A DNA stretch of 51,465 nucleotides from Rickettsiales bacterium (GTDB lineage Bacteria > Pseudomonadota > Alphaproteobacteria > Rickettsiales > JALZUV01), in NCBI GenBank assembly GCA_029252805.1, contig JAQXAR010000058.1, positions 1 to 51,465 on the forward strand. The letters run 5' to 3'. Position 1 is the stretch's first letter. Every line of letters begins with the position of its first letter. The notes under the pieces were generated by a model. It was not told where the DNA came from and did not search any database. It was given only the letters and a program-made list of their open reading frames with translations. Made by a program: the position numbers and the translations under genes. Positions 1 through 51,465 of this stretch are shown here, in pieces.

Positions 1-77
1 GCCGTAGAACCCGCAATGAAATATTTTATCAACTCTAACTGCTTATTTCTCGATAACTTACAATGCTTTATATACAT
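1..77 (-). CDS. IS1595-family (IS1016-like) transposase, N-terminal fragment
   Basis: Twenty-five codons are visible from an ATG at 77 to 75, reading off the left edge. The peptide begins MYIKHCKLSRNKQLEL and continues into YFIAGST. This is the usual opening of IS1016/ISXO2-type transposases: a C-K-L-S motif, a short helix and a small 'A-G-S-T-A' turn before the helix-turn-helix. A good ribosome binding site (TAGGAG, at about 84-89 on the minus strand) lies just upstream of the start, inside the element. The catalytic domain is not in the window, so whether the gene is intact is unknown. Confidence 0.75.
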   Translation of the reverse strand, partial: MYIKHCKLSRNKQLELIKYFIAGST

Positions 78-116
78 CAATAACTCCTAACAATTTAAAT
101 GTTAGGTGTCAGCCCC
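1..116 (-). mobile_element. IS1595-family insertion sequence, 5' end (partial)
   Basis: The outer edge is a 15-bp terminal inverted repeat at 102-116 (GGGGCTGACACCTAA read on the minus strand). A transposase start follows it, reading leftwards out of the window. The same 15 bp, in reverse orientation relative to its own element, end the second copy at the right edge of the window. The family is assigned from the transposase termini at both edges. The rest of the element lies outside the window, so target duplications cannot be checked. Confidence 0.8.
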
Positions 117-1373
117 AAAGAGATTCTTCCTGTTAGTGCAGTTGAAGGGGAGTCTGCCCAGCGTGTAGCCCAGGTGGTACGTCGCGTTTTTGGCTTTGCC
201 GATGAGGATAGAATCGCATTCGGAAGTACGGGAAGTAACGAATATTTGAGTGCGCTAGCCACGGCTTCTATCCTGCAAAAAGCAGGGGTAAAAGAGGAAG
301 ATATTATTAATATCGTTTTTCAAATTGAGGCGACGGTGCCTTTTCGACTGCAATCAGTAGATGAACTGCTCGCGCAATCGGAAGGTGAGCTGCCCAAGAC
401 GTTTGAAGATCGTAAGAGCCGATTAGAGGGGTTAGAAGTGAACCGGGGTGGGGCTAATAAAGCAGCATTTACTTCGCAAGAAATCGACGACATGATGATA
501 TTGAGTACGCATTTCGCAAATCAGGATATCAAGAATTTTTCAGGCAAATTTTCGACCTTCATGCATAATACGTTCAAAATCGCGCCAGAACTAAATGCAG
601 AGCTTACCGGAAAACCTCCCACGGCTCGCGACTATATGAAAATTCTGAAAAAAGAGCAGGCCACGATGGATTGGTTTGCAGATGAAATGTCGAATAGGAT
701 TGTACACCATAATGGCGAGAAAGATCCGCAATACCCATCAACAAGTGCCCTCGAAAATCTCCAAAGTCGAGTGAATCAAAATTTTCGAGATGCACAAAAA
801 TATATCAAAATGAAGATGGTCTCGACGCATTATTTACAAGCTTTAACGACGCAACTAGGGTGCGAGAATCTTGCCTTAAAGGAGTTTATTCCCGAGGTTC
901 ATTTCCCGCAGAAGCCTAATGAATCATCCGATGTTATCTATCAAACTCTGAAAGGCGAGAATTTGGATGATATTTATACGGAGAATGAAGGGGGCGAACT
1001 TGTACGGTTTGATTTAGGAAGCTCTCCTTTGACGTCATGTTTATGGGAACATGTAGGAGAAGCGAAGTTATTGGCGCTCTCGGAACAGTTGGAACTCATT
1101 AGCACTCAACAGGGTAAAGAAGAAACCAAGCTCTCGGCAGAAGTGCTCAAGCTGTTTAACAGAGAATTAAAGGATGAGATAGTTATCCCCCCAAGTGCTA
1201 CTGAGCACCTTCGTCGAGATGAACAAAAAAAGCCGTTGATGGAGGGGATTTATGAGAGCATCAAGCGAGTTACGACTCGTCCAATTCAAGCAAAAATGAA
1301 CCAACTTGAAGCTACCCTGTTATCGCCGACGCTCACCCCTCCGGATGCCGGAACGGTGTCAGTCAGTCCTTAA
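99..1373 (+). pseudogene. Unrecognised gene truncated at its 5' end by the insertion sequence
   Basis: The open frame runs 424 codons from an ATG at 99, but the first six residues (MLGVSP) are encoded by the terminal repeat of the insertion sequence. Native sequence starts at about 117 with KEILPVSAVEGES. The original N-terminus is therefore lost, although a hybrid protein could still be made. No ribosome binding site is evident before 99. The protein is hydrophilic and probably mainly helical, with no signal peptide, membrane segment or motif that I recognise. The C-terminus is rich in Pro, Thr and Ser. The frame is long and uninterrupted, so the truncation is either recent or tolerated. No function is proposed. 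Confidence 0.6.
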
Positions 1374-1396
1374 AATTAGAAAATTTAGATAGGAAC

Positions 1397-1660
1397 TTAG
1401 CGAGCCCTGTCTTGCAACTCTTTATCAATGCTTGCGCGCTCTAATACGAGTTCGTCAACGCGGTTTGCTTCGCGTGTGATGGCAGAAAACTTAGCTACAT
1501 CCCACACTGCTTTACCGAAAATAACACTAATAGCCCCTAAAGCTACGCCAAGTAAGCCCATGCCTGATGATTTGTCTTTTGAAGCCACCGCAATAGCGCC
1601 TATTGCTATGTTGCAGGCTCCAATGGCGACAGAAAGAAACACCGCCTGAAATCTTTGCAA
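1397..1660 (-). CDS. Small membrane protein, two predicted TM helices; start probably frameshifted
   Basis: The 87-residue frame opens with a TTG at 1660 and has two hydrophobic segments, at about residues 4-26 and 33-55, followed by a charged tail (VDELVLERASIDKEL). There is no ribosome binding site at the TTG. An ATG at 1712 in the adjacent frame gives a convincing soluble N-terminus (MSNFPIRPQAPSSTKN) that runs into the membrane segment if one base is removed from the A5 run (T5 on the plus strand, 1666-1670). The intact gene may therefore be 1397-1712. The family is not recognised. Confidence 0.5.
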   Translation of the reverse strand: MQRFQAVFLSVAIGACNIAIGAIAVASKDKSSGMGLLGVALGAISVIFGKAVWDVAKFSAITREANRVDELVLERASIDKELQDRAR

Positions 1661-1749
1661 GAGTGTTTTTAGTGCTGCTCGGTGCCTGAGGGCGTATAGG
1701 GAAATTGCTCATAAGCCAACTATAGCAGTCAAATGTTACAATTCAGTGA

Positions 1750-3153
1750 CTAAAATAAACTTTCCTGCAACTCATCTATCGCTTTAGACTTCGCTTTTTT
1801 AGGCGGTCTTTTGATAGGTTGCATCGGTGCGGAGCCTAACATGGTTTCGCCATCATGGAAGGTCAGGCTGGCGGCATTGGCGGCATTGGCGGCAGAGGTA
1901 ATAAGCTCGCCATCTGCATTTTTGACGAGGGCAAAGCCGCGTTTGAGCACGTTATGATGATCCAGTAAGGCGAGCTTTCCGGTGAGCTGTTGCAACTGGT
2001 TGTCTTTGCGTTCCACGAGCTGCTTGAAACGTTCATTTAGTTTTTCACTTCGCTCACCTAGTTGGCGCGCTTGTTCTTTAAGTGGATGTTCCAGCAGGCT
2101 AGGGCGCAGGCCAGTACTGGCTTGTTGCAGCTTATGCTGTTTCGCCGTGACCATCATGCGCAAGGACTGGCCAAGCTTATCGCTTAAAATATCGAGTGAT
2201 TGGCGCGCATTCGCGAGTATCTCAGATGGTTTGGGAAGGCCACGCGAAAGTCCTTCAATGCGTTGTTTATAATTACTTAATTGTGATTGTAATAAGCTAT
2301 CCATACGCTGCTGATGGTCGCGCAGTGTGTAAAGCAAGTCAGCACGAACTGGTACCGCCATTTCGGCGGCGGCGGTGGGGGTGGGCGCGCGTTGATCGGA
2401 GGCGTAATCGATCAAGGTAGTATCGGTTTCATGTCCTACGGCAGAAATGACTGGGATGCTGGAGGCAGCAACCGCGCGCACAACGACTTCTTCATTAAAT
2501 GCCCATAAATCTTCAATCGAACCGCCCCCACGCGCGACGATTAGCAAATCGGGGCGTTGTTCGTAGGTTTGGAAAGCGGTGACGGCATTGGCAATTTGCG
2601 CCGCTGCCGTATCGCCTTGCACCGCGACCGGCCAGACGAGAACATTACACGGCATCCGGTCTTCTAACCGGTGTAAAATATCGCGGATGACGGCGCCAGT
2701 GGGCGAGGTAATGACCCCGATCGTTTGCGGAAGATAAGGCAGTGGCTGTTTGCGATCTGCATCGAATAAGCCTTCCGCCGCGAGCTCTTTTTTGCGCTTT
2801 TCGAGCAGCGCCATCAGTGCGCCTTCACCGGCAGGTTCCATCGATTCAATCACGATTTGGTAATTGCTGCGCCCGCCATAAGTGGTGAGTTTTCCGGTGA
2901 CGATGACCTCTAACCCATCTTCCGGTTGGAAGCGTAAACGTCCCGCGACACCTTTCCAGCAGATGCCGGACAGAACGTTTTTCTCATCCTTCAGGCTTAA
3001 ATAAACATGGCCGGAGCTAGCGATTTTAAGTCCCGAAATTTCCCCGCGCACTCGCACGTATGAGAAGTTGCTCTCCACCATGCGTTTAAGCGCATTAGAG
3101 ATTTCTGAAACCGAAAATTCCGGTGCATTATGAGTGGGCTTGATGTCTGACAT
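1750..3153 (-). CDS. xseA: Exodeoxyribonuclease VII large subunit
   Basis: XseA is the catalytic subunit of the single-strand-specific exonuclease VII, which works with XseB in repair and degradation of single-stranded DNA. The start at 3153 ([13 protein letters not shown]) places the N-terminal OB-fold (about residues 10-110: [12 protein letters not shown]...RGEISGLK...GHVYLSLKD) where the family has it. A longer frame would extend back across the purD start and is rejected. The catalytic domain carries [17 protein letters not shown] and [13 protein letters not shown] long coiled-coil region and a basic C-terminus follow. At 467 residues it has normal length. It is divergent from purD, with 37 bp between the two starts. 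No xseB is in the window. Confidence 0.93.
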
Positions 3154-3190
3154 GAGCCGGACTATACAAGCGTTACGAAGAGGAGCAATG

Positions 3191-4450
3191 ATGAAAATTT
3201 TGATTATCGGTTCAGGCGGGCGTGAACACGCCCTTGCATGGAAAATTAAGCAATCACCGTTAGTGAGCGAGCTGTATTGCAGCCCCGGTAACGGCGGTAT
3301 TGCGCAAGTGGCCGAATGTGTGGCACTCGCGGATGACGCAACCATTGTTCAGTTTTGCAAAGACCAACCCATTGATCTCGTGGTCGTGGGGCCCGAAGTT
3401 CCCCTCGTTGAAGGCTTATCCGATGCACTCCGACTTGCTGGTATCAAGGTGTTTGGCTGCAGTCAAGCCGCAGCTCAACTAGAAGGATCCAAAGGTTTTA
3501 CCAAGGATATTTGCGCGAAATATAATATTCCAACTGCCAGCTACGGACGTTTCGCCGATGCGCAATCGGCTAAGGATTATCTGTTGGAAAAAGGCGCACC
3601 GATCGTGGTGAAAGCCGATGGTTTAGCTGCCGGTAAAGGTGTGATTATGGCCGAAACCAACCAAGAAGCACTTACGGCGATTGATGAAATTTTCAGCGGT
3701 AAGTTTGGCACTGCCGGTACCGAAGTGGTGATTGAAGAATGGCTGCAAGGTGAGGAGTCTAGCTTCTTCGCCCTCTGCGACGGTAAGAGTGTTCGCATGC
3801 TCGGTTCGGCGCAAGATCATAAACGCGTAGGTGAGGGCGATACTGGCCCTAATACAGGCGGCATGGGTACCTACAGCCCCGCACCCATCATGACGGATGC
3901 GATGAATAGCCGCGTGATGAACGAGATTATTCAACCAACTATGCGCGCCATGCAATCGGAAGGCACGCCCTTCCAAGGCATCTTCTTTGCAGGTCTGATG
4001 ATGACCGCCAAAGGGCCGGAGCTGATCGAATATAATGTGCGTTTTGGCGACCCTGAAACGCAAAGTTTAATGCTGCGCTTAGAGTCGGATATTGTGCCAC
4101 TCTTCATGGCCTGTGCCAAAGGTAAGGGCTTAGAGGATTGCGAGCTTAAGTTGTCCGGTGATGCGGCAGTATGCGTAGTGATGGCCGCGAACGGCTATCC
4201 CGGCTCCTATGAGAAAAATACCGAAATTCGCGGATTGGAAAATGCTGGCGGAACCATCTTCCATGCTGGCACCAAAGTAGAAGATGGAAAAACCTATGCC
4301 ACAGGTGGTCGCGTGCTAGGCGTCTGTGCCAAAGCCTCCAACTTTGAAACCGCGCGCACACAAGCCTATGCCGCCGTTGAGAAAGTCGATTGGGCCCAAG
4401 GTTTCTACCGCAAAGATATCGGCTGGAGAGCTGTGGAGCGCGCGGCCTAG
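3191..4450 (+). CDS. purD: Phosphoribosylamine-glycine ligase (GARS)
   Basis: PurD joins glycine to 5-phosphoribosylamine, using ATP, in the second step of purine synthesis in the cytoplasm. The protein starts [15 protein letters not shown], the family's N-terminal nucleotide-fold signature. It carries the ATP-grasp motifs [11 protein letters not shown], the [14 protein letters not shown] block and [12 protein letters not shown]. An AGGAG at 3181-3185 is spaced 5 nt from the ATG at 3191 and only 2 nt from the ATG at 3188, so 3191 is preferred. The 419-residue length is usual. The gene overlaps the GTG start of uppP by one base and is probably cotranscribed with it. Confidence 0.96.
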
Positions 4451-5253
4451 TGCTTAGTGACGTGACATGGCAAGCGCTCTTCCTCGGTATTGTTGAGGGG
4501 ATAACGGAGTTTTTGCCGATTTCCTCTACGGGCCATTTGATTTTATTGGTGGATTTATTACAATTCTCTGGCCCTCCGGGGCGGGTATTTGAAATTGTCA
4601 TTCAACTGGGAGCCATCCTCGCGATTTGCTGGATTTACCGTGCCAAGCTTTTTGGAGCGGTATTAAACGCCCCCAAAGATACCAGCGCGCGGCGGTTTAT
4701 TTCGAATATCGTGATTGCCTTTTTACCGGCTGCCGTGATTGGCGTGTTCGCACATGGCTTTATCAAGGAAGTGCTGTTCTCGCCTTTGGTCGTAGCGATT
4801 ATGCTCGTGGTGGGCGGGCTGTTTATTCTGCTGGTAGAGAAGGTGATAAAGCCGCAGCCCCGCACGCAAACGGTGGATGAAATGGACTGGAAACTGGCCT
4901 TGAAAATCGGCTTCTGCCAAGTGCTTGCGATGATTCCGGGAACCTCGCGTTCCGGCGCCACCATCATGGGAGGGCTGCTTATGGGCCTAGAGCGCAAAGC
5001 CGCTACTGAGTTCAGCTTCTTCCTCGCCATCCCCACTATGTTTGGCGCAACGGTGTATGATGCCTATAAAAATTGGGAGCATATGACAGTAGAGAATATG
5101 GAAGTAATTGCGATCGGCTTTGTCGCCGCGTTTATTTCGGCCTTATGGGTGGTGCGTTGGTTGATTAATTTCCTAAGCAATCATGGCTACACGCCCTTTG
5201 CCTATTACCGCATTGTGATCGGCACGATCATGCTAGTCCTCCTACTAGGATAG
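4450..5253 (+). CDS. uppP: Undecaprenyl-diphosphatase (BacA/UppP)
   Basis: UppP is an integral membrane phosphatase that recycles undecaprenyl pyrophosphate to the monophosphate lipid carrier for peptidoglycan synthesis, and it can confer bacitracin tolerance. Both family motifs are present: [15 protein letters not shown] near the N-terminus and [20 protein letters not shown] in the second half, with about eight hydrophobic segments. The GTG start at 4450 overlaps the purD stop (TAGTG) and gives 267 residues, the usual size. A second GTG at 4462 is an alternative. The C-terminus overlaps the convergent orphan gene by 9 bp. Confidence 0.94.
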
Positions 5254-7287
5254 CGAAGAACCAACCCCCGCCTCAGGCGTAGAATTAATGCGCGGATGGG
5301 TTTTTGCTAACTCTTCAGTGTCGAGTTGTTTTGCAAATTTTTCAGCATCATGCGATTGGCTACGTGAAATGAAAGGTTGAACCGCAGCATATAGATCCAT
5401 TGCTTCTTGAGCTGTTTGAGGTCCGGGTAGGCTGTTAACGAGCGCGGCGAGAGGTTTTTTAATATTTTGTGGCAAGACTGTTTTACTTTTATAGGAGGTC
5501 TCTTGCATGACGGCTCCTTTGTTTTGTAAGGTTTTATCGATCGCATTGATGATTTCATCTTTTGTGGCTGAAAGCATTTGGCTTTTTTCTAGCTCTGTAG
5601 CGAGCGCTTGTTTTACCGCCTCTTTTTGTTCGTGTCCAAACTGTAGAACAATGTCTGACGCACGTTCCGCAATAGCCTCAAATTTCTGATTAACTTCAGG
5701 AAGTTTGCTAATGATTTCATTTCTAATCTGCTGAGCGAATCGATTTAATCTCTCTTGTTCGTCCATTTTGGCATATTCTTCAGGACGCGGGTTCTTAGGG
5801 TCATGAAGGTTATCTAAACGTTTCGCCATGTAATTTGAGAGCTTGGTAATGAATTCATCTTTACCAGACTCTCCAAATGCGATTGGCATATTATCGAGGA
5901 GACCAATAGCGGTGCTTGCCATTGCTTCGATATTTGCGATTTGCCCTGCTTCATAATTACGGTTCTTGGTGAGGGCAACCGTCATATCACCGATTAGGTA
6001 GATACCATTACCAATATATTGCTTGTTGAAGCCAGATTTCTTATTTTTTGATTGTGCCGTTGCTAGGGCATCTAAATTTTTACTGCTGAGTCCAGTAGCA
6101 CTTTTTGAGATATTGAGACGGTTATGTTCCCATTTTTGTTCTTCTTCAAGTGCATGTTTTACGGAGTGTTTTAAATCTCCAGCTTTCATACCTACAAGAC
6201 TAGCTAAAGTTACGCAGACGCTTGCAAGTGTATTAGGCGAAGATTTAATTTCTTGTCCGGCGCGTTTGAAGAAATTCTCGCTCCAGTCCACTTTATTGGT
6301 AATGGCTTGTTCTTTAAAGAAGCCCATTAAGGTCCAACCTGCTACGGAGAGTGAGCCTGTTGTCACATCACCAATAGCTCCTAATTTCGCTTTTCCTAGC
6401 TGGTCATAGATATTGACGCCTGTGTTGAGCTTAATGTCTTTATTTTCATTCAGAAATGCTTTGGTATTACGAAGGCGCATCAAGCCTGAAACGATTAAGA
6501 TCAATTGTCCTAAAATTTGTGCACCAGAACCCGTATAAACGGCGGTATCGTTAAACCATTTTTTAGCAGTAGAGCGGCGGTCTTTTATTTCGGGCATTAG
6601 ATTGTCGAAGTCAGAAAGATCGATACCTTTCTGTTGTGCGGCAGAAAGCCCTTGTTTCATCTCTTCTGCAATGAGCTCTTTACCTTCTTTCATTCCAAAC
6701 ATCATGACGAGTGATTGAACGAGTGCTAAGTCATAGGCACGATCATATAGGCTATTGGCTGTTTTATTTTTGTCTTTAAATTTGTCAATTGTTCCAGTAA
6801 TGGCGGTCTTCGCTTTAGGTGTTTTATCGCCAGAGAAGTTTGAATAGAGATTTGGGAGAGTACCTAATGCGATATCTCCAAAGGCATAGAGAGTGCTGAA
6901 GCGACGAGCTTCACTTCCCATGAAGAAATCGACTTTGCTCTTAATGCCCGTGAGAATATCACCAATACGCCCTCGACTGGTTTCAAATGTTTGGCGGATG
7001 CCGGCTGTTAGACCAAGTTCTCCAAAAGTTTTAAGCAGGCTAGTTTCATGGTTGAAATGTGTGATTGTGAGGGTTGGGATGCCGTTTGTGTCTTTCCCGA
7101 GCTTCGTTCTGTAATTTTTCTGTTCTAGCTCTTTCTTGAGAGATGGCAGGCGACCTGTTCCGCTCTCCACAGGCTCATAAATAACCGCCTCCCACTCTTT
7201 ATCACCAAGAGTGGTCTCCAGAAAATTGATGCGACTTTCTGGGTCATCCCAGATGTGTACGCGCTGAATGTGGTTCTTTTTCGTCAT
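5245..7287 (-). CDS. Large orphan protein, function unknown
   Basis: This 680-residue protein starts [18 protein letters not shown] and matches no family I can name. It is largely helical and rich in Lys, Glu, Asn and Ala. A few moderately hydrophobic stretches lie in the middle third (about residues 255-275, [14 protein letters not shown], and 305-330). The C-terminal third looks like an amphipathic or coiled-coil region. There is no N-terminal signal peptide and no catalytic motif is visible. It is transcribed alone, diverging from the antiporter gene across a short AT-rich gap with TATATT/TATAGT hexamers. Its end overlaps uppP by 9 bp. Length and composition resemble the cytosolic or effector-like orphans common in host-associated alphaproteobacteria, but that is only a resemblance. 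Confidence 0.75.
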
Positions 7288-7405
7288 ATAAATCTATCTA
7301 CTATAGAATATACCGCGTTTCGGAGTTTGATTGTGTTACAATTTTAAGACAATCATTGATTCGCGCGATAGCTTAAGTCACTGTAAAAGAACAAATGAGG
7401 CTGTT

Positions 7406-9064
7406 ATGCGCGTGGCTATCTTATCCTTTCTAGTGGTAACCTTTGCGAGTTTCTCCGTTTTTGCGGCGGGTGAGGCGAGTGCTGAGGTCGTGATTGACTA
7501 TGGAATATGGTCATTGCTCCCTGCCGGTTTAGCCATTGCGATGGCGTTATTGACGCGTCAGGTGATTGTCTCGCTCTTCCTTGGTATTTGGTCCGGCGCG
7601 TGGTTGCTTTCGGGCGGTGATTTGCCGGCTTTATGGCAGGGTTTCTTGCGCGTGATGGATACGTGGTTACTCCAATCTATCGTGCCAAGTGATGCGAGTA
7701 CGGATCATATTTCGATCATCATGTTTACGCTCACGGTGGGTGGGATGATTGGTATTATCCGCGCCAATGGCGGTATTGACGGTGTGATTGCATGGATGGC
7801 GAATCGCGTAAAAACAGCAAAAGGCGCGCAATATGCTTCGATGTTTGCCGGTTTAAAGATCTTTTTCGATGATTATGCGAGCATGCTGATTGTCGGCAAC
7901 ACGATGCGTCCACTGGCCGATGAACGCGGTATTAGCCGTGAAAAACTCGCGTATATCGTGGATACTACGGCGTCGCCGATTGCCTCTATTGCGCTACTTA
8001 CCACGTGGATTGGCTTCCAAGTGTCTTTGCTTGATACGGCGATGAGTAGTTTGCCGACCTTGAATATGCCAGCTTATGAGTTGATGATCGCGTCGATTCC
8101 TTACAGTTTCTACAGTATTTTGAGTATCTTATTCATCTTTATGCTTATCACTACGAATCGCGATATGGGGCCGATGTTAAAGGCCGAGCGGGCGGCGCGC
8201 AAGGAGGCAGCGAAAGCTGCTAAACGCAAGACCAGCAAGGCGAAAATGGTCAAAGTAAGCAAAGGTAAAGCGATTAACGCGCTCTTGCCGCTTATGGTGC
8301 TGATTGTAAGCGTGATCGGTGGCTTGCTCCTTACCGGTTGGCCGGATGAAGGGCAGGCGGTGACATTAACCGCTATCTTCGGAAATGCAGATCCGTTTAA
8401 GGCGATGCTATGGGCCTCTTTGCTCAGCGCCACCTCGGCGCTTCTTGTCAGTAAATACAATGCGGATATGACGGTCGGTGAGATTATCGGTGCCTTGGAA
8501 CATGGCTTTGTGCCCATGCTTGGCGCGGTGATTATCCTGACCTTCGCTTGGGGTATTGCCGGCGTGAATGATGCGATTGGAACAGCGGATTACTTGGTGA
8601 ATCAATTGGAGGGCAATCTTGCGCCACAATTATTGCCAGTGGTCGTGTTCTTGCTCGCGTCGATCATCGCTTTCTCAACCGGAACCAGCTGGGGCGTGAT
8701 GGCCATTCTAGTACCGCTCGCCATCCCACTTGCATGGGGCGCATTAGAGAGCGCTGGCATGACTGGTGGGCCAGATGCGATGCCGATTCTCTATGCCAGT
8801 GTGGCGAGTGTGTTGACCGGTGCTGTATGGGGCGATCATTGCTCGCCGATTTCGGACACAACGATTCTCTCTTCCGTTTCCTCCGGTTGTGATCATATCG
8901 AACATGTGCGTACGCAGCTGCCTTATGCGATGCTTGTAGGTTCCGTCGCCATGGTCGCTGGCCTCATCCCCGTAGGCTACGGCCTGCCATGGTGGATGGG
9001 CATGGGCGCCGGCATGTTCTTGCTCTATGTCGTGCTAACCAAGTTTGGGCAAGAAGTGGATTAA
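7406..9064 (+). CDS. NhaC-family Na+/H+ antiporter
   Basis: This is a polytopic inner-membrane transporter of 552 residues, expected to exchange Na+ for H+; other cargo is possible, since the family also includes amino-acid exchangers. The start at 7406 follows GAGG with 5-nt spacing and gives a cleavable-looking signal (MRVAILSFLVVTFASFSVFAAGE). Around 11-13 hydrophobic segments follow. Conserved blocks include GLKIFFDDYASMLIVGNTMRP, DTTASPIASIALLTTWIG, FSTGTSWGVMAILVPLAIPLA and AVWGDHCSPISDTTILSS. A Lys/Arg/Ala-rich cytoplasmic loop lies near residues 250-290. The gene is monocistronic and ends before a strong bidirectional terminator shared with rpoC. Confidence 0.88.
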   Translation: MRVAILSFLVVTFASFSVFAAGEASAEVVIDYGIWSLLPAGLAIAMALLTRQVIVSLFLGIWSGAWLLSGGDLPALWQGFLRVMDTWLLQSIVPSDASTDHISIIMFTLTVGGMIGIIRANGGIDGVIAWMANRVKTAKGAQYASMFAGLKIFFDDYASMLIVGNTMRPLADERGISREKLAYIVDTTASPIASIALLTTWIGFQVSLLDTAMSSLPTLNMPAYELMIASIPYSFYSILSILFIFMLITTNRDMGPMLKAERAARKEAAKAAKRKTSKAKMVKVSKGKAINALLPLMVLIVSVIGGLLLTGWPDEGQAVTLTAIFGNADPFKAMLWASLLSATSALLVSKYNADMTVGEIIGALEHGFVPMLGAVIILTFAWGIAGVNDAIGTADYLVNQLEGNLAPQLLPVVVFLLASIIAFSTGTSWGVMAILVPLAIPLAWGALESAGMTGGPDAMPILYASVASVLTGAVWGDHCSPISDTTILSSVSSGCDHIEHVRTQLPYAMLVGSVAMVAGLIPVGYGLPWWMGMGAGMFLLYVVLTKFGQEVD

Positions 9065-9206
9065 TTCGGATTGTCTCCGCTTAAGCCCACTGGCCTCCCA
9101 TCGTGAAGTCAGCAAGCTGAGCCAGCCTTGAGCATTGGCGAAGCCAATAGCCCATCGAAGCGCCCGCACGCGCGCCGGGGGCAAAACAAATAAGTCTGAA
9201 CTCCAT

Positions 9207-9259
9207 GCAAATAAAAACCCCCGAAAGAGAATTTCTCTCTTCCGGGGGTTTTTATTTGC
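9207..9259. terminator. Bidirectional Rho-independent terminator (antiporter / rpoC)
   Basis: A 17-bp perfect stem pairs GCAAATAAAAACCCCCG (9207-9223) with its complement at 9243-9259, closing a further partly paired AAAGAGA/TCTCTT region. A-rich and T-rich flanks on the two sides make it usable in both directions between two convergent transcription units. The rest of the 226-bp gap (9065-9206) holds only a short hairpin (ATTGGC-GAA-GCCAAT) and no recognisable gene. Confidence 0.9.
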
Positions 9260-9290
9260 GGTTAAGCTCTAATTATAAGCTCAACAAACT

Positions 9291-12200
9291 CTAGCTAGCG
9301 AGTGACTCGTCGCCGTCTGTATCACCGTCGAAGCTGATCGCTTCTGGTTCTGCAGCCAGTTTAGCCGCGCGCTCGTCTTCGATTACCTTATCGCGTACTT
9401 GTGCCACATGTTTCATGCGATTCATGAATGCACCGGTACCGGCAGGAATCAAACGACCCACGATGACGTTCTCTTTGAGGCCTTGCAACGTATCGATTTT
9501 ACCCGCCACTGAAGCTTCGGTCAGTACACGCGTGGTTTCTTGGAACGATGCCGCTGAGATGAATGATTTGGTTTGTAGGGATGCTTTCGTAATCCCTTGC
9601 AATACCAAGTGGCCTTCAGCTGGCTTCTCGCCGGCTTTAGCCGCTTTTGCATTCATTTCGTCGAAATCTTCACGCTCAACTTGCTCACCGACTAGGAAAG
9701 TCGTTTCGCCAGGCGCAGTGATTTCGATTTTACGGAGCATCATGCTAAGTACAACTTCGATATGCTTATCGTTAATGCCTACCCCTTGTAGACGGTAAAC
9801 GGCCTGCACTTCGTGAACCATATATTCAGCCAAAGCTTCGACACCCATGACACGCAAAATATCGTGCGGTACAGGGTTACCATCCATCAACAAGTCACCT
9901 TTTTCGATCAAGTCACCTTCGTTTACGGCGATATGCTTACCTTTTGGAATCATATATTCCATCGGTTCTGCATCGTCCTCTTCAGGGCGAACAATGATAC
10001 GACGTTTGGTTTTGTAATCGCGACCAAACTCGATACGTCCACCAATATCAGAGATCACAGCGTGATCCTTAGGCATACGTGCTTCGAATAGTTCAGCTAC
10101 ACGAGGTAGACCACCGGTAATATCACGTGTCTTAGAAGACTCTTTCGGGATACGTGCGATCACGTCACCTGCGTTGATGGTTTGACCGTCAGCGATAGAA
10201 AGAATCGCATCAACGGGAAGGAAATAACGGGCTTCCAAACCATTTGGCAAGGTGATGATTTCACCGTCTTTATCGCGCAAAGCAACACGAGGTTTCAGAT
10301 CTTGACCACGAGCCTGCTGGCGCCAGTCAATAACTACTTTGCTTGATAAACCAGTGGCTTCATCCGTTACTTCACGTAGTGAAACACTGTCCACGAGGTC
10401 ACGGTAGTTCGCCACACCATCACGCTCAGTAATGATCGGAATAGTGTACGGATCCCACTCAGCGAGTTTCTCGCCGGCTTTCACTTTAGCGCCTTCTTTA
10501 ACCGTTACACGCGCGCCATATGGAACTTTGTGGCGACCACGTTCGTTCTCTTTGGCATCACGAATGATGATTTCACAGGTACGGCTCATTACCACTGCAC
10601 GACCTTGTGAGTCGACAACGATGTTTTTGTTGGAAAGTTCCAACACACCATCATGTGAAGATTCAACGCTAGAGGCTTCTGAACCACGCTGCGCAGCACC
10701 ACCAATGTGGAAGGTACGCATCGTTAGCTGTGTGCCCGGCTCACCAATGGATTGCGCGGCAATTACGCCAACCGCTTCACCCAAGTTTACGGCTGTTCCG
10801 CGTGACAAGTCACGTCCGTAACACGTACCACAGATACCGCCTTCAGACTCACAAGTCAGCGCTGAACGAATCATGATAGATTCGATACCGGCTTCATCAA
10901 TATCATCAACGATATATTCATCTACCAACTGGCCGGCCTTAACGATAGGCTTCTCAGTGGTTGGGTGAATGACGTCGCGAGTTGAAGTACGGCCAAGGAT
11001 CTTCTCAGACAGAGGCGTTACCACCTCACCACCTTCGATGATCGGTTTTGCCACGATGCCTTGATTCGTTCCACAGTCATTTTCAACGATGATACAATCT
11101 TGAGATACATCTACCAAACGACGAGTCAGGTAACCTGAATTCGCAGTTTTTAGTGCGGTATCGGCCAAACCTTTACGCGCTCCGTGGGTAGAGTTAAAGT
11201 ATTCAAGTACGGTCAAACCTTCTTTAAAGTTTGAGATAATCGGCGTTTCGATAATCTCACCAGAAGGTTTAGCCATCAAACCACGCATACCCGCAAGCTG
11301 CTTAATTTGAGCGGCAGAACCACGTGCACCCGAGTGAGCCATCATGTAAATGGCGTTCATCTCTTTACCGTTCGCTTGTTTCTTCGCGTTTTTACCGGAA
11401 ATGACATCCATCATATCTTCAGCAACGCGCTCAGAACAATGCGACCATGCATCGACGACTTTGTTATATTTCTCACCTTGGGTGATCAAACCTTCAGAAT
11501 ATTGATTTTCAAATTCTTTCACTTGATCCAGAGTGCCGTTAACGTGGCCATCCTTCGTTTCAGGAATGATCATGTCATCCTTACCGAAAGAGATACCCGC
11601 TTTGGCGGCGTGCTTAAAGCCAAGACCCATAATTTGATCGGCAAAGATCACAGTCGCTTTCTGACCACAGTAACGATAAACGTGACCGAGCAAGTTCGAG
11701 AGTTCTTTCTTTGTCATCAAGCGGTTAACTTGATCGAAAGCAACATCTGGGTTGCGTGGTAAGTACTGTGCTAGCAACATACGACCCGGAGTTGACTCAA
11801 CCAAAGAGACTTTCTCTTTGCCATTCTCATCAACGCCTTTGTAACGGCATTTGATTTTCGCATGGAGAGAGACAACTTTATTATCAATCGCTTGAATCAA
11901 TTCAGCCATTGAACCGAAAGACATGCCTTCGCCTTCTTCGCCATCAGCTTCAATCGTAATGTAGTAAAGACCCAAGACCATATCCTGTGAAGGTACGATG
12001 ATCGGCTTACCGTTAGCAGGTGATAGAATGTTGTTCGTGCTCATGATGAGAACGCGTGATTCTAACTGTGCTTCGATTGACAAAGGTACGTGAACGGCCA
12101 TTTGGTCACCGTCAAAGTCAGCGTTGAACGCGCCACAAACGAGTGGGTGAAGCTGGATCGCTTTACCTTCGATAAGTTTTGGCTCAAACGCTTGGATGCC

Positions 12201-13499
12201 CAAACGGTGAAGGGTAGGCGCACGGTTGAGTAGTACCGGGTGCTCACGGATTACTTCTTCCAAGATATCCCAAACTTCAGGACGCTCTGTTTCTACAAGA
12301 CGTTTTGCGGCTTTAATTGTGGTCGCAATCCCGTAGATTTCTAGCTTCGCATAGATGAATGGCTTGAACAGCTCCAATGCCATTTTCTTTGGAAGACCAC
12401 ATTGATGAAGCATTAGCTCCGGTCCAACCACAATCACAGAACGGCCCGAGTAATCGACACGTTTTCCGAGTAGGTTTTGACGGAAACGCCCTTGCTTACC
12501 TTTAAGCATGTCTGAAAGTGATTTCAGAGGACGCTTATTGTTACCGGTAATGGTACGACCGCGACGACCGTTATCGAAGACCCCCCCCCCCGATTCTTGA
12601 AGCATACGCTTTTCGTTACGCACGATAATGTCAGGGGCGCGAAGCTCCAATAGACGTTTCAAACGGTTGTTACGGTTGATCACACGACGATAAAGATCGT
12701 TCAAATCAGACGTCGCAAAACGGCCACCATCAAGTGGCACCAATGGACGCAAATCAGGAGGAATGACAGGAACAACGTCAAGAATCATCCATTCTGGCTT
12801 GTTACCAGAATCAATGAAGTTCTCGATAAGTTTTAGACGCTTAACGTATTTCTTACGCTTCGCTTCAGAACCCGTTTCACGTAGATCAGTCTTCGTTGTT
12901 TCAAGTTCAACCGGAAGGTCGAGACCTTGCAACATCGTCTTGATCGCTTGCGCACCGATTTCAGCCGTGAAAGCTTCAGCACCGTAATCATCTTGAGCAT
13001 CGTAATACTGATCTTCCGTTAGCACTTCACCTTTAGTGAAAGGCGATAGACCCGGTTCTGTTACCATGAAGCTTTCGAAATAAAGCACGCGCTCTAGATC
13101 TTTAAGCGTCATATCAAGTAACAAACCAATACGGCTTGGAAGTGATTTCAAGAACCAAATGTGAGCAACCGGAGCCGCTAGATCGATGTGACCCATACGT
13201 TCGCGACGTACTTTAGAAGTGGTGACTTCGACGCCACATTTCTCACAGATAATTCCGCGATACTTCATGCGCTTATATTTACCGCACAAGCACTCATAGT
13301 CCTTTACAGGGCCAAAGATACGCGCACAGAATAAACCGTCGCGCTCAGGTTTGAAGGTACGATAGTTGATCGTTTCTGGCTTCTTAACTTCACCAAAAGA
13401 CCACCCACGGATTTTTTCCGGACTCGCGATAGAGATACGGATTTCGTCGAATTGTTCCTGACCTTGTTCTAGGCCGAAGAATGACATTAGTTGTGACAT
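9291..13499 (-). CDS. rpoC: RNA polymerase subunit beta'
   Basis: This is the catalytic beta' subunit of RNA polymerase, 1402 residues. The N-terminal zinc site has Cys at 70, 72, 85 and 88. The active-site NADFDGD motif lies near residue 460. The second zinc site is in [16 protein letters not shown]. The trigger loop and bridge helix regions follow, around [14 protein letters not shown]. An AGGAG precedes the ATG by 6 nt, 20 bp after rpoB. One oddity is an 11-base G run (C run on plus, 12581-12591) that encodes Ser-Gly-Gly-Gly-Val at residues 303-307. Related proteins have A/S-V-D-A-L there, at the end of the sigma-binding coiled coil. Length and frame are preserved. Confidence 0.98.
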
Positions 13500-13519
13500 A
13501 ATATTCTCCTAATCTCTCT

Positions 13520-16500
13520 CTATGCTTCTTTTTCTTGAAGTTCTACGTTTAGGCAAAGGGCACGTAGCTCTTTAACCATTACGTGGAACGATTCTGGAAT
13601 GCCTGATTCAAAACTATGATCACCGCGAACGATAGATTCATAGACTTTCGAACGACCCGCAACATCATCTGACTTCACTGTCAGCATTTCTTGAAGCGTG
13701 TATGCCGCACCGTAAGCTTGAAGTGCCCAACACTCCATCTCACCAAAGCGCTGTCCACCAAACTGCGATTTACCGCCGAGTGGTTGCTGCGTTACGAGCG
13801 AGTATGGACCGATTGAACGAGCGTGAATTTTCTCATCGACCAAGTGATGAAGTTTGAGCATGTAAATGTAACCAACCGTTACATCACGATCAAACTGATC
13901 ACCGGTACGACCATCCCAAAGCGTCATTTGACCGGAAGTCGGCATGCCCGCTTTTTTCAAGTAGTGCTCGATATCTTTCTCATTCGCACCATCAAATACC
14001 GGAGTTGCAAATGGAACCCCTTTAGTGGTGTTGGCTGCAAGTTCCTTAATTTCAGACTCAGACATTTTCTTGATAGTAGTGGCGAATTCTTTTTCGTCAT
14101 AAACATCGAGAAGTTTGTCGCGAACGCCTTTTAAGTCTCCACTCTCTTGTGCAGTACGAACCGCTTCGCCGATCTGCGCGCCGATACCGGCAGCAGCCCA
14201 ACCCAAGTGAGTTTCAAGAATCTGACCTACGTTCATACGTGAAGGTACACCCAATGGGTTCAACACGATATCAACCGGAGTACCATCTTCAAGGTAAGGC
14301 ATGTCTTCCACAGGGATGATCTTAGAGATCACACCTTTGTTACCATGACGACCCGCCATTTTATCACCCGGTTGAAGCTTACGCTTCACAGCCAAGAAGA
14401 CTTTCACCATTTTCAATACGCCAGGTTGCAGATCATCACCGCCCTGAACTTTATCTACTTTATCGGTAAAGTGTGCTTCGATACGCTCTAACGCATCATC
14501 CAATTGAGTTTTGAGACCTTCAATTTGATCCATTACCTTCTTGTCAGAAACAGCGAACTGCCACCATTGACCACGGCTATATTCTACGAAATGCTCATCG
14601 CTAAGTGTTGATTTCTTAAAGCCTTTCGGGCCCGAAACCGCTTCTTTACCGGTAAGCAATGTTTGTAGGCGACCGTAAACGTAGCCCTCAATGATGGCGC
14701 GCTCAGTATCGCGGTCTTTTGCAAGTTTCTGAATTTCAGATTGCTCAAGCGCCAAAGCACGTTCATCTTTTTCGATGCCACGACGGCTAAAGATACGAAC
14801 ACCAACTACGTGACCGACCACACCTGGTGGTACACGAAGTGAACTATCGCGAACATCAGAGGCTTTTTCACCAAAGATCGCACGAAGAAGTTTTTCTTCT
14901 GGCGTCATTGGAGATTCAGACTTAGGCGTTACTTTACCCACCAAAATGTCACCGGCTTTAACTTCCGCACCTACGTGCGTTACGCCGATTTCATCGAGGT
15001 TACGAAGCGCATCTTCACCGACATTTGGAATGTCGCGAGTCACTTCTTCAGGGCCAAGCTTTGTATCACGGGCGACGACTTCGAACTCTTCAATGTGAAC
15101 GGAAGTGAAGACATCGTCAGATACGATACGCTCAGAAATTAGAATTGAATCCTCGTAGTTGTAACCGTTCCACGGCATGAAGGCCACGAGCACGTTACGC
15201 CCTAGCGCCAACTCACCCAAGTCAGTCGAAGGACCGTCTGCGATGATGTCACCCGAGTCTAGCGTGTCACCTACTTTAACCAATGGACGTTGGTTGATGC
15301 AGGTAGATTGGTTAGAACGTTGGAATTTTTGAAGGTTGTAGATATCTACACCCGGCGTGTTACCGCCTGTTTCTTTCTCATCCACACGAATTACGATACG
15401 AGATGCATCCACACGGTCAACTACACCACCACGTTTGGCAGTAATCGCTGCGCCTGAATCACGCGCTACAACCGCTTCCATACCGGTACCAACCAATGGC
15501 GCTTCGGCACGTACTAAAGGCACGGCTTGGCGTTGCATGTTTGATCCCATGAGGGCGCGGTTTGCATCATCGTTTTCGAGGAAAGGAATCATTGCGGCTG
15601 CAACAGAAACAAGCTGTTTCGGTGCCACGTCAATATAGTCGATTTCTTCTGGAAGGCTCATTTGGAAGTCGCCAGATTTACGGCTAGGAACTAATTCTTC
15701 GGTGAACTTTTTGCCTGTATCTAGCGGCGCATTTGCCTGTGCAATTGTATACTTACCCTCTTCAATAGCAGAGAGGTACTGCACATCATCGGTTACTTTA
15801 CTGTCAATAACTTTACGGTAAGGCGTTTCGATGAAACCATATTTGTTAATTTGGGCGTAAGTCGCCATAGAGTTGATCAAACCAATATTCGGACCCTCAG
15901 GAGTTTCAATCGGACAGATACGACCATAGTGAGTCGCATGTACGTCACGAACTTCAAAACCAGCACGCTCACGCGTTAGACCGCCGGGACCAAGCGCTGA
16001 AAGACGACGCTTATGCGTAATCTCTGAAAGTGGGTTTGTTTGATCCATAAATTGTGAAAGTTGGCTAGAGCCAAAGAATTCACGAACCGAAGCAGCAACT
16101 GGCTTAGCGTTCACCAAGTCATGCGGCATAACGGTGTCGATATCAACAGAACCCATACGTTCGATAATGCCGCGCTCCATGCGAAGTAGACCGATACGGT
16201 ATTGGTTTTCCATCAATTCACCCACAGAACGAACACGACGGTTACCGAGGTGATCAATATCATCAATTTCGCCGAAGCCATCTTTGAGACGGATCAATGT
16301 GCGGATTGACTCAACAATATCGCTTTTCGTTAGTGTGCCTTGCTCTTCAGGAGTTTCAAGGTCTAGACGAGCATTGATTTTTACACGGCCAACCGCAGAA
16401 AGATCATAGCGTTCAGAATCGAAGAAGAGGCTAGTGAACAATTCACCAGCGGCTTCAGGAGTCGTTGGCTCACCCGGGCGCATCACTTTATAGATGTCGA

Positions 16501-17626
16501 TTAACGAGTCATCTTTGGTCGTGTTTTTATCGGCCATCAACGTGTTGCGAAGGTAAGGACCTACGGTGATATTATCGATGTTGAGGGTAGGGAGCTCTTT
16601 CAACCCTGTCTCAATAAGGATGTTTAAAAGTGCCTCTGTTAGTTCCGCACCAGCATCTGCCAATACTTCACCATCTTTATTCACGAGGTTCTTTGCGAGG
16701 AAACGACCCATGACTTGCTCATCGGTGAGCTGGATAGTTGCCGTACCATCTTCAAGAATTTTCTTCGCTTTACGCGGAGTGATTTTCTCACCGGCTTTCA
16801 CGATAACTTTCGCTGTTTTGCCGTCGATCAAATCTTCTGTCAGCTTAACGCCGCGATATTGAACGGGGTTATAAGGAGCAACCCAGCCTTTTTTACCTTT
16901 TTTGATGGAAACAGTATCGTAATAAGTATCAAGAATTTCTTCCGTGCCCATATCCAATGCGCGAAGCAAAGTAGTGGCAGGAAGTTTACGACGACGGTCA
17001 ATACGAGTATTAACAAGATCTTTCGGATCAAATTCGAAATCCAACCAAGAACCACGGTAAGGAATCACACGAGCAGAGAAGAGGAGTTTGCCAGATGAGT
17101 GAGTTTTACCTTTATCATGGTTAAAGAATACGCCAGGTGAGCGGTGCATTTGCGATACGATCACACGCTCAGTACCATTAATGACGAAAGTACCATTTTG
17201 AGTCATCAATGGGATATCACCCATGAATACTTCTTGTTCTTTAATGTCGCGAATTTCGCGAGAGCCGGTATCTTCATCTACAATCCATGTGATGAGGCGA
17301 AGCGTTGCACGCATCGGAGCGGCATAGTTAATATCGCGCTGACGGCATTCTTCTACGTCAAATTTAGGTTTGTCGAAATCGTAAGATACGAATTCCAATG
17401 TTGCTGTTTCAGCAAAATCATTAATTGGGAAAACGGATTTTAGGACCGCTTGTAAGCCAGTGTCAGTACGTTTAGCTGCAGGGATGTTGATTTGCAGGAA
17501 CTGATCATATGAGTTCTTTTGAACTTCAATAAGATTCGGCATTTCGGTCACAGATTCAATGCGGCCAAAGCTCTTACGGATACGTTTACGGCTAGTGAAA
17601 TTAAGGGTTTGAGCGGTCTGAGTCAT
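13520..17626 (-). CDS. rpoB: RNA polymerase subunit beta
   Basis: This is the beta subunit of RNA polymerase, 1368 residues, full length. It begins [22 protein letters not shown]. The rifampicin-binding cluster (about residues 520-545) reads [18 protein letters not shown] followed by [12 protein letters not shown]. The usual resistance positions carry the sensitive-type residues Asp, His and Ser; a Thr replaces the second Asn of the E. coli D-Q-N-N, probably as lineage variation. The C-terminal clamp contact is [15 protein letters not shown]-like ([18 protein letters not shown]). It follows rplL across a 139-bp gap that holds a hairpin, and is cotranscribed with rpoC. Confidence 0.98.
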
Positions 17627-17710
17627 CGCGGGTCTCTTCTCAACTTTTAATTAAAGTGCCGCACCGCCCGTATCATTTATTCAATGGGAAAGGGGGTACG
17701 AAAAATACAG

Positions 17711-17750
17711 AAAGAGGTGGCAGGCACTTACGTCCCGCCACCTTATCTTT
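17711..17750 (-). promoter_or_regulatory. rplL-rpoB intergenic hairpin (putative attenuator or processing site)
   Basis: AGGTGGCAGG (17715-17724) pairs with CCCGCCACCT (17734-17743) with one A-C mismatch and a 9-nt loop. AAAGA and TCTTT extend the stem across a bulge. It sits directly after rplL and before rpoB. In enterobacteria this gap holds a partial terminator and an RNase III site that lower rpoBC output relative to ribosomal protein output. The position matches that role, but the mechanism here is inferred. Confidence 0.55.
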
Positions 17751-17765
17751 GTGTGGAGTTAGAAG

Positions 17766-18140
17766 TTACTTAACTTCAACTTCAGCACCAGCTTCAGTGA
17801 GTTTCTTCTGAATCTCAGCGGCTTCGTCTTTCGACACGCCTTCTTTAACTGGTTTAGGTGCACCTTCAACTAGGTCTTTAGCTTCTTTCAAGCCAAGGCC
17901 AGTGATGGTACGTACTTCTTTAATTACGTTGATCTTCTTTTCGCCAGCAGCTTTCAAGATGACATCAAATTCAACTTGTTCAGCAGCAGGTGCAGCAGCT
18001 TCGCCAGCGGCAGCAGCTACAGCAACAGGAGCAGCAGCAGATACGCCCCATTTTTCTTCTAGCATTTTTGAAAGCTCTGCAGCTTCCATTACAGTTAGTG
18101 CTGATAGGTCATCAGCGATCTTTTCAATATTAGCAGCCAT
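17766..18140 (-). CDS. rplL: 50S ribosomal protein L7/L12
   Basis: This is the flexible stalk protein of the large subunit, which recruits translation GTPases. It has 124 residues in the usual three parts. The N-terminal dimerisation helix ([29 protein letters not shown]) is followed by an Ala/Pro/Val-rich hinge (about residues 34-54) and a C-terminal globular domain ([21 protein letters not shown]...[22 protein letters not shown]). It lies 38 bp after rplJ in the rplKAJL-rpoBC series. Confidence 0.97.
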
Positions 18141-18178
18141 GATTTTCGTCCTCTTCTTAAAACCTTAAACTTAATTTC

Positions 18179-18688
18179 CTACGATTTCGCACCGTAAGCA
18201 CCACAAACACGCGCCAGCTGACCAGCAGGTGCCTGTAACACACCAGCGATGCGAGTCGCAGGTGTATTCAACATGCCAACAATTGTGGCACGTAACTCGT
18301 CGAGTGAAGGCATCTTAGACAATTCAGTCACGCCATTCACATCGAGTACTTGCTCGCCAAAAGCGCCGCCAAGTACTTGTAATTTATCATTCTCATTGGC
18401 AAAGTTTACCAATGCTTTAGCCGGAGCTACAGGATCATCACTGTAACCAATCGCTGTTGGGCCCGTTAGAAGCTCACCAAGAGATTCGTAAGCAGTCCCT
18501 TTAAGCGCACGCTTTGCTAAAGTATTTTTTGTCACTCGGAAAGAACCGCCTGCCGCACGTACTTTAGCGCGTAGTTCAGTAATTTCATCTACGGTTAGTC
18601 CTTTATAATGGACAACCACGATTGAGGCTGCATCAGCAACTCCAGTGTTTAATGCTTTAACATAAGCTTGTTTTTGTGCGCGATCCAT
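18179..18688 (-). CDS. rplJ: 50S ribosomal protein L10
   Basis: L10 forms the base of the stalk and binds L7/L12 dimers; in many bacteria it also represses its own operon. The protein has 169 residues. The N-terminal rRNA-binding domain contains VVVHYKGLTVDEITELRAKVR and GGSFRVTKNTLAKRAL, and a C-terminal helical tail follows. The gap from rplA is only 22 bp, too short for the long autoregulatory leader found in E. coli, so any L10-mediated control would have to act elsewhere. Confidence 0.96.
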   Translation of the reverse strand: MDRAQKQAYVKALNTGVADAASIVVVHYKGLTVDEITELRAKVRAAGGSFRVTKNTLAKRALKGTAYESLGELLTGPTAIGYSDDPVAPAKALVNFANENDKLQVLGGAFGEQVLDVNGVTELSKMPSLDELRATIVGMLNTPATRIAGVLQAPAGQLARVCGAYGAKS

Positions 18689-18710
18689 ACTCTGTGCTCC
18701 GTATTTCTAA

Positions 18711-19409
18711 CTATGCTGCTTGCTTAAAGCTGCTTAAATCTAATTTAACGCCGCCACCCATGGTCGAGCTAATAGCAGCACGCTTCATGTAGCCGCCCTT
18801 AGCACCGGATGGTTTAGCGCTTTGCAATGCTTTGATCACTGTCGAGATATTCTCAGACAATTTCTTCGCATCGAAACTTGCTTTGCCGACAGCGACGTGA
18901 ACGATACCGGCTTTTTCAACGCGACATTCAACTTCACCAGCCTTCGCTTTATTCACAGCTTCTTCCACATTGGGAGTCACGGTGCCGAGCTTAGGGTTAG
19001 GCATCAGGCCTTTAGGGCCGAGAATCTTACCGACGCGACCTACGATGGCCATCATATCAGGAGTGGCAATCACGCGATCATAGTTAAGATCACCTTTTTG
19101 CATACTTTCCATCAGATCTTCAGCACCGACAACATCAGCGCCTGCTTTTTTAGCAAGTTCTGCTTTGTCGCCACGAGCGAATACGGCGATGCGCATTTTC
19201 TTGCCTGTACCGTTAGGGAGGGCAACCATTTTACGGACTTGTTGATCCGAGTGACGCGGGTCAACACCAAGGTTAACCGCTAGTTCGATGGTTTCATCGA
19301 ATTTCGCTGTTGCGTTATCTTGTACGAGCTTAACCGCCGCATCCAAATCGTAAAGCTTTGCGCCATCGATTGTTGCGAGAATTGCTGTTTTCTTTTTGCT
19401 TAATGCCAT
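18711..19409 (-). CDS. rplA: 50S ribosomal protein L1
   Basis: L1 is an rRNA-binding protein of the mobile E-site stalk and commonly a translational repressor of the L11 operon. Its 232 residues are full length. Typical blocks are [57 protein letters not shown] and [21 protein letters not shown]. It starts 13 bp after rplK ends, and the two are clearly cotranscribed. Confidence 0.97.
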
Positions 19410-19422
19410 GATGATCTATCCT

Positions 19423-19860
19423 TTACGCTGCGTCTTCGAGTACTTCAATACCCATAGAAACCGCTGAGCCTTTAATCATATTACAAGCGCCTTCCATATC
19501 GTTGGCGTTAAGGTCAACCATCTTCAATTCCGCGATTTCACGAACTTGCTTCATAGTCACTTTACCGACGATTTGCTTGCCTGTTTCGCCCGCACCTTTT
19601 TTCAACTTCGCTGCCTTTTTGAGGAAGTAAGAAACCGGAGGGGTTTTTGTGATGAATGTAAAACTACGGTCTGCATAAGCTGTAATGACAACCGGAGTCG
19701 GTGTGCCAGGTTCAGACTTCTGAGTTTCCGCGTTAAACGCTTTACAGAATTCCATAATGTTCAAGCCTTGTTGGCCCAATGCGGGTCCAACCGGTGGTGA
19801 AGGGTTTGCCTTACCTGCCGCGATAGTTAGCTTGATGTATCCAATAATTTTTTTAGCCAT
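19423..19860 (-). CDS. rplK: 50S ribosomal protein L11
   Basis: L11 binds the GTPase-associated region of 23S rRNA and is needed for RelA-type stringent signalling. Its 145 residues include [24 protein letters not shown] and [17 protein letters not shown]. It is the first gene of the rplKAJL-rpoBC cluster. The expected upstream partners nusG and secE are absent. The 215-bp gap to pth must hold the cluster promoter; I see a TTGCAT hexamer in the leader but no convincing -10 partner. The gap also contains a G-rich tract (20032-20047, nine consecutive G at its end) and a short CCCC-AGT-GGGG hairpin close to the start codon. Confidence 0.96.
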
Positions 19861-20075
19861 AACCTATACCTTCTACCCCACTGGGGAGCTAGGCTTTTAG
19901 GCCATACAATAGGAGTATGCAACCCCTTTTTTGACTGTTTGGCCAGTTATTTTTCCGGTTGGAGGAAATGAGCGGTAAAATGGCGACTTTTATGAGCTTG
20001 TTGCGCCACGCGTATTTAATAATCCGACATTGGGGGAAGGGGGGGGGCTAAAATGGTGCGTTGTAAAATGCGTCA

Positions 20076-20633
20076 TTATAATGCCAGTTTATTCATAAGC
20101 GCTACATCCTCGCCGTTTATGAGCAACGGAGTGTGTCGGATGATATTGTCGATTAGCGTGTCGATGGCGTGGCGTTCGTCTTTGCTAAAATCGTGCAAAA
20201 CATAGCCGCTAACGGCGTCTTTGTGGCCGGGGTGGTCGATGCCGATGCGAATGCGCCGATATTCTTTGCCGATTTGGGCATCAATATCACGTAATCCGTT
20301 ATGTCCGCCATGTCCGCCGCCGGTTTTAATGCGCAGTTTGGCATTGGCGAGGTCGAGTTCGTCATGGAATACGGTGATCTGCTCGGGCTTTAACTTATAG
20401 AAAGCCATGGCCGCCTGAACGGAGCGACCCGAATTATTCATATAGGTTTGCGGTTTGAGGAGTAGGATCTTTTCGCCATCGACAGAAATTTCGGTCAATT
20501 CGCCTTGGTGCTTCTTGCTCCATCTAGGCGCGTGATTATCCGTGGCCAAAGCATCAAGCAGCATGAAGCCGACATTATGACGGTGATTGGCGTATTTGGT
20601 GCCAGGGTTTCCGAGTCCTACGAATAAGTGCAT
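20076..20633 (-). CDS. pth: Peptidyl-tRNA hydrolase
   Basis: Pth releases tRNA from peptidyl-tRNA that has dropped off the ribosome. Its 185 residues start MHLFVGLGNPGTKYANHRHNVGF, which includes the catalytic His. Other conserved sites are QTYMNNSG, the HDELDL Asp and GGGHGGHNGLRDI. It is third in the prs-rplY-pth series, an order common in alphaproteobacteria. A terminator lies between rplY and pth, so pth may also depend on readthrough or its own promoter. The usual following gene, ychF, is not present. Confidence 0.95.
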   Translation of the reverse strand: MHLFVGLGNPGTKYANHRHNVGFMLLDALATDNHAPRWSKKHQGELTEISVDGEKILLLKPQTYMNNSGRSVQAAMAFYKLKPEQITVFHDELDLANAKLRIKTGGGHGGHNGLRDIDAQIGKEYRRIRIGIDHPGHKDAVSGYVLHDFSKDERHAIDTLIDNIIRHTPLLINGEDVALMNKLAL

Positions 20634-20666
20634 GGGGGTAATCTATCCTGCTTTGTGAAATAAAAA

Positions 20667-20698
20667 AAGGGCGCGAACTGTAAAAGTTCAGCGCCCTT
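20667..20698 (-). terminator. Rho-independent terminator after rplY
   Basis: AAGGGCGC (20667-20674) pairs with GCGCCCTT (20691-20698), and inner GAACT/AGTTC bases extend the stem. On the minus strand the stem is followed by a run of seven T, so it terminates transcripts coming from rplY. Confidence 0.85.
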
Positions 20699-20717
20699 GG
20701 TTTTAAGTTGGCGAGAT

Positions 20718-21392
20718 TTACTCGTCGCCGGCTTCAGTGCTTTCGCCTTCTTCGCCTTCAACTGGCTCTTCGCCATCCACAGGAACTTCACTTGCTTCAG
20801 GAGCAACGGTGACTTCTTCCTCTTTCTGGAGGCGACCCGCGATCGTTACAACGGTAAAGTCACGGTCTTGAATTGCAGGGTGCACGCCTTCTGGAAGTTT
20901 CACGGCGCTAATGTGAATTGAATCGCCGATGCCTGCTTCTGATACATCAGCTTCAATGGAAGTTGGGATGTTTTCAGGGTTACAGACGAGTTTCACGGTA
21001 TGTTTGACCACGTTGATTGAACCACCGCGCTTTACACCGATAGATTTCTCCGTACCGACGACTTTAAGGGGAACAGCGACAGAAACAACGCTGTCAGACT
21101 CAACTTGCAGGAAGTCGATATGTTCAATTCTATCGCTCACCGGGTGAGCTTGAATTTCACGAGCGAGTGCGTAGTAAGTTTCTTTTCCCACTTTAATTTC
21201 AGCCAATTTAGAGCGTAAGCCGCCCTTATGGTAGATTTTTCCGAATTCGTTTTCGGCAATAGAGAAGCTAACGGGCTTCACTGAGTTACTGTAAAGAACC
21301 GCTGGGATTCGTTTGTTACGACGTAGCTCGCGTGCGGCGCCTCGGCCTAGTTTTTCGCGGGCTTCTGCTTCAAATGTATAAGCTGCTTTCAT
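20718..21392 (-). CDS. rplY: 50S ribosomal protein L25/Ctc (long form)
   Basis: This 5S rRNA-binding ribosomal protein has 224 residues, the long two-domain form. An N-terminal L25 domain (about residues 1-95: ARELRRNKRIPAVLYSN, FGKIYHKGG, HIDFLQV) is followed by the TL5/Ctc beta domain (about 100-185). An acidic low-complexity tail ends the protein (EVPVDGEEPVEGEEGESTEAGDE region). An AAAGGAG ribosome binding site precedes the ATG. It lies 14 bp after prs and is cotranscribed with it. Confidence 0.95.
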   Translation of the reverse strand: MKAAYTFEAEAREKLGRGAARELRRNKRIPAVLYSNSVKPVSFSIAENEFGKIYHKGGLRSKLAEIKVGKETYYALAREIQAHPVSDRIEHIDFLQVESDSVVSVAVPLKVVGTEKSIGVKRGGSINVVKHTVKLVCNPENIPTSIEADVSEAGIGDSIHISAVKLPEGVHPAIQDRDFTVVTIAGRLQKEEEVTVAPEASEVPVDGEEPVEGEEGESTEAGDE

Positions 21393-21406
21393 GGTAATAA
21401 TCTCCT

Positions 21407-22339
21407 TTATTCAAATAGACTCGAAACCGAGTCCTCGTTGCTAATGCGCTGCATTGCTTCGGCCAAAAGTGGCGCGATGCTAACAGTGCGGATTTTCGTG
21501 TGTTCTTTTACGGAATCGGGTTGTTGGATAGAATCAGTAATCACCAACTCATCCATTTTTGATTTTGCGATACGGTCAAAGGCGGGGCCTGAAAGAACGC
21601 CATGCGCGATATAAGCAGAAACGCCTGTTGCGCCTTTTTCAAGCAATGCGTCTACACCGTTGCAGAGCGTACCGGCTGTGTCGACGATATCATCGAATAG
21701 GATGCAATGACGGCCATCAACATCACCAATCACGTTCATCACTTCAGAAACACTCGCGCGCTCGCGGCGCTTATCAATGATGGCAAGGTCCGCATTAATG
21801 CGGTTCGCAAGTGAACGAGCACGAACGACGCCGCCCACGTCAGGTGATACAACGGTGAGTGGCTTATCGCCATGTTTGGATTTAATATCATCGACGATGA
21901 CTGGGCGAGCATAAAGGTGATCCACCGGGATATCGAAGAAACCTTGAATTTGACCGGCATGAAGATCAAGCGTTAGTACGCGATCGGCACCGGCAGAAGT
22001 GATTAGGTTGGCGACAAGTTTTGCTGAAATTGGTGTGCGTGGGCCCGGCTTACGATCTTGGCGCGCATAGCCAAAGTAAGGAATCACTGCCGTTACACGG
22101 CGCGCAGAGGCACGTTTGAGTGCATCCAGCATGATGAGTAATTCCATGATGTTATGGTTGGCAGGGTTGGAAGTGGACTGAACCACAAACACATCTTCGC
22201 CACGTACATTTTCGTGAATTTCCACGAAGACTTCAGAATCAGGGAATTTTTTAATATCCGCTTTTGTTAGGCTAGTGCCTAAGTGAGAAGCCATTGCTTG
22301 GGCTAGTGGGACATTGCTATTACACGCTAGTATTTTCAT
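21407..22339 (-). CDS. prs: Ribose-phosphate pyrophosphokinase
   Basis: Prs makes PRPP from ribose 5-phosphate and ATP for nucleotide, His and Trp synthesis. At 310 residues it is full length. The visible motifs are [19 protein letters not shown] (ATP-binding flexible loop), [25 protein letters not shown] and the PRPP-binding loop [14 protein letters not shown]. It heads the prs-rplY-pth group, and a GAGAGG Shine-Dalgarno sits just before the ATG. Confidence 0.97.
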
Positions 22340-22433
22340 ATTTACCTCTCACAGCACCATCGCGAGCCTCATTGCCCAAGCGCTTTACTATGAAGACGAG
22401 GTGTATAGGAGAATTAAAGGCTGCTGTAAAGTC

Positions 22434-22631
22434 TTATTGGCGAATACGCTTTAGGCGTTTTTCTTGTACGAGCAGAGCGATTGCCATCATTGCAATAATG
22501 CATGAGAAGATGATATCGCTAACATCGTAATTCTCGATAAGTTCGTGCATTAATTCTGGCACAAACCAATGGGCTGCAATTAAGCTCCAAACAAGAGCTA
22601 AAGCCGCGAGCGCTAACGTAATAATCACCAT
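22434..22631 (-). CDS. Small membrane protein, two TM helices
   Basis: This 65-residue protein has hydrophobic segments at about residues 1-22 (MVIITLALAALALVWSLIAA) and 38-55 (DIIFSCIIAMMAIALLV), and a basic C-terminus (QEKRLKRIRQ). It fills the gap between prs and the E1 gene, and AGGA lies 8 nt before its ATG. I do not recognise the family. The topology and ribosome binding site favour a real gene, but its short length leaves doubt. Confidence 0.5.
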   Translation of the reverse strand: MVIITLALAALALVWSLIAAHWFVPELMHELIENYDVSDIIFSCIIAMMAIALLVQEKRLKRIRQ

Positions 22632-22682
22632 GTTTCGTATCCTACGTAATGTAGAGGGTATTATGCTTATTAGGTTGAATTT

Positions 22683-24911
22683 TCAAGCTGCGCAGGTTTT
22701 TTTGCTTTTATCCGTAAGCTCTAACGCTGCTTCTACAATGGATTTTGCACTTGGTAGAGTTGCCGTTGCTGCTTTGCCTAGCGGGATGAAGGAATCATCG
22801 GCAGCAATACGGCCCAGCGCTGGGAGCGGAGAGAGCTTTTCCATCAATAGTGCCATGAGCTGTTCGCTTAAAGAACCCGTTACACGACACTCATCGACGA
22901 TTAAAATATGCTCGCAGCTTTTGACCGCTTCTAAAATAGCGGTTTCGTCGAGTGGAGCGAGCCAGCGCAGATCAATGATGCGGGATTTAATGCCATGTTT
23001 TTCGGTGAGGGTTTTCTCTGCTTGGCGCGAGAGGTAATAGCCATTTCCGTAAGTGAGGATGGCCAGCTCTTTGCCATTGCCATGCTGGCCTAACTGGCCC
23101 AGCGAGAGATCATCTTGTTTGTAAACATCTTCGTAAGTAAAGCTCCAGCCTTCATCTTTGGGCTCATGCAAGTCGCGGGTCATGTAAAGCGCGATAGGCT
23201 CTAAGAAGATGACAATGCGTTGCTCTTCGCGGGCTAACCGCACGCATTCACGTAGCATGCCGACCGCATCGGCCCCGTTGCTCGGGCAGGCGATGATGAC
23301 GCCCGGAATATCCCGTAAAACGGCGAAACTATTATCATTATGGAAATGCCCGCCAAACCCTTTTTGGTAGGCGAGCCCAGCAATACGAATGACCATTGGG
23401 TTTGTATATTGGCCTTCTGAGAAGAAGGGGAGGGTGGCCGCTTCGCCGCGCAATTGATCTTCCGCATTATGCAGGTAAGCGAGGAATTGGATTTCGGGAA
23501 TGGGTAAGATACCGTTATGCGCCATGCCGATGGCAAGGCCGAGGATGGATTGTTCATCAAGCAATGTATCAATCACGCGATGTGCGCCGAATTGATCGTG
23601 CAGACGAGACGTAACGGAGTAAACCCCGCCTTTTTTGCCTATATCTTCGCCGGCGAGCACGATGTTGCTCTGTTCTAGCATCAGATCCGCTAGCGTCCAG
23701 TTGATCATGCGGGCCATATTTTGCGGGCGGCTGATACGTGATTTGTCGGCCTTGAATAGCTCTGTGCGTTCAGCTTTTGTGGGCTTGGTGGGAGGGGGTA
23801 AATCCAACTTTGGTGGAATGATAGAGGCCATTACTTCCTTGGAAGTTTCCAGCTTAGGGCGCGTGATGGCGAATTCGGCTTTCGTTTCCACCTCCGCCTG
23901 AATGGTTTGGTAAAGTTCGAGCACTTGGGTACTGCTCATGTTGCAATGATCGATGAGTAGTCGCGCTGAATAAAGCAGCGGATCATGGGCTTCGGTTTCA
24001 ACAATTGTATCCATGCTCATGTAAACATGCTGAGCATCGGCGCCAGCATGACCGAATAGACGGATGCAGCGCATATGCAAGAAAGCTGGCATGCGCGTTT
24101 TACGGATATAAGTCTCAGCTTGGCGCGCGGTGCGGTAGGTGTCCAGTGCGTCCAGCCCGTTGCAGGTGAAATATTTGATGGCGGGTTTGTTGCTCATACT
24201 AGCTTGTACCCAGCCATCAGGCGTCTCAGTCGAAATGCCGATGCCATTATCTTCGCAAATAAACAAGATAGGTGTGTGAATCTTTTTATAGGCCGTCCAA
24301 CTGGCCGTATTGATCGCGCCTTGCGAGGTGGAATGATTGAGCGAGGCATCGCCAAAGCTACACATGACGATACTATCGCGTGGTAATGCGGCAGCCTGCT
24401 TGAGGCGACGGTTTACGCCGATAGAGCTGGCGGTGCCAACGGCTTTGGGTAGGTGAGAGGCAATGGTACTGGTTTGCGGAGGAACGAAGAGGCGCTTGCT
24501 GCCCAGCACTTTATGGCGTCCGCCAGAGATCGGGTCGTCTTTACTGGCTGCGAAGCTCAGCAGCATATCTTGTGCAATGTCGATAGAAGGGGCTTTCTTC
24601 GCACGTTCGATGAAGAAGGCGGCGCCACGATAATGCAAAAAGGCCATATCATCGATACGGAAGGCGCTAGCGATGGCGGCATTGCCCTCATGTCCGGAGG
24701 AGCCGATTGTGTAGAAGCTTTCTCCACGGTCTTTCAATTTGCGCGAGGTGTTATCCAAATGACGGCTGAGAAATTGGCTTTCCACAATTTGGCGGAGTTG
24801 CACGGCAGAGATGCCGGCGACCTCAAGGCTGGTGGAAAGGGGAGTGGGGAGGTCTTCCTCCGCAACTCGTTTTAGAAAGTTCTCATGAACAATAGTGGCT
24901 CTATCTTGCAT
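22683..24911 (-). CDS. Fused 2-oxoacid dehydrogenase E1 (alpha + beta)
   Basis: This 742-residue protein joins the two halves of a thiamine-diphosphate E1 enzyme of the branched-chain/pyruvate dehydrogenase type. The alpha half (about residues 35-370) has GSSGHEGNAA, the ThDP motif GD at 187-188 through N222 (CEDNGIGIS) and FGHAG. The beta half (from about 395) has LAGEDIGKKGGVYSVT, DTLLDEQSILGLAIGMA with the probable catalytic Glu, RIAGLAYQKGFGGHFHNDN and VVDECRVTG-like ILIVDECRVTGS. It would decarboxylate a 2-oxo acid and pass the acyl group to an E2 lipoyl protein. No E2 or E3 gene lies nearby. The substrate (branched-chain, pyruvate or acetoin) cannot be told from sequence alone. Confidence 0.88.
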   Translation of the reverse strand: MQDRATIVHENFLKRVAEEDLPTPLSTSLEVAGISAVQLRQIVESQFLSRHLDNTSRKLKDRGESFYTIGSSGHEGNAAIASAFRIDDMAFLHYRGAAFFIERAKKAPSIDIAQDMLLSFAASKDDPISGGRHKVLGSKRLFVPPQTSTIASHLPKAVGTASSIGVNRRLKQAAALPRDSIVMCSFGDASLNHSTSQGAINTASWTAYKKIHTPILFICEDNGIGISTETPDGWVQASMSNKPAIKYFTCNGLDALDTYRTARQAETYIRKTRMPAFLHMRCIRLFGHAGADAQHVYMSMDTIVETEAHDPLLYSARLLIDHCNMSSTQVLELYQTIQAEVETKAEFAITRPKLETSKEVMASIIPPKLDLPPPTKPTKAERTELFKADKSRISRPQNMARMINWTLADLMLEQSNIVLAGEDIGKKGGVYSVTSRLHDQFGAHRVIDTLLDEQSILGLAIGMAHNGILPIPEIQFLAYLHNAEDQLRGEAATLPFFSEGQYTNPMVIRIAGLAYQKGFGGHFHNDNSFAVLRDIPGVIIACPSNGADAVGMLRECVRLAREEQRIVIFLEPIALYMTRDLHEPKDEGWSFTYEDVYKQDDLSLGQLGQHGNGKELAILTYGNGYYLSRQAEKTLTEKHGIKSRIIDLRWLAPLDETAILEAVKSCEHILIVDECRVTGSLSEQLMALLMEKLSPLPALGRIAADDSFIPLGKAATATLPSAKSIVEAALELTDKSKKTCAA

Positions 24912-24947
24912 ATTTGATTTTTGGCAGCAAATAATTGTGGAGTCAAA

Positions 24948-26480
24948 TTAAGCGATAGAAAAATCGTCGGTCGTTAGGCCGCTGGTAATGCCTTGTAGGA
25001 TAATTACCCCTTCGCCGCCGACGCCGATCACAGCATTGCCGCCGGTATAGAGTACTTTATTGAGGGCATCTTGTGCGGTGCTAATACCGTAAGTGTTATC
25101 AAATTGGATGGTATCGACGCCCACTTGGAAGTCAGTCACCGTATCAATATCAAAGTTACTACCAAATACGAATATATCAGACCCTGCGCCGCCAGTTAGG
25201 TTATCTGAGCCTTCGCCGCCGGTGATGGTGTCGTTATTCACGGTGCCGGTCAGTGTATCATTCGCGCCGCCATAGTGCAGTTGCACGAGGCCGTTGCCAT
25301 AGGGCCCACCCGTGACGAGGATATCCATATCGCCATCGCCATCCCAATCTTTTAGCTCGAGGGTAGAAACATTGTCGTTGGTGAGGCGGCTGAGAGAGCC
25401 GTCCGCCTGATACATCATGACGCCCGTAATGCCGACGCCGCTACCGTAGGTACCGTTTGTGGTGATATATTCTACCTGACCATCGCCATCGAAATCGCCA
25501 ATATCATAATTGCCGAGGTTATTTGAAGTCACGCGAGTCATGCTGCCATTCACGGTGAGTAAGCCGCTTGTTGCCGCGCCACTGGTCCAGTTGCCGTAAT
25601 TCGTCACCACTTCCATCGCGGCATCGCCATCGAGTTGAGTGAGGCGGAAATCAGAATCTGCGACGTAACTTACGCGGCTAAGGGCGCCGTTATTTTCGTA
25701 AGAGACAATGCCGCCGAAATTCGCGCCATTTTGGTAAGTTCCGTTATTACTAACGATTTCATTCGTGCCATCGCCATCAATATCGGCCACTTTCCAATCA
25801 CCAATATCGTTGTAAGTCACTCGGTTTAGGCCGCCATTGCCGTTATACCAAATCGTACCAACAATGGAGACGCCATTTTGGTAGGTGCCGCCATTGCTGA
25901 TCACATCAACTTGGCCATCATTATTCATATCGGCCACTTGGTAGTCGGTGACGCCGTGATAGGTGATCATGGTTTCGGTGCCGTTCTGGGCGATCCATTT
26001 GAGGCCGCCACCAGCATTGGTTACGACATCCATGCTGCCATCGCCATTATAATCGACCACGCGGTAATCGCCGGTATTGCTGGCAAGGATGGTCCCTTTT
26101 TCGCCGCTAGCGCCATTATACCAAACCAGTGCTCCGCCATTCGCGCCGCCGGTGGTGACAATATCCAATTGGCCATCGCCATTATAGTCCATCATATCGA
26201 ATTCGCCGAGCTGATCAGAGGTGATACGACGCGCTGTGAGGCCACTAGACTGGGTGCCGTTAATCACATCACCCGTCACGCTTAGGCCGGTAAAGTCACC
26301 GGCGCTATAGGTATGATCGCCGGTTAGGTTGATGTGGAAAGAGCCGTCCGTGGTGCTGATTTGAGTGTAGGAGCCCATATCTGTGTAGTTAAGGTCGCCC
26401 GCCGAAAGGTTGAGGCCCGTTACATCGATCTTATCGCTGCCGCTGGTGAAGTCAGTGATGGTATCGGTGGCAGAACTGTT
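24948..26480 (-). pseudogene. FG-GAP/VCBS repeat protein with RTX C-terminus, 5'-truncated
   Basis: About 510 residues of a secreted, calcium-binding repeat protein remain. From the break it starts with an RTX-type segment (ATDTITDFTSGSDKIDV). Seven FG-GAP/VCBS-like repeats follow, each about 45 residues with a D-x-N/D-x-D-G loop (DYNGDGQLDIV, DYNGDGSMDVV, DMNNDGQVDVI, DIDGDGTNEIV, DFDGDGQVEYI and others). The end has GGxGxD nonapeptides (TGGEGSDNLTGGAGSD) and a C-terminal region typical of type I secretion substrates. The open frame continues to 26594, but those 38 codons are antisense to the acetyltransferase gene and are not RTX-like. The true 5' end is therefore lost at about 26480. Its role was probably extracellular or cell-surface. 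Confidence 0.75.
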
Positions 26481-26483
26481 CGA

Positions 26484-26915
26484 ATGGCTAAGGGCGAGGA
26501 CTGGACAGAAGAAACCTCTTATCAATATTTTCAAAATCGTGTTGTTGAGAAATCTGTGTTTGCTGCTTTGAAAAATGATGCTGGAGAGATTCAAGGAGTA
26601 TGCTGCGGAAGTAGTTTCTCTGATAGTTTTATTTCAGCGGAGTTGGCATATGATAAGCCTTCATCTTTTTATATTTCTCTTGTAGCGGTTTCTCCTTCGC
26701 AGCGCCGAAATGGGTATGCGCAATATATGGTTTCACAATATTGCGATATGATTCACAGCCTAGGATATTCAACTATTTTGGTTCGATGTAGAGCGGAAAA
26801 TAAGCCGATTCAGGGAATTCTCCATAATAATAATTTCACAGAGCTTCATCGTTACCAGTCTGAGTTAGGCGGCGTCATATGTGAACGAATCGTTTTAACT
26901 CGCAAGTTAAGTTGA
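26484..26915 (+). CDS. GNAT-family N-acetyltransferase, possibly 5'-truncated
   Basis: This 143-residue protein has the GNAT acetyl-CoA fold. SFYISLVAVSPSQRRNGYAQYMVSQY is motif A with the Q/R-x-x-G-x-A pyrophosphate loop, followed by TILVRCRAENKPIQGILHNNNF (motif B). The start at 26484 (MAKGEDWTEE) is the first ATG after the junction with the RTX gene and has no ribosome binding site. The family normally has a beta strand before the K-x-E-D-W-type segment, so a few N-terminal residues and the promoter may be lost. The upstream part of the longer open frame is antisense to the RTX gene and is rejected. The local sequence is more AT-rich than the RTX side. Confidence 0.65.
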   Translation: MAKGEDWTEETSYQYFQNRVVEKSVFAALKNDAGEIQGVCCGSSFSDSFISAELAYDKPSSFYISLVAVSPSQRRNGYAQYMVSQYCDMIHSLGYSTILVRCRAENKPIQGILHNNNFTELHRYQSELGGVICERIVLTRKLS

Positions 26916-27064
26916 GCTCAATATTAGAAAAATGAAGAAAAGTAATTTACCCACTAAAATTTTCATCATATGCGAACGACCATTCGACTGGCGTAAAAGT
27001 GGGCGAAGATGTGGGAAGAAGTAAAATATTGTTCTGAACGCTGTAGGCGCGCTAAAAAGAAATC

Positions 27065-27508
27065 ATGAAAATAGATTCTAAGCTTCACCAACTGCTTACC
27101 TATGCAGGGGCATTACCATTTTTGGCCTGTGCGGCTTTGCTGTTCATGGGTATCAGTGTCGTGCCGCTTATAGGAGAAACTAGACTAATTGCGCAGAGTT
27201 ATGGATTGCTCATCCTATCCTTCTTATGCGGTATTCATTGGGGTACGTATTTGTATAAAGCCCCCTCATCTCCGCTTAATCTTTTCATCAGTAGTAATGT
27301 AATTGTGATTGGGGTTTGGGTTCTATCGCTTGTCGCAATGCCGCGCATTAGTTTGCTGGGTTCGGCGATTGGCTTTGCATTGATCATTTTGATTGAATGG
27401 AAGTTGTATAAGGCAGACTTAATTTCCCGAGCCTACTTTAAAATGCGACGCAATGTGAGTTTTGTCGTCATCACTTGCTTGCTTATTACTGCACTGCATG
27501 GCGTTTAA
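27065..27508 (+). CDS. DUF3429 membrane protein
   Basis: This 147-residue inner-membrane protein has four to five hydrophobic segments. It matches the DUF3429 pattern: YAGALPFLACA near the start, a central LSFLCGIHWG block, and charged residues before the last helix. Its function is unknown. In other proteobacteria the family tends to sit near photolyase and related stress genes, which fits the next genes here. Its last 23 bp overlap the convergent DUF2237 gene. Confidence 0.75.
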   Translation: MKIDSKLHQLLTYAGALPFLACAALLFMGISVVPLIGETRLIAQSYGLLILSFLCGIHWGTYLYKAPSSPLNLFISSNVIVIGVWVLSLVAMPRISLLGSAIGFALIILIEWKLYKADLISRAYFKMRRNVSFVVITCLLITALHGV

Positions 27509-27854
27509 GGTCATCTAGCGTTACATAGTCTAACGCTTTTGTGTGGCAGGCTTCTAACTTGACGGGCGGCGCTAGGTTTTCGTGCAAGGCTTCGCGCCAG
27601 CGTAGGACGCAAAGGCACCAGCCATCACCCGCTTTTAAGCCAGGGAAGTCATACGCTGGGCGAGGGGTAGAGAGGTCATTGCCGCGAGACTTCGTGAATT
27701 CTAGAAATTCATCGGTCAATATCGCACAAATTACATGGCGACCAGCATCATGTTGATCAGTTCGACAAAAGCCATCGCGGTAAAATCCAGTTATGGGGTC
27801 AGTGCAGCAGCCGATCAGTGGAGTGCCAAGAACATTTAAAGCCTGTTCAGTCAT
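27486..27854 (-). CDS. DUF2237 family protein
   Basis: This 122-residue soluble protein matches DUF2237 over its whole length: NVLGTPLIGCCTDPITGFYRDGFC, HVICAILTDEFLEFTKSRGNDLSTP, FPGLKAGDGWCLCVLRW and APPVKLEACHTKALDYV. The conserved Cys residues and Asp suggest a metal or redox site, but the function is not established. It overlaps the photolyase stop by 8 bp and is the third gene of the minus-strand operon gpx-photolyase-DUF2237. Confidence 0.85.
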   Translation of the reverse strand: MTEQALNVLGTPLIGCCTDPITGFYRDGFCRTDQHDAGRHVICAILTDEFLEFTKSRGNDLSTPRPAYDFPGLKAGDGWCLCVLRWREALHENLAPPVKLEACHTKALDYVTLDDLKRHAVQ

Positions 27855-29367
27855 TTGTTATTCCTTTTAGAAAACGTCGTGAATCATCATGGATTGCTTG
27901 TTTCTTTTCAGTATCCATACGGTCATAGGTTTTATACATCATACCGATCCGGTGGTTAGTTTTAAGTTTTTCGCGGTTACGGCTAAGAAAGTCCCAATAG
28001 AGATAATTGAAGGGGCAAGCTTCTTCGCCATTCTTTTTAGTCACCTTATAAGAGCAGCCTTTGCAATAGTCAGACATTTTATTAATGTAAGTGCCGCCAG
28101 CCGCATAAGGTTTGCTGGCAAGATAGCCGCCATCGGCAAACAGTATCATACCGCTAACATTAGGCAGTTCTACCCATTCATAAGCATCGGCGTAAACAAT
28201 AAGGAACCATTCATTTACTTGTTTGGGTTCAATGCCCGCGAGTAATGCAAAATTCCCCAACACCATCAGCCGCTGAATATGGTGGGCATAAGCGTTGGCT
28301 TTGGTTTCGCTGACGCATTGGCGTAGGCAGTTCATTTTGGTGTTTGCAGTCCAGTAAGACTCTGGCAAATCACGGGTGGCTTCAAAAAAGTTCTCATCCG
28401 CATAATCAGGCATTTTAAGCCAGTAAATGCCGCGTATGTATTCGCGCCAACCGATAATTTGGCGGATGAACCCTTCGACTGCATTAAGCGGGGCTTTCTT
28501 ATCGTAATAGGCCTGTTGTGCTGCCTCGACACATTCCATGGGTGTGAGTAGTCCGCAATTTAAATAGAAGCCAATATGCGAATGATACATCCACGGTTCG
28601 CCTTGAATCATGGCATCTTGATAATCGCCAAAATACGAGAGTCGCTCATCGATAAATTTGCTCAATGCGTAACGTGCTTGGTCGTGAGTCACGGCAAAAT
28701 AGAACGGTTCTAAATCACCAAAATGGTTGTCGAATTTTTTAGCAACTAGGGTTAAGACTTCATCGGTTATCTCATCTGTTTTTCCGGTGTAGGTAGCGGG
28801 TATATCCAGCCCTTCTTTGGGAGGCTTACGATTTTCAGCATCGTAATTCCATTTGCCGCCAATGGGTTGATCACCATCCATAAGGATATTATATTTTTTG
28901 CGCATTTCGCGATAGAAATACTCCATGCGCAGCGTTTTCCGGCCTTCTGCCCAATCGGCGAATTCGTTGGGCGAGCAGAGAAAGCGATCATCTTCTCGGA
29001 TATCAACGCGGAGGCCAAATTGGTGCTCCCATCCTTGCATTTCCTGTGCGACACGATATTCGCCAGCATGGGTGACGATTAATGTATGGGCTTGGTGCTG
29101 CGCGATTGCGGTTTCGATAATGTCACTAAAGCTCTGTGCCTCGCCGAGTTCCGTATATTCAACGCGGAAGCCTTCATCGCGTAGCTCTTGCGCAAAGTGA
29201 CGCATGGCAGAGAATAAGAAGGCTATCTTCTTTTTATGATGTTTAACATATGTTGCCTCATCCCATAGCTCAGCCATTAGGATGATATCGTTGTCTTTAT
29301 CAGTATCGCGCAGGCTGGAAATAGAGTGATTAAGCTGATCGCCTAATATTAGTCGTAGCTTGGTCAT
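27847..29367 (-). CDS. phrB: Iron-sulfur (6-4) photolyase / cryptochrome-like protein
   Basis: This flavoprotein of the prokaryotic (6-4) photolyase (FeS-BCP) family repairs UV (6-4) photoproducts with light. It has 506 residues. The N-terminal Rossmann domain (LRLILGDQLNHSISSL) is followed by the helical FAD domain (PLNAVEGFIRQIIGWREYIRG, NVSGMILFADGG). Four Cys fit the [4Fe-4S] ligands: 347, 435, 438 and 451. Their spacing (88, 3, 13) equals that of Agrobacterium PhrB as I recall it (350, 438, 441, 454). It overlaps gpx by 4 bp (ATGA) and DUF2237 by 8 bp, indicating one tightly coupled operon. Confidence 0.93.
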   Translation of the reverse strand: MTKLRLILGDQLNHSISSLRDTDKDNDIILMAELWDEATYVKHHKKKIAFLFSAMRHFAQELRDEGFRVEYTELGEAQSFSDIIETAIAQHQAHTLIVTHAGEYRVAQEMQGWEHQFGLRVDIREDDRFLCSPNEFADWAEGRKTLRMEYFYREMRKKYNILMDGDQPIGGKWNYDAENRKPPKEGLDIPATYTGKTDEITDEVLTLVAKKFDNHFGDLEPFYFAVTHDQARYALSKFIDERLSYFGDYQDAMIQGEPWMYHSHIGFYLNCGLLTPMECVEAAQQAYYDKKAPLNAVEGFIRQIIGWREYIRGIYWLKMPDYADENFFEATRDLPESYWTANTKMNCLRQCVSETKANAYAHHIQRLMVLGNFALLAGIEPKQVNEWFLIVYADAYEWVELPNVSGMILFADGGYLASKPYAAGGTYINKMSDYCKGCSYKVTKKNGEEACPFNYLYWDFLSRNREKLKTNHRIGMMYKTYDRMDTEKKQAIHDDSRRFLKGITND

Positions 29368-29936
29368 GCCCCCTCGTTAAGAGCTATCTCAATCGCTTTG
29401 GTAATGTTTGAAGATTGTGGCTTGGTGGTTGAATTGAAATAATCAATTAACTCGCCATTTTGGTTTACGAGATATTTATGGAAGTTCCATTTGGGCGCAG
29501 TGCCAAAGCCTAACTCTTTTTTCGCCCAGCGATAAAAGGGGTGTGCATCTTTGCCGGAAACCGCTTCTTTTTGCGTCATGGGAAAATTCACCCCGTAGTT
29601 TAATTGACAGAATTCCGCAATTTTTTCAGATGATCCGGGCTCTTGTGCGCCAAAATCGTTGCTGGGAACGCCAATCACGATTAACCCACGTTCTTTGTAA
29701 GTTTTGTAGAGTTTCTCTAGCCCTTCGTATTGCCCAGTAAAGCCACATTTTGAGGCTGTGTTCACAATGAGTAGCAGTTTTCCTTTATAATTGGAGAGTG
29801 GTATCTTTTCGCCTCCCAGCAATGTTTGGAAAGTAAAGTTATGGGCGTTCTTTGAGGGTGCGCCTCCATCCTCTGCTAGAGTCTGGAAAGAAAAAAGAGC
29901 AGCGCAGATGGCGAATAATTTGCTAAGCAGTTTCAT
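29364..29936 (-). CDS. Exported glutathione peroxidase-family protein
   Basis: This thiol peroxidase of the GPx family reduces peroxides. It has 190 residues with an N-terminal signal peptide (about residues 1-21, MKLLSKLFAICAALFSFQTLA), so it is probably periplasmic. The peroxidatic Cys is in NTASKCGFTGQYEGLE. A second Cys in EFCQLNYGVNFPM is in the resolving position, which suggests thioredoxin-type rather than glutathione-type reduction. The Trp/Asn site is KWNFHKYLV. It is the first gene of the minus-strand photolyase operon, divergent from the renalase-like gene. Confidence 0.92.
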   Translation of the reverse strand: MKLLSKLFAICAALFSFQTLAEDGGAPSKNAHNFTFQTLLGGEKIPLSNYKGKLLLIVNTASKCGFTGQYEGLEKLYKTYKERGLIVIGVPSNDFGAQEPGSSEKIAEFCQLNYGVNFPMTQKEAVSGKDAHPFYRWAKKELGFGTAPKWNFHKYLVNQNGELIDYFNSTTKPQSSNITKAIEIALNEGA

Positions 29937-29984
29937 AGATTCAAGATGCTTTATAATATGACAATGAACTAGTTACGATTTTGT

Positions 29985-29996
29985 AATGCGCGCATT
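29985..29996. promoter_or_regulatory. 12-bp palindrome between divergent stress operons
   Basis: AATGCGCGCATT is a perfect palindrome in the 86-bp gap between the divergent gpx and renalase-like genes. It could be an operator shared by both operons. No regulator gene is adjacent, and a 12-bp palindrome can arise by chance, so this is a weak candidate. Confidence 0.3.
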
Positions 29997-30022
29997 GCAG
30001 TCAATTTTGCTAATAACTATTT

Positions 30023-31015
30023 ATGGAAAAAAAATCCGTTGCAATTATTGGAGCCGGCATTGCTGGGCTAACGCTGGCTCACTTGCTCAAAGGACATGCT
30101 GACGTGACGGTTTTTGAAAAATCGCGTGGGTTAGGTGGTCGTATGTCGACTCGCTACGCGGGGGATTATGAGTTTGACCACGGTGCTCAGTTTTTTATCG
30201 CGCAGTCTAAAGAATTCAAACAGTTTATTGCCCCGATGATTAAAGCGGGTGTTATTGAAACTTGGAATGCAGGTTTTGTTGAGTTTCAAGGGAATGAAGT
30301 TAATAGAAGCCGCCAATGGAACGATAAATTTCCGCACTATGTTGGCGCACCTAAGATGAATGCAATAGGCAAATATCTAGCACAAGACCTTAATGTTTAT
30401 ACTCAGACATGTGTTGATAAGCTTCAAAAGCGAGGGACTAAGTGGGATATTATTGGTGAAAATGAACAAGAGCTAGGGCTCTTCGATTGGGTTATCTCTA
30501 CAGCTCCCGCACAGCAAAGCACTAAACTTTTGCCTTCTGAGTTCCAATACCATTCAACCATGCAAGATTATCCGATGGTGGGTTGCTACACCTTAATGCT
30601 GGGATTTGACGAGCCGCTGGATTTGGATTGGCAGGCGGCATTGGTTCGTCAATCTGATATTAGTTGGATGTCTGTCAATAGCAGCAAGCCGGGGCGATCT
30701 TCCAAGTTTTCTCTCTCCATTTTGGCGACAAATGTATGGTCAGAAGAGAATATGGATCGTGATCGTGACGAGGTGGTTGATCACCTCATGGCGCAAGCTT
30801 CGCAGGTGAGTAGCCAAAATTTGAAAGTAGCAGACCATATTGCTCTGCATTCTTGGCGTTATGAAAATAGCCCGAAGCGCCTGAATAAAGAACCCTTGCT
30901 TGATGAGCAGAACCAACTCGGAGTCTGTGGCGATTGGTGCCAACAAGGACGAGTCGAAGGCGCATTTACAAGCGCACGATATTTGGCAAATAGTTTAAAA
31001 ACCCATCTTAAATAA
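30023..31015 (+). CDS. Renalase-like FAD-dependent oxidoreductase
   Basis: This 330-residue flavoprotein of the amine-oxidase/renalase fold has an N-terminal FAD Rossmann motif (AIIGAGIAGLTLAHLL) and EKSRGLGGRMSTRY. The family's FDHGAQFF follows, and the C-terminal FAD contact is GVCGDWCQQGRVEGAFTSA. Bacterial relatives oxidise aberrant dihydronicotinamide isomers or unknown substrates. The substrate here is unknown. It leads the plus-strand operon that continues with a DCC protein, an SDR and a DUF2805 protein. Confidence 0.85.
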   Translation: MEKKSVAIIGAGIAGLTLAHLLKGHADVTVFEKSRGLGGRMSTRYAGDYEFDHGAQFFIAQSKEFKQFIAPMIKAGVIETWNAGFVEFQGNEVNRSRQWNDKFPHYVGAPKMNAIGKYLAQDLNVYTQTCVDKLQKRGTKWDIIGENEQELGLFDWVISTAPAQQSTKLLPSEFQYHSTMQDYPMVGCYTLMLGFDEPLDLDWQAALVRQSDISWMSVNSSKPGRSSKFSLSILATNVWSEENMDRDRDEVVDHLMAQASQVSSQNLKVADHIALHSWRYENSPKRLNKEPLLDEQNQLGVCGDWCQQGRVEGAFTSARYLANSLKTHLK

Positions 31016-31055
31016 CGATGAAACTTATGAAAACACCAGCCTCGTTAAATCAATC

Positions 31056-31430
31056 ATGATTGCCGTATTCTATGATGGAAAATGTGGGTTATGTTCCAAA
31101 GAAATCCGCCACTATAGGGCTATCGCACCCGATGGAATTTTCGATTGGCAGGATATTACAGAATCAGTTAAGTTCTTAACAGAGCATGGCGTAAGTCTCT
31201 CTGAAGGATTAAAGCAGCTTCATGCAATAGATGATAATGGCCAGCTGCATGTTGGCGTGGATGCCTTTATTTTGATTTGGAAGCAACTAAAGCGCTGGCG
31301 CATTTTAGCAGCCTTAGTTTCGCTGCCCATTATTAGGCAAATAGCAAATGCTGTTTACAAACTGTTTGCTAATGTGCGTTTTAAGAGGCTTGCGCACTGT
31401 CAGCTAGCAATGAAAGAGGAGCAGCTATAG
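31056..31430 (+). CDS. DCC-family (DUF393) thiol protein
   Basis: This 124-residue protein has the DCC signature: an N-terminal D-G-K-C-G-L-C (FYDGKCGLCSKEI) resembling a thioredoxin C-x-x-C, a central HAIDDNGQLHVGVDAFILIW, and a hydrophobic C-terminal part. These proteins are thought to be thiol-disulfide oxidoreductases. The gene lies 40 bp after the renalase-like gene and 2 bp before the SDR gene, so it is operonic. Confidence 0.87.
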   Translation: MIAVFYDGKCGLCSKEIRHYRAIAPDGIFDWQDITESVKFLTEHGVSLSEGLKQLHAIDDNGQLHVGVDAFILIWKQLKRWRILAALVSLPIIRQIANAVYKLFANVRFKRLAHCQLAMKEEQL

Positions 31431-31432
31431 CC

Positions 31433-32152
31433 ATGGTAAAAAACATTGCAATCATTGGTGGATCTGGAGCTATCGGTAGTGAATTTACACAGCAGTTATC
31501 TGCGCTATATCCAGATGCTGCTGTTCACGTTTTTTCTAGAAGTGACCCAAAGCTGAGTAACAGAAATACGATCTTCCACCCAATTGATTATCAAGATGAA
31601 CTTTCCATTGAGTCCGCAGCGGCAATTGCTTCAAAAGAGATGCTTCTCGATAGGGTGATAGTTGCGACAGGCATATTGCATGGTGATGCGCTAATGCCGG
31701 AAAAATCACTTCGTGACCTATCAACTGAAAATTTCCGACAGTTGTTTGAGGTGAATACTATCTTACCCGCGCTTGTGGTGAAGCACTTTTTGCCTAAATT
31801 AAACCGAGATGATCAATCAATATTTGTGGCACTTTCAGCGCGTGTGGGCAGTATTTCAGATAACCGATTGGGCGGTTGGTATGCTTACCGAGCATCAAAG
31901 GCCGCGCTCAATATGATCATCAAAAGTGCGGCGATTGAAATTTCTAGGAGTAATAGGAAAGCAATCATTGTTGGATTACATCCAGGCACCGTCGATAGCA
32001 ATTTATCGAAACCGTTTCAAAGTAATGTGGCTGAGGGAAAGCTGTTTACACCTGAATACTCAGTGACAAAGATGCTCAAAGTAGTAAATAACCTGACAGG
32101 TGAAAGTAACGGAAAATGCTTCGCGTGGGATGGAAAGGAAATTGAGGCATGA
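31433..32152 (+). CDS. Short-chain dehydrogenase/reductase
   Basis: This 239-residue SDR has the cofactor loop IIGGSGAIGSEF, the NAG-like strand VIVATGILHG, a catalytic Ser in FVALSARVGSI and Y-x-x-x-K in YAYRASKAALNM. It resembles the CsgA-like SDRs that commonly accompany photolyase and DUF2805 genes in marine proteobacteria. The substrate is unknown. It overlaps the DUF2805 start by 4 bp (ATGA). Confidence 0.88.
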   Translation: MVKNIAIIGGSGAIGSEFTQQLSALYPDAAVHVFSRSDPKLSNRNTIFHPIDYQDELSIESAAAIASKEMLLDRVIVATGILHGDALMPEKSLRDLSTENFRQLFEVNTILPALVVKHFLPKLNRDDQSIFVALSARVGSISDNRLGGWYAYRASKAALNMIIKSAAIEISRSNRKAIIVGLHPGTVDSNLSKPFQSNVAEGKLFTPEYSVTKMLKVVNNLTGESNGKCFAWDGKEIEA

Positions 32153-32355
32153 CCCAAGAAAATGCAAAGAGAAGCGAAATAACCGAGATGGCATGGTGTG
32201 ATAAAACTTCTTTTGATGATATTCAACTCATTACGGGGCTATCCGAAAAACAAGTGATTAAAAGTATGCGACAAAACTTAAAGCCATCAAGTTTTAAGTT
32301 ATGGAGAAAACGTGTTTCAGGCCGAGTTGCAAAACATAAAAAGTTATCATTTTGA
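32149..32355 (+). CDS. DUF2805 / TIGR03643 small protein
   Basis: This 68-residue basic protein matches the DUF2805 family: EITEMAWCDKTSFDDIQLITGLSEKQVIKSMR, then a Lys/Arg-rich end (LKPSSFKLWRKRVSGR). The first half looks like a helix-turn-helix, so nucleic-acid binding is plausible, though the function is not established. It ends the four-gene plus-strand operon. The following 247 bp (32356-32602) are AT-rich and show no gene or clear site. Confidence 0.88.
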   Translation: MTQENAKRSEITEMAWCDKTSFDDIQLITGLSEKQVIKSMRQNLKPSSFKLWRKRVSGRVAKHKKLSF

Positions 32356-32602
32356 TATAATGAATACTTTTATGATTGAGCTAGATAATACACTGAAGTT
32401 GATTCTTGCATCAGGAGTGAACGCATCAACTTTTCTTCTTCAGTAAGTTACTGTATTTTTATTCGTAATTATTATTAGGCTTTATTATTTATAACAAAAG
32501 GTATCAAGTTTTTCTACTGCTCTAAGTGCTTTCCTAGATGCCCTGTTTTGACAAAGTTGCTGTGTTTTATTTCGCAATTATTTTTGATATTTTTTTGTGA
32601 AG

Positions 32603-32914
32603 TCAGAGTTGCCTTACAATTGTTTGAATCAAGCTTGGGAATTTTTTTTCTAGTTCATTTACGCGGACTTCACTGTAGCATTCACGTCCTTTTTTTTCTG
32701 AACGAATCACACCCGCTTGCCGCAATACCTGAAAACAATGCGAGCGAGTAGAAATAGGTAGCTTCTTAATTCCACTTACTCCCTGCGTGCAAGTAAGAGG
32801 CTCTTTTGCCTCAAGTAAATTCTTAACGATATGTAATCGTGATTCATCGCCCAGTGCATAGAGTATATTGGATAGAGTAATTTCCTTCAATGGCGGATGT
32901 GCTAATATTTTCAT
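32603..32914 (-). CDS. ArsR-family transcriptional repressor
   Basis: This 103-residue winged helix-turn-helix protein has ALGDESRLHIVKNLLEAKEPLTC, then the recognition helix STRSHCFQVLRQAGVI and the wing SEKKGRECYSEVRVNEL. Cys residues near the recognition helix and wing could sense thiol-reactive molecules. The ATG at 32914 follows AAGGA; a longer frame from 32965 would run through the operator and is rejected. It is divergent from the Old Yellow Enzyme gene, with a perfect inverted repeat between them, and probably represses both. Confidence 0.87.
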   Translation of the reverse strand: MKILAHPPLKEITLSNILYALGDESRLHIVKNLLEAKEPLTCTQGVSGIKKLPISTRSHCFQVLRQAGVIRSEKKGRECYSEVRVNELEKKFPSLIQTIVRQL

Positions 32915-32950
32915 ACATTCCTTATAGCGAGATTGACAAATAATATCAAT

Positions 32951-32985
32951 AAATCTATATATCAAATATATTGATATATAGATTT
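32951..32985. promoter_or_regulatory. Perfect 35-bp operator of the ArsR-type repressor
   Basis: AAATCTATATATCAA (32951-32965), a 5-bp centre (ATATA), then the exact reverse complement at 32971-32985. It lies between the two divergent genes and ends next to the AGGAG of the oxidoreductase gene, so a bound repressor would block initiation. The symmetry is exact over 15 bp per arm. Confidence 0.85.
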
Positions 32986-32997
32986 AGGAGAAAAACG

Positions 32998-33870
32998 ATG
33001 AAACTAGAGAAAAGTTATGAACTGGGTAACTACCGTCTTCCGCACAGGGTAGTTATGGCGCCTATGACGCGTTCGCGGACCACGCAACCCGGAAATATTC
33101 CCAACGCACTTATGGCAAGCTACTATAAACAGCGTGCGGCACATGCGGCCATTATCATTACGGAGGCAACGCAAATCTCGCAACAAGGACAAGGTTACTC
33201 CTTTACACCGGGTATTCACAGTAAAGAGCAAATCGAAGGATGGAAACTTGTCACGGATGCCGTGCATCAAGAGGGAGGTAAGATCTTTTTACAGCTTTGG
33301 CACGTCGGCAGATTATCTCATGAAATGTTTCATAATGGTGAAAAGCCAGTAGCACCTTCTGCTATCGAGCCGAATGCTCGTATTTGGGCTGTAGATGCAG
33401 AAAACCCAAAAGGTGCAATGTTTGATTGCCCAGAGCCACGTGCGCTTAGTGTTGAAGAAATAAAAACAATCATTCAAGACTTTCGTCAAGCAGCCGCTAA
33501 TGCAATTGAAGCAGGTTTTGATGGTGTGGAGATTCACGGAGCAAATGGCTACTTACTTGACCAGTTTATGCGTCGTACTTCTAATATTCGTACGGATGAA
33601 TATGGTGGTGATATTGAGAATCGCGTTCGTTTTATGTTGGAAGTTGCACAAGCTGTTGCAGAAGAAGTAGGAGCTGATCGTACCGGGATTCGTCTTGCGC
33701 CCTTTATCAAGCAACGTGGTATGGATGATGATGAAGCGATTGATGCGGTATTATATGCCTCTAAAGAGCTAGGTAACTTAGGATTGCTTTATATTCATTT
33801 AGCAGAGGCAGATTGGGATGATGCGCCGCAGATATTCGTGATTTATTCGTACTTCTTTAACGATAGTTAA
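32998..33870 (+). pseudogene. Old Yellow Enzyme-type alkene reductase, 3'-truncated
   Basis: This FMN/NADPH-dependent ene-reductase gene starts at 32998 after AGGAG. It carries the family's MAPMTRSRTTQPGNIPN, QLWHVGRLSHEMF, GFDGVEIHGANGYLLDQFM and RTDEYGGDIENRVRF blocks. It has 290 residues against about 360 in the family and breaks off after YIHLAEADWDDAPQI. A short unrelated tail (FVIYSYFFNDS) then leads to a stop. The missing part includes the phosphate-binding strand, so FMN binding is probably lost. The break lies about 130 bp from the 3' end of tRNA-Phe. The intact repressor and operator imply the gene once served in electrophile detoxification. Confidence 0.85.
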
Positions 33871-33976
33871 TAACTATGAGAGAAATTCTGGGAGTTTTGA
33901 ATTAAAGGAAACACGCTTCCACAAATGGTTTGGGAAGGTTTCTTGGAAATTTAGGAAGCTGGTTGTTAACCAGAAA

Positions 33977-34052
33977 TGGTGCCCGGAGACGGACTTGAAC
34001 CGCCGACACAGGGATTTTCAATCCCTTGCTCTACCAACTGAGCTATCCGGGC
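33977..34052 (-). tRNA. tRNA-Phe (GAA)
   Basis: This is a complete cloverleaf on the minus strand. The acceptor GCCCGGA pairs with TCCGGGC, the D-arm is AGCTCAGTTGGTAGAGC, the anticodon stem is AGGGA/TCCCT with loop TTGAAAA (anticodon GAA), and the T-arm contains GGTTCAAGTCC. The CCA end is encoded (33977-33979). The gene is 76 nt long. Confidence 0.97.
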
Positions 34053-34115
34053 ACTCGGTTGAAAAATGCTTATAGCCAACCCGTTGCAGGATTGCAATAG
34101 CTTGAATGCACCTAC

Positions 34116-34143
34116 TTGACATCTTTTGCTTAATCTTTACAAC
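34116..34143 (+). promoter_or_regulatory. Putative guaB promoter
   Basis: TTGACA (34116-34121), a 16-bp spacer and TACAAC (34138-34143). Transcription would then start at about 34150, at the guaB start codon itself, giving a leaderless message. This agrees with the absence of a Shine-Dalgarno upstream of guaB. Confidence 0.45.
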
Positions 34144-34149
34144 CCGGAC

Positions 34150-35604
34150 ATGGAACACTTAACTGCACTTACTTTTGATGATGTCCTGCTCCAACCAGCA
34201 GCCTCTGACGTTGTCCCCTCCGAAGTTAACACGACGAGCCGTCTTACGCGCGACATTGCGTTGGGTATTCCTTTGATATCCGCAGCGATGGATACGGTGA
34301 CGGAAGCTCGCCTCGCGATTTCCATGGCGCAGCATGGTGCGATCGGTTGTTTGCATAAGAATATGACGATCGAAGAGCAAGCTGCCGAAGTTCAAAAAGT
34401 GAAGAAATTTGAATCAGGCATGGTGGTTAACCCTGTGACGATTCGTCCAGATGCGACTTTGGCTGAGGCGCGTGCTTTGATGCAAAAACATTCGATTACA
34501 GGGTTCCCTGTCACGGAAGCGGATGGCAAGCTTGTTGGTATGCTCACAAACCGTGATGTTCGTTTTGCGGATAATCCGCAGCAGCTTGTTCAAGAACTCA
34601 TGACGCGCGATCTAGTCACCGTGAATGAAGGTGTGGAGCGTGAAGAAGCAAAACGTTTGCTGCATAAACACCGCATTGAAAAGCTTCTCGTGGTGGATGA
34701 TGCGCATCGCTGTGTTGGTTTGATCACGGTAAAAGACATTGAGAAAGCACAGCAATTCCCTAATGCAACCAAAGATAAAATGGGGCGCTTACGTGTTGGC
34801 GCGGCGACCGGTATCGGTGCTGATGGCATCAAGCGTGCGGAAGCACTGATCGAAGCCGGTGCCGATTTTGTGATTGTTGATACGGCGCATGGCCACTCTA
34901 AGAATGTGATTGAGACGGTAAGACTACTGCGTCAATCGCATAAAGATTTCTCAATTATCGCGGGTAATATCGCAACGGCACAAGCGGCTGAGGCGTTGAT
35001 TGAAGCCGGTGCTTCTGCGGTGAAGGTGGGTATCGGCCCCGGTTCAATCTGTACTACGCGTATGGTGGCAGGCGTTGGCGTGCCGCAACTTTCAGCGATT
35101 CAAAATGTGTCGAAAGTAACCAAAAAACATAATATTCCGCTGATCGCTGATGGGGGTGTGAAATTCTCAGGCGATTTGGCGAAAGCGATTGCTGCTGGCG
35201 CTGATTGCGTGATGCTCGGCTCGCTCTTTGCCGGAACGGAAGAAAGCCCAGGCGAAGTGATCTTGTTCCAAGGTCGTTCGTATAAAGGCTATCGCGGTAT
35301 GGGTTCTGTCGGTGCAATGGCGCGTGGCTCAGCTGATCGTTATTTCCAACAAGAAATTAACGATACGATGAAATTAGTGCCAGAAGGCGTCGAAGGTCGT
35401 GTGCCGTTTAAAGGGTCCGTCTCTGGTGTGATCCACCAGCTTGTGGGTGGCCTAAAAGCCGCGATGGGCTATACAGGTCATGCAACAGTTGGAACGATGC
35501 AACATGGTTGCCAAATGGTGCAAATCACCAGCGCAGGCCTCAAAGAATCTCACGCACACGATGTGACGATCACTCGCGAAGCACCCAATTACCGTATAGG
35601 GTAG
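34150..35604 (+). CDS. guaB: IMP dehydrogenase
   Basis: GuaB oxidises IMP to XMP with NAD+, the committed step of GMP synthesis. The protein from ATG 34150 has 484 residues and starts [22 protein letters not shown] tandem CBS pair (about residues 90-200) contains [20 protein letters not shown] and [14 protein letters not shown]. The catalytic loop [17 protein letters not shown] carries the active-site Cys, and [24 protein letters not shown] and [11 protein letters not shown] follow. An upstream TTG in frame is rejected because it falls inside the putative promoter. A short GATAAG/CTTATC hairpin lies between guaB and the convergent trkA. Confidence 0.96.
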
Positions 35605-35677
35605 TCAGCGGTTAAGGTTTAGCCGTCATACCGGTCTACGTCGTATGATAAGTTTCCTTATCCTAAGCGCACAGACT

Positions 35678-37057
35678 CTAATAAATTTCGCTGCTGCGGG
35701 AGAATAATTCTTCCACTTTGCGAACTGATTTTGTCATGGCGAGCACAATAATGCGGTCATTCTCCGCAATCGTGGTTTCAGAGTCGGGTAAAATAACTTT
35801 TTGTTTATGCACGACTGCACCAATCATAGCGTCATTGGGGAGCTCGACCATCTCGACCGTTTTTCCAATCATGGGCGAACCTTTGATGGCTTCTACTTCT
35901 AATACTTCGGCTACCCCATCATGAATAGCATGTACTCCACGTATTTTACCGCGGCGGATATGCTGTAAAATGGTTGAGACAGTTGTTTCACGCGGATTCA
36001 CGGTTACATCAATACCAATACTATCCAATAGCGGTGCGTAGGAGCTGGTATTAACGAGTGTAATGGCGCGCTGAGCACCGAGGCGCTTGGCTAGTAATGA
36101 AGAGATCACATTGACCTTATCGTCATTGGTGACGGCGATCATGGTTTCTATCAAATTGATATTCGCATCCGCTAAAACTTCTTCGGAAAGGCCGCTCCCA
36201 TGCAAGACGGAGATATCAGGCAGAACATTAGCGATATGTTTCGCACGCTCCTTATCCAATTCGATAAGCTTAATACGTGTTCCATTATCTTCGGCATTGA
36301 GGCGTTCGGCTACAGTTTGGCCGATATTGCCACCCCCTAAAATAAGCACGCGGCGTGCCTCTTTCTCCTCATGGCCAAACAGCGCCATGCAGCGCCCGAC
36401 ATCATCCGTATGGGCAAGGAAAAAGACTTCGTCACCCGCTTGTAGGATGCGTTCATCATGCGGCAGGTGGAATTTGTTTTTATTCACCACGCCCATCAAG
36501 TTCATGCGTAATTGTCCAGAGGCGCGCTGTTTTACTAAGCGCAGTGGTAGGTTGATGACGGGGCAGTTATTGGTGCATTGCACGGAGATAAGTTTGAGTA
36601 ATCCATCCGCATAAGGGATCATGTCGGTTGCGCCCGGTACATGCAGACGGCGGATGATGGCCTCGGCCACCTCAATCTCAGGTGAGATGATCACGTCAAT
36701 CGGCATATGGTCGAGGCGGTAAAGCTCTTTCCAATGCGGATCGCGGTAAGATTGATGGCGTAGGCGTGCAATTTTGCTCGGGATTTTGAACAACGTATGT
36801 GCGATTTGACAGCAGACCATATTGGTTTCGTCGGCATTGGTGACGGCGATCAGCATATCCGCATCTTCGCCACCGGCGCGCTGAATCACTTCGGGGTGTG
36901 AGGCATGGCCATGGATAGCAGATACGTCCATACGGTCGCCAATATCGCGTACGAGTTCTTCCGAGTGATCAATCACGGTGACGTGATTATTCTCGGCCGC
37001 TAATTGCGCTGCAATGGTACTCCCAACTGCACCGGCTCCACAGATGATAACTTTCAT
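35678..37057 (-). CDS. trkA: Trk potassium uptake regulatory protein TrkA
   Basis: TrkA is a peripheral NAD-binding regulator of Trk/Ktr K+ channels. It has 459 residues in two repeats. Each has a Rossmann RCK-N domain (MKVIICGAGAVGSTIAAQLA at 1-20; VLILGGGNIGQTVAERLN at about 234-251) followed by a TrkA-C domain. Gene order ntrY-ntrX-trkA is typical of alphaproteobacteria. A strong terminator separates it from ntrX, so trkA is probably transcribed from its own promoter. No trkH channel gene is in the window. Confidence 0.95.
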   Translation of the reverse strand: MKVIICGAGAVGSTIAAQLAAENNHVTVIDHSEELVRDIGDRMDVSAIHGHASHPEVIQRAGGEDADMLIAVTNADETNMVCCQIAHTLFKIPSKIARLRHQSYRDPHWKELYRLDHMPIDVIISPEIEVAEAIIRRLHVPGATDMIPYADGLLKLISVQCTNNCPVINLPLRLVKQRASGQLRMNLMGVVNKNKFHLPHDERILQAGDEVFFLAHTDDVGRCMALFGHEEKEARRVLILGGGNIGQTVAERLNAEDNGTRIKLIELDKERAKHIANVLPDISVLHGSGLSEEVLADANINLIETMIAVTNDDKVNVISSLLAKRLGAQRAITLVNTSSYAPLLDSIGIDVTVNPRETTVSTILQHIRRGKIRGVHAIHDGVAEVLEVEAIKGSPMIGKTVEMVELPNDAMIGAVVHKQKVILPDSETTIAENDRIIVLAMTKSVRKVEELFSRSSEIY

Positions 37058-37131
37058 AAGCGGAATTTAGCACCTTAAAGAGTAGGTGCCAGCAAATTCG
37101 GTTGTTTGAGGCAGGAGTGAGCATAAAAGAA

Positions 37132-37167
37132 AAGGGGATGTTAACCTAAAAAAGCCAACATCCCCTT
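37132..37167 (-). terminator. Rho-independent terminator after ntrX
   Basis: AAGGGGATGTT (37132-37142) pairs perfectly with AACATCCCCTT (37157-37167) around a 14-nt loop. On the minus strand the stem is followed by TTCTTTT, so it ends the ntrY-ntrX transcript. Confidence 0.85.
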
Positions 37168-37190
37168 ATTTTTTCGTAATCTAAAGTAGC

Positions 37191-38645
37191 TTATGCAGTA
37201 GCGGCGACTGCTTCCATTGGCGCGGGTGCGTCATTGGTTGTTGCTTCTTCTGGCGTTTCTGCTCCGCGGCTATTACTTAGGCCTAGAAGTTTCAGTTTGC
37301 GGTGCAATGCTGAGCGCTCCATGCCTACGAAGTTAGACGTACGGCTGATATTTCCGCCAAAGCGATTGATTTGAGCTGCCAAATATTGACGTTCAAATAG
37401 CTCGCGCGCTTCGCGTAGTGGCATTGAGAGGATGTCGCCGGAAATATCCGAAGTCATCACTGCTGGAGAAGATTCGAACAGTTCGCTTGGAAGTGCTTTG
37501 CTGTCGATTTTCTTATCTGCATCGCCTGGAGACATGATCAGTAACCATTCCATCATGTTACGTAGCTGGCGCACGTTACCCGGCCATTCGTAAGCTTGTA
37601 GAATCGCCATTGCTTCTTCGCTCATTTCGCGCGTTGGCAGGCCAGACATCTGGCTCGCTTGCTTGAGGAAGTGGTCGCATAGTGCAGGAATGTCACTGCG
37701 GCGTTCTTTTAATGACGGAACTTGCATTGGAACCACGTTTAGGCGGTAATAAAGATCTTCACGTAGCTTGCCTTCATCCATGTAGCCTTTGAGTTCACGG
37801 TTACTGGCTGCGAGCACACGAACATCAACGTCGACCGGCTTATTGCCACGTAGACGCGTGAAGGCGCGATCTTGTAAAGAGCGCAATAGGCGACCTTGGG
37901 TTTCGAAAGGAAGGTCTGTCACTTCATCAATGAAGAGTGTTCCGCCATGCGCTTTTTCAAAAAGACCAAGCTTTTTCGCACCGCCATTTGGATTACTATC
38001 TTCCACACCGAACAGTTCGCTTTCGACACGGTCAGCGGTTAAGCCCGCCGCATTTAAGGTAACGAAAGGGCCGTCTGCGCGTTCTGAATCTTGATGAATA
38101 AGGCGTGCTACCATTTCTTTACCTGCACCTGCACCACCGGTTAGCAGGACCCGACTTTGGGTTGGAGCCACTTTCTGAATCATTGATTTAAGCGAGGTAA
38201 CAGCTTGAGAGTCACCAATTAAATCAACTTCTGCTTTACCGCGTGTTCTGAGTTCTTCATTCTCGCCACGTAGCTTTGCATGCTCTAGTGCACGTGCAAC
38301 TGTGTGTAGAAGTTTTTCCTCTTTAAAGGGTTTTTCGATAAAGTCGTAAGCGCCTAAACGGATAGAGTTTACGGCAGTTTCGATATTGCCATGACCACTA
38401 ATCATCAACACAGGAAGGTTAGGGTATTTGCTTTTAACGAGTTCTAAAATGCCGAGTCCGTCGAGCTCTGAGCCTTGCAGCCAGATATCAAGTAGAAGCA
38501 AGCTAGGTACGCGCTCTGCAACAGCTTTGAGTGCAGTATCACTATTCGCGGCGGTGCGAGTGGAATAGCCACCATCGCCTAGAATGTCAGATACGAGTTC
38601 ACGGATGTCAGTTTCGTCGTCAACGATAAGGATATCATTGCTCAT
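37191..38645 (-). CDS. ntrX: NtrX response regulator lacking the GAFTGA loop
   Basis: NtrX is the response regulator partnered with NtrY, linked to nitrogen and redox or envelope control. Its 484 residues comprise a receiver domain (phosphoacceptor Asp53, Lys105), an AAA+ domain (Walker A GGAGAGKE at 170-177, Walker B GGTLFIDE) and a Fis-type HTH near residues 430-455 (NISRTSNFVGMERSALHRKL). The sigma54-contact motif GAFTGA should follow ELFG (about residue 213). Here it is replaced by VEDSNPNGGAKK, so this protein is unlikely to activate sigma54 promoters and probably works as a sigma54-independent regulator. A 69-bp gap separates it from ntrY. Confidence 0.94.
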   Translation of the reverse strand: MSNDILIVDDETDIRELVSDILGDGGYSTRTAANSDTALKAVAERVPSLLLLDIWLQGSELDGLGILELVKSKYPNLPVLMISGHGNIETAVNSIRLGAYDFIEKPFKEEKLLHTVARALEHAKLRGENEELRTRGKAEVDLIGDSQAVTSLKSMIQKVAPTQSRVLLTGGAGAGKEMVARLIHQDSERADGPFVTLNAAGLTADRVESELFGVEDSNPNGGAKKLGLFEKAHGGTLFIDEVTDLPFETQGRLLRSLQDRAFTRLRGNKPVDVDVRVLAASNRELKGYMDEGKLREDLYYRLNVVPMQVPSLKERRSDIPALCDHFLKQASQMSGLPTREMSEEAMAILQAYEWPGNVRQLRNMMEWLLIMSPGDADKKIDSKALPSELFESSPAVMTSDISGDILSMPLREARELFERQYLAAQINRFGGNISRTSNFVGMERSALHRKLKLLGLSNSRGAETPEEATTNDAPAPMEAVAATA

Positions 38646-38714
38646 TGGTCATCTCCCCAAATTTTTTTATTCTTATTATTATTGTGTCACTTTGTGTGAC
38701 TTATTGAATTCATC

Positions 38715-40928
38715 TTACGTCACATTTTTGCCACCATCAACCGTAAATGTGAGAATAACTTCAGCACCCTCATCTGTACGGTTGCCGAGGTACATCTCGG
38801 CGCCATGATCTTCCATAATCTTATTCACAATGGCCAGTCCAAGGCCAGACCCCTTTTCCTTCGAAGTAACATAAGGTTCCATGATGCGCTCCAATAATTC
38901 TGGCGGGAATCCGGGGCCGTTATCTTCGATGTGCACGATGATTTTCGACGAAGAGTCGCCTGATAATGAGACATGAATTTCGGGACGAACCGTACGCGTG
39001 GTTCCATCTTGGTGCTGTTCAGTGGCGCGTTTTTCGACTTCTTCAATTGCTTCGGCAGCATTTTTGAGCAGATTCGTGAAGGCACGTGTAATTTGGCGTT
39101 CATCGGCGGGCAGGTTCGTATTCACTGCAGTGCTATCGAGCGTGTAGCCAATGGAAGGATGTGCGGTTTTTTCCGAGAAGATCACTTTATTTAAAAGGGT
39201 TTCTAAATTCTCAGGAGTGAAAACAGGATCGGGCATACGGGCAAAGCCCACGAATTCTTCAACCATCCGCCCAATATCGCCGACATGGCGGATGATCGTA
39301 TCCGTATAGCGTTGGTAGGATGCTAGATCTTCGGTGATTTGCGGGCTATATTTGCGACGTAAGCGCTCGGCAGAAAGCTGAATCGGCGTGAGCGGGTTCT
39401 TAATTTCATGAGCGACACGGCGTGCGACATCTGCCCAGGCCGCGCTACGCTGCGCGGCGACGAGTGCCGTCATATCATCAAAGGTAATAATGTAGCCTTG
39501 TAGCTCTCCATCAACGATCTCGGCGGCTAAATGCATGACAAGGTGATGGTTGACGCCTTCACGTTCAATTTTAAGTTGCTTGGTGAGAATCTCTTTCGGT
39601 TTTTCGACAAGTTCGCTGAAGCTTCCTTTAAGCTCCGGGAATACGCTGAAGATATTCTTCAAGCTCATATCGGTTCCCCGGTCGCGATAGAGGATTTCAG
39701 CAGCGGCACCATTATGCAGCGTAATGTTCTTATGTTTATCTACTGCGATCACGCCGGCAGAGATTCCGGCCAGTACGGTCTCGGAGAAGCGACGGCTGCC
39801 ATCCACTTGGCGGTTAGCATCTTCGAGCTGGCCATGTTTGCGTTCTAACTCGCCCGTCATTCGGTTAAAGGAGCGGATGAGGGTGGCGATTTCATCTTCG
39901 CGGGCGCCGATCGGCACTTTGACTTCATAATCGCCGTCACGCACCCGTTCAGCGGCGCGGATGAGGCGGGCAACGGGCACGACGAGGCGTGAGGCAAATT
40001 GCATCCCATACCAAATAGAGAGTAGTAAAAGCAGCAAGACAAGCAGGCCAAAAACAGTGGAGAATTGCAGCTGTAATAAGGAGACCTTCTCGCGCATGCG
40101 GCGATATTCGGCGACGGCGCCGGTCGCATTATCCATATGGTTGAGCACGCGATCATCGACTAAGCGACCCACGACCAGATAGGCATCGGGCAGGGCGCTT
40201 AATTTGATGAGTGCACGGATACGATCCTCGCCTTCAACCCATATCACCGGCTCGCCTTGTGCGGCGAGCATGCGTTTATCATCTTCAATACGTTCAAAGG
40301 CGAGGGCAAAGCTCAGAGATGTTTGTGCCACGATTTGATTGTTTTGAATGATCATGCCTTCCGTTAGCGAGCGAAGCTCCGCCTGACGGTTAAGGGCTTT
40401 GGTCAGAAGCGATGTATTGCTGCCAACGACGTGTAGTAAATGTTGGTCGAGATCGCTCGATAGGCCCAATGCATCGGCGCGTAGGATGGATTTATGCTCC
40501 GTCAAATAAGATTGTGCCACCATGACAGATTCTTCCAGCGCGATGCTGACTCGCTGGTTGAACCAGCTTTGGATGCCTAAATGGAAGAGGAGTACGGCGA
40601 AAAGTGAGACCACAAGCGCGGGCAAAATCGTCAGGCCAGAGAACATCAGTAAGATGCGCTTCTGGAGTTTCGCGCTGCCAGCGCTGTTTCTGACGGTGCG
40701 CCATAGGCTGAGCACCCGATGGACGACCAGTAAGAGTAGGAAAGCAAAAAAGAGCAGGTTGCCTAAAATAAGCCGCATAATGGCTTGTGGATCAGGGCCT
40801 AAGGGCGTGTCGCCACTGGTGACCGTGTAGAAAGTCGCCACACCCGAACCCAAAACGGCGAACGTCAATAACCACGTGAGTAAGCGTGTGGTTTTTTGCG
40901 TCGCTGGCAAGGTAAGGGAAGATACCAT
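38715..40928 (-). CDS. ntrY: NtrY sensor histidine kinase
   Basis: This is a membrane histidine kinase of 737 residues. TM helices lie at about 17-36, 50-74, 91-118 and 285-312, with an extracytoplasmic domain of about 165 residues between the last two. HAMP (about 313-365), PAS (about 380-490) and HisKA follow, with the phospho-His at 507 in VARRVAHEIKNPLTPI. The ATPase domain has NLLKNAAEAI, EDNGPGFP and GSGLGLAIVNKIMEDHG. It forms an operon with ntrX. The 278 bp between ntrY and the next plus-strand gene (40929-41206) contain no gene I can support. Confidence 0.95.
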   Translation of the reverse strand: MVSSLTLPATQKTTRLLTWLLTFAVLGSGVATFYTVTSGDTPLGPDPQAIMRLILGNLLFFAFLLLLVVHRVLSLWRTVRNSAGSAKLQKRILLMFSGLTILPALVVSLFAVLLFHLGIQSWFNQRVSIALEESVMVAQSYLTEHKSILRADALGLSSDLDQHLLHVVGSNTSLLTKALNRQAELRSLTEGMIIQNNQIVAQTSLSFALAFERIEDDKRMLAAQGEPVIWVEGEDRIRALIKLSALPDAYLVVGRLVDDRVLNHMDNATGAVAEYRRMREKVSLLQLQFSTVFGLLVLLLLLLSIWYGMQFASRLVVPVARLIRAAERVRDGDYEVKVPIGAREDEIATLIRSFNRMTGELERKHGQLEDANRQVDGSRRFSETVLAGISAGVIAVDKHKNITLHNGAAAEILYRDRGTDMSLKNIFSVFPELKGSFSELVEKPKEILTKQLKIEREGVNHHLVMHLAAEIVDGELQGYIITFDDMTALVAAQRSAAWADVARRVAHEIKNPLTPIQLSAERLRRKYSPQITEDLASYQRYTDTIIRHVGDIGRMVEEFVGFARMPDPVFTPENLETLLNKVIFSEKTAHPSIGYTLDSTAVNTNLPADERQITRAFTNLLKNAAEAIEEVEKRATEQHQDGTTRTVRPEIHVSLSGDSSSKIIVHIEDNGPGFPPELLERIMEPYVTSKEKGSGLGLAIVNKIMEDHGAEMYLGNRTDEGAEVILTFTVDGGKNVT

Positions 40929-41206
40929 GAATTTTAGACTAGCAATTAAAGTGCGCGAATCCAGTGGAATGCGGATGGGGGAGGGGTAAAGGGGAGTTTT
41001 CTTCGTTCATTGTCACTCACCCGTGCGGTTGGCAGCCCGTCTGCATTATTCTTCTTCCTTTCGCTCGCGAACCACTTACTTTTTTCGCTTCAGCACATTG
41101 GTATAGCGATTTCGCTTTTTGAATAGGTAGAATGAAAAATAAGGCTTTTTAACTGCGGCCTGCGATCATGTAAATGCGGTTCTTTTTTATTCTTAATTAC
41201 CTTAAT

Positions 41207-41776
41207 ATGAAATTCTTATTCATTGTATCAATCAGCTTCTTTACCCTGTCACTAAGCGCGCAGGAATTACCTAAAGGCGCAGAGTTCTCACAACTTTTCT
41301 GGGGCTGCGACAAGGGAATTACCCTGCAACTTCCCGATAGTGTACTAACCGACGAAGGTTGGTACTCTCACGAATACCAACACACAGGGTTCGGACTAAG
41401 AAAGTTTTTTATCACCATGGGTGGTACTTTCATTAGTCTAAGTCGGGACTCTGTCGTGCTGGGAATCCAAACTCGGGAAACTAGCTTCGGTGAAGTGACC
41501 TTCACGGTTACTTCACCTAGGTTTTCGGTGGTAGGTGCAGACTGGAACAGCACTAACGTCTATGATGGAGGTTTGTTCTACGAGGCATCGACTAAAAAAT
41601 CGAGCCGAGACGGGTTTACACTACAAATTTCCGAACGCGGAATAGTAGTGAATACTAGTCGCAAGGGTAAAACCATAAGTGCCGAGACTTACGAGTTGCC
41701 GAAAAGTTTCCGTGAATTAGGGCTTACGATTGAGTTGATTCGTCAAAAACACAAGGTGGAAATTCTTCTTCACTAG
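41207..41776 (+). CDS. Predicted secreted protein of unknown function
   Basis: This 189-residue protein starts at 41207 with a clear signal peptide (MKFLFIVSISFFTLSLSAQE, cleavage probably after Ser-Ala). A mature domain follows that seems rich in beta strands with alternating polar and hydrophobic residues. No family is recognised, and there is no lipobox. The Ala-Gln start after the signal and the overall style are more usual in Bacteroidota than in alphaproteobacteria, hinting at transfer. There is no Shine-Dalgarno before the ATG; an in-frame start at 41174 would add 11 residues. Two hairpins follow the stop. Confidence 0.6.
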   Translation: MKFLFIVSISFFTLSLSAQELPKGAEFSQLFWGCDKGITLQLPDSVLTDEGWYSHEYQHTGFGLRKFFITMGGTFISLSRDSVVLGIQTRETSFGEVTFTVTSPRFSVVGADWNSTNVYDGGLFYEASTKKSSRDGFTLQISERGIVVNTSRKGKTISAETYELPKSFRELGLTIELIRQKHKVEILLH

Positions 41777-41850
41777 GTAAAAGTTTACTTTTACTAACCG
41801 TGTTTGACCTCCTATTTGCTATAAGCAGGTGGGAGGCCCTTTCGTTTTAA
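41777..41850 (+). terminator. Tandem hairpins / terminator after the secreted-protein gene
   Basis: GTAAAAGT-TT-ACTTTTAC (41777-41794) overlaps the end of the gene. A second 13-bp stem, with three G-T pairs, joins 41808-41820 to 41824-41836 across a 3-nt loop and is followed by CCCTTTCGTTTT. The second has the form of a Rho-independent terminator on the plus strand. Confidence 0.7.
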
Positions 41851-41972
41851 GTTCAGTTTAAGGAGGCCGTCTTGCGTCTGTTGCAGGGGTTGGAGTCAGA
41901 CTGTGAGTTTTCCCATTGCCACACGCGCGTGCTTTTGTTGGATCTACCTATCTTGCACCCTGTGGTTGTTTG

Positions 41973-42133
41973 TGGTAATTTGGTTCGGCAGCGGGTCAGT
42001 CCCCTCTGTGGGGGCGAGCAACCCCTCCATAGCTAGCGGTCAAACATGGTTCGGCGCGCTGATAGATGCTTACGCCCGTAAATCCGGTATTGGCCGGATG
42101 GCGTGGGAATGTTCAGGGCTTGCCTAAATACCA
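41973..42133 (+). ncRNA. ssrS: 6S RNA
   Basis: 6S RNA mimics an open promoter and sequesters housekeeping RNA polymerase. The strand carries GTTCGGCAGCGGGTCAGTCC then CCTC at about 41983-42006, almost the E. coli 6S signature (GTTCGCAAGCGGGCCAGTCC then CC). The ends can pair as a closing stem (TGGTAATTTGG at 41973-41983 with CCTAAATACCA at 42123-42133, two mismatches). The apical part holds an ATCCGG...CCGGAT hairpin. The resulting length, 161 nt, is normal for 6S. It explains most of the 433-bp space between the secreted-protein gene and the next small ORF. The exact ends are estimates. Confidence 0.75.
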
Positions 42134-42209
42134 TGCACCTTTGGCTAGCTGGGGGTCTTGATCGCATCCGGCTTTTAGCTGCGTCCCCTTCATTGAAAGG
42201 GAGTTGCTC

Positions 42210-42386
42210 ATGAAAAAACATTTTAAACGCCTGTGCTGGGGCGTTGCCTTTATTGCTTATTTGATGTGGGAGGTGCTGAGCCTGGCGGTGATTTATACTT
42301 TTGGTGTTTTCTGTGTTTTGGGCGCACCTCTTATCCTCCTATTTATTATAATAGGAGATTGGTGGAAAGATCGCAAAGGCCTCTGA
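42210..42386 (+). CDS. Small membrane protein downstream of 6S RNA
   Basis: This 58-residue protein has two hydrophobic stretches (about residues 10-32 and 34-48), a basic N-terminus (MKKHFKRLCWG) and a charged end (DWWKDRKGL). AAAGGGAG lies 6 nt before the ATG at 42210, which favours this start over the TTG two codons upstream. The family is not recognised. It could be expressed by readthrough from the 6S RNA gene or independently. Confidence 0.5.
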   Translation: MKKHFKRLCWGVAFIAYLMWEVLSLAVIYTFGVFCVLGAPLILLFIIIGDWWKDRKGL

Positions 42387-42459
42387 ATGTCATTTAGACA
42401 TAAGTAAGGGGTGGCCATGCGAAAGACGGCGCTATTAGAAAAGATAAGGAAGAAAGAAA

Positions 42460-42759
42460 CTAAGCGGAAGCTTGTTGTGCGACGGCTGCTTTTTGGATTT
42501 TGCGTTTTAGCTTGATCGCTTCGTCCGTCAATTTACGGCTTGAAGTCGTTAGTAAGTAGCTATCCAGTCCACCATTATGCTCAACCGTGCGAATGGTAGA
42601 AGCGGTGACTTTCAACGAAACACCTTGTTGCAGGATATCAGAACGTAGGGTTACATTCTGTACATTCGGCAGAAAACGACGACGCGTTTTGCGCTGTGAA
42701 TGTGATACGTTATTACCGCTTTGCGGGTTTTTACCTGTTAGTGTGCAACGTCTAGCCAT
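42460..42759 (-). CDS. rpmB: 50S ribosomal protein L28
   Basis: L28 is a large-subunit protein of 99 residues. It begins [22 protein letters not shown], followed by [19 protein letters not shown], both diagnostic of the family, and has the alphaproteobacterial-length C-terminal extension. It is monocistronic and divergent from folC. Confidence 0.96.
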
Positions 42760-42857
42760 AATATCCTCTTGGTTGGAGCGGGATGATTAGGGAAAAATCA
42801 GGCGCACGTCAAGGGTTTTTGACATTTGCTTGCATATTCTTTAGTTAGTCGCTTCTT

Positions 42858-44132
42858 ATGACATCACATTTCGAAATTCAAATGCCCCATTGGCCCACTG
42901 CTAGTTGGGGGAATCTGCCCGGAGAACCACTTGAGCGAATGCATCGTTTGCTCGAAGAATTGGCGAATCCGCATCATCAATTGCCGCCTGTAGTGCATGT
43001 GGCCGGTACGAACGGCAAGGGTTCCACCATTGCCTTCCTGCGTGCCATATTAGAGGCAGCAGGCTATAGCGTGCATGCTTATACCTCGCCGCACATTAAA
43101 TCATTCTCCGAGCGTATTACCGTGGCGAGCCAGCCGGTTGATAAGAAGGCACTCTTTCATGCGTTAGAAGCCTGCCGTTCCGCGAATGCCGAACAGCCGA
43201 TTAGTTTCTTTGAAGGGACAACAGCGGCCGCCTTTATGTTATTTAGCCAAACACCGGCTGATATTTTATTGTTAGAAACAGGTATGGGCGGTCAGGATGA
43301 TCCGACCAATGTGTTGGATGAAGTGCGCCTTTCGATCATTACAACGATTTCGCAAGACCATATGGAATATCTCGGCGATACGATCGAGCATATTACCTCG
43401 CATAAGGCGGGTATTATTAAGGATGAATGCCCCGTCGTGTTTGGTTTCCAGTCACCTGAAGTGATGGAACTGTTGGAAAAATCTGCTGAGATTCATAAAT
43501 CTCCGGCGGTGGTTTACGGAAAACACTGGGCCGTTCAAAAAGCACTTGAAGGGTTTGTATTTGCCGATGGGCACGGGCAGATTCCTTTACCAGAGCCTGC
43601 CCTAAAGGGGCCGCACCAATTGATTAATGCCGGCTGTGCGATTGCGGCACTCTCTGCGCTTGATGAGTTTGAGGTGATGGGCGATCATATCGCAGCAGGC
43701 CTTAAATGGGTGCAATGGCCTGGGCGTTTAGAGTCAATCAATCATAAGGCATTACCTGACGATTGGGAGCTATGGTTTGATGGTGGGCATAATATGGCTG
43801 CCGGCCATATGCTTTCCGTACTGGCGGAAGATGAATGGTCGGATAAGCCGCTCTATATTATCTTTGGTACCACGCGTGGTAAGCAGATCGTTTCGATGTT
43901 GCAGCCACTCGCGCAATTGGCGGAAGAAATAATCGCTGTTCCTGTTGCGGCGGAGCCAAGCTGCTACACGCCGCAAGAGATCTTGGATCAGACCGATGAT
44001 GTGGGAATGTCGTTGATGCAGGCTGAGAGCGTTCAGATGGCGATTGAAGAGGTGAAAGCGATGTCTGGTGATGTGCCGGCGCGCATCCTCGTGTTCGGTT
44101 CGCTCTACCTACATTTAGAAGTCACCGCATAA
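42858..44132 (+). CDS. folC: Bifunctional dihydrofolate / folylpolyglutamate synthase
   Basis: FolC adds glutamate to dihydropteroate and to folates, retaining them in the cell. Its 424 residues include the ATP loop HVAGTNGKGST (47-57), YTSPHIKSFSERI, ETGMGGQDDPTNV and the C-terminal FDGGHNMAAG domain. The C-terminal motif is usually D-G-A-H-N; here it is D-G-G-H-N, a mild variant. The ATG at 42858 has little Shine-Dalgarno character. The usual accD neighbour is absent. A strong terminator follows the stop. Confidence 0.93.
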   Translation: MTSHFEIQMPHWPTASWGNLPGEPLERMHRLLEELANPHHQLPPVVHVAGTNGKGSTIAFLRAILEAAGYSVHAYTSPHIKSFSERITVASQPVDKKALFHALEACRSANAEQPISFFEGTTAAAFMLFSQTPADILLLETGMGGQDDPTNVLDEVRLSIITTISQDHMEYLGDTIEHITSHKAGIIKDECPVVFGFQSPEVMELLEKSAEIHKSPAVVYGKHWAVQKALEGFVFADGHGQIPLPEPALKGPHQLINAGCAIAALSALDEFEVMGDHIAAGLKWVQWPGRLESINHKALPDDWELWFDGGHNMAAGHMLSVLAEDEWSDKPLYIIFGTTRGKQIVSMLQPLAQLAEEIIAVPVAAEPSCYTPQEILDQTDDVGMSLMQAESVQMAIEEVKAMSGDVPARILVFGSLYLHLEVTA

Positions 44133-44170
44133 AAAAAGAGACCGGCCAAACTGACCGGTCTCTCTTTTTT
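44131..44170. terminator. Bidirectional terminator between folC and the pilin gene
   Basis: GAGACCGG (44138-44145) pairs with CCGGTCTC (44155-44162), flanked by A7 on the left and T6 on the right. It can terminate folC on the plus strand and the pilin-like gene on the minus strand. Confidence 0.9.
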
Positions 44171-44186
44171 ATTTAACCTATGATGA

Positions 44187-44978
44187 TTACATCATGCGTA
44201 GGCGTACTTGGCAGAGTGGTGAATCTGCAAGGACTTCTGTTGTTTGATTATAAGCAAGACCACCCGTGAATACGCAGGTTGCTGCACCTGCAGCGGCTGG
44301 TACATTGATGAGTACGCCTTCCATCGCGCGGACACCACCTTGAAGTGGACGAGAATCATCTACTTTACGGTCAATGTTGAACGCTTCAAACGGAGTGAGT
44401 GAATTTGCAGAAGCGAGTATACCGGTTGCTGCAGTTCCTGTTGCGCCCGTGACAGTGAACCAGTTACGGCCCCCAGCAGAATAAGCAACCCAATAGTTAC
44501 CACGACCGAGTTTTGCTTCAGGGAAGTAAAGTGGCAGGGCATCTGCAGTCAAGCTGGCTGCAACGACTTCGGTTGCTGCTTGGAACCAGCCATCGATCAT
44601 TTCAGCATCGTTCAAATCACGCCAGTATAGCACGGTTTCACAGCCCTGAACGGTTCCTGCACCGAGTGCGCAGCCATCAAGGAGCCCATTACCATCGCCG
44701 TTACCAACAGCGGCAACACCCGTACGGACGTAAAAACCATAATCTGTGGCACGTGTTTGGTTGATATCGCCTGGGATATAACCGTATTTATCGCGGAACG
44801 TGTTTGTCGCCGCGTTAGTGCTTTCCCATTGGCCGATCGTTGCGCGAACTTCAGCGGACTTGATCATGTCTTGTCCTACCAGCACACCGCCGATAATAAG
44901 ACCAATAATCACAATAACGATTGCTAGCTCGACGAGCGTAAAACCGCTTTTCTGATGGGTGTTTCGATTGTTTTTCAT
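44187..44978 (-). CDS. Type IV pilin-like protein (prepilin-type N-terminus)
   Basis: This 263-residue protein has a class III signal: a short basic leader ending in Gly, then FTLVELAIVIVIIGLIIGG, with the conserved Glu at position 5 of the mature form. It would be cleaved and methylated by a prepilin peptidase and assembled in a type IV pilus or a pseudopilus. The large C-terminal domain has Cys pairs (DGCALGAGTVQGCE and CVFTGGL...PLCQV) that may form disulfides. No pilus assembly genes are in the window. The 251-bp gap to trcR (44979-45229) is AT-rich and shows no gene. Confidence 0.85.
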   Translation of the reverse strand: MKNNRNTHQKSGFTLVELAIVIVIIGLIIGGVLVGQDMIKSAEVRATIGQWESTNAATNTFRDKYGYIPGDINQTRATDYGFYVRTGVAAVGNGDGNGLLDGCALGAGTVQGCETVLYWRDLNDAEMIDGWFQAATEVVAASLTADALPLYFPEAKLGRGNYWVAYSAGGRNWFTVTGATGTAATGILASANSLTPFEAFNIDRKVDDSRPLQGGVRAMEGVLINVPAAAGAATCVFTGGLAYNQTTEVLADSPLCQVRLRMM

Positions 44979-45229
44979 AATAGAATGCCTTTCCTAACGC
45001 TTCATGCGCATAAAATATAATACTCATACACTTTAAGTCATAAAGAGTTAAAAAACTCTTAAAAATCAGTGACTATGTAAATAAGTACTATAAAGTGCTG
45101 AAATGTAACAAAAATGCGACAAAAATGCACTGGGCGATTTCACGCATATGGAGCTTAAATTCCCGAAATGGTACTTTAAAAGGCATCAATCAGGTGATAA
45201 AATTCTGGTAAAACTTACCGTTAAACGAG

Positions 45230-45793
45230 TTAAGCCGTTGCTGCTGTGCTATCAGAATCGTCTTCGCCATCAATTTTTCCACCGGCTTTTCTGATCGCAT
45301 CATCAAGATGAGTTTGCGTGCAGAGTCCAAGCAGGACAGGGTCACGTGGACGAAGGTTATTCGTATTCCAGTGCGAGCGTTCGCGAATAGCGGTAATCGT
45401 ATTTTTCGTGGTACCAACGAGTTTAACGGTTTTACTATCAGGAAGTTCTGGGTGGTTTTTAAGAATCCACGCAATCGCATCGGGCTTATCTGCACGGCGA
45501 GCCACTGGCGTATAACGAGCGCCTTTGAGTTTCTTCTTCATATATTGCTGAGCATTTTTAGCGAGAGTTAGCGAAACTTTGCTATCTTCTTCTGCATTTT
45601 CAATTTGTTCTTTTTTCAGCTGACCGGCGGCGATTGGGTCTGCACCGATAATACCGGTGGCGACTTCACCATCGGCGATCCCTTTAATTTCTAATGGATG
45701 CATACCGCAGAAATCGGCGATTTGCTCAAAGCTTAGGGCAGTGTTATCAACTAACCATACGGCAGTGGCTTTCGGCATAATAGGCAGGGTCAT
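45230..45793 (-). CDS. trcR: DUF1013 cell-cycle transcriptional regulator TrcR
   Basis: This 187-residue protein matches DUF1013 over its length: MPKATAVWLVDNTALSFEQIADFCGMHPLEIKGIADGE, then PDAIAWILKNHPELPD and IRERSHWNTNNLRPRDPVLLGLC. The family is nearly restricted to Alphaproteobacteria, where it has been described as an RNA-polymerase-associated cell-cycle regulator. Two helix-turn-helix-like segments (about 15-40 and 105-140) are seen. It lies 24 bp after the quinone oxidoreductase gene and is likely cotranscribed with it, close to the division cluster. Confidence 0.93.
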   Translation of the reverse strand: MTLPIMPKATAVWLVDNTALSFEQIADFCGMHPLEIKGIADGEVATGIIGADPIAAGQLKKEQIENAEEDSKVSLTLAKNAQQYMKKKLKGARYTPVARRADKPDAIAWILKNHPELPDSKTVKLVGTTKNTITAIRERSHWNTNNLRPRDPVLLGLCTQTHLDDAIRKAGGKIDGEDDSDSTAATA

Positions 45794-45817
45794 AGCATCC
45801 TCAGAGTTTGTTAGGAG

Positions 45818-46780
45818 CTATGCTTTTAGTAGGATTTTCCCAAGATTCAAGTTTTGTTCTATCTTTTTTATCGCTTTTCCGGCCTGTGAGAGTGGATATT
45901 CGCTATCGATAGCGGGAATTACCTGTCGATTCTCCAGCCAATCCCAGCAATGTTCGCGAATTTCTTGAGCGAGAATTGCTTTCTCTTTTGTACTGCGACT
46001 ACGTAGGGTGAGCCCGTGCCAGCTAATTTGTTTGAGCAGTAATGGCGCCATATTAAGTTCCGCCTTTGCACCTCGTAAGAAGGCAATCGAAACCATTCGC
46101 CCGCCGCGCTTTAGGCATTTGAGGTTTTTTTGAAAATAATCGCCACCGATCATATCAAGTACGACATCTACGCCGCCATGATGGGTTTTGAGGGCCTCCA
46201 CAAAGTCGCTTTCTTTATAGGAGTATGATTTTGCCGCGCCATACGTTTCGCTAAATTGGCACTTTTCTGCGCTACTAGCAGTGGTGATCGCAGTTGCCCC
46301 CGCTGCTGCAACCATTTGTGAGGCTAGGCTGCCAATACCACTCGCGCCACCATGGATGAGAACCGTTTCACCTGCTGTTACATGGGCGGTATGAAAGAGG
46401 GCGAGCCATATCGTAAAGAGGCCTTCGGGTAATGCGCCGGCTTCACGCAAGTTCCAGCCTTTGGGGATAGGAAAGGTTTGAGTTGCGGCGACTCGTGTAT
46501 ATTGGGCATAACCGCCGCCTTCTAATAAAGCGCAAACTTCGTCGTCGATATTATAGTTCGATACGCCTTCGCCGAGCGCGGCGATCGTACCGCTTACCTC
46601 TAAGCCGGGTAGAGGCGATGCGCCTTCAGGTGCCGGATAGCTGCCTTGCATTTGAAATAAATCCGCACGGTTGATAGCCGTATAAGCCACCTTAATAAGC
46701 ACTTCACCGGCACGCGGTACCAGTTGCTCTAGCTGATCATCATAAACCAGCGTTTCATTTTCAATACGAATTCCGAACAT
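45818..46780 (-). CDS. NAD(P)H-quinone oxidoreductase, MDR family
   Basis: This 320-residue, zinc-free medium-chain reductase resembles the quinone oxidoreductase/PIG3 group. It has NRADLFQMQGSYPAPEGASPLPGLEVSG at the GroES-like end, the NADPH loop VLIHGGASGIGSLASQ, and VLDMIGGDYFQKNLKCL. No catalytic or structural zinc Cys cluster is present. It would reduce quinones or reactive carbonyls. The pairing with trcR is common in alphaproteobacteria. It lies 77 bp after ftsI. Confidence 0.9.
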   Translation of the reverse strand: MFGIRIENETLVYDDQLEQLVPRAGEVLIKVAYTAINRADLFQMQGSYPAPEGASPLPGLEVSGTIAALGEGVSNYNIDDEVCALLEGGGYAQYTRVAATQTFPIPKGWNLREAGALPEGLFTIWLALFHTAHVTAGETVLIHGGASGIGSLASQMVAAAGATAITTASSAEKCQFSETYGAAKSYSYKESDFVEALKTHHGGVDVVLDMIGGDYFQKNLKCLKRGGRMVSIAFLRGAKAELNMAPLLLKQISWHGLTLRSRSTKEKAILAQEIREHCWDWLENRQVIPAIDSEYPLSQAGKAIKKIEQNLNLGKILLKA

Positions 46781-46823
46781 GGGGTGAGTGTAGCTGCCAC
46801 CTCTTTAATTGTCATAATCTATT

Positions 46824-46849
46824 TTCACTCCCCCTCAGGAGGGAGTGAA
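46824..46849. repeat. Inverted repeat between ftsI and the oxidoreductase gene
   Basis: TTCACTCCC and GGGAGTGAA form a perfect 9-bp stem around CCTCAGGA. There is no T run on the minus strand, so it is a poor terminator; it could be a processing or stabilising hairpin at the 3' end of the division operon. Confidence 0.5.
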
Positions 46850-46857
46850 GCTAACTG

Positions 46858-48579
46858 CTAGAACGAAATCGCTTGCACCTTTGCGCCTTTAGCGGTGCCT
46901 TCGGCTGGCAACTCAAATATAGGGCGGATGCCGTAGAGGGGGGCCATTTTCTCGATGATGCGTTTGACGATGGGGGCCGCGACCCAGCCGCCGGTGGCAT
47001 AGCCGTAGGTGCTTTTATTGCCGCGCGGTTCGTCTAGCATGGCGAGGATCACGTAGCGTGGGGCTTCAGTGGGGAAGACGCCAACGAAGGATGCGAGTTT
47101 ATCTTTATCGCGGTAATTGCCGTTTTTGACTTTTTCCGCCGTACCAGTTTTTCCGCCAACGCGGTAACCCACGGCGTTGGCTTTACGCGCGGTGCCGTGT
47201 TCGACGACGAGACGCATGAGTTTGCGTAGCTGGTCGGTGGTCTCTTGCGCGATTACGGTTGGGCGTGTTTTGGTCTCTTCGTTATGCGCGTCTTTGATGA
47301 GGGTGGGGGAAAGCTTTTTGCCATCGCCCAGCAAGGTGCCGATACTTTGTATCAAGTGCAGCGGCGTGACGGAGATGCCGTGACCGTAGGAGATCGTCAT
47401 CATGTTAATGTCGCGCCATGTTTTAGGGATGAGCGGCATTGCGACTTCGGGCAGCTCAATCGGCACACGCTCGAATAGGCCGAGTTGTTTTAGGAAATCT
47501 TGTTGGCGTTTTTTGCCAACATCCATCACCATTTTCACGGTACCAATATTGGAAGAGAGCATGAAAATCTCCGGAACTGTCAGCCACCGATTTTCAGGAT
47601 GGCTATCGCGGATGGTATATTTGGCGATTTTAATCGGCTTCGTAACATCGTAGCGGTCAAATATTTTGGCGGTTTTATGGTGAAGTGCCATCGCAGTGGT
47701 GAAGGTTTTAAAGGTAGATCCCATTTCATACACCCCCGTTGCGGCGCGGTTGAAGCGAGCGTCGGCTGTAGCTTTTTTCGGCTCGTTCGGGTCGAAATCG
47801 GGCAGGCTGGAGAGTGCCATAATCTCGCCATTGGTGATATCCATGACTACGCCGACGCCGCCAATGGCTTTGAACTCTTCCATGCCGGAGCGTAGCTCGT
47901 CGCGCAGGATGTGCTGTAAGCGGGCATCCATGGAGAGGGTGAGATCTTCGCCTTTTTCGCTTAAGCTTTTATCGAATTTCTTTTCAATCGCGGAGAGGCC
48001 CTCGCCATCGACATTGGTAAAGCCAACCGTGTGGCTGAAGGAATTTCCGTGTGGGTAAACGCGGCGCATGGCTTCTTCAAATTCTAAGCCAGGAATGCCG
48101 AGTGCGTTCACCGCTTCCATTTGTGATGGCGTGATGTGGCGTTTGAGATAAACGAAGCTGCGTTTGGGGTTGAGCTTTTTGAGAATCTTTTTTCGGTCGA
48201 GGTCTGGGAAGATATGAGCGAGTTTTTCCGCTGCCTCTTTTGCGCCGAAACGGTCAATGATGCGCGGTTTTGCGTAAAGCGTTTGCGAGGGTAGGGATAC
48301 GGCGAGCAGTTCACCGTTGCGGTCATAAATGCTGCCGCGCGTGACTGTGTTTACTTTTTTCACCGGAGTGAGGCCGTTATTGGCCATCATCTGGTTACGG
48401 TTATTATTGGGCTGCAATAGTGAGACATCGATAATGCGAACGGCTAATAGCGCGTAGCACATCAGCAATAAGCCCGCGATGAAAACAAGGCGGGTTCGGC
48501 ATTGGTCCAGCGAGCGCTTGCTGGCGCTATCGCGCTGCATGCGGTGGACGGGAATGGATGAGGTGCTATGTCGGGTCAT
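46858..48579 (-). CDS. ftsI: Peptidoglycan transpeptidase FtsI (PBP3)
   Basis: FtsI cross-links septal peptidoglycan. Its 573 residues include a cytoplasmic basic N-terminus, one TM helix (about 30-50), a PBP dimerisation domain (RGSIYDRNGELLAVS at about 81-95) and the transpeptidase domain. The active site has Ser288 in STFK, the S-S-N at 342-344 and KTGT at 477-480. The start codon overlaps the ftsL stop by one base (TAATG). The genes that normally follow (murE, murF, mraY) are absent; a quinone oxidoreductase comes next. Confidence 0.95.
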   Translation of the reverse strand: MTRHSTSSIPVHRMQRDSASKRSLDQCRTRLVFIAGLLLMCYALLAVRIIDVSLLQPNNNRNQMMANNGLTPVKKVNTVTRGSIYDRNGELLAVSLPSQTLYAKPRIIDRFGAKEAAEKLAHIFPDLDRKKILKKLNPKRSFVYLKRHITPSQMEAVNALGIPGLEFEEAMRRVYPHGNSFSHTVGFTNVDGEGLSAIEKKFDKSLSEKGEDLTLSMDARLQHILRDELRSGMEEFKAIGGVGVVMDITNGEIMALSSLPDFDPNEPKKATADARFNRAATGVYEMGSTFKTFTTAMALHHKTAKIFDRYDVTKPIKIAKYTIRDSHPENRWLTVPEIFMLSSNIGTVKMVMDVGKKRQQDFLKQLGLFERVPIELPEVAMPLIPKTWRDINMMTISYGHGISVTPLHLIQSIGTLLGDGKKLSPTLIKDAHNEETKTRPTVIAQETTDQLRKLMRLVVEHGTARKANAVGYRVGGKTGTAEKVKNGNYRDKDKLASFVGVFPTEAPRYVILAMLDEPRGNKSTYGYATGGWVAAPIVKRIIEKMAPLYGIRPIFELPAEGTAKGAKVQAISF

Positions 48580-48914
48580 TACTCTATGGAGTAAGATGAA
48601 TAAGTTAACGCTTCGTTACCTTGCTCCATTAAAACGGGCTGTGGTGGAAATTCCTGAATCTCTGCGACTTGTGTGCCATTGCCGGGCGTTAGCTTAGGGA
48701 GATGCTTGCGTGCGAGTTTCTCCAGACGATCAGGGCGGGTGAGGTAAGCCCATTCGGCGGCCAACACTTCAAGCGCACGTTGCTCTTTAATCATGTCTGC
48801 TTCGACCAATAGATTTTGATCGCGCAATTCGCGGACTTGCCATTTCACTTCATACAAGCCGTAAGCTGAGGCGATGATGACGCCGAACCATAATGCCATT
48901 GTGCGTTTTCTCAT
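48579..48914 (-). CDS. ftsL: Cell division protein FtsL
   Basis: This 111-residue bitopic protein has an N-terminal TM (about residues 6-22: MALWFGVIIASAYGLYE) followed by a leucine-zipper-like coiled coil (about 25-70: VRELRDQNLLVEADMIKEQRALEVLAAEW, then YLTRPDRLEKLARKHL). FtsL bridges FtsB/FtsQ to FtsI-FtsW. The family is weakly conserved, so position between rsmH and ftsI supports the call. It overlaps rsmH by 4 bp and ftsI by 1 bp. Confidence 0.88.
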   Translation of the reverse strand: MRKRTMALWFGVIIASAYGLYEVKWQVRELRDQNLLVEADMIKEQRALEVLAAEWAYLTRPDRLEKLARKHLPKLTPGNGTQVAEIQEFPPQPVLMEQGNEALTYSSYSIE

Positions 48915-49855
48915 GCTGCTTCCTCGGTGCGAATGCCTATGCGTAATTTTGCCGAACGCGAACGTGCGTTAATGGCGGATTCTTCGGTACTTGCTGCCAC
49001 GGCCTTCTTTCGATAGGGCATGGTGAAAAGTGGAGGGGCCACTTCTTCTGCCACCGGCAAATGCCGTGACCCCCCAAGGTTTTCACGAGAGCAAGTTGTG
49101 AAAAAGTGTTTCGCAATGCGATCTTCCAGCGAATGGAAGCTTACGACTACGAGTCGTCCGCCGCTGTTTAGGAGGTGTTTGGAGGAGGCTAGCGCCGTTT
49201 CCAATTCTTCCAACTCGCGGTTGACGTAAATGCGGAGCGCCTGAAAGCTGCGTGTGGCAGGGTGGATTTTTTGTTTCCCCTTCGGCGCAGCTTTGGCGAT
49301 AATTTCAGCTAATTGTAGCGTTGTTTCAATCGGCGCTTCTTCGCGAGCGGCGATTATCGCGCGAGCAATACGGCGAGACTTCTTTTCTTCGCCGTATTTA
49401 TAAAGAATATTGGCAAGTTCATCGGCTTCCATCGAATTCACCGCATCAGCCGCCGATTGGCCCTGCTGGCTCTGACGCATATCGAGTGCGCCATCGCGCA
49501 TGAAGCTGAATCCACGTTCAGCTTGGTCTATCTGCATCGACGACACGCCTAAATCCATGACGATGCCATCGACTTTGGTGACGCCATGTGCGGCGAGGAG
49601 TTCGGTCATTTCTGAAAAGCTTCCGGCGAGGAAGATAAAGCGATCTGGAAAGTCTTGTTGAAGCTTTTCAGCAAATCCATTCACATCCGGATCGCGGTCA
49701 ATCGCGTAGAGTTTACATTCGGCGGCTTCTAATATCGCGCGGCTATACCCACCGGCGCCAAACGTGGCATCTACATAGATTTCGTCATTTACGGGGGCTA
49801 GAGTCTCCAGCACCTCAGGTAACATAACAGGAATGTGAGGTGCGTTTTGCTCCAT
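48911..49855 (-). CDS. rsmH: 16S rRNA (cytosine1402-N4)-methyltransferase
   Basis: RsmH (MraW) methylates C1402 in the decoding centre, using SAM. Its 314 residues include HIPVMLPEVLETL, the SAM loop DATFGAGGYSRAIL, DGIVMDLGVSSMQIDQAERGF and ATRSFQALRIYVNREL, then VVVSFHSLEDRIAKHF. The ATG overlaps the stop of the 55-codon ORF upstream (TGATG), so translation is likely coupled along mraZ-ORF55-rsmH-ftsL-ftsI. Confidence 0.96.
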   Translation of the reverse strand: MEQNAPHIPVMLPEVLETLAPVNDEIYVDATFGAGGYSRAILEAAECKLYAIDRDPDVNGFAEKLQQDFPDRFIFLAGSFSEMTELLAAHGVTKVDGIVMDLGVSSMQIDQAERGFSFMRDGALDMRQSQQGQSAADAVNSMEADELANILYKYGEEKKSRRIARAIIAAREEAPIETTLQLAEIIAKAAPKGKQKIHPATRSFQALRIYVNRELEELETALASSKHLLNSGGRLVVVSFHSLEDRIAKHFFTTCSRENLGGSRHLPVAEEVAPPLFTMPYRKKAVAASTEESAINARSRSAKLRIGIRTEEAA

Positions 49856-50022
49856 CAGCCGTAAACCTCAAGCCAAGCGGGTAGGTTGTCATTGGCGGGG
49901 CAGATCGGTTTCCATTCGGTGCCGATCACGGCGCTGGCGCCCCGAAATCCGCGCTCAATCTCAGAGTCACTGGTTTCTTCTTCAGGGCTTGTCCAATCGC
50001 AATTTAGCGTCACCATCATCAT
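49855..50022 (-). CDS. 55-residue ORF coupled between mraZ and rsmH
   Basis: This frame starts at 50022 with three consecutive ATG codons; the first overlaps the mraZ stop (ATGA). It ends in a TGA that overlaps the rsmH ATG (TGATG). The peptide is acidic and soluble (MMMVTLNCDWTSPEEETSDS at the start, then WKPICPANDNLPAWLEVYG at the end), with two Cys and three Trp. mraZ and rsmH are usually adjacent without a gene between them. Exact stop-start overlap at both ends argues for a translated gene. The family is not recognised. Confidence 0.6.
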   Translation of the reverse strand: MMMVTLNCDWTSPEEETSDSEIERGFRGASAVIGTEWKPICPANDNLPAWLEVYG

Positions 50023-50486
50023 GCGTCGCCGCCTTTCATGCTTTCGGCACGAAGTTTCAGGCGTTGTGCGCGTGCGAGCTTGCGTGCTTGTTCAGCGTAA
50101 GCTTCAAAGGCTTTTGGTTCCCATATCTCAAAGGTTTCGCCTTTACCGACGAACAGCGCGTGATCGGTTAGGCCTGCATCTGCAATAAGTGTTTCTGGTA
50201 AAAGCACGCGGCCTTCACCATCAAAGGAAATTTGCGAGCTGCCACCGAGAATAGTGGTCGCGAAGGCGTCGCGTTCTTCAGAGAACGGGTCGAGTGTTTC
50301 AATATTAGCGGAGAGTTTGGCGATACGGTCATATCCGCAGGCTTCAATGCAAGGATTGATGAAAGAGCCGTAAGCGATAATGCCGTGAAATTCTTGGTCT
50401 GCGAGAGCCGAGCGGAAGGGTGCAGGAATGGATACACGCCCCTTCTTGTCAATTTTATTTGTAAAGGTCGATAGAAACAACGCCAT
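50019..50486 (-). CDS. mraZ: MraZ transcriptional regulator of the division cluster
   Basis: MraZ is a SpoVT-AbrB-fold DNA-binding protein that represses its own operon through TGGGN repeats. It has 155 residues in two repeats: FTNKIDKKGRVSIPAPFRSAL (about 8-28) and ISFDGEGRVLLPETLIADAGL (about 87-107). It is first in the dcw cluster. The nearest Shine-Dalgarno (GGGAG) is about 19 nt from the ATG, so initiation looks inefficient or structure-dependent. The matching operator lies about 280 bp upstream. Confidence 0.94.
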   Translation of the reverse strand: MALFLSTFTNKIDKKGRVSIPAPFRSALADQEFHGIIAYGSFINPCIEACGYDRIAKLSANIETLDPFSEERDAFATTILGGSSQISFDGEGRVLLPETLIADAGLTDHALFVGKGETFEIWEPKAFEAYAEQARKLARAQRLKLRAESMKGGDA

Positions 50487-50571
50487 ACTTTTTAAAATCT
50501 TAACTCCCTGCTCATAGCCAGAAAGACTCTGGCCATATCTTCACCCTCTGATGGGGTTGTTTAAATAAGAC

Positions 50572-50605
50572 TCGGATTAGATCGACCGAAATCGATCTAA
50601 TCCGA
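50572..50605. repeat. Perfect 14-bp hairpin in the mraZ leader
   Basis: TCGGATTAGATCGA and its exact complement TCGATCTAATCCGA flank a 6-nt loop (CCGAAA). It lies between the MraZ box and mraZ, so it would be in the 5' leader if transcription starts at the box. It has no T run on the minus strand. Confidence 0.8.
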
Positions 50606-50617
50606 AGTTAGTGTTCG

Positions 50618-50651
50618 ACGGGGCTGTCTGAATAGATTCAGCAAGCCCCGT
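50618..50651. repeat. Second nested hairpin in the mraZ leader
   Basis: ACGGGGCT (50618-50625) pairs with AGCCCCGT (50644-50651), and an inner CTGAAT/ATTCAG stem (50628-50633, 50636-50641) stacks on it with 2-nt internal loops on each side. It lies 12 bp from the first hairpin. Together they give a strongly structured leader. Confidence 0.8.
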
Positions 50652-50744
50652 CTATGTTTTGCGGTTTTAAGATTCCCCAACCTTGTACCGTCTTCTCGTG
50701 CCCCCAAATCCTCATGTCGGTTTCCCCTGACAAGTAGCCTCTTA

Positions 50745-50830
50745 TGGGCCTTTTGGTTTTCCATGGGATTTCATGGGCTGTTATGGGAAATTAACCAGAA
50801 TTGATGGGTGTGGTCAATCGTTACATGGGA
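50745..50830 (+). promoter_or_regulatory. MraZ operator: six TGGGN repeats
   Basis: TGGGA (50764-50768), TGGGC (50774-50778) and TGGGA (50784-50788) are each separated by exactly 5 bp, the known MraZ-box architecture. Three more ATGGG copies in the same direction flank it at 50745, 50805 and 50826, spaced about two helical turns apart. The repeats read on the plus strand, opposite to mraZ. The promoter is expected between here and about 50660, but no -35/-10 pair is convincing. Confidence 0.8.
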
Positions 50831-50892
50831 TACGCAAGCAGAAAAATACCCGAATTAACGATTTGTTGCGAAAAAGACACGCTTTTAAAGAA

Positions 50893-50913
50893 AGTGGATA
50901 AGATTGTGGATAA
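50893..50913. promoter_or_regulatory. Pair of DnaA-box-like sites
   Basis: AGTGGATAA (50893-50901, one mismatch) and TGTGGATAA (50905-50913, the exact complement of TTATCCACA) lie 12 bp apart in an AT-rich stretch. They could link division-cluster expression to DnaA or mark a replication-related locus. The rest of the non-coding stretch 50487-51143 contains only the sites listed separately. Confidence 0.45.
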
Positions 50914-51073
50914 GTATAGGTAACTCAATTTGACTGTGACTTTTATCAATCAATCTCTCTTGTGGGTAAGTGAGGTCGCGACCGCTATATGTAGTAGGGA
51001 AGTGGTTTTTTGAATATTTGATCTGTCATTGCTCGCATAAAGTGATGAGGAGCTAAGGGCGTAAAAACGGCAA

Positions 51074-51105
51074 AAGCCGAGAAATCATTTGAGATTTTTC
51101 GGCTT
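51074..51105 (-). terminator. Terminator downstream of the 64-residue membrane gene
   Basis: AAGCCGAGAAATC (51074-51086) pairs with GATTTTTCGGCTT (51093-51105) through 13 bp with one G-T pair and a 6-nt loop. On the minus strand it is followed by T-rich sequence, and on the plus strand by CGGCTTTTT, so it may act both ways. Confidence 0.7.
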
Positions 51106-51143
51106 CGGCTTTTTGTGTTTTTTAGTAAAAACCGAAAGACCGT

Positions 51144-51338
51144 TCAAGACTTTCTGGTTTCTTTGGAGGCTTCGTAAAAGAAGCAAAGTACGATTCCAGC
51201 GACTGTGCCAATTATGGCAGCGCTGTTGGAGCCTGAGCTGTATAAATTTAACCATCCGGTGTAGATGAGGCAGTAGGCAGCTTTGAATGAGGTTGCGCCG
51301 GCTAGGGCAAACAACAACAAGATTTTTGGTCTAATCAT
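51144..51338 (-). CDS. Small membrane protein, two TM helices
   Basis: This 64-residue protein starts at 51338 (MIRPKILLLFALAGATSF). It has hydrophobic segments at about residues 5-27 and 38-56 and ends KETRKS. Only 12 bp separate the ATG from the terminal repeat of the insertion sequence, and an in-frame TAA lies within them. Its native promoter and ribosome binding site have therefore been displaced. A short hairpin overlaps the stop codon. The family is not recognised. Confidence 0.55.
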   Translation of the reverse strand: MIRPKILLLFALAGATSFKAAYCLIYTGWLNLYSSGSNSAAIIGTVAGIVLCFFYEASKETRKS

Positions 51339-51350
51339 GACTTAAGTTTA

Positions 51351-51465
51351 GGGGCTGACACCTAATAATATTCTTTGAGCAACTTTTTCAGGTCTGCCAG
51401 TAAGTCACTTGGTGTGCCCATATTAAACCTCCACTCACATTCTTTCAAGAACAGATTAAAATGCT
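51351..51465 (-). mobile_element. IS1595-family insertion sequence, 3' end (partial)
   Basis: The terminal repeat GGGGCTGACACCTAA lies at 51351-51365 and overlaps the transposase stop codon. The element continues past the right edge. It has the same orientation as the copy at the left edge, and the shared terminal repeat indicates the same or a very close element. Confidence 0.8.
51362..51465 (-). CDS. IS1595-family transposase, C-terminal fragment
   Basis: Thirty-three codons end at a TAG at 51362-51364. They include FLKECEWRFN followed by MGTPSDLLADLKKLLKEYY. The K-E-C-E-W-R-F-N block and the short Leu/Lys-rich end are characteristic of the last helix of IS1016/IS1595-type DDE transposases. 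The catalytic residues lie outside the window. Confidence 0.75.
   Translation of the reverse strand, partial: HFNLFLKECEWRFNMGTPSDLLADLKKLLKEYY

Follow-up and report, generated by a model that had tools for sequence, protein, structure and literature searches.

The mraZ leader of this Rickettsiales bacterium probably contains an intrinsic terminator, with a leader RNA of ∼215 to 219 nt as its product and with the division genes transcribed by read-through. The division cluster lies on the minus strand of the stretch analyzed here (51,465 nucleotides; "the window"), which stops upstream of the cluster (Table 1). From the anatomy of the sequence and its conservation in one relative, we infer that transcription starts at the MraZ boxes (∼50782), giving a leader of ∼296 nt; that a hairpin, H1, acts with its T-rich tail as an intrinsic terminator inside this leader; that some or most transcripts stop just after H1, leaving the short RNA; and that mraZ-rsmH-ftsL-ftsI are transcribed by read-through past H1. 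The short RNA may also have a function of its own, and an invariant 34-nt block would be the likeliest control or sRNA segment.

Table 1. Features of the mraZ leader and division gene cluster in the window (G001, the same-genus genome compared)
Feature	Position	Strand	Remarks
mraZ	50019-50486	minus	First division-cluster gene; Pfam MraZ PF02381, 75.4 bits
rsmH	48911-49855	minus	
ftsL-like frame	48579-48914	minus	Named from position only; without Pfam match
ftsI	46858-48579	minus	
Predicted −35, TTGACC	50812-50817	minus	17-nt spacer to −10
Predicted −10, TTAATT	50789-50794	minus	Predicted start near 50782
MraZ-box array, CCCAT units at 10-bp steps	50738-50787	minus	One further unit downstream
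34-nt block	50661-50694	minus	Identical in G001; can form small GGGG-loop hairpin
H2, imperfect hairpin	50617-50652	minus	Absent from G001 (42 nt shorter there)
H1, terminator-like hairpin	50571-50606	minus	−23.1 kcal/mol; kept in G001
T-rich tail of H1	50557-50570	minus	TCTTATTTAAACAA in window; TTTTTCTTAA in G001
CCCCATCAGAGGG	50544-50556	minus	Identical in G001
H3, hairpin between H1 and mraZ	50513-50538	minus	Folds in own genome and G001

The original prediction was conditional on a transcription start near the MraZ box, and the predicted promoter agrees with such a start. The −35 and −10 elements precede the first of the CCCAT units, which at their 10-bp spacing we take to be MraZ boxes, and this first box (50783-50787) directly follows the predicted −10; a promoter sitting on the boxes is what sets the predicted leader length. 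The same geometry recurs in relatives across the order, which argues for the terminator reading. A chain of at least three CCA units was present in 106 of 112 mraZ upstream regions, with 55 occurrences of TTGAC at 28 to 32 nt before the first unit; at 33 of the 106 loci, TTGAC was absent from the interval of 15 to 45 nt. The distance from first box to start codon, in which assigned starts may be off by a few bases and the longest values may be misassigned, ranged from 29 to 470 nt (median, 94.5), and the 300 nt of the window is among the longest. These 112 regions take in eight further loci (L064 to L071), kept apart from the order in the uniform-detector count below; five duplicates, two loci with truncated upstream sequence (L007 and L012), and four for which the start codon was not found (L118, L127, L129, and L140) were left out beforehand.

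Upstream of the promoter (50894-50913, minus strand), the window carries a DnaA-box consensus, TTATCCACA, and a second site, TTATCCAC, both also found in G001. The mraZ-ftsL operon of Bacillus subtilis is under DnaA control. In the 200 nt preceding the first MraZ box, TTWTCCACA (either strand) gave 14 occurrences at 12 of the 98 order loci and 12 occurrences at 12 of the 96 class loci (shuffle expectations, 0.66 and 0.52, respectively). It did not occur in 78 kb further upstream, an imperfect control in that those stretches are partly coding.

The leader RNA from 50487 to 50700 has a folding energy of −78.2 kcal/mol; shuffled versions averaged −50.2 (standard deviation, 4.3; z = −6.5), and none of 200 was as low. 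Of the two perfect hairpins originally described here, H1 proved to have a perfect 14-bp stem (arms 50572-50585 and 50592-50605, 100% complementary) that reaches one position further on each side in the minus-strand RNA and is closed by a UUCG loop. H2 is imperfect, with 9 bp, a 2-by-2 mismatch, and 5 bp (88% complementary as an ungapped repeat). H3, a third leader hairpin that had gone unmentioned, has no T-tail. H1 is a stable hairpin followed immediately by a U-tract, both in the window (TCTTATTT, where the tract is interrupted) and in G001 (TTTTTCTT). Besides H1, three intergenic hairpins in the window reach −20 kcal/mol or below (9209-9257, 37130-37169, and 44131-44169), and each of them follows a gene end, which supports reading H1 as a terminator.

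Conservation rests on two genomes, the window's own (G000) and G001, the sole same-genus genome compared. Their MraZ proteins are 90% identical and their mraZ genes 80% identical at the nucleotide level; the longest identical run within mraZ is 17 nt, whereas the block upstream of H1 is identical over all of its 34 nt. The −10 and the first MraZ boxes are also identical. In G001, H1 occupies the same place at −20.9 kcal/mol; one of its pairs has changed in a compensatory way, and a strong T-run, GTTTTTCTT, comes right after it, which argues for termination; the RNA from predicted start to tail would measure ∼219 nt in the window and ∼180 nt in G001. Ten of the 14 H1 pairs are unchanged, one is changed on both sides and one on one side, and two are unformed in this register, where G001 makes a bulged variant. 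In H3, 6 of 10 pairs are unchanged, two are changed on both sides (compensatory), and two on one side. Conservation of the stems, on which the original prediction hinged, thus extends to H1 and to H3 as well but not to H2, which is missing from G001.

Slid versions of the pairing gave 19 to 43% paired cells, compared with 95.7% for the pairing itself. When 12 random substitutions were placed on H1, 0.06% of 5,000 trials folded as stably as the H1 of G001, a rarity that favors the terminator reading. With changes confined to the observed H1 positions, 7.8% (random bases) and 25% (permuted bases) folded as well; these trials are therefore mainly evidence that changes avoided the outer stem of H1. 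The confined trials weigh against the terminator reading, as do the dependence on two genomes, a pair-shuffle control over two sequences that was not significant (56/500), the interrupted T-tract of the window, and the unconserved H2.

Leader terminators were then counted across the order and class. A first detector, applied to leaders of 70 to 340 nt, scored 3 of 65 positive versus 0.2 expected. A uniform detector (at least 8 bp, −18 kcal/mol or below, and a T-tail) was run on an order sample of 104 loci, 98 of them with boxes, from which 70 leaders of at least 60 nt were tested; three were positive (the window, G001, and G019), with 0.00 expected from shuffles, which again favors a terminator. 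Among the eight loci kept apart from the order, six were tested and none was positive. Of the 106 loci in the class sample, 96 had boxes and 92 were tested, with one weaker positive versus 0.05 expected; the sample comprised 26 automatic loci and 80 chosen by hand among the matches listed, mostly one per family, with 313 genomes having a match. In a Rhodobacteraceae-like control family, 24 of 30 fixed 320-nt stretches were positive. Most relatives thus have no strong leader terminator, which counts against the terminator reading.

The G019 leader (locus L013), from another family of the order, likewise has a strong hairpin (−21.0 kcal/mol) and T-run between MraZ boxes and mraZ; it differs from that of the window in sequence, in being just 119 nt long, and in a stem that holds MraZ-box-like CCCA units. 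Its hairpin, GTCCCAAGTAGTT...AACTACTTGGGAC followed by the T-run, takes in these units, so operator and terminator may overlap there. No Hfq match was found in this 81%-complete genome. Two further loci of the order (L014 and L015, family f5) have long mraZ leaders containing a short reading frame with a hydrophobic end and, by eye, no strong hairpins.

That such an arrangement is workable ahead of mraZ is shown by UpsM of Rhodobacter sphaeroides, which lends weight to the terminator reading. According to excerpts of the original report (Weber et al. 2016, PMC5089854), the R. sphaeroides mraZ leader is 268 nt long, and its terminator, with read-through estimated at ∼1 in 100 events, yields a 206-nt sRNA; an sORF overlaps the terminator. 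The same excerpts describe such leaders as exclusive to Rhodobacteraceae, and we found no report of a leader terminator of this kind outside that family among the open-licence papers listed. By comparison, the window has a predicted leader of ∼296 nt with a terminator hairpin before mraZ and a predicted RNA of ∼215 to 219 nt; as in the excerpted account, no nearer promoter was seen, a short frame runs over the terminator, and Hfq is encoded. Expression, Hfq binding, and RNase E cutting have been demonstrated for UpsM, again per the excerpts (PMC5089854), whereas the anatomy of the window leader is a prediction from sequence; excerpts of a later report add that StsR binds UpsM and promotes its cutting (PMC8307010).

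In both the window's genome and G001, an intrinsic terminator is predicted to lie downstream of the mraZ promoter and ahead of the gene itself. If the inference holds, the window leader would work like UpsM, a likeness of arrangement rather than established membership. CGGATT/AATCCG at the terminator base is shared with UpsM, and a loose GACGG...GGGG likeness was seen by eye; both were treated as chance, and homology was set aside, because a profile built from 24 UpsM-type leaders reported no match on the leaders of the window and G001 (L001 and L002) at E values up to 1,000. Both genomes carry an Hfq gene (among 33 genomes searched, 11 had a match, 10 above the cutoff), which would permit an sRNA role for the leader.

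DNA comparison across 343 order genomes gave a strong match just in the own genome and G001. A two-sequence model from H1 to H3 (R1), searched against 299 genomes, matched these two and one place in G223 (E = 4.8e-4), far from its mraZ. A dispersed repeat was ruled out, as the own genome has no second copy of the hairpin pair (apart from the pair itself, the comparison gave only one 14-nt stretch, lying in a reading frame, and one 17-nt match with an E value of 1.3). No known RNA family was identified, as no Rfam family reached threshold near the site. The mraW RNA motif of Actinobacteria is likewise a structured RNA ahead of division genes; its covariance model (RF01746) matched none of 36 genomes, including that of the window, and did match the Corynebacterium glutamicum control.

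An explanation in which H1 and H3 serve as mRNA-stability, processing, or protein-binding hairpins of a long leader, without appreciable termination, is unlikely but deserves serious consideration. It accounts for the retention of both stems in G001, for the missing T-tail of H3, and for the interrupted T-tract of the window; it sits poorly with the T-run directly after H1 in G001 and with the resemblance of H1 to the 3′-end terminators of the window. The proposal that the 14-bp palindrome is a DNA operator, raised in the original prediction, has weakened to the point of being very improbable. The inverted repeat is perfect at the DNA level, but the inner half of the H1 arms is changed in G001 with hairpin stability kept, the minus-strand RNA has the UUCG loop and T-rich tail, and the 14-nt stretch noted above is its only other copy in the genome. 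Less probable still is that the invariant block is a second promoter and the real leader much shorter: the block is among the most conserved stretches upstream, but a promoter scan found no site in it, H1 would remain downstream, and the geometry of the main promoter recurs across the order.

The attenuator also put forward originally fares differently for its two hairpins: H1, conserved in the relative with a U-tract and lying downstream of a predicted promoter at the MraZ boxes, is consistent with it, and H2, lacking in the relative, is not. Folding the leader up to the 3′ arm of H1 gave differing alternatives in the two genomes, and no conserved antiterminator was found among them. A leader-peptide version, in which a short frame stops inside the 5′ arm of H1 and a translating ribosome would block H1 and allow read-through, appears improbable. 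A single frame stays open through the invariant block in both genomes, is not shifted by the 42 nt by which they differ in length here, and terminates at the same TAG; the R. sphaeroides leader likewise has an sORF over its terminator, per the excerpts cited (PMC5089854). However, residues differ outside the invariant nucleotides, start codons differ, no run of a single amino acid is present, and a chance open frame of such length is not rare by our estimate (not computed); across the two genomes, the frame shows no coding constraint of its own. The suggested translation switch gained no specific support. The mraZ ribosome-binding site is poor, as claimed, but the same crude test finds a well-placed site for just 19 of 39 genes in the window, so its weakness is unremarkable. 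AUU and AUA before the mraZ ATG were spotted as alternative start codons and found no further support.

Elsewhere in the cluster, a 55-aa reading frame that overlaps the mraZ stop in the mraZ/rsmH interval (49855-50022, minus strand) shows good conservation in G001, with the C-terminal end GTEWKPICPANDNLPxWLEVYG, and is probably a small protein gene. In the usual dcw order, murE follows ftsI; here, the next gene downstream (45818-46780, minus strand) encodes a zinc-binding dehydrogenase family member.

Beyond the preferred reading of an intrinsic terminator with read-through, we tentatively entertain, as a possibility rather than an expectation, that this uncultured lineage has in its leader a dedicated regulatory RNA with no sequence relation to UpsM. 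In such an RNA, the 34-nt block would be a signal sensor or would act, as an Hfq-dependent sRNA, on other RNAs, and the amount of division proteins supplied would be set by termination at H1. The invariant block and terminator form a defined element for testing. If the leader is such an RNA, premature termination before mraZ would have arisen at least twice in Alphaproteobacteria; a leader terminator unrelated in sequence and found in a different alphaproteobacterial order would point to more than one origin for the gating of division genes by this means.
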